Notes under the pieces: model-generated
Database searches by the model: none
Seen by the model: the letters and a program-made list of their open reading frames with translations, nothing else
Told to the model about the DNA's origin: nothing
Assembly (NCBI GenBank): GCA_002712005.1
Contig: PASP01000017.1
Location: 1 to 64,000 of the forward strand
Length of the DNA stretch: 64,000 nucleotides
Direction: 5' to 3'
Origin: Halobacteriovoraceae bacterium
Lineage (GTDB): Bacteria; Bdellovibrionota; Bacteriovoracia; Bacteriovoracales; Bacteriovoracaceae
In this document: positions 1-64,000 of the stretch, one piece after another
How positions within the stretch are numbered: the stretch's first letter is position 1
How the letters are laid out: each line of letters begins with the position of its first letter
Translations under genes and position numbers: made by a program

Positions 1-174
1 ACATTACTAACTTCTACTTTAGCTTCTGCTTTATGGATTGGATTTAGTTACGCCGAGATTTTAGTTCTGTCTAAAATGCCCGATTATCCTTCTCGTCTTC
101 TTCTGCTCCGAAGAGCAAAACTTTTACTGTATTCAAATGTTAAAGATCAAATTTTTCAAGTGTCGGAACTTTAA
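1..174 (+). CDS. 3' end of an unidentified protein (partial)
   Basis: Frame 1 is open from the window edge for 57 codons and ends at TAA. The visible tail has a short hydrophobic stretch (ALWIGFSYAEILVL) and then a basic, leucine-rich segment (RLLLLRRAKLLLY). This may be the end of a membrane-associated protein, but nothing identifies a family. A terminator-like hairpin with a T run follows within 45 bases, which supports this being a real gene end on this strand. Confidence 0.45.
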   Translation, partial: TLLTSTLASALWIGFSYAEILVLSKMPDYPSRLLLLRRAKLLLYSNVKDQIFQVSEL

Positions 175-190
175 AGTCAGAAAAACATCA

Positions 191-217
191 TGTCAACAAT
201 TTTGTTAACATTTTTTT
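191..217 (+). terminator. AT-rich rho-independent terminator
   Basis: TGTCAACAA and TTGTTAACA form an inverted repeat with one mismatch and a very tight loop, followed by seven T. It sits just after the stop of the partial gene at the window edge. The stem is weak because it is AT-rich. Confidence 0.45.
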
Positions 218-429
218 CTGTGTTTCTAACCACTTAGGTTTTGTTAAGAACCGTTTCGTTTGTTTCGACAAGGCGGGATATTATAGACTTCCCTATCCCA
301 CGTCAATACTTTTTTTTCGAAATATTAATTTTTTTTCATATCAATATTTTTTAGTGAAATTTCGTATCGGTAAAATGATCTCTTATATTGAGGAAAAAAT
401 GACGGGCCAATAAAGATTCTAAACTTCGG

Positions 430-435
430 TATAAT
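430..435 (+). promoter_or_regulatory. -10 box TATAAT placed for a leaderless transcript
   Basis: A perfect TATAAT ends six bases before the ATG of the next gene, so transcription would begin at or near the A of the start codon. No Shine-Dalgarno sequence lies in between. I see no convincing -35 box at 16-18 bp. Confidence 0.5.
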
Positions 436-441
436 ACTTAT

Positions 442-828
442 ATGAATAGCTTAGAAGATAAGATTCACAAGGCCATTGAGCATGGTTTAGGCAAAGTACC
501 ATGGGTTCTTTTAAGAAGTAGAAATGAATTCTTTCAGTTTGAATGCTTATTCAATAAGAATGACTTCCCCCTATTAAATGAAAATAAGCAGTATTCTCTC
601 TATCAAATCACAGCTTTAGAAAGATTCTTATCCAAGAAGAATGGAATCCTATCGCCTAAGCTATTAACAAGCTTCTACAGTGACAAAGACCCTTTCACAT
701 TTTGTTATATTATAGAATGGGAACAGCTTCAAAAAACGATTCTGCTTATTGAAATCAAAAACATTCTTATAAAAGAAAAAGACATAAAAAAAACGATGGA
801 AATTATTAAAAAAATTTTTCAGCAATAG
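442..828 (+). CDS. hypothetical protein, first gene of a pair with a PilZ protein
   Basis: 128 aa, mostly charged and soluble, with no signal peptide or membrane segment. The C-terminus is very lysine/isoleucine-rich and probably helical. I recognise no family. The PilZ gene begins 14 bp after the stop, so the two are probably cotranscribed and may act together. There is no ribosome binding site before the ATG; a perfect TATAAT six bases upstream suggests a leaderless mRNA. The stop is TAG, followed in frame two codons later by TAA TAA, so leakage past it would add only two residues. Confidence 0.7.
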   Translation: MNSLEDKIHKAIEHGLGKVPWVLLRSRNEFFQFECLFNKNDFPLLNENKQYSLYQITALERFLSKKNGILSPKLLTSFYSDKDPFTFCYIIEWEQLQKTILLIEIKNILIKEKDIKKTMEIIKKIFQQ

Positions 829-842
829 GGATAATAAATCAT

Positions 843-1265
843 ATGGATAAAAGAAGCTTTCCTCGTTACGACACCATTCATCTCAAAGCCTATCTTGTCT
901 TCTTCTCTCAAAATAAACCACAACAGGATTCTGAATCAAAGTATTGGGTTAAAGATATATCTCTAGGTGGGCTTCAAATCTTCAGTGAAAAAGACATCAC
1001 CACTTTTAAAGAAAATAGAGAAACAAAACTTAAGGCCAGATTTTTCTTAGGCGAAAAGTTTGTCAGGGATATTTTCATTGAACAGGTATGGTCAAAAGAG
1101 AGTAAAGTCGATAAGGCCAAGTATTCAAACTATCCCCTTCAACTATTGGAAGGAATGAATAAGATCAACAAGCAATACGGTTTGAAACTTTACTTTGAAG
1201 AAGAAAAAGATTTTAAAAACTGGAGAACACTCATCCAGGCCATTCATAATTCAAAATTGAAATGA
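843..1265 (+). CDS. PilZ domain protein
   Basis: 140 aa. PilZ domains bind cyclic di-GMP through an RxxxR motif and a D/NxSxxG motif. Both are visible: RSFPR at residues 4-8 and DISLGG at about residue 39. The domain fills most of the protein, with no output domain attached, so it is probably a small adaptor that passes the c-di-GMP signal to a partner, perhaps the preceding gene product. Seen: motifs and gene order. Family knowledge: ligand. The target is unknown. Confidence 0.85.
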   Translation: MDKRSFPRYDTIHLKAYLVFFSQNKPQQDSESKYWVKDISLGGLQIFSEKDITTFKENRETKLKARFFLGEKFVRDIFIEQVWSKESKVDKAKYSNYPLQLLEGMNKINKQYGLKLYFEEEKDFKNWRTLIQAIHNSKLK

Positions 1266-1298
1266 AGAAAAGTGATTAAGAAAAGTGATTAAGAAAAG
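1265..1298. repeat. 13-bp tandem repeat, about 2.6 copies
   Basis: AAGAAAAGTGATT occurs twice in direct succession plus a partial third copy (AAGAAAAG). The array lies between two convergent genes and includes the stop codon of the minus-strand glycosyltransferase. It looks like a replication-slippage duplication. Confidence 0.75.
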
Positions 1299-2518
1299 AT
1301 AAAAATGGCATCCAGTTGTGTGTAATACTCTTGCTCAATACTATCCCCCTTGGCCCTTCCCTTTTGAATAAGAGAGAAGCGCTCTTGTGAGCAGGCCGTT
1401 TCAATACAGGAGAGAAGACCATGATAATCATAGGGAAGGAAAGTTAAGGCCGAAATATTTTCTTCAATCAACTCCCCCGCTCCACCGAGGGCCGTCGATA
1501 TCAGTGGAGTTCCTGAACGATAAGATTCAACCACGACTCGACCAAAAGGTTCTGGGCGTAGAGAACTATGGATAAATAGATCGCTATTTGAAAAGATATG
1601 GGAGGGTGATTTGAGTCCTTTGAACTTAACAAAGTCACACTTATACTTTTTCAAAATAGCATTAAGTTGATCTTTGTATCCAAAATGATCTCCTGTGGTC
1701 TTATATATTTCATCCCCATAGATATGAAATTCAGAAATACCGATCTCTTTTAGAGACTTTTCAAAGAGGCAGGCAAATTGAACAAGAAAGTGAATACCTT
1801 TCCAAGGGGCAAACATGGAGGCCGTAGATAAGATAAAATTCTTATCTTTTTGGGAAGCACTTGGTGAATAAGATATCTCTCCTACAGGATTATAAAGAGT
1901 CCACGATTTGGCCTTTGCTGGTAATGCTTTTTTTATACTACGGGAAACATCATAGGAGTTTCCGATAAATTCGAGGGAACAGCTTGAAAAAAAGGAGAAG
2001 AATTTCCAACACCAAGAAAATAAATCTTTTAAGGATAGATAATCTCTAAAATGCCAAATAAGTCGACCTTTATAAGCTTTGAAAAATGAAAGAAAGAATA
2101 CCAAGGGTCCGATCTTATTTCCCCCAATCCACCATATATCGGCATCCGTCTTATTGAGTCGGTTCAAACTTTGAACACTCCAGAGATATGAGTAGATCAA
2201 AAGAGGAATTTTTAAAAATAAGAAGAAAAGACTAAGAGGTCCCTTTTCTAACTGGGATCTTCCAAGAGAATAAAAGGTACTATGATAAGCAAAGTATAAA
2301 ATCTGTTGCCTTCTAAAACCTTTACTTAAAATCAATTCCTCTAGACTCTTATCTTCTCCAGGATATTTAAAAAAAGGTATTATAAAATTGAATTCATAAT
2401 CTAAGTTCTTCTCAAGAGAGATCTTTTTTAGGTCAGTAGCTTGATTAATAAAACTTCTTTCAGCACCACCTAAATAGGGAGCATTAAAAAAGCAATGAAT
2501 CTTCTTCGTCTCTTTCAT
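1289..2518 (-). CDS. glycosyltransferase family 4 (GT-B fold)
   Basis: 409 aa. The N-terminal loop contains GGAER, the acceptor-side motif of many GT4 enzymes. The C-terminal nucleotide-sugar domain contains EPFGRVVVE, the E-x7-E motif, followed by the usual GTP and GGAGELI segments. It should transfer a sugar from an activated donor to a lipid-linked or surface glycan on the cytoplasmic face. The start overlaps the stop of the preceding glycosyltransferase by 4 bp (ATGA), so the two are translationally coupled. Last gene of a four-gene minus-strand glycan cluster. Substrate cannot be read from the sequence. Confidence 0.85.
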   Translation of the reverse strand: MKETKKIHCFFNAPYLGGAERSFINQATDLKKISLEKNLDYEFNFIIPFFKYPGEDKSLEELILSKGFRRQQILYFAYHSTFYSLGRSQLEKGPLSLFFLFLKIPLLIYSYLWSVQSLNRLNKTDADIWWIGGNKIGPLVFFLSFFKAYKGRLIWHFRDYLSLKDLFSWCWKFFSFFSSCSLEFIGNSYDVSRSIKKALPAKAKSWTLYNPVGEISYSPSASQKDKNFILSTASMFAPWKGIHFLVQFACLFEKSLKEIGISEFHIYGDEIYKTTGDHFGYKDQLNAILKKYKCDFVKFKGLKSPSHIFSNSDLFIHSSLRPEPFGRVVVESYRSGTPLISTALGGAGELIEENISALTFLPYDYHGLLSCIETACSQERFSLIQKGRAKGDSIEQEYYTQLDAIFIFS

Positions 2519-3603
2519 TGGAGATTCCTTGAAGAAGATAAGATACTTTCTTTGGAACCTTGCTCTAACAAATGAGAAAAAAGCCGGTGATAAATATCTA
2601 AAGAATGAGAAATTTTTGTATGTTGATAAACTCTAGCGCAAATAGCTTGGTAATCTTTCTCATTTAATTGAACAAAGAAGTCACGCATGGTTTGAGCATC
2701 TAACTTAAGAACCCACCCAGTCTTCTTATCATGACAAGCTTCTGGTAATCCCCCAAAAGGAGAAACGATACTTGGGGTTCCATATTGCCCGGCCTCTAAT
2801 ACCGTAAGACCAAATCCTTCATAAAAGCCTTGGGAAGAATGATCTAAGCTTAAGAGTAAATTGAAATGACATTTTTGATAAATCTTTTTCAATTCATCAT
2901 TATCGATATTCTTAATGCTTCGATGTTCAAAGAGAGAATTCTCCTCAAGGTCAAATCCACTATAGAGAATGATTTTCTTATGAGTTATCTGCGAACAGAT
3001 TTTCAGTAGTTCTTTGACTCCTTCTGCATTTTTGTGGGGAACATCTCGGGCCATACAAATGAAAGACCAAGTATCCTCTTCTAACGATTTAGGTACAAAG
3101 GAAGAATCCCTGTCTAATTGAATGCCATTATGAAGGATATAGTCTCTATCGTACCTAATTGAATAACCTTGAGATACAAGTTGCTTCTGCGTAAATTCAC
3201 TAATTGAAATATTGGCATAGGCCATTTCGAATTGCTTGAGGGCCATAGGCCTCATTAGTTTTTTAAATAATGTGAAAAGAAGATTGCGGCCTTTGAATAA
3301 AATTTCACTACCATGAAAGAAGTTAAAATGTTTGACTCGATCATTTGAGTATTTCTTTGTTCGAGATAAAATTTGATAAGAAAGTCCATGAATATGAATC
3401 ATTTCTTTGTAAGGTAATCCCTGCTTTTCAGATAGAGACTTTATTTCCGACTGATTTTTCCAAACGAAGAGATCGTATTTAATACCCAAATCTTTTAGTA
3501 CCGATTCAATATTCAGAGTAAAAGTGGATAGACCTCCTAACTTAGGAGGATAGTCGGGAGTACAAATAAGAACTGATGAATCACTATTATGATTATGAAG
3601 CAT
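2515..3603 (-). CDS. glycosyltransferase family 4
   Basis: 362 aa. It starts with the classic GT-B opening (TPDYPPKLGGLSTF) and has the C-terminal E-x7-E motif EGFGLTVLE followed by GTPSIVSPFGGLPE. Predicted role: transfer of a sugar during assembly of capsule, O-antigen or another envelope glycan. It lies 48 bp downstream of the WecA-like gene and overlaps the next glycosyltransferase by 4 bp, so it probably belongs to the same transcript. No signal peptide or membrane segment; expected to be cytoplasmic or peripheral. Confidence 0.85.
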   Translation of the reverse strand: MLHNHNSDSSVLICTPDYPPKLGGLSTFTLNIESVLKDLGIKYDLFVWKNQSEIKSLSEKQGLPYKEMIHIHGLSYQILSRTKKYSNDRVKHFNFFHGSEILFKGRNLLFTLFKKLMRPMALKQFEMAYANISISEFTQKQLVSQGYSIRYDRDYILHNGIQLDRDSSFVPKSLEEDTWSFICMARDVPHKNAEGVKELLKICSQITHKKIILYSGFDLEENSLFEHRSIKNIDNDELKKIYQKCHFNLLLSLDHSSQGFYEGFGLTVLEAGQYGTPSIVSPFGGLPEACHDKKTGWVLKLDAQTMRDFFVQLNEKDYQAICARVYQHTKISHSLDIYHRLFSHLLEQGSKESILSSSRNLQ

Positions 3604-3651
3604 ATTAACTAAGATAAGGGAGGTTGGAATTAAAAAAAAGAAAAATAATTC

Positions 3652-4977
3652 TTAGGCGGCTTTTTTATGAGTATCGTCATGGGAAGAACCTCTATCCGAG
3701 TGATCTTCTCCACTATCCTCTTCCTTAAGAGAGCTCCGATTTTCTTGGTACTCTCCTTTGAAGTCTTCAAGGGAAACAATTTCAAGTTCGAAAGAATCTA
3801 CAGAAAGTGAATTAATCACACTTACATCTTTCTTTAATAGATAATCGAATAATGAAGCAGGTGTAAGTTCGAGGTGATCTTGTCCATTCCAATGCTTCTT
3901 TCCAATACTCATATAAGCACCAATCATGATAATCACTTGTGAAATAATTCCAATCAAAGGTCCAAAGTAATGAGTAATCCCAAGAGAAACTACCATTACT
4001 ACGGCATAGGAAAGAGCAAAAACAGAACTTGCCTTGCTAGGGCTCATCCCATAATAGTTTCTAAGGAGATGGTGAATATGGTACTTATCTCCACTAAAAG
4101 GAGACTTCTTATTGTAAATTCTTCTAAGAAAGCTAATTCCTAACTCAGTCATAGGTAGAGAAAGAGGAAAGAGGGACATAGATAGACAACTTAAAGGAGC
4201 ATATCCACGAGCGTACATACTCGTAAAGAGCATTGCGCTGAGAAGTAGAGAAAAAAGCCCGACAAAAGATCCCCCAATTTCACCCAGATGAATTTTGGCA
4301 GGTTCTTTATTGAATAAATAAAAAGCAGCAATTGCAGATATTCCAACAAAGGCTCCCATCAAAGTAGAAGCAATATCAAAATTAAAGGCGATAATTGCAT
4401 AGGTTCCATAGGTCACAGAAGCAATTTTGATAGTCAAAGTATCTAAACCGTCTAAGAGATTACTGCCGTTTAAGACTCCGAGTCCCCAGAACATCGTAAT
4501 GACAAAGGCCAAAGCTGACCATTGGTGAAAAAGGATACGTGACTCTAAAACAGAGAAAACACCAATACTCGTAATTTGAAGAGCTAACTTAATGATAGGT
4601 CTTAATTCAAAACGGTCATCCAAATAACCATAGGCCATTACAATAACAGCACATACACTCCAATATTTCATAGAGTACATATCAAGGGTGGAAAAGAGAC
4701 GACTAAAATTAGGGTGATGGTAAAGAAATTGAACACCACAAAGGATACCAAAACTAAGAGGAAGTCCTCCTAATTGAACTGCATTTGTCGTCGACTTTCT
4801 TGCAGGAACATGAAAGGCCCTTTTGAAGAGACCGGTCAGCCCTTGATAAGAAAAAGACTTGGCCATTAACAAAAGTGAGAACCCAGCAATACAAGTAAAA
4901 AAAACAGTTGGAAAAATATAGAAAAAATCAGAGTGAAAAAGTGTGCTTTTTAAAAATATTAGGGCTTCATGAATCAC
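3652..4977 (-). CDS. WecA/TagO-type undecaprenyl-phosphate sugar-1-phosphate transferase
   Basis: 441 aa, polytopic (about ten hydrophobic segments). Polyprenyl-phosphate N-acetylhexosamine-1-phosphate transferase signatures are visible: DDRFELRP (Asp-Asp pair), NLLDGLDTL (the N-x2-D-G-x-D motif) and GDKYHIHHLL (the histidine motif of WecA-like enzymes). The family moves a sugar phosphate from UDP-sugar to undecaprenyl phosphate, starting a lipid-linked glycan. The charged tail after the last helix (about 80 residues, ending EEDSGEDHSDRG...) is longer than usual. Flanking GT4 genes would extend the chain. Close relative of MraY, but the histidine motif and context favour WecA/TagO. Confidence 0.9.
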   Translation of the reverse strand: MIHEALIFLKSTLFHSDFFYIFPTVFFTCIAGFSLLLMAKSFSYQGLTGLFKRAFHVPARKSTTNAVQLGGLPLSFGILCGVQFLYHHPNFSRLFSTLDMYSMKYWSVCAVIVMAYGYLDDRFELRPIIKLALQITSIGVFSVLESRILFHQWSALAFVITMFWGLGVLNGSNLLDGLDTLTIKIASVTYGTYAIIAFNFDIASTLMGAFVGISAIAAFYLFNKEPAKIHLGEIGGSFVGLFSLLLSAMLFTSMYARGYAPLSCLSMSLFPLSLPMTELGISFLRRIYNKKSPFSGDKYHIHHLLRNYYGMSPSKASSVFALSYAVVMVVSLGITHYFGPLIGIISQVIIMIGAYMSIGKKHWNGQDHLELTPASLFDYLLKKDVSVINSLSVDSFELEIVSLEDFKGEYQENRSSLKEEDSGEDHSDRGSSHDDTHKKAA

Positions 4978-5105
4978 AGATTAATCCTCTCGAATATAAA
5001 AAATCTACTTAGGATATTTCGGATTAAAAAGAACCAATTCTTAGGCCAAAATAAAAAAAGGGCAAATTTATGAAAAATATTCTCTTTTTTGGGAGATTGA
5101 GGGAC

Positions 5106-6173
5106 TCAAATATGAAGAAAACTTCTTAATTTTGATTCATTAAGATCATACCACTTACCTATATCAAACAGAACTTGATAATTATCGAAATCAACTGAAG
5201 GACAAATATCAGCAAAGTCTTTATCTAAGAAGGCCTTCTCGCACTCTTTAGCAAAGTTAGAGAGTTCCGAAATGATTAAGCCTTTCTCATCAATTCCTTC
5301 AGCTCCCATTGGGGTAGACACAACTATGGCCTTAGAAAATAGAGACTCTACAATTTTCAATCTTGTGCCTGAACCTGACTTTAGAGGAACAAGGCTTATT
5401 TTCGTTTGGGCCAATAAGTCTTTAACCTCTCTATCTTCCAAATTCGTAAGGAGTTTGACTCCCTTACTCTTACAAAGTTCTCTCATCTCAGAAGTTGGGT
5501 TTCGACCTGCAATAACGAGTTTATCTTTTAAAGATGAAGTAAGCTCATCCAAGAAAGTTGAAAGTAAAAAATCAACAGCTTCCCTATTTGGAAAATAATC
5601 TAATGTTCCTAAGAAAGTTATCCACTGTTTATTGGTATCAGAGCTGTAATTATTCTTATCAATTAAATTAGGTAGAACAAATATTTTCCCTACTAGTTTT
5701 CCATTGAGTTCGATTAATAAGTTTTTTTCACGTTCACTACATACAAGAATATAATCACAAAGATTAAGTTGATTAGCTTCATAAAGAGAAAACTTTCTTC
5801 TCTTTGGACCATCATTTTTTCCATAATGATTTTCAAATTCTAAATTATGAGCATTATAAATGATTTTAGGTTTCCGTTTGGAGGAAGAAAATGAATAATT
5901 CCAATGAAGATATCTAAAATTATCAAGGATGAGAAAATCACATTCATTCACTTCTAGAGAAGCATAAGTAAATAAGGGTTTAATCTCTTTTCCATATTTT
6001 ATAGCGGCCAGCCATTTTGAAAGTGTACCTCTAGCACTAATTTGGTCTTGATATAAGAGCTCTAAAGAAAAACCTAACTTTCTTAAAACTTCACAAACAG
6101 CAAAGACTCTAAGGTATGCCCCGCCTCGTTGAGTACTATTATTCAAGGAAGTTAGAAACACTGCTTTATTCAA
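5106..6173 (-). CDS. glycosyltransferase family 4
   Basis: 355 aa. N-terminal GT-B fold with RGGAYLRV in the acceptor loop. The C-terminal half has FLGTLDYFPN and the donor-binding region GSGTRLKIVES followed by VSTPMGAEG, typical of glycosyl transferases 1_4/GT4. Upstream-most gene of the minus-strand glycan cluster, separated from the WecA-like gene by 128 bp, so it may have its own promoter. Sugar specificity unknown. Confidence 0.82.
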   Translation of the reverse strand: MNKAVFLTSLNNSTQRGGAYLRVFAVCEVLRKLGFSLELLYQDQISARGTLSKWLAAIKYGKEIKPLFTYASLEVNECDFLILDNFRYLHWNYSFSSSKRKPKIIYNAHNLEFENHYGKNDGPKRRKFSLYEANQLNLCDYILVCSEREKNLLIELNGKLVGKIFVLPNLIDKNNYSSDTNKQWITFLGTLDYFPNREAVDFLLSTFLDELTSSLKDKLVIAGRNPTSEMRELCKSKGVKLLTNLEDREVKDLLAQTKISLVPLKSGSGTRLKIVESLFSKAIVVSTPMGAEGIDEKGLIISELSNFAKECEKAFLDKDFADICPSVDFDNYQVLFDIGKWYDLNESKLRSFLHI

Positions 6174-6252
6174 AAGTAGACCTCAATAAAAGAATTTATT
6201 ATGATAAGATGAGTATAACAGATAATTCAACTTCAATGTACAAGGAACGATT

Positions 6253-6600
6253 ATGAAGTTATTTCCCTCATCCCTTCTTTTGGCCCTACTTATTTTCACT
6301 TCTTGTTCATCACAATCTGAAAAAGATGAGTCAAAAAACTTTCAAGTGGATCAAGCGATCGCAGATGGAAATGGAGAAATCAACTTTGCGAGGGCCCATT
6401 ATGTAGAAGCTAAAACGGATGCGATGAATAGAGTTTTAGATAAGAAAATGAGGGCCCATATTCGAGAATTCTGTGAAGAGAGAAAGTTAAATAAAAAGAT
6501 ACTCCGTATCTATGATTCACAAACAGACTTTGTCACCTTGAGGTATGATTATAAATATAATCGCAAAGTAAAAGTTTATGAATTTCAGTGCGTGCGTTAA
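6253..6600 (+). CDS. small lipoprotein of unknown function
   Basis: 115 aa. The signal peptide ends in a lipobox (FTSC, Cys at residue 18), so the mature protein should be lipid-anchored; SSQSEKDE after the Cys carries no Asp at +2, favouring the outer membrane. The body is charged with two further cysteines that could form a disulfide. AAGGA lies 6 bp before the ATG. The last bases overlap the end of the convergent response-regulator gene by 4 bp. No family recognised. Confidence 0.75.
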   Translation: MKLFPSSLLLALLIFTSCSSQSEKDESKNFQVDQAIADGNGEINFARAHYVEAKTDAMNRVLDKKMRAHIREFCEERKLNKKILRIYDSQTDFVTLRYDYKYNRKVKVYEFQCVR

Positions 6601-7043
6601 CTTTTCTTGAGGAGTTTCATTAAATCAGGATGGGTTGCCGTTGGTTCATTTGCTGACTTCTTACTTTCTTTACTCGATTCTTTTTTTAGTTCGTTTTTTA
6701 AATCTTTAATTTTCTCTATTAAGTCTTCTTCTCGAAATGGCTTTTTGACAAATCGACAATGCCCTACAGAGGCTTCGTCGAATTCCCTTCCCCCACTTAT
6801 AGCTATAATCGCTGTAGCATGATTGAGAGAATCATCTCTTCTCACATAGCGAATAAGACTTTCTCCTGTTCCAGAAACAAGATCTAAATCTGTAATAATA
6901 AGATCAAACTTATTATCCTTAAGTTTGCCAATGGCCTGAGGAACACTTTGAACAGTACTCACGTCAGAAAAGTAATTACCTAAGTAAAACTTTATCAATT
7001 CACAAATTTCAACTTCATCATCAATTACTAATAATTTTGCCAT
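6597..7043 (-). CDS. single-domain response regulator with charged tail
   Basis: 148 aa. A receiver domain fills residues 1-110: acidic pair in VIDDE, phospho-acceptor Asp in IITDLDL, and the conserved Lys in VKKPF. No DNA-binding or enzymatic output domain follows. Instead there is a Lys/Glu/Ser-rich tail of about 35 residues ending DLMKLLKKS, possibly a docking peptide. It would act as a phosphorylation-dependent adaptor. No kinase gene is adjacent. Confidence 0.88.
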   Translation of the reverse strand: MAKLLVIDDEVEICELIKFYLGNYFSDVSTVQSVPQAIGKLKDNKFDLIITDLDLVSGTGESLIRYVRRDDSLNHATAIIAISGGREFDEASVGHCRFVKKPFREEDLIEKIKDLKNELKKESSKESKKSANEPTATHPDLMKLLKKS

Positions 7044-7190
7044 TTCTCTCCTCGCATGAGTCTATTTTAAAGAAAAACAGAAATAAGAAAATAAAAAAAG
7101 ATGAGCGCCTTGCGTTATCACAAGAAGAGTTTGACCACTGTAATCAAGGAATATATAAAATTTGAAAATAAAATCTATATGGAGGTCAAA

Positions 7191-7895
7191 GTGCTCAACA
7201 AAGGCATTATTTTATTAGTTATTGGATTCATTTCTTTCTCTTCTCATGCTCAGTATTCAAATGAATCAGAAGTTTCTGTAGTCGTAACAGGTGGTAACAC
7301 TGAGGTTGAAGTTTATAACGCTAAAACTACGAATGAATACAAAATGGGTAAGAATATATTCACTCTTGGTGGTCACTATATGTACGGTACCACATCTGAT
7401 GAAATTAGCTCTAGAAACTGGGATGTTAATACTCGTTACGAAAGACTATTTAATGAGACATTTGGTACGTTTCTAGGTGTGATCTATGAAGGTGATGAAT
7501 TTGCAGGTATTGATAACCGTTTAAATGCTGACCTCGGTGGAACCTATCACTATCTTAAAACGGAAAAGATGCAAGGACGAGTTGAAGCAGGTGCTCGTTA
7601 TCGTCGTGAAGAATCTTTACTGGGAAATACTTTAAGTGAGATGCAAGGTAGAATTTACGCCATGATCGGAAAGAAGAAAACAGATAATGTGGAGATCAAA
7701 TTCTGGGCTGAGTATCTACCTAACTTCACAAACTCAACTGACTGGCAGCTCAACTTTGCTCCAAGTTTTCAATATAATTTCATGACTAATCTAGCTCTTA
7801 AGTGGAGCTATACTGGAAAGTATGACAATTTACCTGTTCCAGGTAATAAGAAGTTTGACTTTCAATACACAACTTCACTCATTGCGAATTTCTAA
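7191..7895 (+). CDS. DUF481 family outer-membrane beta-barrel protein
   Basis: About 234 aa from a GTG start. I chose this start because GGAGG lies 5 bp before it and it begins a clean signal peptide (LNKGIILLVIGFISFSSHAQ); the frame is open 90 bp further upstream but that part lacks a binding site. After cleavage comes the DUF481 opening (SEVSVVVTGGNTEVEVYNAKT) and alternating strands with aromatic belts ending in a terminal beta-strand and Phe. The family is a small outer-membrane barrel (YdiY, 'salt-induced outer membrane protein'). The 3' end overlaps the next, convergent gene by 21 bp. Confidence 0.82.
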   Translation: MLNKGIILLVIGFISFSSHAQYSNESEVSVVVTGGNTEVEVYNAKTTNEYKMGKNIFTLGGHYMYGTTSDEISSRNWDVNTRYERLFNETFGTFLGVIYEGDEFAGIDNRLNADLGGTYHYLKTEKMQGRVEAGARYRREESLLGNTLSEMQGRIYAMIGKKKTDNVEIKFWAEYLPNFTNSTDWQLNFAPSFQYNFMTNLALKWSYTGKYDNLPVPGNKKFDFQYTTSLIANF

Positions 7896-8366
7896 ATCTT
7901 TGGCCAGCTGAGATCTTAGCGCCTTTGGTATTTGGGAGATCAATTGATCTCCCTTTTTTAACCCTATTCCTAAATACGTATTTCCAATAAAGAGAAGATT
8001 GTAACCATCGTGACCAACCACTTCTTCATAAGGTATACTTTCACCCTTTAACATGGCCCTGGCCTGAGATTCCTTTAAATTTAACTTCTTTTTCTTAATT
8101 TCATTATCAAAAATTTTTACAAATCCATCAGTAATTTTATAGGGAAAGCAAACACCAGAGAAACAACGTAGCCCTATAGACTCATATTCTTCATTAACTC
8201 CCTCATGACAGAGAAATGCCTCTGCCTGATGGTTCACTAGCCATATCGCATCCTTAGTCTTAATTGCAGAAACTTCAGCCCATACTTCATAATTTAGGCC
8301 ATAGTGTTTTAGACAATAGTCTTTCAACTGTTCAAGTTCATCATTTTTTAACAAATTTACTGACAT
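7875..8366 (-). CDS. stand-alone PUA-like RNA-binding domain of an RsmF-type methyltransferase
   Basis: 163 aa. The pattern matches the C-terminal PUA-like domain found in NOL1/NOP2/RsmF 16S rRNA m5C methyltransferases: GLRCFSGV, then YEEVVGHDGYNLLF, then GIGLKKG and IPKALR. In that family the domain is normally joined to the catalytic domain; here it is a separate reading frame. Its ATG overlaps the end of the catalytic gene by 26 bp in the +1 frame, over AAAAAATGA, so it is probably made by translational coupling. Likely works with the methyltransferase to bind rRNA. Family match is from memory of the motif pattern. Confidence 0.65.
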   Translation of the reverse strand: MSVNLLKNDELEQLKDYCLKHYGLNYEVWAEVSAIKTKDAIWLVNHQAEAFLCHEGVNEEYESIGLRCFSGVCFPYKITDGFVKIFDNEIKKKKLNLKESQARAMLKGESIPYEEVVGHDGYNLLFIGNTYLGIGLKKGDQLISQIPKALRSQLAKDLEIRNE

Positions 8367-9333
8367 AGAAACCTATAGAATTAAGTTGATGGGGATAGAC
8401 CCGTTTCGTTTTAGTGAGCTCACTTGAATAATGTTCTCCGCGATATTCTGTTACTCCATCACATAGGAACGAATCCCAAGGAGATGGAGAAGATAAATTA
8501 AGTTCCACTAAGCTCAGGTCACTATGTTTCTTAAGCAGGAGATCAACCTGCTTCTCATTTTCATAAGGGTCATAAGTACACGTACTATAAACAAGTTCCC
8601 CACCTGGCCTTAAAAGAGAGTAGGCCTTTTCTAAGAGTTCGGACTGAATATGGTGGAGCCCCTTTCTGAATTCTTTATTGTAGTTTAGATAGTTTTTATC
8701 CTTCTTCTTATTAGGCCTAAGCGTTGGAGCTCTTAAAGTACCTTCACTTGAACATGGGCCATCTAGGAGAATATGGGTAAAGCTCTCTTTAGGAAAATCA
8801 AGATTTTGACCTTCTTTCATCGTTACAAGGCAATTAGAGACACCCATTCGAGAAAGAGAAGCTTTTAAAATTCTTCTACGCCCAAGACTAGGTTCGTTGG
8901 CGACAAGAACACCCTTATCATTCATAAGCTCGGCTAAATGAGTTGTTTTCCCACCAGGTGCAGCACACATATCCAAAACGCGATCATTCTCTGAACCTAA
9001 GTTAAGGGAAAGAACGGGAATTAAGCTACTCAGGGCCTGTATATAATAATGTCCGAGATGATGCTCCAAAGCTCCTCCCCAATTATTTTCAGAAGGAACC
9101 TCCAGATAATTTATTTCAGAAATTGGGATTATAATTTCAGAGGAAGAAAGTTTAAAACGCTTAATAAATTCTTCCTTATCATTAAACCTTGTATTAAGTC
9201 TTAGACCAATAGGTTGTGGCTTATTAAGACTTACGAGAAATTGATCGAAATCGGGTATGAGATCACGATAGCGCTCCGTAAAGAGATTATGAAATATTTG
9301 TTCAGCATTCATCATATTGTGATTTCTATTCAT
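8341..9333 (-). CDS. RsmB/RsmF-type rRNA (cytosine-C5) methyltransferase, catalytic part
   Basis: 330 aa. SAM-dependent m5C RNA methyltransferase. Visible motifs: motif I VLDMCAAPGGKT, motif IV LLDGPCSSEG (with the release cysteine) and motif VI YSTCTYDPYENE (with the catalytic cysteine). The domain ends naturally at GFYVSKFVKK. The expected C-terminal PUA-like domain is encoded by the next, overlapping gene. Start codon is uncertain: no strong binding site precedes the first ATG and a second ATG follows six codons later. Substrate is most probably 16S rRNA. Confidence 0.88.
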   Translation of the reverse strand: MNRNHNMMNAEQIFHNLFTERYRDLIPDFDQFLVSLNKPQPIGLRLNTRFNDKEEFIKRFKLSSSEIIIPISEINYLEVPSENNWGGALEHHLGHYYIQALSSLIPVLSLNLGSENDRVLDMCAAPGGKTTHLAELMNDKGVLVANEPSLGRRRILKASLSRMGVSNCLVTMKEGQNLDFPKESFTHILLDGPCSSEGTLRAPTLRPNKKKDKNYLNYNKEFRKGLHHIQSELLEKAYSLLRPGGELVYSTCTYDPYENEKQVDLLLKKHSDLSLVELNLSSPSPWDSFLCDGVTEYRGEHYSSELTKTKRVYPHQLNSIGFYVSKFVKK

Positions 9334-9351
9334 TTTAATTAAAAAAAAAAG

Positions 9352-9834
9352 TTACTTTGTTACCTCACCCTCATGAGAAGGGTTTCCTTTTTTTAAATCT
9401 GCATTATGCTCTGTTCTCTCTAAAATAAATTGATTAACAGAAAACTTGAGTTCTTGGAAATAATCCCCTTTTCTAAAGATGATCTGTCTAAGTTTAGAAC
9501 CTTTACTCATACTCAATAAGTCTTGAGATAGTCGATATAGAGGACCTGCTATCTTATGAGATATAATAATTCCAAAGAAGACGATAAGAAGGAAACTAAG
9601 TAAGCTAGCGATTAAAATCAACCAAGTTAAATCCTGATACTGGCTTTCAATAAAGGTAAAAAAGATATGCCCTTTGGGGAGACCAATTTTTAAGGCCGTA
9701 TCTTTAAGATCGAGGAAGAAATAACGAACGGCCGAAAAGAAAATTAAATTATTAACTAATGCTAATACGACGACCTTACTAATCACGTTAATTTGAAACT
9801 TGGGATTGATTAGAAATGATTTTCTTCTATTCAT
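9352..9834 (-). CDS. two-helix HAMP-domain membrane protein
   Basis: 160 aa. Two transmembrane helices (about residues 18-40 and 70-95) enclose a short periplasmic loop. A HAMP-like segment follows, beginning SHKIAGPLYRL, a form common in chemoreceptor-like proteins of this lineage. There is no kinase, methyl-accepting or cyclase output domain, so it may be a partner subunit. It lies 11 bp downstream of a small lipoprotein gene and 18 bp upstream of the methyltransferase, so probably one transcript. Confidence 0.75.
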   Translation of the reverse strand: MNRRKSFLINPKFQINVISKVVVLALVNNLIFFSAVRYFFLDLKDTALKIGLPKGHIFFTFIESQYQDLTWLILIASLLSFLLIVFFGIIISHKIAGPLYRLSQDLLSMSKGSKLRQIIFRKGDYFQELKFSVNQFILERTEHNADLKKGNPSHEGEVTK

Positions 9835-9845
9835 AGGTAAGATCC

Positions 9846-10151
9846 TTACTCATTTTCTTTGATTCTTCTTAAGAAATCGATCTGCTTAGATTTTTCATTT
9901 AATTGAATATCATCTGTTTCTTCCATATGATCCGAAGACAGTTGATCTGTGTGATATTTTTTTTCTAGTTTTGCAGAAATAGATAGTATCGTGGCCTGCT
10001 TTATTTCACTTCTACTGTATTTGAAGTGCTGAGGGTTCTTTAGTCCCAAAGTAAGGGGATTCCAGACACATGAGTTCATAAGTAAACTTACAATCACTAG
10101 AGAAAGAACTCGTGCCCACTTACTCATTTTCAAATATTTAGCTCTTTTCAT
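9846..10151 (-). CDS. small putative lipoprotein
   Basis: About 101 aa. N-terminal basic region, a hydrophobic helix (VLSLVIVSLLM) and a lipobox-like NSC, then WNPLTLGLKNPQHF. The mature part is polar and charged with no recognised domain. Start is uncertain: the frame opens at a TTG eight codons earlier next to a GGAGG, and two internal ATGs are also possible; I chose the ATG giving the usual short basic N-region. Gene order suggests a link to the HAMP protein just downstream. Confidence 0.55.
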   Translation of the reverse strand: MKRAKYLKMSKWARVLSLVIVSLLMNSCVWNPLTLGLKNPQHFKYSRSEIKQATILSISAKLEKKYHTDQLSSDHMEETDDIQLNEKSKQIDFLRRIKENE

Positions 10152-10401
10152 ATTCTTTATTTTACTCACCTCCAAGAAATAAAAAATAGGAAATTAAATC
10201 CTTGAATATACATAGATGATCTCAATTACTGGGCAGTCATTTACGCTAGTTTGCCTATAAGAACTAAAGTAAGTTGCTGAAATCACGTCTTTAATTGATT
10301 TAACTCAAAAATCCCCCTATGGAGACGAATATAATTAAATAAATAATAAACTTATTAACTCAGTTTTCCGATTAGAGACCCATATTACTTTAGGGGGAAA
10401 T

Positions 10402-12135
10402 GTGAAATTAGTACTGGCCATTATTTTGGCAATTCCAACTTACACACATGCTGTTACTGCGGACCAAGTAAAGACTATTTTACAAAGAAATAACTGTATG
10501 GGTTGTCATGCCTCGGGTTCTTCAAGTGGAGACTTTCAGTCAATCGTAACAGATGATCAATGGGCAGCTTCAAGATTTATCGTTCCTGGAGATAAAGATT
10601 CATCATCTCTAATTTACCGTTTAAAGAACTACGGAAATTCAACTTCAATAAATAATATGCCTAGAGGGGGAAGCGCCCTGAGTAGTGCAGACTATAATCA
10701 ACTTATCGACTACGTAAATGGATTAAAATCTAAGGATAGTGGTACAGAGGTAGCTGATGGCGATACAGAAACACAAGCAGATATCGGGATGGATCTTCAA
10801 TCTATCAAAGCCCAGAAAATAGTCTTTAAAAGATGTTATGAACAAATGGTTCGAGAACCGCTCGATCCTTCTTCTTACCTTTTTAAAGAGGTGGCCAAGG
10901 GAGAAAGAACGGCATCGAATGCTTGTATTTCTTTATTAAGACAGGCCAGATTATCTCAAAATGGTCAGACTCGTTTCTATGATTCAGGAGAGGCCCAAAA
11001 AGTTTTCAATACATTCTATGATTTTCATGTTTCATGGTTTGGACCAAGAAACTTAACATCAAGCGTGGGCTTCGATGCTAGTCGACAAGACTCTATCCAT
11101 GATGTTAATCAACCTGCTTATTATCTAATGAAGGCCCTCTTTGGAGATAATATCCCTTATAGCTATGTACTCACTTCTAATGAATCTCTTAAGTCCATTA
11201 GAAGTACCAACGAAAAATACATCAACAATATTCAATTTCGCTATCCTAAGAAACAGCATGTAACAAAGGGACAAGTGAAAGGGATAAGTAAGCATTATGC
11301 TGAGTACGTAGGTAGAGAGAGAGGCCCTGTTCGTCAAGGTAGCACACGTAATGGAAACTTTAATGTTTTTCATCATCAAGGAGCAGGAATACTTGGTAGT
11401 CAATCCTATCTTCTGTTAAATGCTGGAGAACGTCTTCCCTATCGAACGAATGGTGGTTTGAGAACAATGAGGACTCTATCAAAGAATTTCTTTAGTCAGG
11501 TTCTATGTAGAGAACTTCCTGCAGTGAGATTAGAGGATGCTATTTCAAATGTTGCATCAGATGAAAGTAATCTTCCTTACAGAAATGGGGTTGCGTGTAT
11601 GCAGTGCCACTCTACAATCGATCCTTTTGCTTGGGCCACGAGAAAGATTTATTCGACACTTTCTGATGGGACGACATTTGGTCAAGATCGCATGGATATG
11701 AGGACATTATATATTGGACGTTACGACGGTGATGAAATCAACTCTGGTCCTGTAACTGAATGGCCAGATAACTCACCTGGAGACTTCTACAGAAGATCTG
11801 CTTGGGGAAAACTCTTTTATAGAAGTTTTGATGGGACTCTAGTGGATGAAGAAGTAAAAGGCTTTTCTGAATTAGGAGAGGCCCTATCTCAACAAGATGC
11901 ACCATATGTATGTGCAGCTAAACGCTACTTTCAATTCTTTACTGGAGTCGATGCCAATATTGGAGATATTGATCATATTCTTTCAGAGACAGAGCTCACT
12001 GAAAAAGAAAGATATTACCGAAACTTTGTTATTAAATTAGGTAAAGAATTAAAAGAACATCAAAACTTAGAAACGATGTTTAAAAGAATTTTCTCATCCA
12101 AAGCTTATGCTGCACCAGGATTGGGGGTTGAATAA
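10402..12135 (+). CDS. exported c-type cytochrome with two CxxCH motifs
   Basis: 577 aa from a GTG start with AGGGGGA just before it. A signal peptide is followed at once by a heme motif CMGCH (residues 32-36) in a small cytochrome domain (SRFIVPGDKDSSSLIYRL, MPRGGSALS). A second motif, CMQCH (about residues 399-403), precedes STIDPFAWATRK, resembling the C..CH..iDPxG ending of the DUF1592/DUF1588 cytochrome families. It should be periplasmic and bind two c-type hemes. First gene of a three-gene operon; the next start overlaps its stop by one base. Electron-transfer partner unknown. Confidence 0.8.
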   Translation: MKLVLAIILAIPTYTHAVTADQVKTILQRNNCMGCHASGSSSGDFQSIVTDDQWAASRFIVPGDKDSSSLIYRLKNYGNSTSINNMPRGGSALSSADYNQLIDYVNGLKSKDSGTEVADGDTETQADIGMDLQSIKAQKIVFKRCYEQMVREPLDPSSYLFKEVAKGERTASNACISLLRQARLSQNGQTRFYDSGEAQKVFNTFYDFHVSWFGPRNLTSSVGFDASRQDSIHDVNQPAYYLMKALFGDNIPYSYVLTSNESLKSIRSTNEKYINNIQFRYPKKQHVTKGQVKGISKHYAEYVGRERGPVRQGSTRNGNFNVFHHQGAGILGSQSYLLLNAGERLPYRTNGGLRTMRTLSKNFFSQVLCRELPAVRLEDAISNVASDESNLPYRNGVACMQCHSTIDPFAWATRKIYSTLSDGTTFGQDRMDMRTLYIGRYDGDEINSGPVTEWPDNSPGDFYRRSAWGKLFYRSFDGTLVDEEVKGFSELGEALSQQDAPYVCAAKRYFQFFTGVDANIGDIDHILSETELTEKERYYRNFVIKLGKELKEHQNLETMFKRIFSSKAYAAPGLGVE

Positions 12136-13784
12136 TGAGTCATAATAATTCAAGAAGAGACTTCTTAAAACACACATTAATGGCCAGTCCTTTTTGCATG
12201 AATGCGATGAGACTTAGTCCTTTCGCTTTATTCCTAGAATCCGTTATAAAGAAAGCTTACGGAATTGAGGATGACATCAATGCAAATAATCTCAACTATG
12301 TTGGAATTATGATGACAGGGGGTCCACCGAGGTGGATGTTTGACTTACCTCTAAGGCCAAATGGAAATCAAGACCCTTTCCTTGACAGTCCAATGGTCTG
12401 TACTCAAATCGTAAATAACCAACTCACCTATGCCCAGAAGAAAATTGGTCAATATTATATGCCTATGATGTGGGATAAATATATCCCTCAGGTGAATGGT
12501 GGGCGAATCAAAATGTCTGATATGCTTCAAAATATTATGATGTTCAGAGGTTATAACCTAGGAGTTGACGGTCATAGTGGGAATCAAATTAGACATTTTA
12601 GACCTAATACGGGCGGTACTAGTATTGACGGTCAACTCGGATCTGAAAGCTCACGACCCATCCCCAATGTCGCTTGTGGAAATACTTATGGCTTCTCTTC
12701 CCCAACGGGATCATCACAAGTTTCAGTTTCACTTGGCGATAATGATCCCCTAAATACACTTCTTTCCAACTTTAGACTCAATGGTGGGAATACTCCACTA
12801 ACGATGAAAGACTCTGATGTAGAAGCTGCCTTTGATCAGGTTCTAAAGTCTATGGAAGCAAAGGCCCATAAAAATAATGTGCCTCTTCAAAATGCATATA
12901 AGAATCGAATCAATGCAAAGAAAGTCTTTAAAGAAGAATATGGAAACCTAAAAGATTGGTATCAAACTCGCTACAATGAATATCGTGATCTTGAAAGAGA
13001 GTGCTTCACCAATAGCGCATACTCACTAGGTTCAGGAATTCAGGATCATCCCTATTTTCAATTTCGTGAGGCCCATGGACTTCCCAATAACTATTATAAG
13101 ATAAATAATATTAATCAAAGAGATACCCATCTTCCCGACTGGGGAGTAGACTTAGAGCAATCCTTACAGGCCAATACTTATGTTTATGCTCTTTCTCATA
13201 CTCTAACCATTGCTGAATTTCTGATTCAAAACAAGCTTACTTCGGCCATGACCCTTCAATGGAGTAACTTGAGAAATATTAGAATTGGCACTAAGAATAT
13301 TGGAGTTACAAATGATGGTCACAATAATGGGGCCATGACGAGTTTATTTCTCTACTCTAAGTACTTTCAGGCCATAGCGGCTGGACTTAATGAGTTTAGA
13401 AACTTCCTTACCCAAATTGGGGAATTTGATAAAACAGTTATTCAGTTGTCGGGAGACTTCAATAGAAGTGCTCGATTTAGTGGAAGCGGTTCAGATCATG
13501 GTTGGCAAGGAACAAATTCAACAGTCCTTTCCGGAATGGTTAAGGAACATGCGATCTTAGGAAACTGTACGGCACGTACCGGGGGCACGCATAAAGGTTC
13601 TTGGGGAGAAGCTGGTGGAATGGATTTTCTAGGTGGATCTCACATGGCCTTTGGACATGTTGCAAGTAGTATCGCCACAATGCTCGAGTGTGATTCCACA
13701 TCAGAAAATAATCCAAGTCTCGTTTCAAAAGATAGTAACGGTGAAGTAAGACCCATTAATGGAGTAGGAGCTAAAAATGTTTAA
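12135..13784 (+). CDS. Tat-exported protein, DUF1501/DUF1552-like
   Basis: 549 aa. The N-terminus carries a twin-arginine signal (SRRDFLK at about residues 6-12) followed by a weak hydrophobic stretch, so it is exported folded. Early residues MMTGGPPRWMFD and later HGWQGTNST/GTHKGSWGEAG recall the DUF1501/DUF1552 group, which are often encoded beside DUF1592-type cytochromes. Start overlaps the cytochrome stop (TAATG) and its end overlaps the next gene by 8 bp, so the three are tightly coupled. No catalytic role can be assigned. Confidence 0.7.
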   Translation: MSHNNSRRDFLKHTLMASPFCMNAMRLSPFALFLESVIKKAYGIEDDINANNLNYVGIMMTGGPPRWMFDLPLRPNGNQDPFLDSPMVCTQIVNNQLTYAQKKIGQYYMPMMWDKYIPQVNGGRIKMSDMLQNIMMFRGYNLGVDGHSGNQIRHFRPNTGGTSIDGQLGSESSRPIPNVACGNTYGFSSPTGSSQVSVSLGDNDPLNTLLSNFRLNGGNTPLTMKDSDVEAAFDQVLKSMEAKAHKNNVPLQNAYKNRINAKKVFKEEYGNLKDWYQTRYNEYRDLERECFTNSAYSLGSGIQDHPYFQFREAHGLPNNYYKINNINQRDTHLPDWGVDLEQSLQANTYVYALSHTLTIAEFLIQNKLTSAMTLQWSNLRNIRIGTKNIGVTNDGHNNGAMTSLFLYSKYFQAIAAGLNEFRNFLTQIGEFDKTVIQLSGDFNRSARFSGSGSDHGWQGTNSTVLSGMVKEHAILGNCTARTGGTHKGSWGEAGGMDFLGGSHMAFGHVASSIATMLECDSTSENNPSLVSKDSNGEVRPINGVGAKNV

Positions 13785-14427
13785 ACATATTAGTATATTA
13801 CTTATTCTCAGTCTTTTATCTTCTTGTATGCAGGCCAACCTAAAAGACGAATTAGAATTTGATGGGCAAGATTCGGCAGCTTCCGACATACCCAATGATG
13901 ACTATTCTAATGAGTCGACTCCCTATGAAACAGAGTTTCTTGGGGCAAGAAGTATGAATGTTAGATTTGGTGACTATAAATTTATGAGTAATTTTCTTAA
14001 ACAGAAATTTGGTCCAAGCTGTAATAATACGATCATGTCGAATGTTTGGAATAAGCCTCAAGTTTTTGGAGCTGTCTGCGATTACTACGATAGAAATGAA
14101 AGTTGTAATACTGCGACGATCAATAATCCCATGGTCTTAACTAGTACGATGAGATCGGGACGAATGATGAAGGCCTGTGAGGAAATCGTATCGAATAATA
14201 CTTGTATCAGCTATTTTCTAGGCCAAGCAGGACTCTCCTCTTCCAGCGCATTAAATGAGAAGAATATTTTAAAGGCCTATCAATTCTTTTACCCCCTAGC
14301 TGAAACTCTAAGTGAAGACCAGCAAATGGCCTTTTCTAACCTTAGTGATCAATTTAGAGGGGCTACTGATAAATGGAGGGCCGTAAGTTTAGCGCTATGT
14401 GTGTCTCCAGAATGGCAAATACCTTAA
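13777..14427 (+). CDS. lipoprotein, third gene of the cytochrome/Tat operon
   Basis: 216 aa. Signal peptide with lipobox (LLSSC, Cys at about residue 17), then an acidic linker (DELEFDGQDSAASD) and a folded region with eight or so cysteines. Cysteine spacing (SCNNTI, VCDYY, SCNTA, ACEEIV, TCISYF) suggests disulfides rather than heme, as there is no CxxCH. It contains FLGQAGLSSSS, similar in style to a helical region of the cytochrome two genes upstream. Probably the membrane-anchored partner of that system. Family not recognised. Confidence 0.7.
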   Translation: MFKHISILLILSLLSSCMQANLKDELEFDGQDSAASDIPNDDYSNESTPYETEFLGARSMNVRFGDYKFMSNFLKQKFGPSCNNTIMSNVWNKPQVFGAVCDYYDRNESCNTATINNPMVLTSTMRSGRMMKACEEIVSNNTCISYFLGQAGLSSSSALNEKNILKAYQFFYPLAETLSEDQQMAFSNLSDQFRGATDKWRAVSLALCVSPEWQIP

Positions 14428-14445
14428 TATTAGTTAGCTTTTACC

Positions 14446-14472
14446 GAAGTCGTCTCTACAATAGGCGACTTC
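14446..14472 (+). terminator. hairpin after the cytochrome/Tat/lipoprotein operon
   Basis: GAAGTCG and CGACTTC form a perfect 7-bp stem with a 13-base loop, 19 bp after the operon's last stop. There is no T run, so it may be an RNA 3'-end stabiliser rather than a rho-independent terminator. Confidence 0.4.
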
Positions 14473-14550
14473 CTCCCTATCTCATTCTAGAATAATCCTA
14501 TCAATGTTATTCGTGCATTGAGTTAACTAAGATAAGGGGGCTTTACCACG

Positions 14551-14847
14551 ATGGAAAATACCCAACAAAAGAATCAAGTGCATAGAGCCAGCCTTTTTTT
14601 AAAAGGCTCCATTTTCTTTGACCCTAATGGAAAAGAGGTCCTAAAAGATAGAATGGGAAAAACATATCTTATGGATAATCAAGTCAAGTCTCACTGGAGA
14701 TCCGTTGAAAGAATTCTTAGTAAACCAGGCCATTCTATATTTACTTTAGATGAGCTCGTCGAAAGGATTCCTAAACAGCATAAGAATGAACAAACCACTC
14801 GAATTTTAAAGAAATTTCTCGAGCTTGATCTCATAGGCTTGGCCTAG
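14551..14847 (+). CDS. small hypothetical protein
   Basis: 98 aa, basic, no signal or membrane segment. The second half (residues 45-95) looks like a small helical domain, perhaps winged-helix (VERILSKPGHSIFTLDELVERIP... TTRILKKFLELDLIGL). GGGGG lies about 10 bp before the ATG. The stop (TAG) is only 3 bp from the convergent LysR-type gene. Function unknown. Confidence 0.6.
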   Translation: MENTQQKNQVHRASLFLKGSIFFDPNGKEVLKDRMGKTYLMDNQVKSHWRSVERILSKPGHSIFTLDELVERIPKQHKNEQTTRILKKFLELDLIGLA

Positions 14848-14850
14848 TAC

Positions 14851-15828
14851 TTACTCTTCCTCAGCATTTTTCAAGAGTTCTTCACTCACATCACTTACTT
14901 CAATCTGATAAGAATGATCCTCATAATTAGTAGGGAGTGATTCAAGTTTGGAATTGATCAAATCCTTCAATTTCTTAATAGAGATTAAATTCTCATTCTT
15001 TTCATCCCATAGAGCATAGAGATGAACATTAATTGGATGGGCCACGCGAAATTTAGTAAGTCCTTCATAATCCTCAAGAGGATTCTCTGCAATGGGCATA
15101 ACACATCTACCTCGTGAACAAAGCTTAAAGAGGTATTCCATGTGATCTGATTGTATAAATTCCTTTGGTCTGACTTCACAATTCTTTAAGTAATTAAGAA
15201 TATTTTCATTTAAATTACGGTCCCAAGAAATCTGAGCTAAAGGTATATGGTTAATGATTTCTTCTTTATTAATAAATTGATCATATAATTCAGTAGAACA
15301 ACAAAATACTAATTCAAACGAACCTATTCTTGAGTATTTTATCGACTTCCGCGTTGGAGGTTTAATAGATATACCCCAATCCAAATTTCCTAATAGAATA
15401 TTCTCTACGATTTGATCATGTTCATATTGCCTTGAGGTATTCACCGTCCCAAATTGAGTATAGATATCCCAATATTGAGAGCAGAACTCTGTGGCCAATG
15501 AATAAGAAACGGTCTCCTCAATACCTACAGTTACAGAATAGCCTCCGATATCACTACTACCCACGTTATCGAGTAGCTTTGAGCCTGCTTCAAAAACTTC
15601 CCTAGCATGGTCATAGAGAATTTCACCATCTTTAGTGAGAAGAAGACCTCTCCCTGAGCGATTAAAGAGCTTAAGACCAAATGATTCTTCTAACTTTTTA
15701 ATTTGTTCACTTGCAGTAGAAGGAGCGACACCAAGGGCCTTGATCCCATCTTTGAGACTTTTGGCCTTTGAAACTTCATAAAAGCAATATAAATGATTCC
15801 AATTGATATCTTTGAGTTTTTTGAGCAT
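14851..15828 (-). CDS. LysR family transcriptional regulator, NhaR-like
   Basis: 325 aa. N-terminal winged helix-turn-helix with NWNHLYCFYEVSKAKSL and LGVAPSTASEQIKKLEE, then GLKLFNRSGRGL. This opening resembles NhaR, the Na+/H+ antiporter regulator, more than generic LysR proteins (judged from memory). The C-terminal part is the effector-binding domain. I chose the ATG preceded by GGGAG at 5 bp; an in-frame ATG lies 12 bp earlier but overlaps that site. The following (upstream, divergent) gene is an MscS channel, consistent with an ionic/osmotic theme. Confidence 0.85.
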   Translation of the reverse strand: MLKKLKDINWNHLYCFYEVSKAKSLKDGIKALGVAPSTASEQIKKLEESFGLKLFNRSGRGLLLTKDGEILYDHAREVFEAGSKLLDNVGSSDIGGYSVTVGIEETVSYSLATEFCSQYWDIYTQFGTVNTSRQYEHDQIVENILLGNLDWGISIKPPTRKSIKYSRIGSFELVFCCSTELYDQFINKEEIINHIPLAQISWDRNLNENILNYLKNCEVRPKEFIQSDHMEYLFKLCSRGRCVMPIAENPLEDYEGLTKFRVAHPINVHLYALWDEKNENLISIKKLKDLINSKLESLPTNYEDHSYQIEVSDVSEELLKNAEEE

Positions 15829-15986
15829 ATGATCTCCCATAAGCCTATTATATATTCGCTATTTCATATGTAAAACTTCGGAGTTACCGAAAACGTTATA
15901 CAAAAAGCCCAGCTAGGACTTGATCTTAATAAAACAAAGCACTTATCATGGGAGCTTAAAGAAATTATTCTTTTAAGGAGAGGAAA

Positions 15987-16877
15987 TTGAATCGCAATCT
16001 CGTATATTTTTTAACTGTCACTATTTCCCTCTCTTTTCTCTATCTCTTAGTTCTATTCTTCGTTAAGAAAGTTCAAAAAAAGAAGACCAAGCTTCTCGAA
16101 AAGAGAAAGAACTTCGAGGCCATGACCACAGAATCTCCAATTGAAGATAATTTTCAAGAGTCCTTAGAAAGAGGTCTTGAAAATATTGAAACTCGATTTA
16201 GCTTCTTTAGAAAATTTATGGGACCTTTCTTTCTAAGTCTCTGGGGAATTCTCATTGTCATCCCCTATTTAGAAGGAGCGTCTCGCACCTATACCTCCAT
16301 ACTTGTGGCCATCATCACAGTACTAATTTCTTTAGCCGCTCGTCCCTTTATTGAAAACTTATTTGCCGGAATGGTACTGTCTTTTAGTAATACCGCTAGA
16401 ATTGGGGATACTGTAGAAATCGATAATCAATATGGTGTCATAGAAGAGATCAATTTAACTTTTACCACTTTAAAAACTTGGGACTGGAAAAGATATCTTG
16501 TCCCTAATTCAAAACTCATATCTAAGGAGTTTCTAAATTATTCCCTACACGACAAGTATGTGTGGGCCAGTATCCTCTTCTATGTGGAAGCAGGAACCAA
16601 TATAGAGCTTCTAAAAGAAGAGCTGATTAAAATTATTTCGAAGTCCCAATACTTTGATCAAAAAAATTATGAAGAGCCTAGACTGTGGTGCTCTAATTTA
16701 GAGAAGGACTCAATCCAGCTTTGGCTTGCAGCATGGGCCACGACACCGGCCAATGGATGGTTACTCAAATCGGATATGAGAATGGCCGTTGTAGAAACGG
16801 CTAAAAAACAAGGGATTAAATTTCAGTTGGGTAATCACCAAATCTCAACAAAAGAGCAACCCCCATTTAGTTCATAA
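15987..16877 (+). CDS. MscS family mechanosensitive channel, short form
   Basis: 296 aa from a TTG start with AAGGAGAGG directly upstream. One N-terminal helix, a basic linker, two further helices, then the MscS core: LAARPFIENLFAGMVLSFSNTARIGDTVEI, with the pore-to-beta-domain transition, and a C-terminal alpha/beta domain. The pore-lining helix lacks the glycine/alanine spacing of classical MscS, so gating may differ. Divergent from the LysR regulator and convergent with a second MscS gene. Inner membrane. Confidence 0.82.
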   Translation: MNRNLVYFLTVTISLSFLYLLVLFFVKKVQKKKTKLLEKRKNFEAMTTESPIEDNFQESLERGLENIETRFSFFRKFMGPFFLSLWGILIVIPYLEGASRTYTSILVAIITVLISLAARPFIENLFAGMVLSFSNTARIGDTVEIDNQYGVIEEINLTFTTLKTWDWKRYLVPNSKLISKEFLNYSLHDKYVWASILFYVEAGTNIELLKEELIKIISKSQYFDQKNYEEPRLWCSNLEKDSIQLWLAAWATTPANGWLLKSDMRMAVVETAKKQGIKFQLGNHQISTKEQPPFSS

Positions 16878-16902
16878 AAAAAAGGGCCTCACAAGGAGAC
16901 CC
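16876..16902 (-). terminator. rho-independent terminator of the minus-strand mscS gene
   Basis: GGGCCTC / GAGACCC form a 7-bp stem with one mismatch and a five-base loop. Read on the minus strand it is followed by a run of T (A run on the plus strand). It lies 13 bp past the minus-strand gene's stop. Confidence 0.65.
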
Positions 16903-16915
16903 AAGAAATTGATTT

Positions 16916-17740
16916 CTATTGCTTAATGAACTTTTCCATACCTTCACTAGCATAGAGAGTAATATCTCTCTGAGGAAATGGAAAAGAGATGCCTTGACTA
17001 TCAAACTCAGTTTTTGTGTTCTCAATTAGATCAAAACGTACATTCCATAGGTCTGCACTATTAACCCAAGCTCTTACTTGGATATTGACTGAACTATCTG
17101 CAAGTTCAGTAACACGAACAAAGTATTCAGGAGTCTTAAGAACTCTCTCATCTTGATCAAGAAGATTTTTAATAATCTCCTTGGCCTTCTTGAAGTCATC
17201 ATCGTAGGAAATCCCAAAAACGATATCCATACGACGTGTGGTTTGAGTTGAATAGTTTACGATAGGACCATTGGCCAAAGAACCATTGGGAAGAACAATT
17301 GTTTTATTATCTGTAGTCGTTAAAATCGTAAGAAAAATTTGAATCTCTTTAACGGTTCCCCCGTGCCCACAGGCTTCAATATAATCCCCGACTTTAAGCG
17401 GCTTAAAAATAAGAATGAGAACTCCACCAGCAAAATTTGCTAAAGAACCTTGGAGGGCGAGACCAACCGCAAGTCCAGCAGCACCTAATACTGCTACAAA
17501 ACTTGTTGTTTGAATTCCGACCTTAGCGGCTACTGAAATGATTAAGGCCACTTTTAACAGAGCATTTAAAAGTGAACAAATAAAAGGAAGAAGAGTGGGA
17601 TCTACCTTTCTCTTAGAAAGAGTATTCTTAAAGAGTGTTACCACTATATTAATGATAATCCAGCCAACAATAAGAAAGGCCAAAGCAAAGAAATAATCAG
17701 GCGCTTTAGTTATAACGAAATCTTTAATCTGTTCAATCAT
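16916..17740 (-). CDS. mscS: small-conductance mechanosensitive channel (MscS)
   Basis: 274 aa, the usual length of MscS. Three transmembrane helices; TM3 has the classic pore pattern GAAGLAVGLALQGSLANFAGG followed by FKPLKVGDYIE, with a beta domain and alpha/beta cage after it. Releases solutes during hypo-osmotic shock. Ends in TAG. It is convergent with a divergent MscS paralogue, with a terminator between. Confidence 0.93.
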   Translation of the reverse strand: MIEQIKDFVITKAPDYFFALAFLIVGWIIINIVVTLFKNTLSKRKVDPTLLPFICSLLNALLKVALIISVAAKVGIQTTSFVAVLGAAGLAVGLALQGSLANFAGGVLILIFKPLKVGDYIEACGHGGTVKEIQIFLTILTTTDNKTIVLPNGSLANGPIVNYSTQTTRRMDIVFGISYDDDFKKAKEIIKNLLDQDERVLKTPEYFVRVTELADSSVNIQVRAWVNSADLWNVRFDLIENTKTEFDSQGISFPFPQRDITLYASEGMEKFIKQ

Positions 17741-17836
17741 GATCTACCCTTTAAATAATATGGATTACTCTTGTATGAAGGCGTTGTATCATGATTTTTT
17801 GTAAAATTAAAAGTGAAGAATATTAGATGTTTGGAC

Positions 17837-18001
17837 TTAGCCTGCGAAATAGTCGGCGAGAAAATAGAGTCCGCCAAAGAAGAAAATAAAACCAAAGATC
17901 AACTCCCAATGGCTTTCATTCGTATCCTTTCCTTTAAGGATAGCAATCAATTTATGAGCAAATTTCTGTGCTCCATTATTAGCACTATCTTTTTTGTTCA
18001 T
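17837..18001 (-). CDS. 54-aa single-pass membrane protein
   Basis: The frame reads MNKKDSANNGAQKF..., a charged N-terminal half, then one hydrophobic helix (ELIFGFIFFFGGLYFLADYF) and a stop at TAA. The composition (basic cytoplasmic part, single helix) is what a real membrane protein would show. A promoter-like TATAAT with a -35-like TTAACT at 16 bp lies 30-60 bp upstream. The ribosome site is weak (CGGGA). A longer frame on the opposite strand has low-complexity, unprotein-like sequence and I reject it. Confidence 0.6.
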   Translation of the reverse strand: MNKKDSANNGAQKFAHKLIAILKGKDTNESHWELIFGFIFFFGGLYFLADYFAG

Positions 18002-18031
18002 GGGAGTCCCGATTTAGTAAATAACTCTTAT

Positions 18032-18059
18032 ATTATAACGTTAATTGATATTGAGTTAA
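18032..18059 (-). promoter_or_regulatory. sigma-70-like promoter for the 54-aa membrane protein
   Basis: On the minus strand TTAACT and TATAAT are separated by 16 bp, and the -10 box lies about 30 bp before the ATG of the small protein. Confidence 0.4.
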
Positions 18060-18076
18060 AAGGGGACAATTTTATC

Positions 18077-18096
18077 TTATTGCCTGAGAGCAATAA
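18077..18096 (-). terminator. weak hairpin after the small exported protein gene
   Basis: TTATTGC and GCAATAA form a perfect 7-bp stem with a 6-base loop just past the gene's stop. The downstream tract is only A/T-rich, so termination strength is doubtful. Confidence 0.35.
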
Positions 18097-18111
18097 AAGG
18101 CAGAGAACTTT

Positions 18112-18447
18112 CTATTCAGAGATTGAACGTGAAGTTCTTTCGATAATAGCAGGCGCTCTAAACGGACGATCCTTAGGGGCTCTTCTACTATCAAATACCT
18201 CCCGCAGACGATCGAGTTCATTCTTTGGGATATCGACAGAGAGCGGACTTCTTCCAGTCATATACTCTTCGAATTCACCTTTAGTAATTCGTTGGAGATG
18301 CTCCACAGTTTGAGGATCATTTAGCTCAACTTGATAACTATCGTCTTTAGGAGCTTTAGAAATACCATCTTGACCGTAACCCACATTGGGAAATACACCA
18401 ACTGTAATCATCAACATAAAAAGACTAAACCACTTTACAACTTTCAT
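18112..18447 (-). CDS. small exported protein of unknown function
   Basis: 111 aa from the ATG that begins a clean Sec signal peptide (VVKWFSLFMLMITVGVFPNVGYG, cleavage likely after GYG); AAGG lies 9 bp before it. The frame is open 60 bp further upstream without a better site. The mature protein is highly charged and lacks cysteine. It contains a Glu/Arg-rich segment (NELDRLREVFDSRRAP). No family recognised. Ends in TAG. Confidence 0.6.
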   Translation of the reverse strand: MKVVKWFSLFMLMITVGVFPNVGYGQDGISKAPKDDSYQVELNDPQTVEHLQRITKGEFEEYMTGRSPLSVDIPKNELDRLREVFDSRRAPKDRPFRAPAIIERTSRSISE

Positions 18448-18591
18448 AGCACGAACCTTTTCTTTTTTACTTTGGCTTAATAGCTGCAACGTGAATGCCA
18501 AAAACATCTACGTAATTTCGACTACTTAATCAACTAAATCAGTCCAATTTTTACACGGCCTGATCAAATCTTTGTCACAGAGGAATAGAGT

Positions 18592-18861
18592 TTGACTTAT
18601 CAAACTCCCATCATTACTAATAGCTCTATGACTATAACTGACTTAAAAACAGGACAAAAGGCCACCCTTTTAAACCTAGGCTCTGACTCTTCTATACACC
18701 TTAAACTCTTAAGCCTCGGCCTTCTCCCCGGAGACCAAATTTCCATACTCAATCGCGTTCCCTTTAAGGGACCTATTAGTATCAAACATGGCAAAACCAA
18801 TTACTTTGCTCTTCGCCACAAAGAAGCTTCTTCAATTGAAGTTGAAATAGTTAAAGGCTAA
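18592..18861 (+). CDS. feoA: FeoA, ferrous iron transport accessory protein
   Basis: 89 aa from TTG (AGAGGA 7 bp upstream); an in-frame ATG twelve codons later (MTITDLKTGQ) matches the usual FeoA beginning and is an alternative start without a clear binding site. The SH3-like fold is recognisable: LKTGQKATLLNLG, LLSLGLLPGDQISILNRVPFKGPISI, then Ala/Leu-rich RHKEASSIEVE. It modulates FeoB at the inner membrane. It lies 3 bp upstream of feoB, so cotranscribed. I found no clear Fur box upstream. Confidence 0.9.
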   Translation: MTYQTPIITNSSMTITDLKTGQKATLLNLGSDSSIHLKLLSLGLLPGDQISILNRVPFKGPISIKHGKTNYFALRHKEASSIEVEIVKG

Positions 18862-18864
18862 TTT

Positions 18865-20913
18865 ATGAATACTGAAGTTATCGAAGATCAAGCTAAGAGC
18901 TTAAATGCAGCCCCTTCAGAAAGAAGCAAAGTTCTCTTAGTTGGATTTCCAAATGCAGGAAAGTCGACCCTTTTTAATCTTCTTACAGGAGGGAATCGCA
19001 AGATTTCTAATTACTCTGGAATTACAGTTGATTCCGCAATTGGAGACTTTTCTTCCAATCAAGACTCTGGTCAAAGAAGAGTAGAACTAGTTGATCTACC
19101 AGGAATATATAATCTTAACCCCACTTCACAAGATGAAGGGGTTACCCTTAACTCGTTGGTCAATATGAGTTCAGGCCCTGAAGGTGATCTAATTTTGGCC
19201 GTTATTGATTGGCATAGACTAGAAGCCTCTCTAACTCTTGTGGTCTCTCTTATTGACCTCTTTGGACCTCATAAAGTTCTTTGCGTTATCAATAAAGATG
19301 ATGAAAAAGAACTTACGATCGAGGAGCGGCTCAACCTTGAAGAACAGCTGGGAACCAAAATCCTACCCATCTCGGCCATAAGCACAGATCAGAGTGTTAT
19401 TGATCACTTTATTCGCGAGCAACTCGCAATCAAAAAAACACTAAATAAGGATGTTGATCCTAGAAAGAAAATCCTTACGATTTCCTCTCAGGCCTTAAGT
19501 TATGTTCCTCACCTCACCTCCTATGATGGACATATCCAAATCCACGTAGCCGCTGATGATAACGAGGTCACTCACCTTATTAACCAAAAACATCAGCAAG
19601 TTAGAAATATTCTCAACCATGTTAAAGGCCCTGATCTCCAGCCTTCTCAACTCTCAGAGAAAATAGATAAAATTACCCTTCACCCTTTATTTGGACTTCC
19701 TATTTTTCTAGGGATTTTCTATTTTATTTTTCATTCGATTTACACCTGGGCAGGACCTGTTATGGACCTAAGCGAGGAGCTTGTGGCCAAGCTAGGAGAA
19801 GTCATTGGTCAAACTCTCCCTCCAGGAATGCTTCATGACCTCTTGGTAGATGGAATCATTGGCGGAGTTGGAGGAGTAGTCGTTTTTCTTCCTCAAATTA
19901 TGATCCTCTTCTTCCTTCTTAGCCTCTTAGAACAATCTGGCTATATCTCAAGAGCGGCCATTATTACGGATCGAATCATGAGCTTCTTTGGTCTTGGAGG
20001 AAAGGCCTTTCTTCCCTATATGTCTGGCTTTGCATGTGCCATTCCCGGTATCATGGCAGCGAGAACCATTCCAGATCACAAAGAACGAATGGCCACAATT
20101 CTCACTCTCCCTTTAATTACGTGCTCTGCGCGACTGCCCGTCTATATCCTTCTCATAGGTACCTTTGTACCTGACTATACAGTAATGGGAATCTTTAACT
20201 CCAGGGCGCTAAGCTTCTTCTTTCTCTACTTTCTGGGATCTTTTATGGCCCTTATCATTGCTAAAGTCTTAAGGCTTAGCTTTTTTAAAGGACCCACTGG
20301 AAACTTTATTATAGACCTTCCTCACTATCAAAGACCCCACTTTAGAATTGCTCTCAAGCAGAGTTGGTTTAAAGGAAAAACATTTCTTAAAAAAGCGGGA
20401 ACCGTTATTCTCGGGCTTTCAATTTTAATCTGGTTGCTCTCCACCTTTCCTACACCTTCTGAGTCTAAACTCGAAAATATGACAGAAGCGCAACAAGCAT
20501 CCTATACCCTAGAATACTCAGCTCTTGGCCGCATGGGTAAAACAATTGAACCCATTATTAAACCCTTGGGAATGGATTGGAAAATTGGTGTAGGACTTCT
20601 CGTATCCTTTGGTGCGAGAGAGCTCTTTGTATCGGCCATGGGAACCATTTACTCACTGGGTGAGGTTGATGAAGAAAGTGAAACACTGAGAGAGAAGCTT
20701 AAAACTGAGGTGGACTCAGAGGGCAAACTTGTCTTTGACTTGGCCACGGCCTGGTCGATTCTCATATTCTTTGTCTTCTCCTTACAATGTACCTCCACTT
20801 TGGCCATCTTGAAGAAGGAAACTGGTGGGTGGAAATACCCAATTCTAGGATTTAGCTACATGCTTGTTCTGGCCTATGTGGGAAGCTTCCTAACCTTTAA
20901 TTTGTTAAGCTGA
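18865..20913 (+). CDS. feoB: FeoB, ferrous iron transporter
   Basis: 682 aa. N-terminal G domain: G1 GFPNAGKST (residues 27-35), switch region NYSGITVD, G3 DLPGIYNL, G4-like NKDD. A linker follows, then the polytopic permease with Gate motifs, including GGVVVFLPQIMILFFLLSLLEQSGY and the second gate SARLPVYILL. Transports Fe2+ into the cytoplasm. It is somewhat shorter than the roughly 770 aa of E. coli FeoB. The stop codon touches the left end of an inverted-repeat element. Confidence 0.95.
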   Translation: MNTEVIEDQAKSLNAAPSERSKVLLVGFPNAGKSTLFNLLTGGNRKISNYSGITVDSAIGDFSSNQDSGQRRVELVDLPGIYNLNPTSQDEGVTLNSLVNMSSGPEGDLILAVIDWHRLEASLTLVVSLIDLFGPHKVLCVINKDDEKELTIEERLNLEEQLGTKILPISAISTDQSVIDHFIREQLAIKKTLNKDVDPRKKILTISSQALSYVPHLTSYDGHIQIHVAADDNEVTHLINQKHQQVRNILNHVKGPDLQPSQLSEKIDKITLHPLFGLPIFLGIFYFIFHSIYTWAGPVMDLSEELVAKLGEVIGQTLPPGMLHDLLVDGIIGGVGGVVVFLPQIMILFFLLSLLEQSGYISRAAIITDRIMSFFGLGGKAFLPYMSGFACAIPGIMAARTIPDHKERMATILTLPLITCSARLPVYILLIGTFVPDYTVMGIFNSRALSFFFLYFLGSFMALIIAKVLRLSFFKGPTGNFIIDLPHYQRPHFRIALKQSWFKGKTFLKKAGTVILGLSILIWLLSTFPTPSESKLENMTEAQQASYTLEYSALGRMGKTIEPIIKPLGMDWKIGVGLLVSFGARELFVSAMGTIYSLGEVDEESETLREKLKTEVDSEGKLVFDLATAWSILIFFVFSLQCTSTLAILKKETGGWKYPILGFSYMLVLAYVGSFLTFNLLS

Positions 20914-21103
20914 AACTGACCCCTTTAAATGGAGGTCACTTCTATTTTCTCCCTCTAAATATTCAATTAAATAAGGGCCTTTTGATTCGACTTTCAAAAG
21001 GCCTACAGATTTCCTCTATAGAAGTATAAGAGTCGCTAACTATCTGACTTTAAAAGAGAAATAAGACTCTCTTAGAGAGCAACTCCATTTAAAGGGGTCA
21101 GTT
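20914..21103. mobile_element. 190-bp element with perfect 21-bp terminal inverted repeats (MITE-like)
   Basis: The first and last 21 bases are exact reverse complements: AACTGACCCCTTTAAATGGAG on the left and CTCCATTTAAAGGGGTCAGTT on the right. Inside is a second perfect 10-bp inverted repeat (GGCCTTTTGA / TCAAAAGGCC) near the middle-left, and further short palindromes. No reading frame of note. The element starts at the base after the feoB stop and ends 10 bp before the rplT terminator. I see no clear target-site duplication. The GGGGTCAG ends recall repeats associated with Y1/REP transposases, which is inference only. Confidence 0.6.
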
Positions 21104-21112
21104 AAAAAAAGG

Positions 21113-21146
21113 CAAAAAAAAGCACTCCCATAGGAGTGCTCTTTTC
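21113..21146 (-). terminator. bidirectional terminator, end of rplT
   Basis: AGCACTCC and GGAGTGCT form a perfect 8-bp stem with a 4-base loop. On the minus strand it is followed by eight T, and on the plus strand by CTTTTCTT. It ends the infC-rpmI-rplT transcript and may also stop feoB transcription. Confidence 0.85.
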
Positions 21147-21169
21147 TTATATTCAATTTAATTTCGATC

Positions 21170-21514
21170 TTATTTAGCAGCGTCGTAAATGGCCTTGAAA
21201 CCATCGAAGTCACGAGCAGCAATCTCAGAAAGCATCTTTCTGTTAAGAGCGATGTCATTTTTCTTAAGAGATCCGATGAACTTAGAGTAAGATCCACCAA
21301 GCATTTTAGTAGCAGCAGAGATTCTCACAATCCAAAGCTTTCTCATATCTCTTTTAAGAAGACGACGTCCGATATATCTGTAGTGAAGAGCTCTTTTTAC
21401 TGTCTCAGCACACTGATAGTATGTCTGACGACGAGAAAAGTGGAAACCTTTCGCTAGTTTTAAAATTTTGTTTCTTCTTTGACGGGCCTTAAAGCCTCTT
21501 CTTGCTCTTGCCAT
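21170..21514 (-). CDS. rplT: 50S ribosomal protein L20
   Basis: 114 aa starting MARARRGFKARQRR, the standard L20 opening, with KLAKGFHFSRRQTYYQCAETVKRAL and IGRRLLKRDMRKLWIVRI. L20 binds 23S rRNA early in 50S assembly and in many bacteria represses its own operon. I chose the ATG at MARA; the frame is open further upstream but that part is not L20. It follows rpmI by 88 bp. Confidence 0.97.
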   Translation of the reverse strand: MARARRGFKARQRRNKILKLAKGFHFSRRQTYYQCAETVKRALHYRYIGRRLLKRDMRKLWIVRISAATKMLGGSYSKFIGSLKKNDIALNRKMLSEIAARDFDGFKAIYDAAK

Positions 21515-21602
21515 TATATTCTCCTTAAACGACAACTTGGGGGGAATCTCTTCCACTTAAAGTAGCTTCTGCTACCCAAGACTCAGTTAATTATTAACTT
21601 AA

Positions 21603-21800
21603 TTAAATTCCTGGAAGACAACGCTTCATTCTGGCTACATCAGCCTCATGAACGTAATCAGTTTTAACCGCACGTCTCTTTTGCTTGTTTGATTTCTTTT
21701 CAAGAATGTGACGAAGGTTAGCACGCTTTCTCTTTAGTTTACCAGTACCAGTAGCGCTGAATCTCTTGGCCACAGCACGGCGTGTTTTCATTTTAGGCAT
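21603..21800 (-). CDS. rpmI: 50S ribosomal protein L35
   Basis: 65 aa, [25 protein letters not shown]..., a typical full-length L35. Start chosen at MPKMKT; the upstream in-frame extension is not conserved L35 sequence. It lies between infC and rplT in the usual order but is separated from infC by a strong hairpin terminator, so it may have its own promoter or be attenuated. Confidence 0.96.
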
Positions 21801-21938
21801 AACAGTAACTCCTACATTTGGCCCTATATAAAGCTCTTTCAACATCTTATAAAATTAGAAGGTTATGTTTACCAGAAAGTTCTTGGATTTGTAAATACTT
21901 ATATACTTATTACCCAAAGATTTCTGCTATTTCCCCGC

Positions 21939-21973
21939 TAAAAAAACAATAGGCTCCTATTGGGGAGCCTATT
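21939..21973 (-). terminator. strong hairpin terminator/attenuator between infC and rpmI
   Basis: AATAGGCTCC and GGAGCCTATT form a perfect 10-bp stem with a 6-base loop. On the minus strand GTTTTTTTA follows. It lies 25 bp past the infC stop and about 140 bp before rpmI, so infC and rpmI-rplT can be expressed at different levels. Confidence 0.85.
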
Positions 21974-21997
21974 CCAATAAAAAACATGTAAACTTAA

Positions 21998-22606
21998 TTA
22001 CTTAGATTCGCTTTTACTGGCTTTTTCTTCTTCTTTAATTCTCTTATCAATCTCTTTCTTGTCGGGAGCGAGAATCGTAATAATTCTATTTCCCATCATT
22101 TTGGCCGGAGACTCTAGTGTAGCTCCATACTCACAAATACCTTCAAGAATTCCTTTGAATTTCTCAAGACCGGCATCACGGTAGGCCATCTCACGTCCAC
22201 GAAATTGCATAACCATTTTTACTTTGTCACCATCTTTGAGAAAGCCATAAACTTTCTTAAGTTTGGTCTCTAAGTCATGGGTCTCAATATTAGGTCTCAT
22301 TTGAATTTCTTTCAATTGAGCTTGAGCTTGCTTTTTCTTGGCCTCATTGGCCTTCTTTTGCTGATCGTACTTATACTTACCGTAGTCAATAACTTTAACT
22401 ACTGGTGGTCTTGCATTTGGAGAAACCTCTACCAGATCTAAACCTACTTCTGAGGCAATTCTACGGGCTTCATCAATACTTACAACACCGAGGGCGCTAC
22501 CTTCGTGACCAATTAAACGGCATTCAGGTACACGAATCTGATCGTTTACACGGGGACCTTGTGGCTTTCTACCCCTTCCAGATTTATTCTTAACTCGACT
22601 ATTAAT
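21998..22606 (-). CDS. infC: translation initiation factor IF-3, AUU start
   Basis: 202 aa when started at ATT. N-terminal domain GPRVNDQIRVPECRLIGHEGSALGVV, then EARRIASEVGLDLVEVSPNARPPVVKVIDYGKY, a Lys/Gln linker, and the C-terminal domain KEIQMRPNIETHDLETK ... MVMQFRGREM. An in-frame TAA lies two codons before the ATT, and no ATG, GTG or TTG occurs before the conserved N-domain, so the ATT must be the start. GGAGG stands 6 bp before it. IF-3 rejects non-standard starts, and an AUU start gives autoregulation in E. coli. A C-terminal Glu/Lys/Ser tail is a lineage extension. Confidence 0.96.
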   Translation of the reverse strand: MNSRVKNKSGRGRKPQGPRVNDQIRVPECRLIGHEGSALGVVSIDEARRIASEVGLDLVEVSPNARPPVVKVIDYGKYKYDQQKKANEAKKKQAQAQLKEIQMRPNIETHDLETKLKKVYGFLKDGDKVKMVMQFRGREMAYRDAGLEKFKGILEGICEYGATLESPAKMMGNRIITILAPDKKEIDKRIKEEEKASKSESK

Positions 22607-22612
22607 AAGTTA

Positions 22613-22617
22613 CCTCC
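22613..22617 (-). promoter_or_regulatory. ribosome binding site that fixes the AUU start of infC
   Basis: On the minus strand GGAGG is followed by six bases (TAACTT) and then ATT. The in-frame TAA lies inside that spacer, so translation cannot begin further upstream. Confidence 0.85.
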
Positions 22618-22769
22618 AAATGATATGGTTCTTTTAAAAAACCTCAGTAATTTACTCTTTAAGCCAAGGCTTGGCAAACCTTTGAAAGTGCATACTGAAA
22701 TATTTTATTTATACGTATTCTACCCTAACTCTTAAGGATATCAAGGGCTCAAGAGATTGCAACATAGCA

Positions 22770-23264
22770 TCAATGGTTTTTAAAAAATTGAAAGCTAATT
22801 TGAGGCAATGCTGATGAGTAACTTTCAGACCCAAGGGGCTCAAGAGAGCTCATTTTTACTCTCCAAGTGGGAGCTAGGGCCTCAGGGGCCAATGAACGCA
22901 ATTGATGGGCTTGGCCCTTCCAGTCTTTTAAGGTCCATTCTTCAAAGTTTTCACTCATGAGATCCCAACTCAGTGCTTCCCCTCGGAAAGAATCAAAGCT
23001 TTCAAATTCTTTTACGGAACGAGGAAGAAATCCTGTAATTTCCCTTCCCACCCAAAATTCATGGGCCTTATCCCCAAAGAAATAGAGAAAGGCCCCGTCA
23101 TGGGCCAGATTAATTTTGGGTGACGATTCAATAAAGGCATCAATATCAACAAGAAATTGATAGAGGGTATTAAAGTGGAGATCATCGGTTAAAGAAAAAC
23201 GCTTATAGAGAAGTCTTGCATGGGCCGTTTCTAAGAATTGAGGACCTGAGAATTTTAGAATCAT
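22770..23264 (-). CDS. hypothetical protein coupled to plsB
   Basis: 164 aa, soluble, rich in aromatic residues, no signal peptide. Starts with ATGA overlapping the plsB stop by 4 bp, so it is translationally coupled to it. I see no known motif. A role with the acyltransferase in phospholipid synthesis is inference from coupling only. Confidence 0.65.
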   Translation of the reverse strand: MILKFSGPQFLETAHARLLYKRFSLTDDLHFNTLYQFLVDIDAFIESSPKINLAHDGAFLYFFGDKAHEFWVGREITGFLPRSVKEFESFDSFRGEALSWDLMSENFEEWTLKDWKGQAHQLRSLAPEALAPTWRVKMSSLEPLGSESYSSALPQISFQFFKNH

Positions 23265-25081
23265 TGATCGAGGGCCCTAATATTAAGGGTGAGCTGATCG
23301 CGAAGATTCTTTCCAAGTTTAGCAATATGTTGTCTAAGATGGGCGTCATCAATAACCTTCCACTGTCCTTGTTCATTATCTATTAATCCCAACCCCTGAT
23401 AGTACTTGAGTGCAGCTTTAACGGCAGGCACTGAATTTGACTCCGAGTAACGAATTAGGCGACCTAAGTTTCTCTGTTCATCGTGAAGATCGGAGAATTT
23501 CTTATTAAATTGCTCAATCTTGAAATGTCCGTGCTCTTGTTGACCATGCTGGGTGATATCTCTTAAAGCGAGTCCCGCCACATAGTGGGTCTCACCAATA
23601 AAGCTTAGAGCGCGGCTAAAGATTCCAATTTTTGAGGCAATCTGATAGAGCTCTTGTTTATTAAGATCCATGAGTTCTTCTAAGCTTCCCACTCTCCTAC
23701 CTATAGACTCACTCACAACGGTTAAAGTGGTATAGAAGAATTCCTTAACGGTGGGTAGATAGAACTCATGCTTAAGCTGACGCCTTTGATAGAGAAAGAA
23801 GTCCTTTAAATCTTTAACGGTATTGATTTCACCACTAAAGAGATTAATCCAAGCGTCCCCAATAATAGCGGGAACGAGAAAGTGGTGAAGAATGGTATTT
23901 TTAAAATAAAGGATTTCTTGTCTTCCATCTTCTTTAATAGAATAAAAATTACTTCCTTCGTGTTCACGTCCAATGATATCAACTTTCTTATTCCCAATTA
24001 AAATATCCATCGCTCTTTCAAGGGAACATTCGAATTTTTCTTCCGATAAGTTTTCAGTGAAAGGAATATCAAATTTGCGACAATAATTCATGATAGCGCT
24101 AGATTTGTTCACAATATCTTGCCAGATCAACGCACCAGAGGGCTCATCAAGTAAAACCATGGCCAATAAAGAGGTGGGCGTAACCATCATGTTACGGCCG
24201 ACTTCTCTAAAACATTTGAAGGCAAGATCCTGAGTACTCTTTTTGAGTTCTTCTTTGTCGGGCTCTGTAAGAGGATGGCGCACTTCGATCTCTTTCCCAA
24301 GCCTTACGTGAATGGATCCAAACTGCTGAGCAAAGAGTTTAAAGAGTCCGAGAAGCTGCCCTGTTGATTCCTTCTTCTTTTTGCCCCCTTTAACCTCTTT
24401 GGCCAAAGACTTTTGCTCAGGGACATACTCGTGAACAATGGAGACAGGAATAAAAACAAGGGGCGTATCTTGCTCTTGCTGTAAAGTATAGTGGGCCTCT
24501 AAAAGCATACTATAGAGACCATAGCGAGGAGATAATAATCGACCGGTACGAGAGCGACCTCCTTCAAAGAAGAATTCAATAGGTCGTCCCATTTTCAGTA
24601 AATAATAGAGATAGGCTTCTAAGGTTAATTTATAAGTGATGTCGCTCGCAAATGAACGTCTTATAAAGAAACAGCCCGATCTTCTAAAAAGCGTACCGAT
24701 GGGAAATATATTGAGATTTACCCCTCCAGCTACATAAAGAGGAACTTGATAGTTCTTATAGAAGATATAATTGATGGCCAGATAGTCGGCATGAGATTGG
24801 TGATTAGGAACCAATACCACACATTTATCTTTCATTAATTCAACAATATTGGAATTGAGACCATTGAAGTTAATATCGTCATAGAGCTTAGGTAAAGTGG
24901 CATCTAGGAATTTCAAAAAGGACTTAATCGTTCGAGAAGAGAATTCGGAACGAATTTCTTCAAGATTCTTAATCGCCTTCTCTCTTTCTTTCTTAGGATT
25001 TTCCCGCGATTCAATACGCTCTTTAAGTTTAGGATAGCCTAAGACGATTTTTTGCATTTTTGTTTCAGTTGAACCTAGCAT
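23261..25081 (-). CDS. plsB: glycerol-3-phosphate 1-O-acyltransferase (PlsB-type)
   Basis: 606 aa. Acyltransferase motif I NHQSHADYL (HxxxxD catalytic pair) at about residue 105, motif II region GCFFIRRSF, motif III FFEGGRSRTGR and motif IV LVFIPVSIVHEY. Adds the first acyl chain to glycerol-3-phosphate at the inner membrane. Shorter than E. coli PlsB (807 aa), lacking part of the N-terminal region but keeping all catalytic motifs. It is directly upstream of and coupled to a small unknown gene. Confidence 0.9.
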   Translation of the reverse strand: MLGSTETKMQKIVLGYPKLKERIESRENPKKEREKAIKNLEEIRSEFSSRTIKSFLKFLDATLPKLYDDINFNGLNSNIVELMKDKCVVLVPNHQSHADYLAINYIFYKNYQVPLYVAGGVNLNIFPIGTLFRRSGCFFIRRSFASDITYKLTLEAYLYYLLKMGRPIEFFFEGGRSRTGRLLSPRYGLYSMLLEAHYTLQQEQDTPLVFIPVSIVHEYVPEQKSLAKEVKGGKKKKESTGQLLGLFKLFAQQFGSIHVRLGKEIEVRHPLTEPDKEELKKSTQDLAFKCFREVGRNMMVTPTSLLAMVLLDEPSGALIWQDIVNKSSAIMNYCRKFDIPFTENLSEEKFECSLERAMDILIGNKKVDIIGREHEGSNFYSIKEDGRQEILYFKNTILHHFLVPAIIGDAWINLFSGEINTVKDLKDFFLYQRRQLKHEFYLPTVKEFFYTTLTVVSESIGRRVGSLEELMDLNKQELYQIASKIGIFSRALSFIGETHYVAGLALRDITQHGQQEHGHFKIEQFNKKFSDLHDEQRNLGRLIRYSESNSVPAVKAALKYYQGLGLIDNEQGQWKVIDDAHLRQHIAKLGKNLRDQLTLNIRALDQ

Positions 25082-25107
25082 AAGAACTCTATCTCTATAT
25101 TAAGTGC

Positions 25108-26169
25108 CTAACGAACACCATGAGGGCGACTTTCACTCATCCCAGATGAACTCATTTCCATAAAAAGGGCCTTCTCACTCATCTCTTTAAGGGTAGCCGC
25201 TCCAAGATAGGTCATACCTGAGCGAATTCCACCAGAGAGTTCATGAATAACATCGGCAACAGAGCCCTTACATGGAATGTAAGAAGCTTCGCCCTCAGCT
25301 GCCATCCCTTGAGGAAGGTCCCCTCTCCAAGATACTTGAGCTGATTTTGAAGCCATTCCACGATAAAGCTTTTTACCGCTCTTTACTTCACCAGGAGTTT
25401 CCATAGTTCCAGAAACAAGAGAACCAATCATAATGCTATCAGCTCCCGCACAAAGGGCTTTCACCATATCACCTGAGTTCTTAATGCCTCCATCCGCTAT
25501 AACCGGAATACCATGTTTCTTAGCTTCACCAACGCAAAGAGCGATAGCGGTAAGTTGAGGTACCCCATGTCCTGTAATGATACGAGTCGTACACATTGAT
25601 CCAGGTCCGATTCCACACTTTACAGCATCGGCACCTGCAGAAATAAGCCTAGCAGTTGCTTCAGCAGTTGCTACATTTCCAGCAATAATATCCACTTGAG
25701 GATGATTCTTCTTCATATACTCGAGAACTTCCATCATCATAATTGAATCACCGTGGGCAATATCTAAAGTGATGATTTGTACCCCTGCTTCCACAAGAGC
25801 ATCTCCTCTTTTCATTCCTTCTTCTTTAACACCGATAGAAGCGGCAATGGGAGTTTTAATCCCCATCTCTTGGTGATGTTTTTGGATTTCTTTCACCATG
25901 GCCACCTGTTCTTCAGTGGTGACAAAGCGGTGAAGAGACCCAATACCACCAAGCTCGGCCATTTTACAGGCCATTGCACTCCCCGTTACGGTATCCATAT
26001 TGGCCGTGATAATGGGTAGTTCTACTTCAAAATTCTTAGTAATTTTTGAACGAAGATCTGTATTTCGACGAGATGAAATTTCTGAATGACGTGGAACTAA
26101 GAGTACATCATCAAAAGTGAGACCCTTGGTTCTTTTTAAAATATCCTCGCATGTAAACATTAAATCCAT
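25108..26169 (-). CDS. IMP dehydrogenase / GMP reductase family enzyme without CBS domains
   Basis: 353 aa TIM barrel. [14 protein letters not shown] at the start, the catalytic loop [11 protein letters not shown] (nucleophilic Cys), IADGGI for phosphate binding, and the flap [10 protein letters not shown]. The length leaves no room for the two CBS domains of ordinary IMP dehydrogenase. The flap and AAEGEA resemble GMP reductase, whereas the C-terminus (ESRPHGV) resembles IMP dehydrogenase (ESHPHDV). Either guaB or guaC function is possible, so no symbol is given. Ends in TAG. Confidence 0.88.
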
Positions 26170-26274
26170 GTTTATTACCCCATTGTCATGTTTTTACTTA
26201 TTTAAAAGAGCTAGAGATTATCAGGAGTCTTCTCGTATGAAAAGAATACTTAAGAAGTAATGCAACTCATCAAA

Positions 26275-27102
26275 TTAAGAGAAAGTGAGCTCCGTGGCCA
26301 CGACTCCACTTTTCTCGTCTTGAGAGATGGCAAAGTTGATTTGGGCATAGTGACAAAAAATCTTAACAATGAACATTCCAAGGCCCAATGAGCTTTTATT
26401 GTCCTCATCAAGTGTACTCTCCTGAGGCTTTACTTTATTGAGTTCTTCGATTTTCTTAGAAGAGAGTTTGGAGTATTGATTATAAACCCCGTAATGATTC
26501 TTTGAAATCCGGATGAGGAGTTCTGAATTATGATGAGAAAATTTAATACTATTTGAGAGAATATTGCGAATGATATGGTTCTTTAGAATCTTTTCATTAA
26601 TTTTAGTTTTAACAAATGAGCCACTATCTTCATCGAATTCATATCTAATTTTAAGCCCGGCCCTCTTTAAATATTCTTCATGAACAAGCAGGATCTCTTC
26701 AGTGAGGTTTTTGAGATTAACTTGAGTTTCATTTGAGCGAATCTGGTCTTTAAAAATCATACGAATAGAATGAATAACTTCCGCTACAATATTTTGATTA
26801 TTGAGAAGATTTTTTAAAAGAGCAGGTTTTATTTTCTGCTCAATATCCATGGATTGAAGCCCTAAACTTACCACTTGAATAGGATTAGAAATATCGTGAA
26901 CAAGAATTTTAAGAAGATTACTTTCATTCTTTATATTGATCAGTTGATTGTAGATCTTCTCTCTACTTTTAGAATAGAGAAAGAATAAGAAACAAAGAAT
27001 CAGAGATAGAATAAAGAAGGAGATAAAGTTTGTAAGACTCTTATACATTTGAGCTTCAAATTGCTTCGTTAGATCGAAGTGATAAATAATATCTCTTCCC
27101 AT
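26275..27102 (-). CDS. sensor histidine kinase, C-terminal part after an in-frame TAG
   Basis: 275 aa if started at the ATG two codons after the TAG. It has a transmembrane helix (about residues 20-42), a DHp-like segment with HDISNPIQ (phospho-acceptor His) and an ATPase domain: N box RNILSNSIKFS and G box SSLGLGMFIVK. The D box is degenerate. It is in the same frame as the upstream fragment, which supplies the first helix and the extracytoplasmic sensor domain. Together they make an ordinary two-helix membrane kinase of 505 codons. Either the two halves work as separate chains, the TAG is read through, or the gene is dead. No response regulator is adjacent. Confidence 0.8.
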   Translation of the reverse strand: MGRDIIYHFDLTKQFEAQMYKSLTNFISFFILSLILCFLFFLYSKSREKIYNQLINIKNESNLLKILVHDISNPIQVVSLGLQSMDIEQKIKPALLKNLLNNQNIVAEVIHSIRMIFKDQIRSNETQVNLKNLTEEILLVHEEYLKRAGLKIRYEFDEDSGSFVKTKINEKILKNHIIRNILSNSIKFSHHNSELLIRISKNHYGVYNQYSKLSSKKIEELNKVKPQESTLDEDNKSSLGLGMFIVKIFCHYAQINFAISQDEKSGVVATELTFS

Positions 27103-27105
27103 CAG

Positions 27106-27108
27106 CTA
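27106..27108 (-). other. in-frame TAG inside a sensor kinase gene
   Basis: On the minus strand the reading is GAA GCT TAG CTG ATG GGA. Removing the TAG joins the sensor and kinase halves in one frame. The base after TAG is C, a weak termination context. Confidence 0.85.
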
Positions 27109-27792
27109 AGCTTCAAACTTCAAGTGCCCCCATTCATGGGTATCCGTACTACCTTTACCTAGGAAGCTCCTTCCGGATGCTTTATCTACAACACTAAAGT
27201 CAAAATCAAAGAAGCCAAGTCCTCTTTTGTAATTTTGAAAGAGTTTATTCGAGAGAATAACAACATTAATCCAAGCATAGCGTCCCGTTTTAAAAGTAAG
27301 AGGAGCGTAGAGAATAACGGCCATTCCCCCTTGATAGATGCGAACAGGAGGAACAAAGGTCGTTTCCGTTTTAGAAACTCCCCTATTAAAAAAGGATTTT
27401 ATGAGAGGATCAGGATGCTTATTGAGATCTTTATTAAGAGCGGCTTGATTACCTTTTTTTGGATTCACATTTCGGATAACAAGATTCTCGTCGACAAAGT
27501 TTACAGCTTGGACGTCCTTAAAATGGGCCAAAAAGCTTTCACTCATCTTTTCAAACTTGGCCTTATCAAAACCGTCTAAAGACTCCATTTCTTTTTTATA
27601 GTGAACGAGTACTCTATTATAGTTACTTAAGTATTTCTTTAATCTCTTATCCTCTACTTCAAAGAGGTATTGAGTCTGTTTCTTGATGGTGTCGATATCT
27701 TGTTTAAAAAAGACCCCATGAAAGATCCCTCCAATCGTAATAAGGATGATGAAGAGAATAATAGTTTGAAATTTATAATTTATACGACTCAT
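27106..27792 (-). CDS. N-terminal sensor part of the interrupted histidine kinase
   Basis: 228 aa. One N-terminal helix (IILFIILITIGGIFHGVFF) and an extracytoplasmic domain of about 190 residues. The domain resembles the Cache/PAS-like sensor fold (VQAVNFVDENLVIRNVNP, VRIYQGGMAVILYAPL, ending EWGHLKFEA). It ends abruptly at TAG, before the second membrane helix that begins the next fragment in the same frame. On its own it would be a membrane-tethered sensor without output. Confidence 0.75.
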   Translation of the reverse strand: MSRINYKFQTIILFIILITIGGIFHGVFFKQDIDTIKKQTQYLFEVEDKRLKKYLSNYNRVLVHYKKEMESLDGFDKAKFEKMSESFLAHFKDVQAVNFVDENLVIRNVNPKKGNQAALNKDLNKHPDPLIKSFFNRGVSKTETTFVPPVRIYQGGMAVILYAPLTFKTGRYAWINVVILSNKLFQNYKRGLGFFDFDFSVVDKASGRSFLGKGSTDTHEWGHLKFEA

Positions 27793-27912
27793 AGAGAAAT
27801 ATTTTATCCATAAAAGAAAAGTTCTTCTACGGAATATTGATCTCTTTTCGTAAAGTTTTCATCACATATTAAAGAAATTTTAATGAGCTTTATTTAGTTA
27901 GATAAAGAAATA

Positions 27913-29523
27913 TTAAGCTAGTGCCTGATTCAGTTTAAGCGTGTGACCTCTAATTTTTCGCAAACACACAACCATATCTGAATAGGTCATAAGACCAATA
28001 GCAGATCCTTCTACAGAACTCAGTCGACGAAGATGCTCTTCTCTTAATGCTTCCGCAGATATTTTAAGTTTCTGGGCCAGGATATTGACTTTCTTACCTT
28101 CTACTTCAGGTAAAAGAGGAGCATTTTGAGTAACAAGAAAATAGAAGTCTTTCACTTCATTAAAGAAAATCATGAAATCTTCACGCCAAATGACCTTCTC
28201 TCCACTTTGAATATAGCGGGTATTATAGCTTGCAATCTTATCTAAATAATCAGCGATACACTCTAATTCATCCGCTATTTTCAAATATTGCATCAAAGTT
28301 TTTGATTGATTTTGAGTTAACTGATTTTCTGCAAGCATCGCTAAGAAGCGGTGAATTTCCTTATGCATATTATCTGTGATTCTTTCATAGTCTTTAATTT
28401 TGGCCAATACTCTTCCGGAGGCTGCTCCTTCGGTGAGATATTGTTCCGTCATATTAAATAGACGATCGACAATATTTTTAAATTTTGCCAAGTGAAAGCT
28501 TCCTTGAATAAGGCTCATGGCCGGAACCATATCGATGGCCCTTCCCAATTGGGCTAACTCATTTGGAGGAAGATGAGACTTCTCTGGCCAACCTCTTTTA
28601 ATAAATCTTCTCAGTGGTCCCAATAAGAGAAGAAAGATTCCAACACTGGATACTCTTAACAGAACAAAGAAATAGAGAAGATTCATCCCCGTCCCCGTTT
28701 GTAAATTCCAAGGAATAAGCAAGAGAATGAGCGCTCCGGTGCCAAGACCAATAAAGGAGACAAAGAATTGACCAATGGCCACTCGGTGAGAAAAGATATT
28801 CCCTCTTTTACTCAGTTGAAAAATGGGAAAGAAGCCTAGCGCATGAACGCCAATAACTGCAGGAAAGAGCAGCCCTAAACTAAAGAAAGCGGAATCTCTA
28901 ACGATCATAAGAAGGAGTAGAGCAACGACTGATGAACGAAAAATATAGCTCAACAAACTTCCAACAACGATCCCCGTAAGTAAACTCAGGGCATAGGGCC
29001 CATCTGTTATAGAACCTAGAAATTGTTGATCCACACCGGAAAAGAAGGTTAGTCCATCCATTAGAAAATAGCGCCCTAAACTGACTAAACCTAAACCAAA
29101 GAGCAGACCAAAAGTATTTTGGAACCAATGGCCATATTGGGATCGAACGAGAAATTGGGCAATCATGGCCATACTAAGAAAAACGAGAGCGGATCGAAAG
29201 CCTAAGAATGAATAGAGAAAAAGGAGGGCCAAGGGTCCAATATGACTTCCGGCCATAAAGAGAAATCCCGCCCTTACTTTGACAAGCCCAGCATTCACCA
29301 GACCAATCAGAGTACTTATCGAAGTCAGTGTAGAGCCTGAAAGGGCCGATACAAGCATACCTTTAAAGAAAGTTTTATTATCTTTCTCTCTTAAAGGGCG
29401 AAGCAATGAGAAAATAGGAATTTCTGCAAGTTCAAGAAGATTATTACTGACCAGCTGAATACCGGCGACAAGTAAAGTACAACCTAAAGCGGCACCGGCC
29501 ATAAAAAGATAAATATTAGTCAT
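27913..29523 (-). CDS. Na/Pi cotransporter family protein with PhoU-like tail
   Basis: 536 aa. About nine membrane segments in two repeated halves, then a cytoplasmic helical PhoU-like domain (residues 330-536, with ERITDNMHKEIHRFL and KIADELECIADYLDKI). This is the NptA/YjbB layout that exports or imports phosphate with sodium. The usual QSSSA motifs are degenerate (SGSTLTS in the first half, RSSVVA in the second), so substrate may differ. Monocistronic by spacing. Confidence 0.85.
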   Translation of the reverse strand: MTNIYLFMAGAALGCTLLVAGIQLVSNNLLELAEIPIFSLLRPLREKDNKTFFKGMLVSALSGSTLTSISTLIGLVNAGLVKVRAGFLFMAGSHIGPLALLFLYSFLGFRSALVFLSMAMIAQFLVRSQYGHWFQNTFGLLFGLGLVSLGRYFLMDGLTFFSGVDQQFLGSITDGPYALSLLTGIVVGSLLSYIFRSSVVALLLLMIVRDSAFFSLGLLFPAVIGVHALGFFPIFQLSKRGNIFSHRVAIGQFFVSFIGLGTGALILLLIPWNLQTGTGMNLLYFFVLLRVSSVGIFLLLLGPLRRFIKRGWPEKSHLPPNELAQLGRAIDMVPAMSLIQGSFHLAKFKNIVDRLFNMTEQYLTEGAASGRVLAKIKDYERITDNMHKEIHRFLAMLAENQLTQNQSKTLMQYLKIADELECIADYLDKIASYNTRYIQSGEKVIWREDFMIFFNEVKDFYFLVTQNAPLLPEVEGKKVNILAQKLKISAEALREEHLRRLSSVEGSAIGLMTYSDMVVCLRKIRGHTLKLNQALA

Positions 29524-29640
29524 TTAACCATCTCTCATCATGCATGATTTTTATTGAAGTCATCTTGATAGCGAGATTATCTGAAAGAAGACTAGTTGTC
29601 ATTAGAGCACAAGAAACCTAATTATAATTAAATAAAGAGT

Positions 29641-30081
29641 TTAAGAAGTCATTTTGGCAAAGAATATCGGGATGATAATATAGAGAATCGTATCCCTGAC
29701 GAGATAGAATAAGAAAAAATAGATAAAGGCCTTTGGTCCTTTATACCAGAGTCTTTCAATACCTAAGTATTGAGCTTTCTTACTCATCGCCACCATGAAA
29801 CGACTCTTTCCCGCATGCTTGATAAAGAAAGAAGCTGCCCCATCCACTTTTTGATCAAATTTATGGAATTGCTTCTTTATGATAGCGGGAATATAGGGAA
29901 GAAAGTAACTCCACCAAGGATTTTTCTTACGGACCTGTACTTGCCCAGCAGATTCAACTGGATCAGTCGTGTTATTGAGCGGTGGTGAAGTTCTATTCGT
30001 CATTTCGGACATATAGAGGCAATGTAGCAGAGAAAGTATTACTTGATAAGCCCCTTTCCCATTAGAAGTGAGTATTTTCAT
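29641..30081 (-). CDS. hypothetical membrane protein divergent from hemA
   Basis: Up to 146 aa. The C-terminal third has a hydrophobic segment (FIYFFLFYLVRDTILYIIIPIFF) and the middle is basic, with NPWWSYFLPYIP. The start is unclear: internal ATGs (MSEMTNR..., 23 codons in) may be the real start, and none has a good ribosome site. It shares a divergent promoter region with hemA. No family recognised. Confidence 0.6.
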   Translation of the reverse strand: MKILTSNGKGAYQVILSLLHCLYMSEMTNRTSPPLNNTTDPVESAGQVQVRKKNPWWSYFLPYIPAIIKKQFHKFDQKVDGAASFFIKHAGKSRFMVAMSKKAQYLGIERLWYKGPKAFIYFFLFYLVRDTILYIIIPIFFAKMTS

Positions 30082-30164
30082 GATAGTTAAAAACTAATAG
30101 AGATCAGGAAAATAGTATCGATTTTCTACATTTCTGTGACACTTTTTCTAAAAGGCGTTGATAG

Positions 30165-30173
30165 TATAATTAT
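30165..30173. promoter_or_regulatory. overlapping divergent -10 boxes between hemA and the membrane protein gene
   Basis: TATAATTATA reads TATAAT on the plus strand and again TATAAT on the minus strand, overlapping by three bases. The plus-strand box ends three bases before the hemA ATG, so a hemA transcript from it would have essentially no leader. I see no strong -35 for either. Confidence 0.4.
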
Positions 30174-31184
30174 ATGTTAAGTGGTCTAAAATTAATCAAT
30201 TTACCTCCATCTCAAGAGTTTGAGCAAAGTATTAGCGCTCAAAACTCTGGAAATGTCTTCATCCTACGCACTTGCCAAAGAACGCTCTTGCTCGGATTTA
30301 ATGAAGGTCCTAAGAATTTAATTTCTAGGGCAGAGAACCACCACCAAAATGATCAGTTAGAAGAAAAGGACAAGGAAACACTTCCCCAAGAAGAATTCAC
30401 AGGTTCAGATGCCTACGAATTTCTCCTCGAAACCATTTGTGGTCTCAAAAGTCGAATCCTTGGAGAAAATGAAATTGTTCACCAATTTAAAGAGGCTTAC
30501 TCTCAATTTTTAGAACATTCAAATCCTAATCGCCACGTGCAAAAGATTCTTGAAAAACTCTTTAAAGATGCCAAAAAAATTAGAACGAAACATTTACGTG
30601 AAATAGGGCTTCAAACCTATGCAGGAATTGTTCGAAAAATTCTTAATGAAAAACTATTAGGGGCAGACTTAGACACGCCTATCCTCATACTAGGTTCAGG
30701 ACAACTCGCTGAAGATATTATTAAGATATGCTATCGAAAGTTTAATCTGACGATTTGTGCCCGAAATGAAAACAGAGTAGAAGAACTTATTTCTCGTCAC
30801 TCAAAACACACGATTCATCATGTCCCTTGGTTCCAACCAGAAGAGATTGCCAAGTACCCTATTATTATCAACACCATTGGAACGGATGATATTCTCTTTG
30901 ATCATAAATTCTTCCAATCATGGAAAGTCTATCAAAAGAATACTTTTCACACAGAAGAACTTTTTATCGACCTATCCGAACCCTCCCCCATCGAAAGCCA
31001 TTATCAAATTGAAGATGGACTGTGGAGGCTTCAAGATATTTTTGCCCAAGGGGAAAAGCTTTCTAAGGCGAGAGAAGATAAATTAAAAGAAGCGCAAAAG
31101 GCCATTCAAGGTGTTTGTGAAACAAGGGCCGAAAGCCTTACTTTTCATATGCCCTTCGGTTGGGAAGAGCTCCAATTCGCCTAA
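30174..31184 (+). CDS. hemA: glutamyl-tRNA reductase
   Basis: 336 aa. Reduces glutamyl-tRNA to glutamate-1-semialdehyde, the first committed step of heme synthesis. The catalytic cysteine is in TCQRT (residue 34; usually CNRT), followed by GLKSRILGENEIVHQFKEAY (canonical G-x-SxxxGExQI), a NADPH-binding site ILGSGQLAEDI and INTIGTDD. The N-terminus is about 15 residues shorter and the C-terminal dimerisation helix is short compared with the roughly 420-residue family norm. No Shine-Dalgarno before the ATG. It heads a heme gene cluster. Confidence 0.9.
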   Translation: MLSGLKLINLPPSQEFEQSISAQNSGNVFILRTCQRTLLLGFNEGPKNLISRAENHHQNDQLEEKDKETLPQEEFTGSDAYEFLLETICGLKSRILGENEIVHQFKEAYSQFLEHSNPNRHVQKILEKLFKDAKKIRTKHLREIGLQTYAGIVRKILNEKLLGADLDTPILILGSGQLAEDIIKICYRKFNLTICARNENRVEELISRHSKHTIHHVPWFQPEEIAKYPIIINTIGTDDILFDHKFFQSWKVYQKNTFHTEELFIDLSEPSPIESHYQIEDGLWRLQDIFAQGEKLSKAREDKLKEAQKAIQGVCETRAESLTFHMPFGWEELQFA

Positions 31185-31283
31185 TCACAATATCCCTCTA
31201 AACCTGCATGAGGGCCTAAAGAAATCATTAATATCTATACAAATATATAAGACATGATCCATTCAATTTGGTAGTTTGAGCCC

Positions 31284-31580
31284 ATGAAAAAGAAACCGTA
31301 TATTATTGGAACTCGAGGAAGTTTATTGGCCCTTACCCAGTGTTTACAGATGAAAAACATAATGGAAGAAAAAGGGCTTGGTAAATTTGAATTAAAAATT
31401 ATCAGTACCCAAGGAGATGAGAATACTCAGGCTCCTTTATGGCAGCTTGAGGGAAAGGACTTCTTTACCAAAGAGCTCGATGCTGCTCTTTTACAAGGAG
31501 AAGTAGATCTCGTTGTACATTCCTATAAAGATTTAGGAAGTGAAAGACCTGAAGGAATAGAATTGGCAACAGTGACTTAG
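31284..31580 (+). CDS. hemC: hydroxymethylbilane synthase, N-terminal fragment before an in-frame TAG
   Basis: 98 aa: IGTRGSLLALTQ, ISTQGDENTQAPLWQLEGKDFFTKELD, VDLVVHSYKDLGSERPEGIELATV. These are the opening motifs of porphobilinogen deaminase. The frame then meets TAG and continues with RYYAHDILF, the expected next conserved stretch (R-x-x-x-(H/R)D-x-L). It cannot be functional alone, since the substrate-binding domain 2 and the cofactor cysteine lie downstream. Confidence 0.88.
   Translation: MKKKPYIIGTRGSLLALTQCLQMKNIMEEKGLGKFELKIISTQGDENTQAPLWQLEGKDFFTKELDAALLQGEVDLVVHSYKDLGSERPEGIELATVT
31578..31580 (+). other. in-frame TAG inside hemC
   Basis: Codons run GTG ACT TAG CGT TAT. Homology to hydroxymethylbilane synthase continues on both sides in the same frame, so this is a single premature or recoded amber codon. 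C follows the TAG. Confidence 0.9.
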
Positions 31581-31646
31581 CGTTATTATGCACATGATAT
31601 TCTCTTCATTAAAAATGAAACCATCGCTAAACTTCAAAATAAAGAA

Positions 31647-32909
31647 ATGGAATCATTTGTTGTAGGAACATCTTCACCACGACGAATGACTAATATTACC
31701 AAATATCTTAAACAATATCTTCCCTATGGTGTCGAAAAGAATATCGATATCAGCTGTAAATCTCTCCGAGGAAATGTAAACACTCGTCTAGAGAAATTAT
31801 TAAATGATGATTACGATGCCATAGTCTTAGCGCTTCCAGGAATTGAGAGACTGGCCATGGGATTGCCCGATCATGATAATGAAGCATTTGAAAAACATGG
31901 AGACCCTAGGGCGATATTAAGTGAGCTTTTAAAAGATCTCAATTTCATGATTCTCCCCTTATCTGAATTTCCTGCTGCGGCTTCTCAAGGAGCCCTTGGA
32001 ATCGAGTGTTTATCCCACAGAGAGGATAATAAGGAATTATTAACGAAACTTCAGAGTTTGAATTGCCAACAAACCAAAAAAGAAGTGGCCTACGAAAGAG
32101 AGGTCTTTCAATCTTTTGGTGGAGGCTGTCATTTGGCCGTAGGTATATCGGCCAGATGGAATAAGCAGGCCGAAAAAGTAAGAATGAATATTCGTGGTCA
32201 AGTAGATGAACAAGTCATTGATCGTCATGAATTGAAAGGTCGTGAACTCCCTTCTTTAAAGAAAACAGAGAAGGTTTTCTTAGGAATTGGAAAGTCTATA
32301 AGTATTGATGATAAACGCAGTACAATTAGAGATGAGATCACTGAAAAGAAGCCAACCTTAAAAAATATTTTAGCTGAAATTGAAGATGAACACGTTTTCA
32401 TGACCAGTGGAAGTGCCCTTGATTACGCTACAGAAGTACCGGAACATATGAAACTCTTAAAAGAGAGTTATCTATGGTCGAGCGGAATTCATACCATGAA
32501 GAAAATGGCTGCAGCAGGACTTTGGGTCCAAGGAAGTGCTGACTCATTAGGAGAAGAAGAGGTTCAGAATTTGGCACAATCTCATCTCGTCCAATTGAAG
32601 TGTGGAAAAAGAAGTTGGAAAGTGCTCACTAATGATTCTTCTCAAAGTACCTTGGGACCAACTCTTGGGGTTTATACCAAAGAATTCAAAGAAGCGAATG
32701 ATTCTTATCAGTCAACGATCGAGTCATGCGATATATATTATTGGACGAGTTATCCTCAATATAAATATTTCCAAGAGCACTTCAACCTCAATCAATCCGC
32801 TTATCACTGTTGCGGCCTTGGAAAAACCTTAAAAAACCTCCAAGAAGAAAACTTAGAACGTTTGATCAGTTTTTCTTCCATGAAAGAATTCCAAGATTGG
32901 ATTAAGTAA
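31647..32909 (+). CDS. hemC: hydroxymethylbilane synthase C-terminal part fused to a uroporphyrinogen-III-synthase-like domain
   Basis: 420 aa from the first ATG after the TAG, although homology starts at least 22 codons earlier in the same frame. VVGTSSPRRMTNI, SLRGNVNTRLEKL and the dipyrromethane-cofactor loop GGGCHLAVG mark hydroxymethylbilane synthase. From about residue 230 a second domain follows with FMTSGSALDYA, GLWVQGSADSLGEEEV, LTNDSSQSTLG and YYWTSYPQYKYF, probably a divergent HemD (HemCD fusion). hemL follows after 31 bp. If the TAG is not read through, the window's only hemC is broken. Confidence 0.85.
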   Translation: MESFVVGTSSPRRMTNITKYLKQYLPYGVEKNIDISCKSLRGNVNTRLEKLLNDDYDAIVLALPGIERLAMGLPDHDNEAFEKHGDPRAILSELLKDLNFMILPLSEFPAAASQGALGIECLSHREDNKELLTKLQSLNCQQTKKEVAYEREVFQSFGGGCHLAVGISARWNKQAEKVRMNIRGQVDEQVIDRHELKGRELPSLKKTEKVFLGIGKSISIDDKRSTIRDEITEKKPTLKNILAEIEDEHVFMTSGSALDYATEVPEHMKLLKESYLWSSGIHTMKKMAAAGLWVQGSADSLGEEEVQNLAQSHLVQLKCGKRSWKVLTNDSSQSTLGPTLGVYTKEFKEANDSYQSTIESCDIYYWTSYPQYKYFQEHFNLNQSAYHCCGLGKTLKNLQEENLERLISFSSMKEFQDWIK

Positions 32910-32940
32910 AAGATTTTAAATAAGAGAAAAGGATATAAGA

Positions 32941-34206
32941 ATGAACCAAAATGAACTTTTTGAAAAATCAAAATGCATGGTCCCCGGCGGAGTCCACTCT
33001 CCCGTAAGAAGCTTCAAGGGATTACATACGACTCCTAAATTTATAAAAGAGGCCAAAGGTGCCAAGTTTTGGGATACAGATGGCAAAGAATATATCGACT
33101 TCTGTATGAGTTTTGGACCTCTTATATTAGGCCACCAAAACGAAGAAGTATCCGTTAAATTGAAAGAACAACTTGATCGAGGTTGGTCTTATGGCGCCTG
33201 TGAACCATACTCTCTAGATCTTGCTGAATTTCTAGTCTCTAAGCTCGACTTCATTGATCAAATTCGTTTCGTAAACTCTGGAACAGAAGCCGTTATGACG
33301 GCGGTACGTTTGGCCAGAGGGGTGACGAAGAAAAATAAAATTATTAAATTTAATGGATGTTATCACGGACACCTTGATTCCCTACTCATTAAAGCTGGAT
33401 CAGGTTTGGCCGGTACAGCAGAAGCTTCAAGTGCTGGAGTCCCCGCTTCAATTGCCTCTGATACTCTCGTGCTCGAGTTGGGTGATCTCAATGCTGTGAA
33501 AGAAGTTTTAGAAAATAATAAAAATGACGTCGCCTTAATTGCCATTGAGCCGCTGCCTGCAAATAATGGACTCCTTCCTCAAGATCTAGAATTCCTTAAA
33601 GGACTAAGAAGCCTTTGTGATGAATATGGCGCCTTACTCCTATTTGACGAAGTTATATCGGGATTCCGTGTAGGTCTAGGAGGAATGGCCGCTAAAACAG
33701 GAATTACTCCTGACATTGTGACCTATGGTAAGATCATCGGAGGAGGACTTCCCGTTGGCGCCGTCGGTGCAAAAAAAGAAGTTATGGAATATCTGGCACC
33801 AGTGGGCCCTGTCTATCAAGCGGGAACATTGAGTGCGAATCCTTTGGCCATGGTTGGTGGCCTAAGTACCCTGACTCAACTTACTGAGGAAAACTACAAG
33901 TTATTAGAAAATAATACTCTCAAAATAGTGGCCCTCTTTAAGAAGTGGTTTAAAGAATATAATAACGGTCAATTCTCTCATCTTAATATGGTAAGTGAGT
34001 CCTCACTCTTTTGGATCCACCCAGGTGAGGCGCCTAAGAGGGCTTGCGATATTCCAGCAAATTTAGCGGATGAGTTCTATACACTCTTTGAAATCTTACT
34101 TGAAAAAGGAATTTACTTGGCTCCAAATGCATACGAAGTTGGGTTTGTTTCATTGGCCCATAATGAAGCGATCATTTCCGAATTAGAGCAGAAGTTATTC
34201 TCCTAG
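32941..34206 (+). CDS. hemL: glutamate-1-semialdehyde 2,1-aminomutase
   Basis: 421 aa. PLP enzyme making 5-aminolevulinate. PGGVHSPVRSFKG at the start, VNSGTEAVMTAVRLAR, GCYHGHLDSLLIKAGSG, LLFDEVISGFRVG, and the PLP lysine in TYGKIIGGG. All catalytic elements present, normal length. GAGAAAAGGA stands before the ATG. Ends in TAG, nearly touching the next gene. Confidence 0.96.
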   Translation: MNQNELFEKSKCMVPGGVHSPVRSFKGLHTTPKFIKEAKGAKFWDTDGKEYIDFCMSFGPLILGHQNEEVSVKLKEQLDRGWSYGACEPYSLDLAEFLVSKLDFIDQIRFVNSGTEAVMTAVRLARGVTKKNKIIKFNGCYHGHLDSLLIKAGSGLAGTAEASSAGVPASIASDTLVLELGDLNAVKEVLENNKNDVALIAIEPLPANNGLLPQDLEFLKGLRSLCDEYGALLLFDEVISGFRVGLGGMAAKTGITPDIVTYGKIIGGGLPVGAVGAKKEVMEYLAPVGPVYQAGTLSANPLAMVGGLSTLTQLTEENYKLLENNTLKIVALFKKWFKEYNNGQFSHLNMVSESSLFWIHPGEAPKRACDIPANLADEFYTLFEILLEKGIYLAPNAYEVGFVSLAHNEAIISELEQKLFS

Positions 34207-34214
34207 GATAGAGA

Positions 34215-35144
34215 TTGAAGCAAGTCAGCCGCCTATTCTTAGGACTCACCTTTCTTTACACACTTTTGATTTGTGCCCTAGGCTCATGGTGGCTCTATCT
34301 TATTATTCAATATGGTGGAAAGCTGGAGACTTTATTAGGTAATGAAGATAAAGGGAAAGTTATCTCTATGGTAAAGTGGGAGGGGCTTACTTTCTTTGCC
34401 CTCTTACTCCTACTTACGGCTTCTCTACTCTTTCTCTATTTTAAAGATCTAAAGAAGACCAAGTCTTTACAGGCCTTCTTTGCCAGCATGACTCATGAGC
34501 TTAAAACACCTTTGGCCAGTGTAAAGTTACAAGGAGAGGTCATCTCAGATTCTATTGAAAGAATAGATTATCAACTTCTCGCAAAGGATAGGTCCTACCA
34601 AGATAAGCTTAAGAATAACCATTTAAAATTATCTCAAAGACTAGTAGAAGACGCTAATAAGCTTGAGACAACTATGGATAAAATTCTTCAGCTCTCACGT
34701 TTAGAAGGCGGTGGCGATCTTCATCTCGGAAAAGTTGAACTTGATAAGGTTTTTGAAGAAGTCATCTCTGGATATGGCAAAAGTATTGAGGTCCACGCAG
34801 ACTGGCAACATTCCAAAGAAATTCTTGCCGATGAATTTGCTGTGACTCTCATTCTCAAAAACTTTATAGAGAACACCCTTCACCATAGCGAATCTAAAAA
34901 GATCTGGATTGAAACTCAAGACACTCTCGAAGGAGTTAAGTTCATCTATGAAGATAAAGGACACTTTAAGGGTGATCCGCAGAAATTAGGAACTCTCTTT
35001 TACAAGCATAACTCTAAAAAGGGCTCAGGCATTGGTCTCTACTTAACTAAAGTTCTGATGAATAAAATGCAAGGAAAATGGAGCTTTCAAATTGGAGAAG
35101 GAATGCGCTTTATCTTAGATTTCAAATCAAGGAGCCTTTCATGA
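34215..35144 (+). CDS. sensor histidine kinase in the heme cluster
   Basis: 309 aa from a TTG start. Two helices (about 9-32 and 55-77) with only a short loop between, so it probably senses membrane or cytoplasmic cues. DHp domain with THELKTPLASVKLQ (phospho-His), ATPase N box LKNFIENTLHHS, G boxes KGSGIGLYLTK. Overlaps the response regulator by ATGA and lies 8 bp after hemL, so it is embedded in the heme transcript. A role in regulating heme synthesis or responding to iron or oxygen is inference. Confidence 0.9.
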   Translation: MKQVSRLFLGLTFLYTLLICALGSWWLYLIIQYGGKLETLLGNEDKGKVISMVKWEGLTFFALLLLLTASLLFLYFKDLKKTKSLQAFFASMTHELKTPLASVKLQGEVISDSIERIDYQLLAKDRSYQDKLKNNHLKLSQRLVEDANKLETTMDKILQLSRLEGGGDLHLGKVELDKVFEEVISGYGKSIEVHADWQHSKEILADEFAVTLILKNFIENTLHHSESKKIWIETQDTLEGVKFIYEDKGHFKGDPQKLGTLFYKHNSKKGSGIGLYLTKVLMNKMQGKWSFQIGEGMRFILDFKSRSLS

Positions 35145-35857
35145 GTGTGTCCTACAATCGAGATATGAATAAGATACTTATTGTCGAAGACGAAGAAAAT
35201 CTCGGAATCACCTTACAAGAGTATTTAGAAAATATTGGCTACGATGCCTATTTGGCCCAAAGTGTTCAGCAGGCCCAAGAGATCTTTAATTCTGTTGAAC
35301 CCCATGTGGTGCTCATGGACATTGGTCTTCCCGACGGCTCGGGATTGGATTTGGCCAGATGGATGAGAAAAAAGAAGGATACATTTCTTCTTTTCTTTCT
35401 CTCGGCCCTAAATGATCCCGATACTAAAGTAGAAGGTCTAGAAATTGGTGCAGAAGACTATATTACGAAGCCCTTCGCCCTTAAGGAATTAACTCTTAGA
35501 CTTGAACGCTCCTTTCAATTAAAGAAGCAGATGTTAGAGCTTCCCGATGAATTATCCCATGGGAAGTTAAAAATATGGTTTAGTAAATTTCAAGTTCAAG
35601 ATGCCGCTGGAGAGATTATCCATTTAGGACAGAAAGAATGTGCCATTTTAGAGCTTCTCTACCAATCAAAGGGGAAGGCCTTTACGCGCGATGAAATTAT
35701 TGATCGAGTATGGGGTGAAGATAAATATCCCTCTCACCGAACGGTTGATAATTATATTGTGAAACTCAGAAAATGGTGTGAAACCGACTCTACAACACCC
35801 CTTGAAATCCAGTCCATAAGAGGAATTGGCTATCAGTTAAATATAAAGAACGATTAA
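35141..35857 (+). CDS. OmpR-family response regulator in the heme cluster
   Basis: 238 aa from the ATG that overlaps the kinase stop, with AAGGAG 6 bp upstream. Receiver domain: IVEDEEN, phospho-Asp in VVLMDIGLPDGSG, Lys in TKPFALKEL. C-terminal winged helix: GQKECAILELLYQSKGKAFTRDEIIDRVWG, HRTVDNYIVKLRKW, IRGIGYQL. Cognate to the kinase just upstream. hemE follows after 24 bp. Confidence 0.93.
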   Translation: MSVSYNRDMNKILIVEDEENLGITLQEYLENIGYDAYLAQSVQQAQEIFNSVEPHVVLMDIGLPDGSGLDLARWMRKKKDTFLLFFLSALNDPDTKVEGLEIGAEDYITKPFALKELTLRLERSFQLKKQMLELPDELSHGKLKIWFSKFQVQDAAGEIIHLGQKECAILELLYQSKGKAFTRDEIIDRVWGEDKYPSHRTVDNYIVKLRKWCETDSTTPLEIQSIRGIGYQLNIKND

Positions 35858-35881
35858 ACATAATAAGAAAACGAGGAAAGC

Positions 35882-36922
35882 ATGGGATTATTTAATGACA
35901 GAAAGAAAACGCAAGATGGAAAAACCGGAGTACCCGTTTGGTTTATGAGACAGGCCGGAAGATACCACCAGCACTATCAAAATATTAAGAAAGATTCTGA
36001 CTTTATGACAATGTGTAAAACACCACAATTAGCGTGTGATATTACAATGGGACCTATCGAAGAATTCCATTTCGATGCGGCCATTCTCTTCAGTGATCTT
36101 CTCTTTCCCCTTGAGCAAATGGGTCTAGGACTCAAATATGCACCCGGTCCAAAATTAGATAAGCACCTAAACTCACTTGATATTGTTAAAAATCTAAGTC
36201 CATTAGCACCGGCCAAAGAATTCTATCATTTTCAAAAAGAGGCCTGTGAATTACTCAAAAAGGCCCTACCTCAAGATCGTACACTTCTTGGTTTTGTTGG
36301 CGCTCCATGGACTCTTTATACTTATGGTGTAGATGGTGGACATGCTGGAAACCTGATTGAACCTAAGAAAGGACTCTTTGATGGAAGATGGGAGGCCTTC
36401 TGTGATTTCCTCTTTGAGAATCTGCTTACAGAAATGGATCTGCAAGCTCAAGGTGGAGCGGACGCGATGTGTATGTTCGATACTGCAGCAGGAGAATGTG
36501 CTTTCGAAGAGTATCGTGATTATATCATTCCTCAAATCAAGAAGATCACGGCCGAGTTCAAAAGAAGACATCCTGATGTAAAGATTATCTACTATTCAAA
36601 GCTGACGCACACAAGATATCTTGAAGCGATTGAAGATGATCATATCGATGTCTTAGGCGTAGACTGGAGAATGGATCTGCCTGCGACTCTTAAACAATTT
36701 GGTAAAGACTATATGATTCAAGGAAACTTTGATCCGGCCCTTCTTCATTTACCTTGGGAAAACTTAGAGCAGAAATTAAAAGATTGGTGGCAACTGATGG
36801 AATCGAGTGATGCCCCTCTTGATCGTTGGATTTGTGGTCTAGGACACGGAGTTCTCCAAAAAACACCAGAGCAGAATGTCTTTAAAACCGTACAATTCAT
36901 TCATGAGAATATGAAGTACTAA
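35882..36922 (+). CDS. hemE: uroporphyrinogen decarboxylase
   Basis: 346 aa. PVWFMRQAGRYHQHYQ, AAILFSDLLFPLEQMG, GFVGAPWTLYTY and ICGLGHGVLQKTPEQNV are hallmarks. Removes four carboxyls from uroporphyrinogen III to give coproporphyrinogen III in the cytoplasm. AACGAGGAAAG precedes the ATG. hemN starts 6 bp after the stop. Confidence 0.96.
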   Translation: MGLFNDRKKTQDGKTGVPVWFMRQAGRYHQHYQNIKKDSDFMTMCKTPQLACDITMGPIEEFHFDAAILFSDLLFPLEQMGLGLKYAPGPKLDKHLNSLDIVKNLSPLAPAKEFYHFQKEACELLKKALPQDRTLLGFVGAPWTLYTYGVDGGHAGNLIEPKKGLFDGRWEAFCDFLFENLLTEMDLQAQGGADAMCMFDTAAGECAFEEYRDYIIPQIKKITAEFKRRHPDVKIIYYSKLTHTRYLEAIEDDHIDVLGVDWRMDLPATLKQFGKDYMIQGNFDPALLHLPWENLEQKLKDWWQLMESSDAPLDRWICGLGHGVLQKTPEQNVFKTVQFIHENMKY

Positions 36923-36928
36923 TTCTTA

Positions 36929-38161
36929 ATGACACTCGCTAAAAAGCTATTAGACTTTCACTCTCCAGGGAATCGTTTCTCTTACTATCCTCTTACCAGT
37001 AAATGGGAAGAAGTTAAGAAGACCGCTCCCTCTCTTCCGTCTCCCTCAACTGAGGGATTCGGAATTTATATCCACATCCCCTTTTGTCGTGAAATTTGCA
37101 CCTACTGTGGTTGCAATATAAAGATCTCAAATCAAAAAGAGGAACATCTTCAATATGTGAAGGCCCTTTCCATGGAGAAGAAGTTAAGATGGGATAAAAT
37201 CAATCCTCCTTCCGATCTTCTCAATATAACATTTGGCGGAGGTACACCAAACTTCTTAAACCCGAAGGCCAAGGAACTACTCTTAGAAGAACTAGGTCCC
37301 CTTATTGGCGCACAAACGAGTTCAGGTCAAATGGAAGTGGATCCGCGCTATTTCACAAGAGAAGATGCTCAGTGGGCCTTTGCCCTTAAAATAAATCGCT
37401 TTAACTTTGGGGTTCAAGACTTTAATAGTGAAATTCTTAGTAATGTAAATCGCAGACAATCTCTCGATCATCTCCATCGTGCTAAAGAAGCTCTCCTGCC
37501 TCAACAAATAATGGGAATGGATCTCTTATGGGGCCTACCCAAGCAAGATGAGAGGAGTATGAAAAACTGGTACTCTCACCTAAAGACCTTAGCGCCAGAT
37601 TGGATATCTTTCTATCCCCTAGCAAAGGTTCCATGGCTAGAGTCTATACAAAATGCCTATGGTGATTTTACCTTACCGGATAGAGAGAGGAAATATGAAC
37701 TCTATCAATGGGGTGTAGAGATTTTTGAGTCCCTTGGATATCGCAACCAAGGAATGGGTCATTTTGTGAAAAAGAATGGCCCCTTAGATCAGACACTTTA
37801 TCGTAAAGTAAGTGGACTCTTCCCGCAAAAGACTCCCTACCTTATGGGACTTGGTGTTTCAGCGATTACAGAGGGTCCTGACTTTATGGCCCAAAACTAT
37901 AAGATTCTAGATCGCTATTTATTCTCCCTGCTCAAGAAGAATGAGCTTCCGCTTTTTAAATTTCATAAGAAAAGTCAGAAAGAAAAACAAATGAATCAGT
38001 TGGTTGAAGATATTTTTAGCCATCACACCATTCCTGAGCTTCTCAAACAAAGGGTTCCTGAAGAATGGAGAGAGCCTAATTCCAATGACATCTCCAATCT
38101 TGGGCTTCATTTTAAAAAGAATATTATGCAAATTGGGGAAAAAACAATTTTTGAGGCATAA
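36929..38161 (+). CDS. hemN: oxygen-independent coproporphyrinogen III oxidase (HemN type)
   Basis: 410 aa radical SAM enzyme. IYIHIPFCREICTYCGC gives the CxxxCxxC iron-sulfur motif plus the following CxC cysteine typical of HemN. FGGGTPNFL is the SAM-binding GGGTP motif, and NRFNFGVQDF and MGMDLLWGLP follow the family. The first 20 residues (FHSPGNRFSYYPLTSKWEE) match the HemN 'trip-wire' region. Works without oxygen. It is about 45 residues shorter than E. coli HemN. A second radical SAM gene follows 9 bp later. Confidence 0.92.
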   Translation: MTLAKKLLDFHSPGNRFSYYPLTSKWEEVKKTAPSLPSPSTEGFGIYIHIPFCREICTYCGCNIKISNQKEEHLQYVKALSMEKKLRWDKINPPSDLLNITFGGGTPNFLNPKAKELLLEELGPLIGAQTSSGQMEVDPRYFTREDAQWAFALKINRFNFGVQDFNSEILSNVNRRQSLDHLHRAKEALLPQQIMGMDLLWGLPKQDERSMKNWYSHLKTLAPDWISFYPLAKVPWLESIQNAYGDFTLPDRERKYELYQWGVEIFESLGYRNQGMGHFVKKNGPLDQTLYRKVSGLFPQKTPYLMGLGVSAITEGPDFMAQNYKILDRYLFSLLKKNELPLFKFHKKSQKEKQMNQLVEDIFSHHTIPELLKQRVPEEWREPNSNDISNLGLHFKKNIMQIGEKTIFEA

Positions 38162-38170
38162 TATCTTAAT

Positions 38171-38959
38171 ATGAGTTCTGGAAATATTAATGACCTATTT
38201 AAGATTATCGAAATAGAGATTAATAGCTATTGCAATCTTAGCTGCTCCTATTGCCCCAATCGAGAATTCGAACGAAAAGAAAAAGGGACTATGCCTTTTT
38301 CAGACTATAAGAAAATTATAGCCCAACTTAAGGCCCTCGATTTTCAGGGAAGACTGAGTCATGAATTCTATGGAGAACCGACGCTCCATCCCCAATTTAA
38401 TGAGATTGTGTCCTATACCAAGCGCGAACTTCCTAAAGTAAAAATAGAGCTCTATAGTAATGCCACCCAATTAGATTTGAAACGAATTCGAGAACTTCTC
38501 TATTTGGGAATTGATGAGTTTATTATTACCAAACATATCGGACAAGAACTTAGACTTTTTGAAGAGGCCTACGCGCAACTGACTGAAGAAGAAAGGCATC
38601 ATATTACCTATCGAACTCATCAAGAAATCTATAAAACAAATCGGGGCGGTATCCTTGATGATATTGGAGATAGAGAACAACCTCTACTTCCTTGTTATAT
38701 TCCAAGCTTTCTCATGACCATTACTTTAAAAGGAAATGTCTTGGCCTGCTTTGAAGACTTCTTTCAACATCATGAAATGGGCAATGTCTTCCAAGAGGAT
38801 CTTAAAGAGATTTGGCTGGGTGAAAAATTTACTCGCTTTAGAGAAGACCTAAGAAAGGGTCTACGCCATAAGTACAGCGCTTGCAAACATTGTAATCGCA
38901 TTCAAAGCAAAGAGCCCGAAGAAGTGAATCTTCTTAATAGAGAAAAGGCAAAGGCTTAG
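38171..38959 (+). CDS. radical SAM / SPASM domain protein at the end of the heme cluster
   Basis: 262 aa. N-terminal radical SAM motif CNLSCSYC (CxxxCxxC) after EIEINSY, then FYGEPTLHP in the GGEP position and ELYSNATQ. The C-terminal third has a SPASM-like cysteine set (CYIPSF, ACFEDF, SACKHC), which would hold an extra iron-sulfur cluster. SPASM enzymes often modify peptides or tetrapyrroles. It follows hemN by 9 bp and so could act on a heme precursor or on a heme protein. Substrate unknown. Confidence 0.82.
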   Translation: MSSGNINDLFKIIEIEINSYCNLSCSYCPNREFERKEKGTMPFSDYKKIIAQLKALDFQGRLSHEFYGEPTLHPQFNEIVSYTKRELPKVKIELYSNATQLDLKRIRELLYLGIDEFIITKHIGQELRLFEEAYAQLTEEERHHITYRTHQEIYKTNRGGILDDIGDREQPLLPCYIPSFLMTITLKGNVLACFEDFFQHHEMGNVFQEDLKEIWLGEKFTRFREDLRKGLRHKYSACKHCNRIQSKEPEEVNLLNREKAKA

Positions 38960-39483
38960 AATAGACCTTGCTTTAGTTTGGCAAAGGTATCAAGTCCAAT
39001 GTGACAATAACCACCAGGATTATTAACAAGGTAATCTTGATGAGAGTCCTCCGCACTATAGAATGTTTGATTCTCTTCTATCGTTGTCACAATGGGTGAG
39101 GAATACTGATCTCTTCTTTTTTCAATGGCCTCTTTAATGATGGCCACATCTTCTTGGTCCCAAGGAGACTCAGGAAAGAGAGCAGACCGATATTGGCTCC
39201 CAACATCAGGACCTTGTTTATTTAGCTGAGTTGGATCATGCATAAAGAAGAAAGCATCAAGGAGACGACTTAAACTTATTTTCTCAGGATCATAGGTTAC
39301 TCTAACAACTTCCGCATGCCCTGTATCTGTTTGACAAACTTCTTTATAGCTAGGGTTTTCAATATGGCCACCTTGAAACCCAACTTCTGTTTTCAAAACG
39401 CCTTCTAACATTTTAAAAGCATGCTCTACACCCCAGTAACATCCAGCTGCGAAGCCACAGATTCTATGATTTGAGTTTTCCAT
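38956..39483 (-). CDS. msrA: peptide-methionine (S)-S-oxide reductase
   Basis: About 175 aa from the ATG preceded by AAGAGG at 7 bp (the frame is open further upstream). GCYWGVEHAF is the catalytic-cysteine motif (usually GCFWG), then EVGFQGG, GHAEVVRVTYDP, FFFMHDPTQLNKQGPDVGSQYRSALF. Repairs oxidised methionine. The Tyr in GCYWG is a less common variant. The 3' end overlaps the radical SAM gene by 4 bp (convergent). Confidence 0.94.
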   Translation of the reverse strand: MENSNHRICGFAAGCYWGVEHAFKMLEGVLKTEVGFQGGHIENPSYKEVCQTDTGHAEVVRVTYDPEKISLSRLLDAFFFMHDPTQLNKQGPDVGSQYRSALFPESPWDQEDVAIIKEAIEKRRDQYSSPIVTTIEENQTFYSAEDSHQDYLVNNPGGYCHIGLDTFAKLKQGLF

Positions 39484-39612
39484 ATTTTGCCTCTTATTCA
39501 TGGGTAATGACTCTCTTTTGAGTAAGGTCATATAATTCTAAATATCTAATAATACGTAACCGATAGAGTTCTTGTATAATGATCAATCTACACCCAAACA
39601 AGGATTCAAGCG

Positions 39613-39963
39613 ATGAAAAAAGCTTTCACAAAAACGGTCAAAATCTCGTCCTGCCTCATGCTACTTTTAGGACCTTTAAATGTGTCTGCCATTGATGAAT
39701 CCGATGTCTCGCAAATGCTTAACCAATTTGGGCAAAAAGGCATTATCAGTAAAGAAGAATTGATAAAGGCACAGGAAAAGTTAAAAAATATCTCTCCTGA
39801 TAAGTGGAAGAAAATCAATGCCTATGCCAACTCTCAAATGGATGCTAAAGGAAGGACACCGAGTTCCAATAATATTGATGAGGCTGCCGCGAATATTGAT
39901 ACGGATTCAGCTGAATTTAAAAATACGATGGAAGACTTGAAGAAAATTATGATCGATAAGTAG
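39613..39963 (+). CDS. small exported protein of unknown function
   Basis: 116 aa. Sec signal peptide (AFTKTVKISSCLMLLLGPLNVSA), then a helical, Lys/Glu-rich mature domain with DESDVSQMLNQFGQKGIISKEEL and SPDKWKKINAYANSQM. Possibly an EF-hand-like helical pair by appearance, but no calcium loop. AAGGA lies 7 bp before the ATG; TATAAT occurs about 30 bp upstream. A hairpin follows the stop. Family not recognised. Confidence 0.65.
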   Translation: MKKAFTKTVKISSCLMLLLGPLNVSAIDESDVSQMLNQFGQKGIISKEELIKAQEKLKNISPDKWKKINAYANSQMDAKGRTPSSNNIDEAAANIDTDSAEFKNTMEDLKKIMIDK

Positions 39964-39976
39964 GCCTCTTTCCTGT

Positions 39977-40001
39977 ACAGAGACACCTTGGGTGCCTCTG
40001 T
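39977..40001 (+). terminator. stable hairpin after the small exported protein
   Basis: ACAGAG(A)CACC and GGTG(C)CTCTGT pair with one mismatch over 11 positions and a 3-base loop. No T run follows, so it could equally protect an mRNA end between two convergent genes. Confidence 0.5.
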
Positions 40002-40028
40002 GCTCTAGGTTTCAGCGTGGATTAAATT

Positions 40029-40823
40029 TTACTTTGTATTTTCCTTTACCGCCGGAATATTCGAGATCAACTCAAACTTCCATTGAACTTTTGATCGTGA
40101 GCTTGTGAGCTTCTTTAGGATATACTCTAACATATCAGCTGATTTGCGATTAATATCGTGCATGAGAACCAAAGAGGCCCGCCCACGATTGTAATTATTT
40201 TCGATTTGCTCAATATAGCTCTTGCCACATTTTCTAGCACTCACCCACCATGTCTTCCAACACTTCCAGTCAGCATCATCTTTAGCGTTACCATTACCGC
40301 CTCCGACATTCCAAAAAATAGGTCCTACATATTTTCGTGCGGATGCATTTCCGTTGGCCGCAAGAGCCTGCCAATCTTTCCAATTTCCACCTGGGGCCCT
40401 AAAAAGAGAAATATCTCCAGGTTGCATATAGCGCTCGATCACTTCATGAGTATCATTAAGGGTATCGATGAACTCTTGATCAGACTTAAAACTTAATTCG
40501 TGATTGTAGCTATGATTGGCCAAGCGATGACCTTGAGAGCGGATCTCCGCCAGTATAGATTCATGGGCCCTGGCCATACGACCAACCACAAAGAAGGTGG
40601 CCTTAATATTATACTCTTTCAATATATCTAAAATGGCCGGTGTGGCCTCTGAAGTAGGTCCATCATCAAAGGTAAGATAAATCGTATTCTTGGAGACACC
40701 TTCTAGAGTTCTCCCGTCAGAACCAAATGGAAAAGTCTTTTGAGGGGAAAGAATTTTTGAAGTATGGGCCATGGTTGAAGTCAAAGACAAGGCCATGGCC
40801 AAAAGAATGAGTGATGATTTCAT
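40029..40823 (-). CDS. secreted polysaccharide deacetylase (NodB domain), paralogue 2
   Basis: 264 aa from the ATG preceded by AGGAGG (4 bp spacer). Sec signal peptide SSLILLAMALSLTSTMA. NodB motifs: TFDDGPT (metal Asp and base), HSYNH (HxxxH metal ligands), RAPGGNW, DDADW and LMHD. Acts on N-acetyl groups of GlcNAc polymers; peptidoglycan is the likely substrate outside the cytoplasm. About 60% identical by eye to the adjacent upstream gene, with 19 bp between them, so a tandem duplication in one operon. Confidence 0.9.
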   Translation of the reverse strand: MKSSLILLAMALSLTSTMAHTSKILSPQKTFPFGSDGRTLEGVSKNTIYLTFDDGPTSEATPAILDILKEYNIKATFFVVGRMARAHESILAEIRSQGHRLANHSYNHELSFKSDQEFIDTLNDTHEVIERYMQPGDISLFRAPGGNWKDWQALAANGNASARKYVGPIFWNVGGGNGNAKDDADWKCWKTWWVSARKCGKSYIEQIENNYNRGRASLVLMHDINRKSADMLEYILKKLTSSRSKVQWKFELISNIPAVKENTK

Positions 40824-40842
40824 TATTCCTCCTAGCAAACTG

Positions 40843-41646
40843 CTAGAAGGCCATTTCTTGAACTGCAGGGATATCTTCGATAAGTTCAAAATTCCACTGA
40901 ACTCGATCACGACTAAGATCCCTTAATAGCTGGGCCAGCATTTGAGCAGATTTGCGATTAATGTCATGCATCAACACTATAGAGGCATATCCTCTACGGT
41001 AGTTAGAATATATTTGATTCAGGTAACTTTTTTCACACTGTGAAACACTTACACCCTTCGTCCAACACTTCCAATCAGCATCATCACGGTTATTGGGATT
41101 TCCTCCCCCAACATTCCAATAGATCGGCCCAACATAACGTCTCAAACTGGGATCAGAGTTTCCAATTTGGGTTCGCCAATTATTCCAAATCCCTCCTGGG
41201 GCTCTAAAGAGCAGAAGGTCATGGCGATAAACATAATTCTTTATCTGATTATGAGTACCTTTAAGGGAAGATATAAAGTGAGATTCCGTAGGGAAATCAA
41301 ATTCGTGAGAATAGCTATGATTTCCTAAGCGATGCCCTTCTTCACGGATACGCGCCACTAGAGCGGGATTATTTCTGGCCATTCTCCCCACAACAAAGAA
41401 AGTCGCCTTGATCCCATAATCTCTTAAAATCTCTAAAATCTCAGGAGTTGCGGCAGAAGTAGGTCCATCGTCAAAAGTAAGGTAAATCGTCCTCTTATCT
41501 ACGCCATAGAGTTTCTTTGAATGGTTCTCAAATGGAAAAGTCATTTGTGAAGTAAAGATCTTACGTACACTTCCATGGGCATAGGTCTTAAGCCCAACAC
41601 TCGCTACAACGAGAGAAATCGCAAATAAGCTTTTGATATTTTTCAT
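40843..41646 (-). CDS. secreted polysaccharide deacetylase (NodB domain), paralogue 1
   Basis: 267 aa. Signal peptide IKSLFAISLVVASVGLKTYA, then IYLTFDDGPTSAATPEILEI, ATFFVVGRMAR, HRLGNHSYSHE (metal ligands), FRAPGGIWNNW, YWNVGGGNPNNRDDADWKCW and ASIVLMHDINRKS. All catalytic residues present. Two cysteines, in the WKCW segment and in SQCEKS, are shared with the paralogue and could be paired. Predatory Bdellovibrio use paired secreted deacetylases to mark prey peptidoglycan; the same role here is inference. Stop is TAG. Confidence 0.9.
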   Translation of the reverse strand: MKNIKSLFAISLVVASVGLKTYAHGSVRKIFTSQMTFPFENHSKKLYGVDKRTIYLTFDDGPTSAATPEILEILRDYGIKATFFVVGRMARNNPALVARIREEGHRLGNHSYSHEFDFPTESHFISSLKGTHNQIKNYVYRHDLLLFRAPGGIWNNWRTQIGNSDPSLRRYVGPIYWNVGGGNPNNRDDADWKCWTKGVSVSQCEKSYLNQIYSNYRRGYASIVLMHDINRKSAQMLAQLLRDLSRDRVQWNFELIEDIPAVQEMAF

Positions 41647-41824
41647 GATAATCCCCTTTTAAAGGAATTTGATACATCTAAAACTAAATAGCTGAAAGTA
41701 TAAAAATCATAGCGTATATTAATTATAGATCATCACGACTTTTAGATTGGCCTCAAAAATATGCAAAAGCATTATGACGAAAGATAGGGCAGTATTATGG
41801 TCAAAGAAAAAGAGGAAAAGGTAA

Positions 41825-42760
41825 GTGTTCGAATACAATATTCAAAAAGCATGGGAGCAATATAAGCTCGACTATGGACTTGGAAGAAATCTCCTTCTTA
41901 TCTCTTGCTATAATCTCTTTCTCTTCTTTCTCTCCATCACCACCTTAGGGGGTATGAGAATGGAGGCCCTCTACCCTATTTACGTGGCCTTTCTCTTCTA
42001 CTTTCTGCGCTCCAAAATTTTGAAACTAGGAGATGCCTATAAATTAGGACTCTCCATCATTCCTCTTCTCATGGCCGTATTACTCAATTACTATCTGATC
42101 GGTGAATTCGATCGCGCAGTGGGCTTTGAAAGAAAAGATGCTCTCTTTTCTCCTTTTGATGAATGGCTCTTTGGCATGCCTATAGCGAAGTGGGGCGAAG
42201 AACTCCTTTCGCCATTAGGGTTGGTTCGCAGTATTTTCTACGATCTTCTCATGCTCTCCTATATGAGTTATTTCCTACTCCCTGTTATCGGCTCAATTCT
42301 CATCCATCGGGATCTACCTAGAGAGAAGAAATATAAGATCGGGCGCTTCTTTGTGTCGGTCTTACTCTTCTTCTTTATCAATTACCTCTTCTACTTACTT
42401 GTACCCGTGACCGGTCCTCAATACTGGATGCCCGATATCTATACCGAGCCCCTCCCTTTCACACCCTTTGGACATTATCTCTGGGGTCTAATCAATCAAG
42501 GACAAAGTACATTTATTGACTGTTTTCCTAGTGGGCACACGGGAGTGGCCCTCTTAGTTACCCTTTGGCTATTTAAAACCAATCATCGCGCTCGCTTTAT
42601 TCTGCTAGGAACCACGAGTTTCATTATTATGGCCACCTTGCTCCTTCGCTATCACTATATAATGGATCTGATCTGCGCCCTGCCCCTGGCCTTCTTCTCT
42701 CTCAAAATCTCTTGGACGATTATTCCCGAATCTCTAGATGAAAGGGATCTGCGCAGGTGA
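41825..42760 (+). CDS. PAP2-family membrane protein resembling inositol-phosphorylceramide synthase (Aur1-like)
   Basis: 311 aa from GTG (AGGAAAAG upstream). Six or so helices. The phosphatase/transferase signature sits late: CFPSGHTG (motif C2) and RYHYIMDL (motif C3, with catalytic His and Asp), both in the membrane half, and VPVTGPQYW before them. This late-motif layout is that of the PAP2_3 group containing Aur1/IPC synthases rather than of PgpB or LpxE. Could move a phospho-headgroup between lipids or dephosphorylate one. Substrate not determinable. Confidence 0.72.
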   Translation: MFEYNIQKAWEQYKLDYGLGRNLLLISCYNLFLFFLSITTLGGMRMEALYPIYVAFLFYFLRSKILKLGDAYKLGLSIIPLLMAVLLNYYLIGEFDRAVGFERKDALFSPFDEWLFGMPIAKWGEELLSPLGLVRSIFYDLLMLSYMSYFLLPVIGSILIHRDLPREKKYKIGRFFVSVLLFFFINYLFYLLVPVTGPQYWMPDIYTEPLPFTPFGHYLWGLINQGQSTFIDCFPSGHTGVALLVTLWLFKTNHRARFILLGTTSFIIMATLLLRYHYIMDLICALPLAFFSLKISWTIIPESLDERDLRR

Positions 42761-42802
42761 ATGAGAAAAGATAGGTTGTCCAATCTAGGAAAGAGATAAC
42801 CT

Positions 42803-42831
42803 TTGGCAATTGAGTATTTCTCAACTATAAT
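42803..42831 (+). promoter_or_regulatory. near-consensus sigma-70 promoter
   Basis: TTGGCA and TATAAT separated by exactly 17 bp. The -10 box ends 39 bp before the ATG of a 40-aa protein. Best-formed promoter I found in the window. Confidence 0.75.
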
Positions 42832-42870
42832 ACTTAAGTATCTGATATATCGATTTAATAGGAAACTCTT

Positions 42871-42993
42871 ATGAGCTTAGAATTCTTTGTTGGACTAACA
42901 CTCGTTGTAATTTGGGCAAGCTTACCTGTAGCCATGATCATTGCAAACACTGACTTTGACAATGAACTCATGGATGATGGTGAACACCACTAA
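42871..42993 (+). CDS. 40-aa single-pass membrane protein
   Basis: Begins MSLEFF, with one hydrophobic helix (FVGLTLVVIWASLPVAMIIA) and an acidic/His tail (DFDNELMDDGEHH). AGGAAA lies 6 bp before the ATG and a near-consensus promoter precedes it. It resembles in size and layout the small accessory subunits of cytochrome oxidases or small membrane regulators, but I cannot place it in a family. The His/Asp tail could bind metal. Confidence 0.7.
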   Translation: MSLEFFVGLTLVVIWASLPVAMIIANTDFDNELMDDGEHH

Positions 42994-42999
42994 ATACCA

Positions 43000-43596
43000 C
43001 TAAGGTAATTGAGTATCCTCTAATTGCTCCCATACTTTATCCATTTCTAAGAGAGCGACGGGAATTGGTAACTTCTCCCAAGTAAGATTCATTCTCTCTT
43101 TTAATAATTGGTTGAGATCTTCTTCGCTCTCTACTAAGTCTTCCCGCTTTTCCAGTAACGCTAATTCACTATGGCAGCCCTCTCCATCTGAAGGAGTCCC
43201 TTGTCCGGGATTAAAGGCCAAGCATCCATAGGGTTTAACGGAACGAGGTAGCGGACAACCAGGGAATTGATTCAAATAGAAAGGACAAGTATAAGTGCGA
43301 CGAAAAACACGGCCTCTCCCCAGATCGAGCTGCTCTGCTAGCCTAAAGTCTTTTATACAGCTGGTGAGTTTATCGATGAGCTCATTTGTCCAAAGTCCCT
43401 CGTCTTTAAGATACTTATAGAGATCCATTGTCTCTATAGGAGTCATCATCATACTATTGGCCATCATCGTACAGCACTTTCCCTGACAACTTGAACAGTT
43501 GATATTCTTTGTTTCCAGAGATTGCATATTAACGATTAGATTCTCACGCCTGAGATAACGGCTTTCAATAATCTTATTAAGTGACTGAAATGACAT
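43000..43596 (-). CDS. cysteine-rich YkgJ-like protein
   Basis: 198 aa. NCSSCQGKCCTMM at about residue 32 is the CxxCxxxCC pattern of the zinc/iron-chelating YkgJ family, with later CPFYL, GCPLPRSVKPYGCLAF and GCHSE that complete the ligand set. Soluble, probably cytoplasmic metal- or cluster-binding protein. GAGGA stands 7 bp before the ATG. Ends in TAG. Role unknown. Confidence 0.7.
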   Translation of the reverse strand: MSFQSLNKIIESRYLRRENLIVNMQSLETKNINCSSCQGKCCTMMANSMMMTPIETMDLYKYLKDEGLWTNELIDKLTSCIKDFRLAEQLDLGRGRVFRRTYTCPFYLNQFPGCPLPRSVKPYGCLAFNPGQGTPSDGEGCHSELALLEKREDLVESEEDLNQLLKERMNLTWEKLPIPVALLEMDKVWEQLEDTQLP

Positions 43597-43693
43597 GGAA
43601 AATTCCTCAAAAATATAGAACCTTACTTATATAAGATTATAGCCTAAATAGTTAACGCCCCATATAAAATATTCACTTATTCAAGGACCTACC

Positions 43694-44791
43694 TTGAATC
43701 GTGGTAAATCATATTTAATGAAATTTAATAAGTTTCGCCTTATATTTAATTACCTCGATAAAAGTCTAAGCTCAATCTTAAAGGGCCTGGCTCTACTCAC
43801 TTTGGTTGTGGCCATAAGCGCTTGTGGAGGTGGTCAGTCTGAAGACTCCATTCACAATCCTGTTGGACAAGAAACGGATCAAAAGCAGCTCGATCTCAAT
43901 GCCTCTTATCAAATAGGTCCCAATTGGGGCGCTCAAAAGATTGATGCCCAATACTTAAGAAAGAGAAATGACTTCCTCACCACGAAAATGGCGTTGGCCA
44001 CTGTTAGAATAACCACTCCATGGGCCAAGGGAACAGGTTTCTTCTTAGGAAGATTTAACGATAGATATCTCATTGGTACGAGTGCTCACCTGCTAAAGAA
44101 TATTCCCATGTGCTTTGCCATTCCACTCTATGCTCACTTTGAAATTCAGGGAAAATCTTTTCGCTGTAAAAATATAATTGGTATCTGGCCAGAAATAGAC
44201 TTTGCCCTCTTTAGCATTAGCGATGTTTTCGAAAAGAAAGATGAGAGTAGTCAACCCGAGGGCTTTCTTGCGCAAATCAATCCTTTAGAATTTGATTTCA
44301 AAGATCCACTTGAACATACAACCGCCCTTTCCACTATGGGCTTTGGTATTCATAAGAATGAACAAGAAGAACTCACACTAAAGGAAGATCAGGACTGTAT
44401 GATTTACTCTCCTTCAGGTGTACTCGCGAAAGTTTCTAAGGCCAATCAAGAAAAGGATCAACCTCAAGCCATGACGGCCTTTGCTATGGGTTGTGATATT
44501 TCTCCAGGTGATTCGGGATCGGCCGTTATAAATCGCGAAAGTCGCAAGGCCATTGGAATCGTCTGGGCCACCAGCAGCCCAAAACCCGAAAAATTAAAAA
44601 CAGATTTATACCTCAATGCACTTCTCAATGGAGAGGAAGATTCAAACGATATTTGGCGTTTCTTCTCTTATGCAGTTAGTGGCCATACCATTCGTCAAAA
44701 GCTAATTCATTGGACCAATGAAGTTGAGCGAGGAGGCTTTGGCCTTCAAGACAGAAGAAGAACGGTTCTTCAATTTCTAAAGTTGAATTGA
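43694..44791 (+). CDS. trypsin-like serine protease, lipoprotein
   Basis: 365 aa from TTG with AAGGA upstream; an ATG 24 bp later is an alternative. After a basic region and hydrophobic helix comes a lipobox ISAC followed by GGGQSEDS. The protease domain shows the catalytic triad: GTSAHLL (His), IDFALFSI (Asp), and GCDISPGDSGSAVI (Ser in GDSG). It would sit in the outer membrane or cell surface. The target is unknown, though a surface protease is consistent with predation. Convergent with mtgA. Confidence 0.85.
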   Translation: MNRGKSYLMKFNKFRLIFNYLDKSLSSILKGLALLTLVVAISACGGGQSEDSIHNPVGQETDQKQLDLNASYQIGPNWGAQKIDAQYLRKRNDFLTTKMALATVRITTPWAKGTGFFLGRFNDRYLIGTSAHLLKNIPMCFAIPLYAHFEIQGKSFRCKNIIGIWPEIDFALFSISDVFEKKDESSQPEGFLAQINPLEFDFKDPLEHTTALSTMGFGIHKNEQEELTLKEDQDCMIYSPSGVLAKVSKANQEKDQPQAMTAFAMGCDISPGDSGSAVINRESRKAIGIVWATSSPKPEKLKTDLYLNALLNGEEDSNDIWRFFSYAVSGHTIRQKLIHWTNEVERGGFGLQDRRRTVLQFLKLN

Positions 44792-44822
44792 GAGACGAAG
44801 ACTCTTTAAAGAAAAGTCCTCG

Positions 44823-45824
44823 TTATTCAACACTGAACTCACTTTCAAAACCTGACATATCTTCAATGATGGCATCTTCATCAAACTCAGGATTTTCCTC
44901 TAAGCGAAGGGAGTCATCTCTCTTATTGGCAGCTTCGATTGATTTACCGGTAAGATCTCTTTTTTCGTAAATTTTCATCTTACCAGCATTGGGATCAACC
45001 TTTTTTTCTTTTTGAAAGTGAAAGGTTTTCTTTTTGAGCTTTTCGACTTGGTCTTCCCTTAAATATTTGGCAACCGACATTTTCTTTAAAATAGTATCCA
45101 CTCTTTTTTGAGCAAAGGGTGTGAGTTCTTTATCGCGAAAGGATTGAGAGTTTTTCTTAGGATTGGGAAGTAGCATGGCCAAGAAAGCTCCCTCTTTTGC
45201 ATTGAGCTCTTTTGGACTCTTATTGAAGTAATGCTTGGCCGCCGCTTTAATTCCATAAATACCAGGACCAAACTCAATGACATTAAGATAGGTTTCAAGG
45301 ATCTTTTCTTTACTCAGGTTTCGCTCCATATAGACAGAGATCCCCAATTCCTTAACTTTTCTAGAGATTTCCTTTTCTGGAGAGAGAAAGAGATTTTTGA
45401 CAAGCTGTTGGCTAATCGTACTAGCGCCTCTCGTTCTTTCTCCTTCAATGACTTCCTCAGCAGCTTCTTTGATCTGATGAACATCATATCCACTATGATC
45501 ATAGAAGGCCCAATCCTCACTAATCACAATGGCATGTATCGCGGTATAATCCATCTCTTTAATACTGACCCAATTCTTGGGTTTCTTATCAACAATTTTA
45601 TAATCAACTGAGTAGTCCTCACCCTTTTTAGTGACCACCACTTCCACATGTCCCTTTTTGAGATCTTTAATTTTATTAGTGGGAACAAAGACAAAGAAGA
45701 GAATTAAAGGAACGATGACCACCAAGTCAAAGAGAATAAAGGCAATAATCACGCCTTTAGGAATTCCTTTTTTAGTTGATTCAGAAGATTCATCTACGGA
45801 TGGGTTATTTATTTCATCATTCAT
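44823..45824 (-). CDS. mtgA: monofunctional peptidoglycan transglycosylase (GT51)
   Basis: 333 aa. Short cytoplasmic N-terminus, one membrane helix (VIIAFILFDLVVIVPLILFFVFV), then the GT51 domain: SEDWAFYDHSGYD (catalytic Glu), RGASTISQQLVKNLFLS, ERNLSKEKILETYLNVIEFG (second Glu), GIKAAAKHYFNKSPKEL. Polymerises lipid II into glycan chains outside the inner membrane. A charged tail of about 90 residues after the domain is longer than in E. coli MtgA (242 aa). No transpeptidase domain. Confidence 0.93.
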   Translation of the reverse strand: MNDEINNPSVDESSESTKKGIPKGVIIAFILFDLVVIVPLILFFVFVPTNKIKDLKKGHVEVVVTKKGEDYSVDYKIVDKKPKNWVSIKEMDYTAIHAIVISEDWAFYDHSGYDVHQIKEAAEEVIEGERTRGASTISQQLVKNLFLSPEKEISRKVKELGISVYMERNLSKEKILETYLNVIEFGPGIYGIKAAAKHYFNKSPKELNAKEGAFLAMLLPNPKKNSQSFRDKELTPFAQKRVDTILKKMSVAKYLREDQVEKLKKKTFHFQKEKKVDPNAGKMKIYEKRDLTGKSIEAANKRDDSLRLEENPEFDEDAIIEDMSGFESEFSVE

Positions 45825-46019
45825 AAGCTCATAAGTCCTGAGAAATTAAAATATGCCCCCTATTATAGCCTATTCAAAGTTGAGGAGCTAGAAGCAATGG
45901 CCTTAATAAGGAAACAAGGATTTTTCTTTAGTTACAATAATAAATATTGGATCACAGATAAACTTATAAGAACTTAAGTAATAGAAATTAGTCAGAAAAT
46001 ATAAAGAATTGATGAGATT

Positions 46020-46099
46020 AAAAAAAGAAAAGAACTCAAGGTCGATTCCAAACTCCTAAATCCTTTCCGAAAAAAAGAGGAAGAAATCCAAAATCGACC
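46020..46099 (-). terminator. long-stem terminator after fabI
   Basis: GGTCGATT and AATCGACC pair at the base of a 60-base hairpin with further pairing inside (TTCC/GGAA). On the minus strand a T-rich tract follows. It sits 17 bp past the fabI stop, in the 291-bp gap before mtgA, which otherwise holds no convincing gene. Confidence 0.55.
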
Positions 46100-46115
46100 C
46101 TAGACTTTTTTAAAC

Positions 46116-46886
46116 TTAAACCATCGCCATAGTAGAAATACCACTATCTACGTAGAGAATTTGACCAGTAACTCCACTGGCTAAATCTGAAGCTAAGAAG
46201 GCAGCCGCACCACCTACATCTTCTGTAGTAATATTTCGACGAAGAGGGGCTCTCTCTTCTACTGTATCAAACATTTTACGAAGTCCAGGAACACCTGAGG
46301 CGGCAAGAGTACGAATAGGTCCAGCAGAAATTGAATTCACGCGAATACCCATAGGTCCTAGATCTTCAGCTAAGTATCTTGAACTCGCTTCAAGAGAAGC
46401 TTTGGCCACACCCATTACATTGTAACCAGGAACCACTTGTTGAGATCCATGATAAGTCATACTAATGACCGAACCTTTCTCGTTGAAGAGTGCTCTAAGT
46501 GCATGAGAAACTGAAACAAGAGAGTAAGCAGAAATATCATGGGCCATCTTAAAGCCATCACGTGAAGTTTGGCTAAACGTTCCTTTTAAATCTTCCTTAT
46601 CTGCGAAGGCAAGAGAGTGGACAACACAATCAAATTTTCCCCACTTTTCTTTTACTGTATTGGCCATCTGGGCCAGGTGATCTTCATTGGTAACATCTAA
46701 TTCAAAAGTAAAGTCTGCCCCTACTTCTTCTGCTAAAGGAACCACTCTTTCCTTAAGTTTATCGTTAAGATAACTCATGGCCAAAGAAGCACCCTGCTCC
46801 TTCATCGCTCTTGCGATTCCCCATGCAATTGACCTCTCATTGGCCACACCAAGAATTAAAACTTTTTTACCGGATAAAATACCCAT
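46116..46886 (-). CDS. fabI: enoyl-[acyl-carrier-protein] reductase (NADH)
   Basis: 256 aa from the ATG preceded by AAGGAG (6 bp spacer); the frame is open 105 bp further upstream but lacks ENR features. SDR fold with VLILGVANERSIAWGIA (FabI form of the cofactor site), VHSLAFA, SMTYHGS and the active-site pair YNVMGVAK (Tyr-x6-Lys). Final reductive step of fatty acid elongation. All FabI motifs intact. Confidence 0.95.
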   Translation of the reverse strand: MGILSGKKVLILGVANERSIAWGIARAMKEQGASLAMSYLNDKLKERVVPLAEEVGADFTFELDVTNEDHLAQMANTVKEKWGKFDCVVHSLAFADKEDLKGTFSQTSRDGFKMAHDISAYSLVSVSHALRALFNEKGSVISMTYHGSQQVVPGYNVMGVAKASLEASSRYLAEDLGPMGIRVNSISAGPIRTLAASGVPGLRKMFDTVEERAPLRRNITTEDVGGAAAFLASDLASGVTGQILYVDSGISTMAMV

Positions 46887-47000
46887 ACAGGTCTCCTTAT
46901 ATTTTTTATGAAATTGATCTAAGTCAAGTACGCGAGAGTTTACAAAGAGATAGGTCCCATTGAATAGGCCTAGTGCGACATAAAAACGCAACGAGTTATT

Positions 47001-47810
47001 TTACTTCTTTCCTTCCGGACTCCACATATAACCCACTCCTCGTATAGATTGGAAAAATTTGGGATCTTTGGGATTTTGCTCAAAATATTTACGAAATCTC
47101 ACCATAAAGTTATCGAGAGTGCGAGTATTTACCTCTTGAGTATAGCCCCAGCCCGCTTCCAAAAGGGCCTGCCTTTGTAGCGGACGATTCGGGTTTTCAA
47201 AGAATAGCTTAAGAAGCTTCGCCTCTTGTTCAGTGAGATTGATTTCATCGTGGGATGTATTGGCCTTTAATTCAAAAAGGCGGACCGTATTCTTTCCAAA
47301 CTTCACCTCTTCCAGTTGAGCTCCCCCTAATCCCTCTTCGGCCCGGGCTTCTTTAATCCAACATGAACGAAGAAGTAATCGTTCAATACGAAGAATGAAT
47401 TCATCGAGGGAGAAAGGTTTTCCTAAGTAATCATCGACACCGCCCTTAAAGGCCTTTACCTTGTCAACACTTTCATTCTTGGCCGAAAGTATGAGAATCG
47501 GTAATTGGCGATCGACCTTTCTAATTTCTTCCAATACCTTGTGACCATCCATTTCCGGCATCATAATGTCGAGGACAATGAGATCAGGATTAAAAATCTT
47601 CCACTTTTCAAGACCAATAAGGCCATTAGAGGCCACTTCGACTGAATGATCCATAAGTTCGAGATTGAGTTTTATTCCCTCAGCAATATGATTCTCATCT
47701 TCAATAACTAAAATACGTGAGTGAGAAATTTGGGATTTATCTGAGGTTTTGGAATTTTTATCATCTTTATTTTGAGAGTTCTTTTTTCCATTAAACATAC
47801 GATTACTCAT
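47001..47810 (-). CDS. OmpR-family response regulator
   Basis: 269 aa with a 28-residue Lys/Ser/Asn-rich N-terminal extension. Receiver: VIEDENH, LIVLDIMMPEMDG (phospho-Asp), GKPFSLDEF (Lys). Winged helix: TEQEAKLLKLFFENPNRPLQRQALLEAGWG, RTLDNFMVRFRKYFEQ, IRGVGYMW. Kinase gene lies 24 bp upstream. Targets unknown; fabI is the next gene downstream on the same strand, but the regulator's 3' end is 114 bp away. Confidence 0.93.
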   Translation of the reverse strand: MSNRMFNGKKNSQNKDDKNSKTSDKSQISHSRILVIEDENHIAEGIKLNLELMDHSVEVASNGLIGLEKWKIFNPDLIVLDIMMPEMDGHKVLEEIRKVDRQLPILILSAKNESVDKVKAFKGGVDDYLGKPFSLDEFILRIERLLLRSCWIKEARAEEGLGGAQLEEVKFGKNTVRLFELKANTSHDEINLTEQEAKLLKLFFENPNRPLQRQALLEAGWGYTQEVNTRTLDNFMVRFRKYFEQNPKDPKFFQSIRGVGYMWSPEGKK

Positions 47811-47834
47811 CCGTCTTCTTCATAATTTATATTC

Positions 47835-48812
47835 TTAATTGATTAGGGGAAAACTTAAGGTAAAGGTAGAACCTTTCTTATTTTCATTTTCAGCAACAGA
47901 AACTTGCCCCTTATGAAATTTCATCACCGTTTGCACGAGATAGAGTCCAATTCCAGAGCCCTTACCACTTTTTTTAACTTGATAGAATTTCTTAAAAACT
48001 TTCTTCTGTTCCGAAGGAGGTATCCCTACTCCATTATCTTTGAATTCAACTTTTAAAAGATTTCTATGGCACTTTAATCGTATCTCCACTTGAGGCCTGG
48101 CCGAATTATTATAAATAATCGCATTATTTACAAGATTCATAAAAACTAAAGGAAGAAGATTAGGTTCAAACCTAATCATCGAATTCTTACAGCGCTCTCC
48201 CTCTATTTTTAATGATTCGTCCTGATGAGCCTCGGGATCAATAATGATAATATCGGCATCAGCACCAAGATAAGATATTTTCTCTCGCCAAGACAGTAGA
48301 AAATCATAGAGGGATGACTCTTGCCATGTGGCTTCGTATTTCTTGTCTTCTATACGGGCCAGATTCAAAATCTGGGTCACATTATCCGATAATCTTTCCG
48401 TATCGCGAATCATATAACTCAAATATTTTTTCTGCTGATCACGACTTAAGTCATGTTTATCAAAAGTATCGAGAAAGAGTCTTAAACTTGCGATCGGTGT
48501 TTTCAATTCATGAGTGAAGCCGTTGATAAAATTCTGTTGCATACGATAGAGCTGGATCATTTTTTGATAATAGACAAAGATGAGCACAACACCAGCGATA
48601 ATCAGAGTTACAAGAAGAGAGAGAATGAGAATCATGACCCAAGTCTGGGTTTCGAGGAAAGCATCAGGATTGAGGTTTCTCTTTTCTACAAATTCCCGAA
48701 AAGCATTATTCACTTTTAGATAGGAATGAATATAGAGAAAGAGGCTTACTCCCAAAGCCACTAAACTGGTTATGAAAATGGTTAGGGGGTTCGTGATCCA
48801 ACGATATTTAAT
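47835..48812 (-). CDS. sensor histidine kinase, probable AUU start
   Basis: 325 aa if started at ATT; 308 aa if started at the first GTG. The ATT start has AAGAAGG six bases before it and restores a full first membrane helix (PLTIFITSLVALGVSLFLYI); the GTG has no ribosome site and cuts that helix in half. An in-frame TAA lies seven codons before the ATT. Second helix at about 60-82, DHp motif FTHELKTPIASLRLF, N box FMNLVNNAIIYN, G box KGSGIGLYLVQ. Cognate regulator is immediately downstream. Confidence 0.88.
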   Translation of the reverse strand: MKYRWITNPLTIFITSLVALGVSLFLYIHSYLKVNNAFREFVEKRNLNPDAFLETQTWVMILILSLLVTLIIAGVVLIFVYYQKMIQLYRMQQNFINGFTHELKTPIASLRLFLDTFDKHDLSRDQQKKYLSYMIRDTERLSDNVTQILNLARIEDKKYEATWQESSLYDFLLSWREKISYLGADADIIIIDPEAHQDESLKIEGERCKNSMIRFEPNLLPLVFMNLVNNAIIYNNSARPQVEIRLKCHRNLLKVEFKDNGVGIPPSEQKKVFKKFYQVKKSGKGSGIGLYLVQTVMKFHKGQVSVAENENKKGSTFTLSFPLIN

Positions 48813-48864
48813 AGTACACCTTCTTATATCAGTTTAAGGCATGATTTTTAGATACGATTACTCA

Positions 48865-48877
48865 AGTGATAATCACT
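48865..48877. promoter_or_regulatory. perfect 13-bp palindrome upstream of deoC
   Basis: AGTGAT-A-ATCACT is a perfect inverted repeat ending 21 bp before the deoC -10 box, so it overlaps the expected -35 region. Placement and symmetry suit an operator. Confidence 0.5.
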
Positions 48878-48898
48878 AGCTAAAGTCCTTTCTCTGAG

Positions 48899-48904
48899 TA
48901 TAAT
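48899..48904 (+). promoter_or_regulatory. deoC -10 box TATAAT, leaderless spacing
   Basis: Perfect TATAAT ending six bases before the deoC ATG, with no Shine-Dalgarno between. Transcription should start at the ATG. Confidence 0.55.
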
Positions 48905-48910
48905 AATGGG

Positions 48911-49576
48911 ATGGAAAAGCTAAATCAAATGATCGATCATACCCTTCTTAAACCCACAGCATCCCGTGAAGATATTCTTCACCTTTGCGAAGAAGCTAAG
49001 AAATATAAGTTCAAGACAGTCTGTGTTCATCCTTGTCATATTAAGACCTGTGTTACGGCATTAGAAGGAACTCAGGTTGGGGTATGTACCGTCATTGGCT
49101 TTCCTCTAGGGGCGAACTTACCCAATGTGAAATCATTTGAAACTCGTTTGGCCATTGATGCAGGAGCACAAGAAGTTGATATGGTGATCAATATAGGGGC
49201 CCTTAAAGAAGGAAGAGATAAACTTGTCACCGATGAAATTGCTTCGGTAGTGGAAGCCGCTGCTGGAAGAGTGGTCAAGGTGATCTTAGAAACGGGACTT
49301 CTCAAAGACGAGGAAATCATTAGGGCCTGCCGATGTGCTACAGAAGCTAAGGCCCACTTTGTGAAAACAAGTACGGGCTTTGCCGGAAGTGGAGCCACTG
49401 TAGCAGCCGTTTCCCTAATGAAGGCCAATATTTCTCCTGAAATGCAGGTCAAGGCCTCTGGTGGAATTAGAGACCTGGCCAGTGCTGAAAAAATGATCAA
49501 TGCCGGAGCTGGCCGTTTAGGTGCTTCCGCTTCTGTGGCCATTGTAACAGGTGGTAGCACACAAGAAGCCTATTAG
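48911..49576 (+). CDS. deoC: deoxyribose-phosphate aldolase
   Basis: 221 aa class I aldolase. IDHTLLKPTA, VCVHPCHI, VIGFPLGAN, EVDMVINIGALK, VKVILETGLL, the Schiff-base lysine in VKTSTGF, and KASGGIRDL. Cleaves deoxyribose-5-phosphate to glyceraldehyde-3-phosphate and acetaldehyde. A predator gains deoxynucleosides from prey DNA, so scavenging is a plausible use. No other deo genes adjacent. Ends in TAG. Confidence 0.95.
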   Translation: MEKLNQMIDHTLLKPTASREDILHLCEEAKKYKFKTVCVHPCHIKTCVTALEGTQVGVCTVIGFPLGANLPNVKSFETRLAIDAGAQEVDMVINIGALKEGRDKLVTDEIASVVEAAAGRVVKVILETGLLKDEEIIRACRCATEAKAHFVKTSTGFAGSGATVAAVSLMKANISPEMQVKASGGIRDLASAEKMINAGAGRLGASASVAIVTGGSTQEAY

Positions 49577-49634
49577 ATAATGATCAGTAAAGAGGTTGTG
49601 ATTTATTGGAGGAGAATAAAGTAGAGGTCTCTTC

Positions 49635-49662
49635 TTACTTGTTACTTGTTACTTGTTACTTG
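49635..49662. repeat. four perfect copies of a 7-bp tandem repeat
   Basis: TTACTTG is repeated four times without change, between deoC and a convergent small gene. The minus-strand gene's stop codon lies in the last copy. Seven is not a multiple of three, but the array is outside the coding part. Confidence 0.85.
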
Positions 49663-49817
49663 AAAATCAAGCTCAGATCATCATCCACTTCTTCTTCAAT
49701 TTTTCTTTCAATAATAAGTTCTGCATCCGAACGTAGAGTTAACTCTAAATGAGCATCCAAGTTGGTATGAAAGCTCTCATCTTCAAAAATAGATACTGCA
49801 TTTTTCTTCGAATCCAT
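49656..49817 (-). CDS. small acidic hypothetical protein
   Basis: 53 aa from an ATG preceded by AAGGGGAG at about 5 bp. Acidic (EDESFHTNLDAHLELTLRSD, EEEVDDDLSLIFK), no signal. The frame continues open upstream for 52 codons (basic, RGYFFGSKRKMGTTKWKAL...), so a longer protein of up to 105 aa is possible; I favour the short form because of the ribosome site. Unknown function. Confidence 0.45.
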   Translation of the reverse strand: MDSKKNAVSIFEDESFHTNLDAHLELTLRSDAELIIERKIEEEVDDDLSLIFK

Positions 49818-50143
49818 GCCACTCCCCTTAACGACATTTTCTCTAAACATTGGTTTTTTCAAAAATAAAAGTGGTGCCTCTAGTGCCAAGGCCTTCCATT
49901 TGGTGGTTCCCATCTTTCTTTTGCTCCCGAAAAAATATCCTCTCATAGTAAGGGGAAATCCTAGCTGGTTCACGTTAATAAATACTCCGATTCATAACTC
50001 TTTTGTGAAAACTGATACTTAGAAAGAAATCCTGACTTTTTAGTGAAAATGAAAATAATTGAGAGAGATTTACGAGTTATTGGACACTTAGCTCATATAT
50101 GGCGCAAATTGAGGGCAGAAAAAGATGAAGATTCCCTCACATT

Positions 50144-50770
50144 TCAAAAAAGAAGCTCTCCCGCTCCCTCACGAACCAGCTCAGGGGGCTGGTGGGCAAA
50201 ATTGTAAATAGTGGAGGGACCGATGAAGTTAAATTCACCTGGATCGATAATCATATCCACTTTAGCACTTAAACTCTCTTCCAATTGAAAGCTGTAGAGC
50301 TGATCTTTATCAAAATCAAAACCCAGTACTCTTTCATCCACATTGGTAGAAATCAGACCTCCCCCATGAACTTCAATTAAAGCATTCAAATAAGGAAGAG
50401 GAATAAAGCGCAGACCAATTTCGTGGTCCGTTTTAGAGGCCTTAAGGGTCTTGATCATCTTCTTTGTGGCTTCAAAAATAAAAGTATAGTGTCCAGGGAT
50501 ACGACGATTAATTAAACGAAAGGAAGAGTCGGGAATAACCGCATATTCACTGGCCATAGAGATACTTGAACATAGAATCGAAAAATGATGATTCTTCTGC
50601 TCTCCTTTGAGGCGATAGAGTTTTTCTACTCCGTTCTTACTAAAAGCATCCGTTAACATCACCCAATGAGTATCCGTAGGTATACAAACGATTCCTCCCT
50701 CTTTCATGAGGTCACTGGCCTTCTTAAGAATACGATCATCTGGGTTATGATCAAGAATATATTCAATCAC
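50144..50770 (-). CDS. Sua5/YciO/YrdC family protein
   Basis: 208 aa. MKEGGIVCIPTDTHWVML, VEKLYRLKGEQKNHHFSILC, PGHYTFIFEATK and EIGLRFIPLPYLNALIE follow the YrdC fold that makes threonylcarbamoyl-AMP for tRNA t6A. The usual PTDTxYGL is PTDTHWVML and the KxR substrate motif is altered, as in the YciO subgroup, whose function is less settled. Starts 13 bp after cpaF, so cotranscribed. Confidence 0.85.
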   Translation of the reverse strand: MIEYILDHNPDDRILKKASDLMKEGGIVCIPTDTHWVMLTDAFSKNGVEKLYRLKGEQKNHHFSILCSSISMASEYAVIPDSSFRLINRRIPGHYTFIFEATKKMIKTLKASKTDHEIGLRFIPLPYLNALIEVHGGGLISTNVDERVLGFDFDKDQLYSFQLEESLSAKVDMIIDPGEFNFIGPSTIYNFAHQPPELVREGAGELLF

Positions 50771-50782
50771 AATTTTTCCTTT

Positions 50783-51811
50783 CTAATTAAAGAAGTCCAT
50801 GGGCAAGCCCCCCATGCGATGGAGCTTATCCATATTCTTTGGTGAAACACCAGTGGAAACCAATCCCTCTTCTTCTCGGATAGCGATCTGTTGGCTGAGA
50901 ATATTAGCGCCTTCCATTCCTGTTATTTCCATAATATTTTTAACCACTCGTTTTCCTTCGCGGTTACGGCCTAACTGTATAATAAAGTCCACCCCTTGGG
51001 CAATTTGTCTTCTTACCACCTGATAGGGCACATCAAAACCGGCCATGAGAAAGAGGTTTTCCATACGACTAATGCACTCGCCAGGAGAGCTGGCATGGAT
51101 AGAGGACATAGATCCTTCATGTCCCGTATTCATCGCTTGTAAGAGATCAAAGACCTCTCCTCCTCGAACCTCACCTACAATGATTCGATCAGGCCTCATC
51201 CTTAAGGTATTTTTCACCAGGTCTCGAGCACTCAGTCCTGCAGATGATTTTGTTGCAACAAATGTTTCAAGCCTTACAACATTGGGACTATTTATCGTTA
51301 ATTCCAAAGTATCTTCAATCGTAACCACTCGTTCAGCCGGTGACATTTCTTTTAAGAGGAGATTAATGAAGGTAGTCTTTCCCACTCCTGTTCCCCCAGA
51401 GACAATGAGATTGCAACGGCTACCCACCATGGCCTTTAAGAGCTCTATCCATTTTTCATTGAGGCCAAAGACTTCTTGATCATCATCGAAGCTTTTTATA
51501 CTCCTCAAATATTTTCGAATGGTAATCGCAGGGGAGCCCTGACTAAAGGGCTCAGCAATGACATTGATACGAGATCCATCGGGAAGAACGCCATCGAGAA
51601 CAGGATTAAATTTATCGAATTGCCTCTTATTAAAATTGGCCACCTCTTTAGCAAACTCGTAGAGGTCATTCTTTGAGAGTTGGATATTAAGTTGAATAAA
51701 TTGACCCTGCCTTTCAACAAAGACTCGTTTAGGATCATTAATAACGACTTCGGTGATGCCTTTCTTTTGTTCAAGATCTCTTAATAGGTTCCACACTGAA
51801 TTTTCAGACAT
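50783..51811 (-). CDS. cpaF: CpaF-type secretion/pilus ATPase
   Basis: 342 aa. Walker A SGGTGVGKTTFINLLL, Asp box TIEDTLELTI, Walker B-like RIIVGEVRGGEVFDLLQAMNTGH with the following GSMSSIHA His box. This is the TadA/CpaF class that powers Tad pili or related export. It lacks a long N-terminal extension, starting close to the N-domain (LEQKKGITEVVIND). No other tad/cpa gene is in the window, so it may serve a distant apparatus. Confidence 0.9.
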   Translation of the reverse strand: MSENSVWNLLRDLEQKKGITEVVINDPKRVFVERQGQFIQLNIQLSKNDLYEFAKEVANFNKRQFDKFNPVLDGVLPDGSRINVIAEPFSQGSPAITIRKYLRSIKSFDDDQEVFGLNEKWIELLKAMVGSRCNLIVSGGTGVGKTTFINLLLKEMSPAERVVTIEDTLELTINSPNVVRLETFVATKSSAGLSARDLVKNTLRMRPDRIIVGEVRGGEVFDLLQAMNTGHEGSMSSIHASSPGECISRMENLFLMAGFDVPYQVVRRQIAQGVDFIIQLGRNREGKRVVKNIMEITGMEGANILSQQIAIREEEGLVSTGVSPKNMDKLHRMGGLPMDFFN

Positions 51812-51831
51812 TCTTAAATCCTTTCTTTCTT

Positions 51832-52518
51832 TTACACCTGAGCAAATAGAAAAGGAGAATCATCTCTGATACTAGAGGCGTAGGAGAGAAAGTTCTCATT
51901 GATACTATAGCGTTGGGGTTCAGAGAGAAGCTTATAAAGTTCTTTATAAGATCCTCCTTCTGCTAAAACTTGGCGCAGTTTATCTTCCCCCAGATATTCG
52001 ACAAAATGGTGAATCGACATGCATAACCAGTCGATATCGATCGTCTTCCTCGAAAAGGATTTCACGACCTCAATTGAACTCTTACTCATTAAATGATTAT
52101 GGTAAGTCCCTTTAGGATTGGTTCGTTTAATATAGTAGAGATTCATTTTTATATAGAAAGCATAGAGAAAATGGCGTCCATAACCTTCTAGAGTTTGATT
52201 CTTTATTTCTTCTTCAAAATGCAGAATATCTTCAATATTCTTGAGTAAAACGATATCGGGATAATAACCATGCTCTTGATGATAGAGGTAAGTAGAAGCA
52301 AGACGGTCCCTGAGTCCATACCATCCAAGAGAATTGATAATCCTCTCAAAACTAAGACTCCCCTTAATGTCCGCACAGGCCCGAGATAGAATGGCCTGAA
52401 AATGAGGCTTATCCCAAAGATTCTTACGTAAAAATTGATAACCTGATCCCGTTGTTTGCATATTACTTTTCAATAGTGTGCAAAACTCATCAGGCATATG
52501 AACATAATCAAAATACAT
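51832..52518 (-). CDS. hypothetical protein upstream of cpaF
   Basis: 228 aa, soluble, rich in Tyr/His/Leu, probably all-helical. No motif recognised. It lies 20 bp upstream of cpaF, so it may be cotranscribed and related to the same apparatus. There is no Shine-Dalgarno before the ATG; a promoter-like CTGACG-17 bp-TACTAT ends seven bases before it, pointing to a leaderless mRNA. Confidence 0.65.
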   Translation of the reverse strand: MYFDYVHMPDEFCTLLKSNMQTTGSGYQFLRKNLWDKPHFQAILSRACADIKGSLSFERIINSLGWYGLRDRLASTYLYHQEHGYYPDIVLLKNIEDILHFEEEIKNQTLEGYGRHFLYAFYIKMNLYYIKRTNPKGTYHNHLMSKSSIEVVKSFSRKTIDIDWLCMSIHHFVEYLGEDKLRQVLAEGGSYKELYKLLSEPQRYSINENFLSYASSIRDDSPFLFAQV

Positions 52519-52525
52519 ATACTTA

Positions 52526-52554
52526 ATAGTAGAGGAAAATCGAATGGCCGTCAG
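52526..52554 (-). promoter_or_regulatory. promoter for the cpaF-upstream gene, leaderless spacing
   Basis: On the minus strand CTGACG and TACTAT are separated by 17 bp, and the -10 box ends seven bases before the ATG. Confidence 0.45.
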
Positions 52555-52609
52555 TTCTAATTTTAACTGAGCATTTTTATCCCCCTCTCGTCCTTAAATT
52601 CTCTCCCCC

Positions 52610-52639
52610 TTGTAAAGAAGACCGAATCCCCTTTAAAAT
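52610..52639 (+). promoter_or_regulatory. promoter with leaderless spacing
   Basis: TTGTAA and TAAAAT separated by 18 bp; the -10 box ends six bases before the ATG. GAGGG touches the ATG and is too close to act as a ribosome site. Confidence 0.5.
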
Positions 52640-52645
52640 AGAGGG

Positions 52646-53137
52646 ATGAAGATACCTTTAATGCAGAAAATTGAAATTCAAGATGTCTCGCTAGAGTCTC
52701 TTAAAATTGTCTTTGAGAGAAACCCCATCGGTAAGGCACCCTTCCTCTTTGTTCTTGATGAATCCATCATTGGCCAACGAGATATTTTTGCTAAGAATTG
52801 TATGCAACTCTTCAAGCACTTTGCTATTAATCCCCTCTTTCCCTATCCCAATTATATTATTTGCCCGGAAAGAATTGAAGATTGTGTTATTCCCCAACTC
52901 AAGTCGATCGATAAAGCGCCAAAACACTTTATTAAGAAAATAAAGAGAGTCAAAAACAGAGAGCAAAGTCTACTCTCCAAAGCGGATACCTATCAAGCGA
53001 GAATCCAAAATCAATCCATTGATCAGGATTTAAATTATATTGCACGAAAGAGAGAAGATAATCGCAAACTAAGAGATCTCTGCCATCAAAAGAATTTCTG
53101 TATTCAATTGGTAGAGAGTCTTAGAGAGAAATCGTAA
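52646..53137 (+). CDS. hypothetical basic protein
   Basis: 163 aa. N-terminal half alternates strand-like segments (IEIQDVSLESLKIVFE, KAPFLFVLDESI), and the C-terminal half is strongly basic and helical (KKIKRVKNREQSLLSKADTY), which could bind nucleic acid or form a coiled coil. No family recognised. A small gene follows 42 bp later and may be in the same transcript. Confidence 0.65.
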   Translation: MKIPLMQKIEIQDVSLESLKIVFERNPIGKAPFLFVLDESIIGQRDIFAKNCMQLFKHFAINPLFPYPNYIICPERIEDCVIPQLKSIDKAPKHFIKKIKRVKNREQSLLSKADTYQARIQNQSIDQDLNYIARKREDNRKLRDLCHQKNFCIQLVESLREKS

Positions 53138-53179
53138 CCGACTCAAAGGAAAAAGCACTAACTATCCTTAGGAAGCCTC

Positions 53180-53563
53180 ATGCCCAATAATAAGAATGAC
53201 AATTCAGGCAAGAAGAAACTCTTTCTTACCGATCATAAACAAAAAGAGCTCGAAGGCTTTGAAGAGGTCCTCGATCTTATTGACAATAATGGGGTTGAAG
53301 TTAAAACCCGCAAGAAAGAAGCTCAAATTGAAGATTACGAAATCTATGATTTCCTAGAAAAAGAAGTCTCTCGTTTAGAGAAACTTGATCAATTCTTCTC
53401 GGTGCAAATGCCCCTCGAAAAGAAGTACCCTCAAACGAAGGGGTTAATACAAAGAGAAATGGCGGAGCTTCATCTACTCAAAGAAGAGATCATCGAAAAT
53501 TCTTCAGAGAGTTTCTCAGGGCTGACCCATTTTCTTGACCACCTCATACGTTCAACTCGCTAG
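53180..53563 (+). CDS. hypothetical charged helical protein
   Basis: 127 aa, Lys/Glu-rich, no signal peptide. Residues 50-110 look like a helical hairpin (IYDFLEKEVSRLEKLDQFF ... LIQREMAELHLLKEEII). Family unknown. Follows the previous gene in the same direction and is convergent with the large protein after it. Ends in TAG. Confidence 0.6.
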   Translation: MPNNKNDNSGKKKLFLTDHKQKELEGFEEVLDLIDNNGVEVKTRKKEAQIEDYEIYDFLEKEVSRLEKLDQFFSVQMPLEKKYPQTKGLIQREMAELHLLKEEIIENSSESFSGLTHFLDHLIRSTR

Positions 53564-53588
53564 AATAAAGAGAGAATCAAAATCAATT

Positions 53589-55400
53589 TTAGTGAAGTTC
53601 CGCAATCGGCTTAAGAAGGATAGGTCCACCCACATGGGCAAATTCCTCTTCTTCAAGATGAGGATAGTCATAACCTTCTAATTGAGCGATGAGAAGTTCT
53701 CTTAAATACTGATCAAAATAAGGAACTTCACTTAAACCAAATTGCTCTTTATACTTTGAAAAATGACTGGCGACATTCTCCCAATTTAAAGTCATATCCT
53801 CAGTTAAGATAATACGAATGAGTGATTTGAATTCATCTAAGGTTAATCCAAGCTTACCTTGATCCCATACCTTACTATCAAGACTTCCCTCTTGTACAAG
53901 AATATAATTAGATAAACTTGATATAAGAATGGATTCAAAATCAATCTCGGCCACATTGTAATTAAAATAAAAACTATCTTGAATTTGACCGCTATTTTTT
54001 AAGGGAAGAAAGCTGACAAAGAGCTTATTAATATAGGGATTTAAAGAGCAGAAGAAAACAACTTTTTGCTTCCAAATTTCGTAATGATTCCAGTGATCAA
54101 TCACTTGAGGGGTTGAATTCCACGTCTCCGATACCTTGGTAGGACGATCAAAACTTTGATCGAGAAAGTCTGAAATCATCTGGCCATAGAAAGATTCGTC
54201 ATCTTCAAGTTCTCCTGCTTTGAGTGCCTTTTTTAAATCTTTTTGGCCAAAGGCAATTAGGGAGCGACCTATGCGAAAGATCTCTGTAAAATCAAACCAG
54301 TCAAAAAGAGACTCCTCGGGTTCAACCTCAATTAACCCCTTAGAAAGGGCAACCTTACTTAAGTAAGAGAATCCTAATTCAAGCATCGACTTTGTTTTCT
54401 CTCCCGCGCGATTAATAGCAATAGCACCATCTTTAAATGAGCCATTTAAAGTAATGCTACCGTTTACGAGACGAAGAAAATTAAATTGGAGATACTCCAC
54501 TCTTTTATCATCAGTGAGCTTAGTTAATTCACTATCAAAACTTTCAAATTTATTTTCAAAGGGAACAAGGGCCTTTTTCGGCAGAATTTGTTGTTTCGCA
54601 AATTGATGAACCCCTACAGATACCTTCTCTTTTTTCTTAATCCAATTATCCATGACGGCCAAATTGATATGGGGATGATCCATTTCAAGGGCGTCGAAAT
54701 AATCCACAAACCCTGCATCCGCGAGTCTTCCCTTTTTCATTTGATATTCTTCTTCCAATGTCGAAAGCGCTCCTTCAGATACCATTTTAAATAACCACGA
54801 ATAGGCCTTCTCAACCCCGAGTTCGGAATAGAGCTCTCGAATCAAAGAGCGAACATGATCGACAAGAGCGTAGTCATCATGGAATTCAAATAATAAGAGG
54901 GAATCATCAGTGAGAAAGTAATTATCGTGATCTGGATATTGAGGATCATCCACATCAAAGGTCCAAATATTAAATCGTCCCTTTAAATAGAGAAGAAACT
55001 CCATACTCTTAACAAATTCGGAACGTACTTCTTCCGTGAGACAATGGGAATAACTTTCGACCCAAAACTCAAACTCATCGGGATCGAGTTCATCTTTTTG
55101 CCATAAGTCGAGATCCAACATCAATCGTCTTTGTTCAACAGTGAATTTTTCTAAGTGCTGAGCAGCCTGCTCTACCGGAAGATTTTTAACGGCCAAATAT
55201 AGAGGCTGTAGAGGGACTGAGCTTAGGCCAACCCCTTTTTCAACTAGAGATTCAATCAGATCCATAGAGGAATAGGCATCACTTTCTTTGAACATACTCT
55301 TTAAAAAATGACTTTCTTTATTTAGGCCTGCACCCTTAGAATTATCTTCTTCACTCACGACTCTTAACCTTGATTTAAATTTAATGAACTTTATATGCAA
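53589..55400 (-). CDS. large hypothetical protein, DUF6178-like
   Basis: 603 aa, acidic, soluble. The region LPVEQAAQHLEKFTVEQRRLMLDLDLWQKDELDPDEF, read in parts, recalls the DUF6178 family of delta-type bacteria (repeated 'LDLDxW' element), but this is from memory. No catalytic motif visible. The first ATG is followed by a basic stretch. It lies 15 bp downstream of the MDR oxidoreductase, so the two may be cotranscribed. Confidence 0.6.
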   Translation of the reverse strand: MHIKFIKFKSRLRVVSEEDNSKGAGLNKESHFLKSMFKESDAYSSMDLIESLVEKGVGLSSVPLQPLYLAVKNLPVEQAAQHLEKFTVEQRRLMLDLDLWQKDELDPDEFEFWVESYSHCLTEEVRSEFVKSMEFLLYLKGRFNIWTFDVDDPQYPDHDNYFLTDDSLLLFEFHDDYALVDHVRSLIRELYSELGVEKAYSWLFKMVSEGALSTLEEEYQMKKGRLADAGFVDYFDALEMDHPHINLAVMDNWIKKKEKVSVGVHQFAKQQILPKKALVPFENKFESFDSELTKLTDDKRVEYLQFNFLRLVNGSITLNGSFKDGAIAINRAGEKTKSMLELGFSYLSKVALSKGLIEVEPEESLFDWFDFTEIFRIGRSLIAFGQKDLKKALKAGELEDDESFYGQMISDFLDQSFDRPTKVSETWNSTPQVIDHWNHYEIWKQKVVFFCSLNPYINKLFVSFLPLKNSGQIQDSFYFNYNVAEIDFESILISSLSNYILVQEGSLDSKVWDQGKLGLTLDEFKSLIRIILTEDMTLNWENVASHFSKYKEQFGLSEVPYFDQYLRELLIAQLEGYDYPHLEEEEFAHVGGPILLKPIAELH

Positions 55401-55415
55401 ATTATCCGCATTAGA

Positions 55416-56435
55416 CTACCACTTAAGTAAAACTTTTCCTCGTGAATGCCCCTGTCCAAGGTAATCTAAGGCCAATTCGAGCTCATCCGCTGCAAAGACC
55501 TTATCAATATGGGGTATCATATTGACGCCTTGGTCTTGCTCAAGAAATTTTAATGATTCCTGTAAGAGCTCAGGGGCATCAAAGAGACGAAGGGCATTAA
55601 GTCCCATGACCGCTCGATTATCATTCATAAGAGAAACCGGTGAAAAACCTCTCATGGCCCAAAGGTTCTTTAAAAAATTCCAACTGAATATCTTTTTTCT
55701 CCCCTGAGCTATGAAAGAACTCGCTCCAATGCAAACCATTCTCCCCATAGGAGAGAGACGCTGATAATCCTCTCTTAAACTCTGACCCCCTCGAGAATTT
55801 AAGATGAGGTCAAAAAGAGGAGGATTCTTCATTTCTCTTAGCTGTTGATGAGTAAAGGCCGCGATTCCCTGATCTCTAAGAAATTTTAATTTCTCAGGAG
55901 ATCGGGTGGCGCCATAGATCTTTTCCACTCCGTGACTCTTGAGTAGAGCAAGAGAAAGATGACCTAAGGCCCCAGTTGCGCAATCGATAAAGACGCGATC
56001 ACTGGGCTTCACTCGGGCCATCTGATGAAAGGAAGCATAGGCCGTAATAAAGCTGACGATGAGTCCGGCTCCCTCTTTCATACTGAGATGGGAGGGAAGA
56101 GCGACCACTTGCCACCGGGGTAGCACCACTTCAGACTGGTAGCCCCCGAAGGCCAAACCAGCACAAATCTTTTGGCCTATCCCTAAATCTTCAATCCCCG
56201 CTCCAATTTCAGTTACGACACCACTGACTTCATAGCCTGGAATATAGGGGGTGCTTGGAGCATCTGGGTATAAACCTAATTTCATCATAACATCGGCGAA
56301 ATTAAGCCCACTATAGTGAACTTTGATACGCACTTCATCATGTTTTAGGGCATTTGCTCGCCCATTTTGAATACAATGATCCCAAACAGGTTTATTTCCG
56401 GCCTTCTTGAGATAGATTTGTCGAATTTTAGTCAT
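55416..56435 (-). CDS. MDR-superfamily zinc-independent oxidoreductase (quinone reductase-like)
   Basis: 339 aa from the third in-frame ATG (MTKIRQIYL), with AGGA 9 bp before it; earlier ATGs lack sites. GroES-like N-domain VHYSGLNFADVMMKLGLYP and GYEVSGVVTEIG, then the Rossmann domain with DCATGALGHLSLALLKSHGV. It lacks the catalytic-zinc Cys/His set of alcohol dehydrogenases and so resembles quinone oxidoreductase or VAT-1 proteins that use NADPH. Substrate unknown. Ends in TAG. Divergent from the desaturase. Confidence 0.87.
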   Translation of the reverse strand: MTKIRQIYLKKAGNKPVWDHCIQNGRANALKHDEVRIKVHYSGLNFADVMMKLGLYPDAPSTPYIPGYEVSGVVTEIGAGIEDLGIGQKICAGLAFGGYQSEVVLPRWQVVALPSHLSMKEGAGLIVSFITAYASFHQMARVKPSDRVFIDCATGALGHLSLALLKSHGVEKIYGATRSPEKLKFLRDQGIAAFTHQQLREMKNPPLFDLILNSRGGQSLREDYQRLSPMGRMVCIGASSFIAQGRKKIFSWNFLKNLWAMRGFSPVSLMNDNRAVMGLNALRLFDAPELLQESLKFLEQDQGVNMIPHIDKVFAADELELALDYLGQGHSRGKVLLKW

Positions 56436-56543
56436 GTAAATCATTCCTACGTAGAAGTTCAAAGTATTGCACATCTGCAAAGACTTTCCTATATTGGTGC
56501 CATTGAATTAAACAATGCATCAATCTTTTAAATTTTATACACT

Positions 56544-57560
56544 ATGCGCCAAGACTTTGAATATACACCAGATAGAAATCCCCACGCTCTTAGGAGTCGT
56601 GAAATCTTAAAGAAATACCCTCAGATCAGAGAGTTCATGAAGCCCTATCCTTTAACGAGTCTTTTTATCGTTCTCGTTACGGCCATTCAATTGGTCACAG
56701 GATATTTCATTGTCGCTAAAGATTTAAATATTTGGTGGATTCTTCTTTTGGCCTACACAGTGGGGGCTCTTTGTAATCACGCTCTTTACGTGCTTATGCA
56801 CGATGCTGGTCACGACGCTATTTTCAAATCACGTTTTTGGAATCGCATCTGGTGTATTTTTACCAATATTGGTCAGGCCTTTCCATCGGCCATGAGCTTT
56901 AGAACTTTCCACAATATTCATCACTCCAATCTAAATGAGTACGACTACGATGCTGATTTGGCCTTTCATAAAGAGGCCAAATGGGTGCGCAATATATGGT
57001 GGAGAAAGGCCTTATGGTTTATGTTCTTCTTTGCTGTAGAGGTCGCCAGACCTATGCGCCTAAAGAAAGGTAAAGTTTTTGATAAGTGGATGGTGGGAAA
57101 TTTCCTATTCATCATTCTTACAGATATCGCCATCTATAAGTTCATTGGACCTTGGGCTTTGGGATATCTGATGATATCCACCCTATTTAGTGTAGGACTC
57201 CATCCTGTTGGTGCGCGCTGGATTCAAGAGCATTATACTTATAGAGAAGGTCAAGAAACTTATGGCTACTATGGGCCAATGAATTTGTTACAATTTAATA
57301 TTGGTTATCATAACGAGCATCACGACTTTTATAAAGTTCCTTGGGTCCATCTTCCCAAGATTAGGGCCATAGCTCCTGAGTACTATAATAATCTCTATTA
57401 TCACACCTCTTGGACTAAGCTTATTTTAGATTTTATTTTCAATCCTGAAAGAGACCTCTATCTCAGGATTGTTCGCAAAAGAGATAAATCTGATCGTCTA
57501 CGTGAACTCAATGAGAAGAATTCGACAGGCCCTAGTTCAAGCTTGAGTATGGGAAAATAA
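56544..57560 (+). CDS. membrane fatty-acyl desaturase, sphingolipid delta-4 desaturase (DES1/DEGS) type
   Basis: 338 aa, four or more helices. Three diiron histidine boxes: HDAGH (86-90), HNIHH (123-127) and HNEHH (256-260). The whole protein follows eukaryotic dihydroceramide desaturases closely: DFEYTPDRNPHALRSREIL and KYPQI at the start (DES1: DFEWVYTD.PH..R..EIL.KYP.I), GLHPVG, EHYTY, GQETYGYYGPMNLL, FNIGYHNEHHDF and APEYYNNL. Expected to put a double bond in a long-chain base or acyl chain using oxygen. Sphingolipids have been reported from Bacteriovorax stolpii, so the substrate may be a dihydroceramide. Comparison made from memory. Confidence 0.85.
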   Translation: MRQDFEYTPDRNPHALRSREILKKYPQIREFMKPYPLTSLFIVLVTAIQLVTGYFIVAKDLNIWWILLLAYTVGALCNHALYVLMHDAGHDAIFKSRFWNRIWCIFTNIGQAFPSAMSFRTFHNIHHSNLNEYDYDADLAFHKEAKWVRNIWWRKALWFMFFFAVEVARPMRLKKGKVFDKWMVGNFLFIILTDIAIYKFIGPWALGYLMISTLFSVGLHPVGARWIQEHYTYREGQETYGYYGPMNLLQFNIGYHNEHHDFYKVPWVHLPKIRAIAPEYYNNLYYHTSWTKLILDFIFNPERDLYLRIVRKRDKSDRLRELNEKNSTGPSSSLSMGK

Positions 57561-57664
57561 ATTTTATACCTATAATCGAGTATTCCTCTTCCCCATTCAA
57601 TGCATAAAGCTTTTTAATGAAGTTTAGGTTTATAATAAAAATCTAATTTCATTAAAGGTTAAAT

Positions 57665-58216
57665 ATGAGCGTTGAATACCGTAAGGTTTTAGAATTTTGG
57701 TTTGAAGACTTAAAACCAGAGGATTGGTTCTCAAGTAATGAAGAACTTGATCGCACAATAAAAGACAAATTTGGAGAAGTTCATAAAATGGCCGCTGCTT
57801 GTGAGCTAGATGGTTGGCGAACTGGACCTATGGGAAGATTGGCAGAAATTATCGTTCTCGATCAATTCTCGCGCAATATCTATCGCAATGATCCCTTAGC
57901 TTATGCTTGGGACCCTTTGGCCTTGGCCCTTTCTCAAGAGGCCATCCGTCTTAAGGCCCATGAAGAACTCTCCTCACTAAAGCGATCTTTTCTCTATATG
58001 CCCTATATGCATAGTGAATCCCCTCGTATTCACCGTGAAGCCATGGAGCTCTTTAGTGAACCAGGCCTTGACTATCAAAGAGAATTTGAGATTAAGCACA
58101 AGGAAGTCATTGATCGTTTTGGACGCTATCCTCATCGAAATTTGGCCCTGGGTAGAGAAAGTACAGCTGAAGAGCTGCAATTCATCAAGGATCATCCCAA
58201 TCCCTACTCCCCCTAA
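57665..58216 (+). CDS. DUF924 family protein
   Basis: 183 aa. VLEFWFEDLKPEDWFS, FGEVHKMAAA, GRLAEIIVLDQFSRNIYRNDPLAYA, YMPYMHSESPRIHREAMELF and FGRYPHRNLALGR are the conserved blocks of DUF924, a helical TPR-like family of unknown function. Full length. AAAGG lies 6 bp before the ATG and TATAAT about 30 bp upstream. No role can be given. Confidence 0.9.
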   Translation: MSVEYRKVLEFWFEDLKPEDWFSSNEELDRTIKDKFGEVHKMAAACELDGWRTGPMGRLAEIIVLDQFSRNIYRNDPLAYAWDPLALALSQEAIRLKAHEELSSLKRSFLYMPYMHSESPRIHREAMELFSEPGLDYQREFEIKHKEVIDRFGRYPHRNLALGRESTAEELQFIKDHPNPYSP

Positions 58217-58270
58217 ACTTTTAAAATCTCTTATCCGATAAGAGACTAAACTTAAAATTTAGGCAAAATC

Positions 58271-59011
58271 TTGAACGAAAGCGAAGAAGATAAAATCAAA
58301 CATAATATAGAGGAAGCTCTTGAGAGTTCTCGAGAGAAGAACTCTTTTCAAGAGGCGGCTCCCACAGCAACTCGTAAGAGCTTACAACTCCCTCGTAGAC
58401 TCTTTCACTGTAGTATGGGTCTAGGAGTGGGCTTGGTTTATCAATTCCTTCTCACTCACTCTAGGGCCATTTATATACTCGGCTTCTGTGCCTGTGTCGT
58501 CTATATTTTAGAGCAAGTCAGAATCAATTACCCAGGCCTTGGATCTAAAGTAAAAATCATCAATAAATATCTCTTTAGAGCGGAAGAACAACTTAAAGAA
58601 AGTGCAGGTGTACCCTATGTTATGGGAATTCTCCTCACCTTAATCTCCTTTCCTAAAGTCGTGGCCCTAATCGCTATCTATACTTTGGCAGTGGCTGATC
58701 CTCTCTCGGCGATTATCGGTATTCGCTATGGAAGAACAAAGATAACGGAACATAAATCCCTCCAGGGTTCAGGAGCTTTCTTTTTATCCTGTTTTACCGT
58801 GAGTTTCTTAGTTTTTTACTGGGCTTCCCATCTATCAGGACAGCTGGGAGATTATAGCTTAGGGCCCATTATTCTGTGCTCCTTTCTTATTGCTCTAACC
58901 TCTAGTTTATTTGAATTGATTCCCCTAAAACTAGATGACAATTTAACCATTCCACTCTTCACGGCCTTTATATCTTTGATTTATGCCTCTTTACTTTCCA
59001 TCCCCCTCTAG
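58271..59011 (+). CDS. CTP-dependent lipid kinase, Dgk1/Sec59-like
   Basis: 246 aa from TTG. A charged N-terminal 35 residues, then RRLFHCSMGLGVGL (the R-x2-H-x3-G opening), several helices, VADPLSAIIGIRYGRTKI and EHKSLQGSGAFF, which match the conserved AD-x-A-x-x-G ... G-K-KS-x-GS blocks of the dolichol kinase / yeast Dgk1 family. Such enzymes phosphorylate diacylglycerol, dolichol or phytol with CTP. Inner membrane. Only 54 bp after the DUF924 gene and near the desaturase. Ends in TAG. Confidence 0.78.
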   Translation: MNESEEDKIKHNIEEALESSREKNSFQEAAPTATRKSLQLPRRLFHCSMGLGVGLVYQFLLTHSRAIYILGFCACVVYILEQVRINYPGLGSKVKIINKYLFRAEEQLKESAGVPYVMGILLTLISFPKVVALIAIYTLAVADPLSAIIGIRYGRTKITEHKSLQGSGAFFLSCFTVSFLVFYWASHLSGQLGDYSLGPIILCSFLIALTSSLFELIPLKLDDNLTIPLFTAFISLIYASLLSIPL

Positions 59012-59111
59012 ATTCTAGTTTCGTCTAAAATTTAACTTTGAGAAAATTAGACGTTAATTATCTAATCTATTAAAATTTTAGACTCAATCACATCCTTATT
59101 GGGTAATTTTA

Positions 59112-59861
59112 ATGATTAAAGATAGATCTCTCTTTTTACCAGGACTTCATCAATGCCATGCTCTGACTAATGAGTACTGGACAGAAGATACTACGGCACA
59201 AATTCATCCAACCGGTGAAAAGATCATTGTGCTTCTTCATGGATATAGTGAGTCGGCGGCTAAGATTTATAAACGAATCGGTAGGTCACTCAATGTAACT
59301 CTCCAAAATGAAAAGACGAACTATAGTATCATTGCTCTTAATGGACTCTATCCGCTACCTAAGCACTTTCCCCTAAATGACCAAATCGATAGAGATCAGG
59401 AAGCTGAGCTCTTAGCTGGATTTGCTTGGTACTTCTACGATCAAAGAAAGGATGAGTTTCTCATTGATTACAAAGTCCCCACTGAAACCCTCACTCAATT
59501 TCTTCATATGATTAATCCCAAGAAGTTACCCACTATCTTCATTGGCTATTCCCAAGGGGGATATCTCGCTCCCTTTGTCGGTCTGAATTACCCACCTACC
59601 GAACAAGTACTGGGAATCAACTGTTCTTTTAGATCAGATATTATCGAAAGAGATTATAAAGATATTCCCTTTACCTTAAATCAAGTCCAAGGGGCAAAGG
59701 ATAGTATCATCGATACGGATCTCTCTTTTAGCCGTTATGAATATTTAAAAGATAAATTCAAAATGAAAGGCTCTTTTGAATGGATTGCAGAGGGAGACCA
59801 TTGGCTTGATGCTCAAACGAGAGAGAAGGCCATTCACTTGTTAAAGAAATCAAATTTGTAA
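59112..59861 (+). CDS. cytoplasmic alpha/beta hydrolase
   Basis: 249 aa. KIIVLLHGYSESAAK (oxyanion HG), the nucleophile elbow IGYSQGGYL (Ser), and a late EGDHWLDA for the catalytic His. Probably carboxylesterase or phospholipase-like. No signal peptide. It is 10 bp upstream of a second hydrolase gene, so one transcript. Substrate unknown. Confidence 0.83.
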   Translation: MIKDRSLFLPGLHQCHALTNEYWTEDTTAQIHPTGEKIIVLLHGYSESAAKIYKRIGRSLNVTLQNEKTNYSIIALNGLYPLPKHFPLNDQIDRDQEAELLAGFAWYFYDQRKDEFLIDYKVPTETLTQFLHMINPKKLPTIFIGYSQGGYLAPFVGLNYPPTEQVLGINCSFRSDIIERDYKDIPFTLNQVQGAKDSIIDTDLSFSRYEYLKDKFKMKGSFEWIAEGDHWLDAQTREKAIHLLKKSNL

Positions 59862-59871
59862 AAGGATAGAT

Positions 59872-60879
59872 ATGAAGTCACTAGTATTAAGCTTATTCAT
59901 TATGATTACTTCTCTTATAGTCGGCACAAGTTGTTCTCATTTCGGCAAGAAAAGTTATGATGCAAGATTAACCAATTTCCCCTATCCCTTTAAAGTGGAA
60001 ATTTATCAATTTAAGTCTCAAAAGCAAAAATTAGAAATGGCATATATGGACCTAGGTCCCAAAGATGCAGAAGAAACCTATATCCTCTTTCATGGAAAAA
60101 ACTTTTCGGGATACTATTGGGAGAAAATTGCCAAACTACTCAAAGACCGCGGTCATCGAGTCATTATTCCGGATCAAATTGGATTTGGTAAATCTTCAAA
60201 ACCAGAATTTTATCAATATTCTCTAGAGCAGCTGGCCTTAAATACCCACGGCCTAGTTCAATCTTTAAAGATTCAAAAGTACCACCTCATTGGTCACTCC
60301 ATGGGGGGGATGGTTGCTACAAAATTTAATAAACTCTACCCTAATGAAGTCGAAAAAATGATTCTCATTAATCCCATTGGTCTTGAAAAATACCTCGACT
60401 ATGTTGATTATAAAGATCCACAAACCTTCTATGAAGCCGAATTGGCCAAAACAGCCGATAAAATAAAGGCCTACCAAAGAAGAAATTACTATAACGGCGA
60501 CTGGAATGAACAATACGACCAACTCATTGAAGCCCCCACAGGCCAGCTCTATCATTCTGATTATCCATTAGTTGCGTGGAATAATGCTCTCACTTATGGA
60601 CCTATTTTTACTAATCCTATCGTCGATGACTTTAAAGAAATTGAAAATCCCATTGTCTTAATTATCGGAACAAGAGACCGCACAGGTCCAGGGAGAGGCT
60701 TTAAGAGAGAAGGTGTTTCCTATAAGCTTGGTGAATACCAAAAACTAGGAAAGGAAATTTATAAATTAATCCAAAATGGTAAATTAATTGAATTAACAGA
60801 CTTAGGACATATGCCTCAATTCGAGGATTGGGAGCGTTTTAAGCCTGCGTTTTTACATGCTCTAAAAGAGATTAAATAG
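59872..60879 (+). CDS. alpha/beta hydrolase lipoprotein
   Basis: 335 aa. Signal peptide ending in a lipobox (GTSC, Cys about residue 21) followed by SHFGKKS. Hydrolase core: YILFHGKNFSGYYW (oxyanion), DQIGFGKSSKP, nucleophile elbow LIGHSMGGMVA, acid in GTRDRTGPG, His in LGHMPQFE. So an active esterase/lipase-like enzyme anchored to the envelope, possibly at the surface. AAGGATA lies before the ATG. Ends in TAG. Confidence 0.86.
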   Translation: MKSLVLSLFIMITSLIVGTSCSHFGKKSYDARLTNFPYPFKVEIYQFKSQKQKLEMAYMDLGPKDAEETYILFHGKNFSGYYWEKIAKLLKDRGHRVIIPDQIGFGKSSKPEFYQYSLEQLALNTHGLVQSLKIQKYHLIGHSMGGMVATKFNKLYPNEVEKMILINPIGLEKYLDYVDYKDPQTFYEAELAKTADKIKAYQRRNYYNGDWNEQYDQLIEAPTGQLYHSDYPLVAWNNALTYGPIFTNPIVDDFKEIENPIVLIIGTRDRTGPGRGFKREGVSYKLGEYQKLGKEIYKLIQNGKLIELTDLGHMPQFEDWERFKPAFLHALKEIK

Positions 60880-60958
60880 TACGAGAGTCGCCCAAATAGG
60901 CCTTATGAGCATAATATTTACAAAGTGAAACCCAAATGTGTAGGCTCATGATATAGAA

Positions 60959-61819
60959 ATGAATATGAAAAATTGGCTTCTTACCCTCTTTTTAATCTCA
61001 ATGATCTCAGGTTGCGGTGATACTGGAAGTACACGCTTTCGTCCTTCCGATATAACGGGAGTTTCTGGTTTAGATTCTGATGTCTTTAAAAGATTTCAAG
61101 ATACAATCGAAACAGATTCTCCATCTACTCTCTATCCCAACTCCCTTACTGAATTTCATAAGAGTGTGAGCTATAAGAATTCTCAGGCCTTTGACTACAC
61201 GATCGAGTTTGAATCTCAAATGATCAATTGCCGCTTCAGCTACACAGAAGCGGTAGAAGAAGTAAGATTTCAAAAAGAAGTCATCACTTCACCCGATGAT
61301 AGTGAACAAGACAATCAAGAAACTGTATCCTATAAAACACAAACCACTGTCATCCCTACGGAACCAACCTATACCTCAATTCCCTATATTGCAGCTCGAG
61401 AAGAGGCTTGCCGTGATCAAATTGATCTCTTAACTCAAACTTCGGCCTGGACTGAAATTAATCTTATGGCCCAATACAAGTCTTTCAAAACTTTGGTTAA
61501 TCAACAAATTACTGAAGTCCTCTCTATCTGTGACCGTGGAGCAAGAATTAATGGGATGAAATGCTTAGGTGCCAAAATAACCAATGAGCAGTTTAGTGAG
61601 GCCAATCCAATTGATACTTATGCTTTCACTATCGAGTATATGTGGCTCAAGAATAATGGCGAACAAATGAATACCACTCTCGACTTCGAAGTGGCGCCTT
61701 CACTTTTCTATTTTCCAACATTAGGATTTCTTAATTTTAAGGGAAGTTGGCCAAACCCAAGTAGTGAGATTTCTTTTAAATGGAAGAATATTTCTACATT
61801 AAAACTTAGTGGTCTCTAA
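60959..61819 (+). CDS. hypothetical lipoprotein
   Basis: 286 aa. Signal peptide NWLLTLFLISMISGC with lipobox ISGC (Cys about residue 19), then GDTGSTRF. The mature part is beta-rich with four cysteines that may pair (NCRFSY, ACRDQI, ICDRG, KCLGA). No family recognised. A second ATG two codons later is an equal start candidate. Confidence 0.7.
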   Translation: MNMKNWLLTLFLISMISGCGDTGSTRFRPSDITGVSGLDSDVFKRFQDTIETDSPSTLYPNSLTEFHKSVSYKNSQAFDYTIEFESQMINCRFSYTEAVEEVRFQKEVITSPDDSEQDNQETVSYKTQTTVIPTEPTYTSIPYIAAREEACRDQIDLLTQTSAWTEINLMAQYKSFKTLVNQQITEVLSICDRGARINGMKCLGAKITNEQFSEANPIDTYAFTIEYMWLKNNGEQMNTTLDFEVAPSLFYFPTLGFLNFKGSWPNPSSEISFKWKNISTLKLSGL

Positions 61820-62188
61820 AATTTCACAAATCAATAGTAAATATTTTAATTTTCCATCCTTTGCACGAATTGTAGGCAGAAATTCAGTTTTTTTCTGATT
61901 AAAGAAAAAATGATGATTTCTACACTTTTAGCTCATCTAACTCCCTAAAAAAACAGACTTAAATTCAAAAAAAACATTCTCTACACTTGCGAGCTCCTTG
62001 AGAGAATTTTCTATTTTGCTATTCTTCACCTACCCAAGAGACACACCTATTTGGAATTTGAGTTGTACGTTTTTAAAAGTGGTATGTAAGCAGAGTCAAA
62101 ATCCAAGGTTAGATGAATTTGCTTTTTCAACAGAGGAAATGGAACCCTTCCGTAGTTGAATCATTTTGCAAATGAGTCGGAGCAAACC
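61820..62188. other. 369-bp intergenic region with a repeated 9-mer
   Basis: No credible gene. A/T-rich, with several A and T runs. TCTACACTT occurs twice, 61 bp apart, each followed closely by AGCTC (once TTAGCTC, once GCGAGCTC). This could be a pair of protein binding sites before the VWA gene. No clear -35/-10 pair found. Confidence 0.5.
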
Positions 62189-63475
62189 ATGAATGCCCAT
62201 GTTTATATGCTAAAGTCCTTGGCGATTTTTTCAGTTCTCCTTGCCCTTTCATCGTGTAATCAACAAGAGTTCTACGAAAAAGAATTTCTTGAAGGTGTTG
62301 GTGTACCCGATGAAGAAGTGGCTCCAGAAGCGACACCTGAAGGGGGACAAACAGAAACTCCAGATACAAATGAAGATGATCCAACCGATGGAATCATTAC
62401 TACACCAGGTGGTTCAGGAACTGATCCAGATGATGGTGGGAGTAATGGGGGTACTGATCCCGACGATGGTGGAAATAATGGCGGTGGTACTGATCCTGAC
62501 GACGGTGGCAATAATGGCGGTGGTACTGATCCTGACGACGGTGGCAATAATGGTGGCGGTACTGATCCCGATGATGGGGGTAACGCAGGAACTGATCCTG
62601 ACCCAGGAGTGTGCGGAGATGGGACACTTACTAACGCTAGCGATGAATTTATTCAAAATACAGCGGAACATGCAAAAGTAGATATCTTATGGGTTATGGA
62701 TAATTCAGGCTCTATGTCAGATGAGCAACAGGCGTTGGCCTATAACTTCAATGCCTTCATCTCAAATTTCATTGAGAAGGATATTGATTTTCAAATGGCC
62801 ATTACGACTACAGATGCCAGAAGTTACTATTCTGGGAAAATGGTAGGAAATAGCGACAAGCTTACAGCTCAAGCAGCAAAAGATGATGAAGCTCAATTCA
62901 TGGAAGACTTTAGAAATATGATCAAAGTTGGAACGAGAGGTTCAGGTCATGAAATGGGACTTGAAACAAGTAAGGACTTCTTTGATCGTTATAGAAGCTG
63001 GGCAAGAGAAGAAGCTTACTTAATCGTTGTCTATATCTCTGATGAAGAAGATAGCTCACCTGATCAAGTTAATGACTATATTCGCAATCTTCAAAGTTTA
63101 AAAACAAGTGCAGGGATGGTTAAGGCCTATTCGATTGTAACTCAAAGCCATAACCCTAATAGACAATGGGAAACAGTGGGAAGTCGTTACATGCAAGTAT
63201 CAGAAGCGACTGGTGGTGAGATTGCGGATATCCATCAGGATTTCTATCAAACACTCTCTGGTTTTGGATTCAAGATTCTTGATCTACTCGATAGCTTCCC
63301 TCTCTCTGGAGTACCTGTAGATGCAGAAATTAGAGTGACTGTAAATGATGTAACTCTAGATCAAGGATGGACTTATGACGATAGCTCTAGGGCGATCAAA
63401 TTTGATGAGAACGCCATTCCGGATGAAGGTGAGATTATCATCGCGTATTACCAGAAATGTGTAATGAGTAATTAA
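62189..63475 (+). CDS. lipoprotein with Asp/Gly-rich repeat linker and VWA domain
   Basis: 428 aa from the ATG preceded by GGAG at 6 bp (the frame is open from a TTG 33 bp earlier). Lipobox LSSC after LKSLAIFSVLLAL. An acidic linker then leads into five or so GGTDPDDGGNN repeats. From about residue 160 a von Willebrand A domain begins with DILWVMDNSGSMSDEQ (MIDAS DxSxS) and later MAITTTDARS and VVYISDEEDSS. A short beta-rich C-terminal region follows. Likely surface-exposed, metal-dependent binding protein held off the membrane by a flexible spacer. Confidence 0.85.
   Translation: MNAHVYMLKSLAIFSVLLALSSCNQQEFYEKEFLEGVGVPDEEVAPEATPEGGQTETPDTNEDDPTDGIITTPGGSGTDPDDGGSNGGTDPDDGGNNGGGTDPDDGGNNGGGTDPDDGGNNGGGTDPDDGGNAGTDPDPGVCGDGTLTNASDEFIQNTAEHAKVDILWVMDNSGSMSDEQQALAYNFNAFISNFIEKDIDFQMAITTTDARSYYSGKMVGNSDKLTAQAAKDDEAQFMEDFRNMIKVGTRGSGHEMGLETSKDFFDRYRSWAREEAYLIVVYISDEEDSSPDQVNDYIRNLQSLKTSAGMVKAYSIVTQSHNPNRQWETVGSRYMQVSEATGGEIADIHQDFYQTLSGFGFKILDLLDSFPLSGVPVDAEIRVTVNDVTLDQGWTYDDSSRAIKFDENAIPDEGEIIIAYYQKCVMSN
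62410..62608. repeat. in-frame 36-bp tandem repeat region
   Basis: The core has two exact, adjacent 36-bp copies (at 62480-62515 and 62516-62551), each encoding GGGTDPDDGGNN-type 12-residue units. Diverged copies lie on both sides. The unit length is a multiple of three, so gain or loss of copies changes linker length without breaking the frame. Confidence 0.85.
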
Positions 63476-63518
63476 TAAGAAAGCATAACTTTAAAAACCC
63501 AATAACCAAGGCATTCCA

Positions 63519-64000
63519 TTGAAAACATTACTGAATAAATTCAGAAAAATGAAGAAGGAAACCTCCGCTGTGAAAAGAGCGGGGGTTTCCACTTTGGCCC
63601 TAACCTTTCTTTTTGGCCTATTAAGTAGTACATCGATTCTCTTCTTAACATCCAATCAAGTTCAAGCTGCTGAAGATGATCTCTATGATTTTCTTTGGCT
63701 TGATCCTGATAAGAAAGTCTATGTTCTCCAAAATAAGGTTTTTAAGAAGAAAGGAAAATTCTACGCAAATATAGGTTTCATCATGGGACTCAATGATAAC
63801 TTCCAAGAGTCTTCAGGAATCCAATTTAAGACAGGATATTACCTACATGAAGAATGGGCGATCGAAGGAGTCTATCATCAGTATAGCAATTCTGATGATG
63901 ATAACTTCAAAAGCTTACAAGAGATCAATGGATCTACAGCTTTCGTAAGGGCGGTAGAGAAGAAAGTTGGTCTTATGGCAGTCTATTCTCCTTTTTATGG
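63519..64000 (+). CDS. outer-membrane beta-barrel protein (partial, 3' end outside window)
   Basis: At least 160 aa from a TTG with AAGG upstream; an ATG ten codons in is an alternative. Signal peptide STLALTFLFGLLSSTSILFLTSNQVQA, then charged DDLYDFLWLDPDKKVYVLQNK and strand-like segments (KGKFYANIGFIMGLNDNF, GIQFKTGYYLHEEWAIEGVYHQYS). The layout resembles the outer-membrane beta-barrel family found in myxobacteria and Bdellovibrio. It runs off the window. 43 bp after the VWA gene, so possibly its partner. Confidence 0.7.
   Translation, partial: MKTLLNKFRKMKKETSAVKRAGVSTLALTFLFGLLSSTSILFLTSNQVQAAEDDLYDFLWLDPDKKVYVLQNKVFKKKGKFYANIGFIMGLNDNFQESSGIQFKTGYYLHEEWAIEGVYHQYSNSDDDNFKSLQEINGSTAFVRAVEKKVGLMAVYSPFY

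Follow-up and report, generated by a model that had tools for sequence, protein, structure and literature searches.

The only hemC gene in the 3.96-Mb draft genome of a Halobacteriovoraceae bacterium (Bacteriovoracaceae; assembly GCA_002712005.1) is interrupted by a single in-frame TAG codon, which is probably a false base in the draft assembly, the organism's own gene for a HemC-HemD fusion protein (hemCD) being probably intact. The gene is located in the window, i.e. the whole stretch of 64,000 nucleotides under analysis (contig PASP01000017.1, positions 1 to 64,000). Translation of the + strand from 31284 to 32909 yields a frame of 541 codons plus a terminal stop, with one interruption at codon 99 (TAG, 31578-31580). 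The 98 codons upstream of this stop (31284-31577) encode the start of the HemC domain including the VHSYKDL motif, and the 442 codons downstream (31581-32906) encode the HemD domain preceded by the remainder of HemC, which contains the cofactor-binding motif GGGCHLAVG. The Pfam profile Porphobil_deam matches both parts in register (profile positions 2-91, E = 3e-27, and 97-204, E = 7e-20), and the interrupted hemC is thus not a chance assembly of motifs. The original prediction had proposed that hemC is split by one in-frame TAG, with hydroxymethylbilane synthase sequence continuing in the same frame on both sides, and translation and the profile matches confirm this. Our genome-wide search for a second hemC, which had been suggested as a check, returned the interrupted copy only.

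The gene shows no decay on either side of the TAG. When compared with 32 relatives, hemCD retains 76 of 76 invariant and 55 of 55 nearly invariant positions, of which 44 and 37, respectively, are found downstream of the stop. A long-dead gene would look unlike the one in the window, but a very recent lesion would leave no decay either. We aligned codon 99 with the corresponding codon of 80 Bacteriovoracaceae hemC genes, a comparison that had likewise been proposed, and found glutamate (40), lysine (36), glutamine (3) or arginine (1) at this position, and in none of the 80 a stop. The five congeners with hemC have lysine or glutamine. A whole-genome search in 47 relatives with a hemC match, a set that partly overlaps the 80, detected no internal stops. 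The named relatives are nearly all metagenome-assembled Bacteriovoracaceae. Two more distant relatives each contain two hemC matches on opposite strands, ∼5-7 kb apart.

The C-terminal half of the fusion had been assigned to HemD by inference. No sequence model detects this half, and the final 207 residues of the relatives' protein are without a Pfam or NCBIfam match, HemD models included. We modeled the full-length protein from a congener (mean pLDDT 90.7) and found that its N-terminal part resembles solved porphobilinogen deaminases. The model of the C-terminal 207 residues, calculated for the relatives' domain rather than for that of the window, has a pLDDT of 94.4, and a Foldseek search with it returned nine matches at E < 0.001, all of which are HemD (uroporphyrinogen-III synthase). 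The best structural match has a Z-score of 15.0 (r.m.s.d. is 2.7 Å comparing 188 aligned residues). Judged from this predicted fold, the HemCD fusion assignment is right. HemD sequences diverge widely, and the HemD domain in the window (32270-32906, approximate boundary) goes unrecognized by Pfam and NCBIfam, with a clear predicted fold in its relatives' equivalent. Sequence-based annotation would report HemD as missing from Bacteriovoracaceae. Our literature search on HemCD fusions in relatives of Bdellovibrio returned nothing.

The remaining heme genes of the cluster are intact, as had been noted before: a hemA-like gene for glutamyl-tRNA reductase (30174-31184; PF05201, E = 2.5e-16), hemL (32941-34206; NF000818, 516.8 bits), hemE (35882-36922; PF01208, E = 4e-82) and a hemN-like gene (36929-38161; TIGR00538, 197.8 bits, under its cut-off) are all open on the + strand. 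An intact hemB is found on a different contig. Located between hemL and hemE (34215-35857) are genes for a histidine kinase and its partner response regulator, which may form a heme- or redox-linked regulator.

The hemC stop is not alone. We sampled 1.66 Mb (42% of the genome), plus 400 kb from each of two congeners, and sought stops within alignments to homologues and within coding-like sequence. The first further cases came from family searches, in which a response-regulator domain and an ABC ATPase each proved to be interrupted by a lone TGA. The sampled sequence contains at least 12 lone in-frame stops in otherwise intact genes, at least 11 of them outside hemC. TAG codons interrupt hemCD (C18, 31578), mreB (C15, 44839), a solute-binding protein (C7, 85453), an amine-oxidase-like flavoprotein (C9, 94129) and a metallopeptidase (C7, 238143), the last being the weakest case, identified from coding statistics and frame length. 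TGA codons are located in an ABC ATPase, at the P-loop glycine (C15, 377954), in a secreted CxxCH-motif protein (C15, 98333), in the receiver domain of a hybrid kinase (C15, 125043), in a second ABC ATPase (C4, 150244), in a penicillin-acylase-like protein (C7, 42971) and in a large protein without assigned role (C9, 17506). The one TAA is found in a NAPE-PLD-like hydrolase (C16, 95255). The interrupted mreB is the only true mreB gene of the genome; its product is 99% identical to that of a congener, and the TAG stands where a glutamate is conserved. Homology confirms nine lone stops in 598 kb, compared with no genuine case in 466 kb of the two congeners (p ∼0.006), and unrelated genes thus carry more lone lesions here than in relatives, an excess that a real mutational burst would produce as well. 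One candidate in a congener, an apparently interrupted ABC-F gene, turned out to be a gene that ends normally, with a ferritin-like gene behind it. That at least 11 further genes are interrupted in the same manner makes a base error in the draft the most likely cause, and a recent mutation a less likely one.

The type of base change is biased. All six TGA stops occupy positions at which the best homologues have glycine (p ∼2e-4 under equal substitution rates), which points to a G-to-T process; two of these are motif glycines. Together with the mreB TAG, seven stops are compatible with G-to-T changes. For the other five, including hemC, the relatives do not decide the type of change, and the hemC codon cannot be assigned to G-to-T, as its closest relatives have lysine or glutamine. 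Solved homologues at three of the weaker sites have a glycine (penicillin acylase), a lysine or glutamine (binding protein) and a variable residue (metallo-hydrolase). The single TAA among 12 stops is fewer than expected from a plain G-to-T process (p = 0.003), and neither a base error nor a recent nonsense mutation explains this shortage well (p = 0.003-0.007). Further lone stops with a biased type of change shift the weight from hemC biology to a base-level cause acting genome-wide.

We next consider sequence quality. Frameshifts are nearly absent from the sampled sequence, which argues against raw long-read error, and long-read indels were discarded as a cause. The sampled sequence contains 28 isolated, clustered Ns (contig C7, 30043-33301 and 243671-249484; C9, 49726-58118 and 111378-118821; C4, 60336-68960), compared with none in the samples from the two congeners. 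Base calls are thus ambiguous in places, though not beside the stops: the nearest N is 5.5 kb away from a stop, and C15, C16 and C18 have no N in the portions sampled. By eye we could not detect a common motif around the stops, as might arise from modified bases. With the few alignment columns at hand, we could not show that conserved sites carry more G-to-T missense changes than expected. Our literature search on false stops in metagenome assemblies returned nothing.

Taken together, we favor a single base-level error process that would have made the lone stops through G-to-T miscalls, for which damaged DNA or low coverage is a possible cause, with such artefacts reaching the consensus. The hemC TAG may belong to the same set of errors, in which case heme synthesis would only seem to be lost. 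We count in favor of a base error that hemC and hemB are kept together with the other genes of the pathway, that the conserved positions of hemCD are intact, and that Ns are absent in the congeners. Against it stand the distance of the Ns from the stops, the hemC codon that cannot be assigned to G-to-T, the rarity of TAA and the undemonstrated missense excess. If the stops are errors, annotation would wrongly describe the bacterium as heme-deficient and as lacking MreB, and the biased lone stops are a warning that this draft genome may be unreliable at the level of single bases. Of the three explanations put forward in the original prediction, an assembly error and a recent nonsense mutation both remain, whereas readthrough or suppression is not supported, given that no CUA tRNA was found, that RF1 is intact and that TAG is an ordinary stop.

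A real and very recent nonsense mutation, by which the sequenced lineage or the majority variant of its population has lost HemC, is a possible but clearly less probable explanation. It is likewise doubtful, to about the same degree, that heme or its precursors are obtained from elsewhere, perhaps from prey, and that the other stops are recent losses from a burst of G-to-T mutations. A single lesion with no other decay is what a recent event should leave, and the biased spectrum suits oxidative mutation as well as an oxidative artefact. Loss of heme synthesis is also known in the family: six Bacteriovoracaceae genomes, rated 87-99% complete, are without both hemC and hemB, which suggests that the pathway has been lost in parts of Bacteriovoracaceae. 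It is hard to accept, however, that mreB and hemC, each of them the only copy in the genome, are both dead, and hemA, hemB, hemL, hemE and the hemN-like gene have all been kept. As mutM and both HhH-GPD genes (MutY/Nth family) are intact, a classic mutator is not evident, and we rejected loss of MutM or MutY as the source of the bias.

Readthrough, in which UAG, and in the other genes UGA, would be decoded by a suppressor tRNA or through altered termination, is improbable. It would account for the full constraint on the sequence on either side of the TAG, and TAA should be rare if tolerance is limited to UAG and UGA. None of the 34 tRNA genes in this genome has a CUA or UCA anticodon, however, and the amber-suppressor tRNA that had been proposed as a check was not among them: the corresponding pattern matches nothing but the loci of tRNA-Leu(UAG) and tRNA-Glu(UUC). 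With the genome rated 97.5% complete, a further tRNA gene may, strictly speaking, be absent from the assembly. The gene for RF1 is intact (prfA is open, 508.6 bits), and in the sampled sequence 1090 long genes end in TAG 268 times (about one quarter) and in TGA 135 times. By these measures there is no sign of amber suppression or of UAG reassignment. Relatives have no stops at the equivalent places, the P-loop and receiver-domain sites would demand the insertion of exactly glycine, and at the hemC stop nothing matches Rfam and the RNA downstream folds only weakly (z = -2.5). The broader proposal that the stops are real and tolerated, with UAG and UGA but not UAA being usefully read through by an undetected suppressor, an altered ribosome or an altered release factor, appears slightly less probable still, and so does its corollary that HemCD, MreB and the other proteins are made from the interrupted genes; the TAA shortage is the sole sign in its favor. 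If real and read through, the stops would represent a case of broad stop-codon tolerance, against which the evidence stands. The least probable explanation is a split gene, in which a 98-residue N-terminal piece would work together with a 420-residue piece restarted at the ATG at 31647, the nearest one after the TAG in the hemCD frame: this restart drops 22 post-stop codons including positions invariant in relatives, none of the relatives has a split gene, and the break would fall inside one folded domain.

We finally compared the window with known systems. In Gracilibacteria and SR1, UGA is read as glycine, and the TGA codons at glycine positions found here resemble this reassignment. It differs from our case in that we find about 12 sites in 1.66 Mb, that TAG and TGA serve as ordinary stops, and that both release factors but no matching tRNA are present. 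The window gene conforms to the HemC family (PF01379, TIGR00212) in that it has a Porphobil_deam domain with both halves in register and the conserved catalytic and cofactor motifs, and it differs by the in-frame stop at 31578 in the assembled sequence, where the family has an uninterrupted frame, and by the fused C-terminal HemD domain. A HemC-HemD fusion has been named in Leptospira interrogans (PMC8698207), with HemC followed by HemD in a single chain as in the window. The fusion type seen here runs through Bacteriovoracaceae and has a HemD part too diverged for Pfam and NCBIfam. Oxidized guanine is a documented source of artefactual G:C to T:A errors in sequencing libraries (PMC8748355), and the lone stops resemble this error type in their compatibility with G-to-T changes, their occurrence in unrelated genes and the near lack of accompanying frameshifts, whereas TAA is rarer here than such artefacts would lead one to expect.
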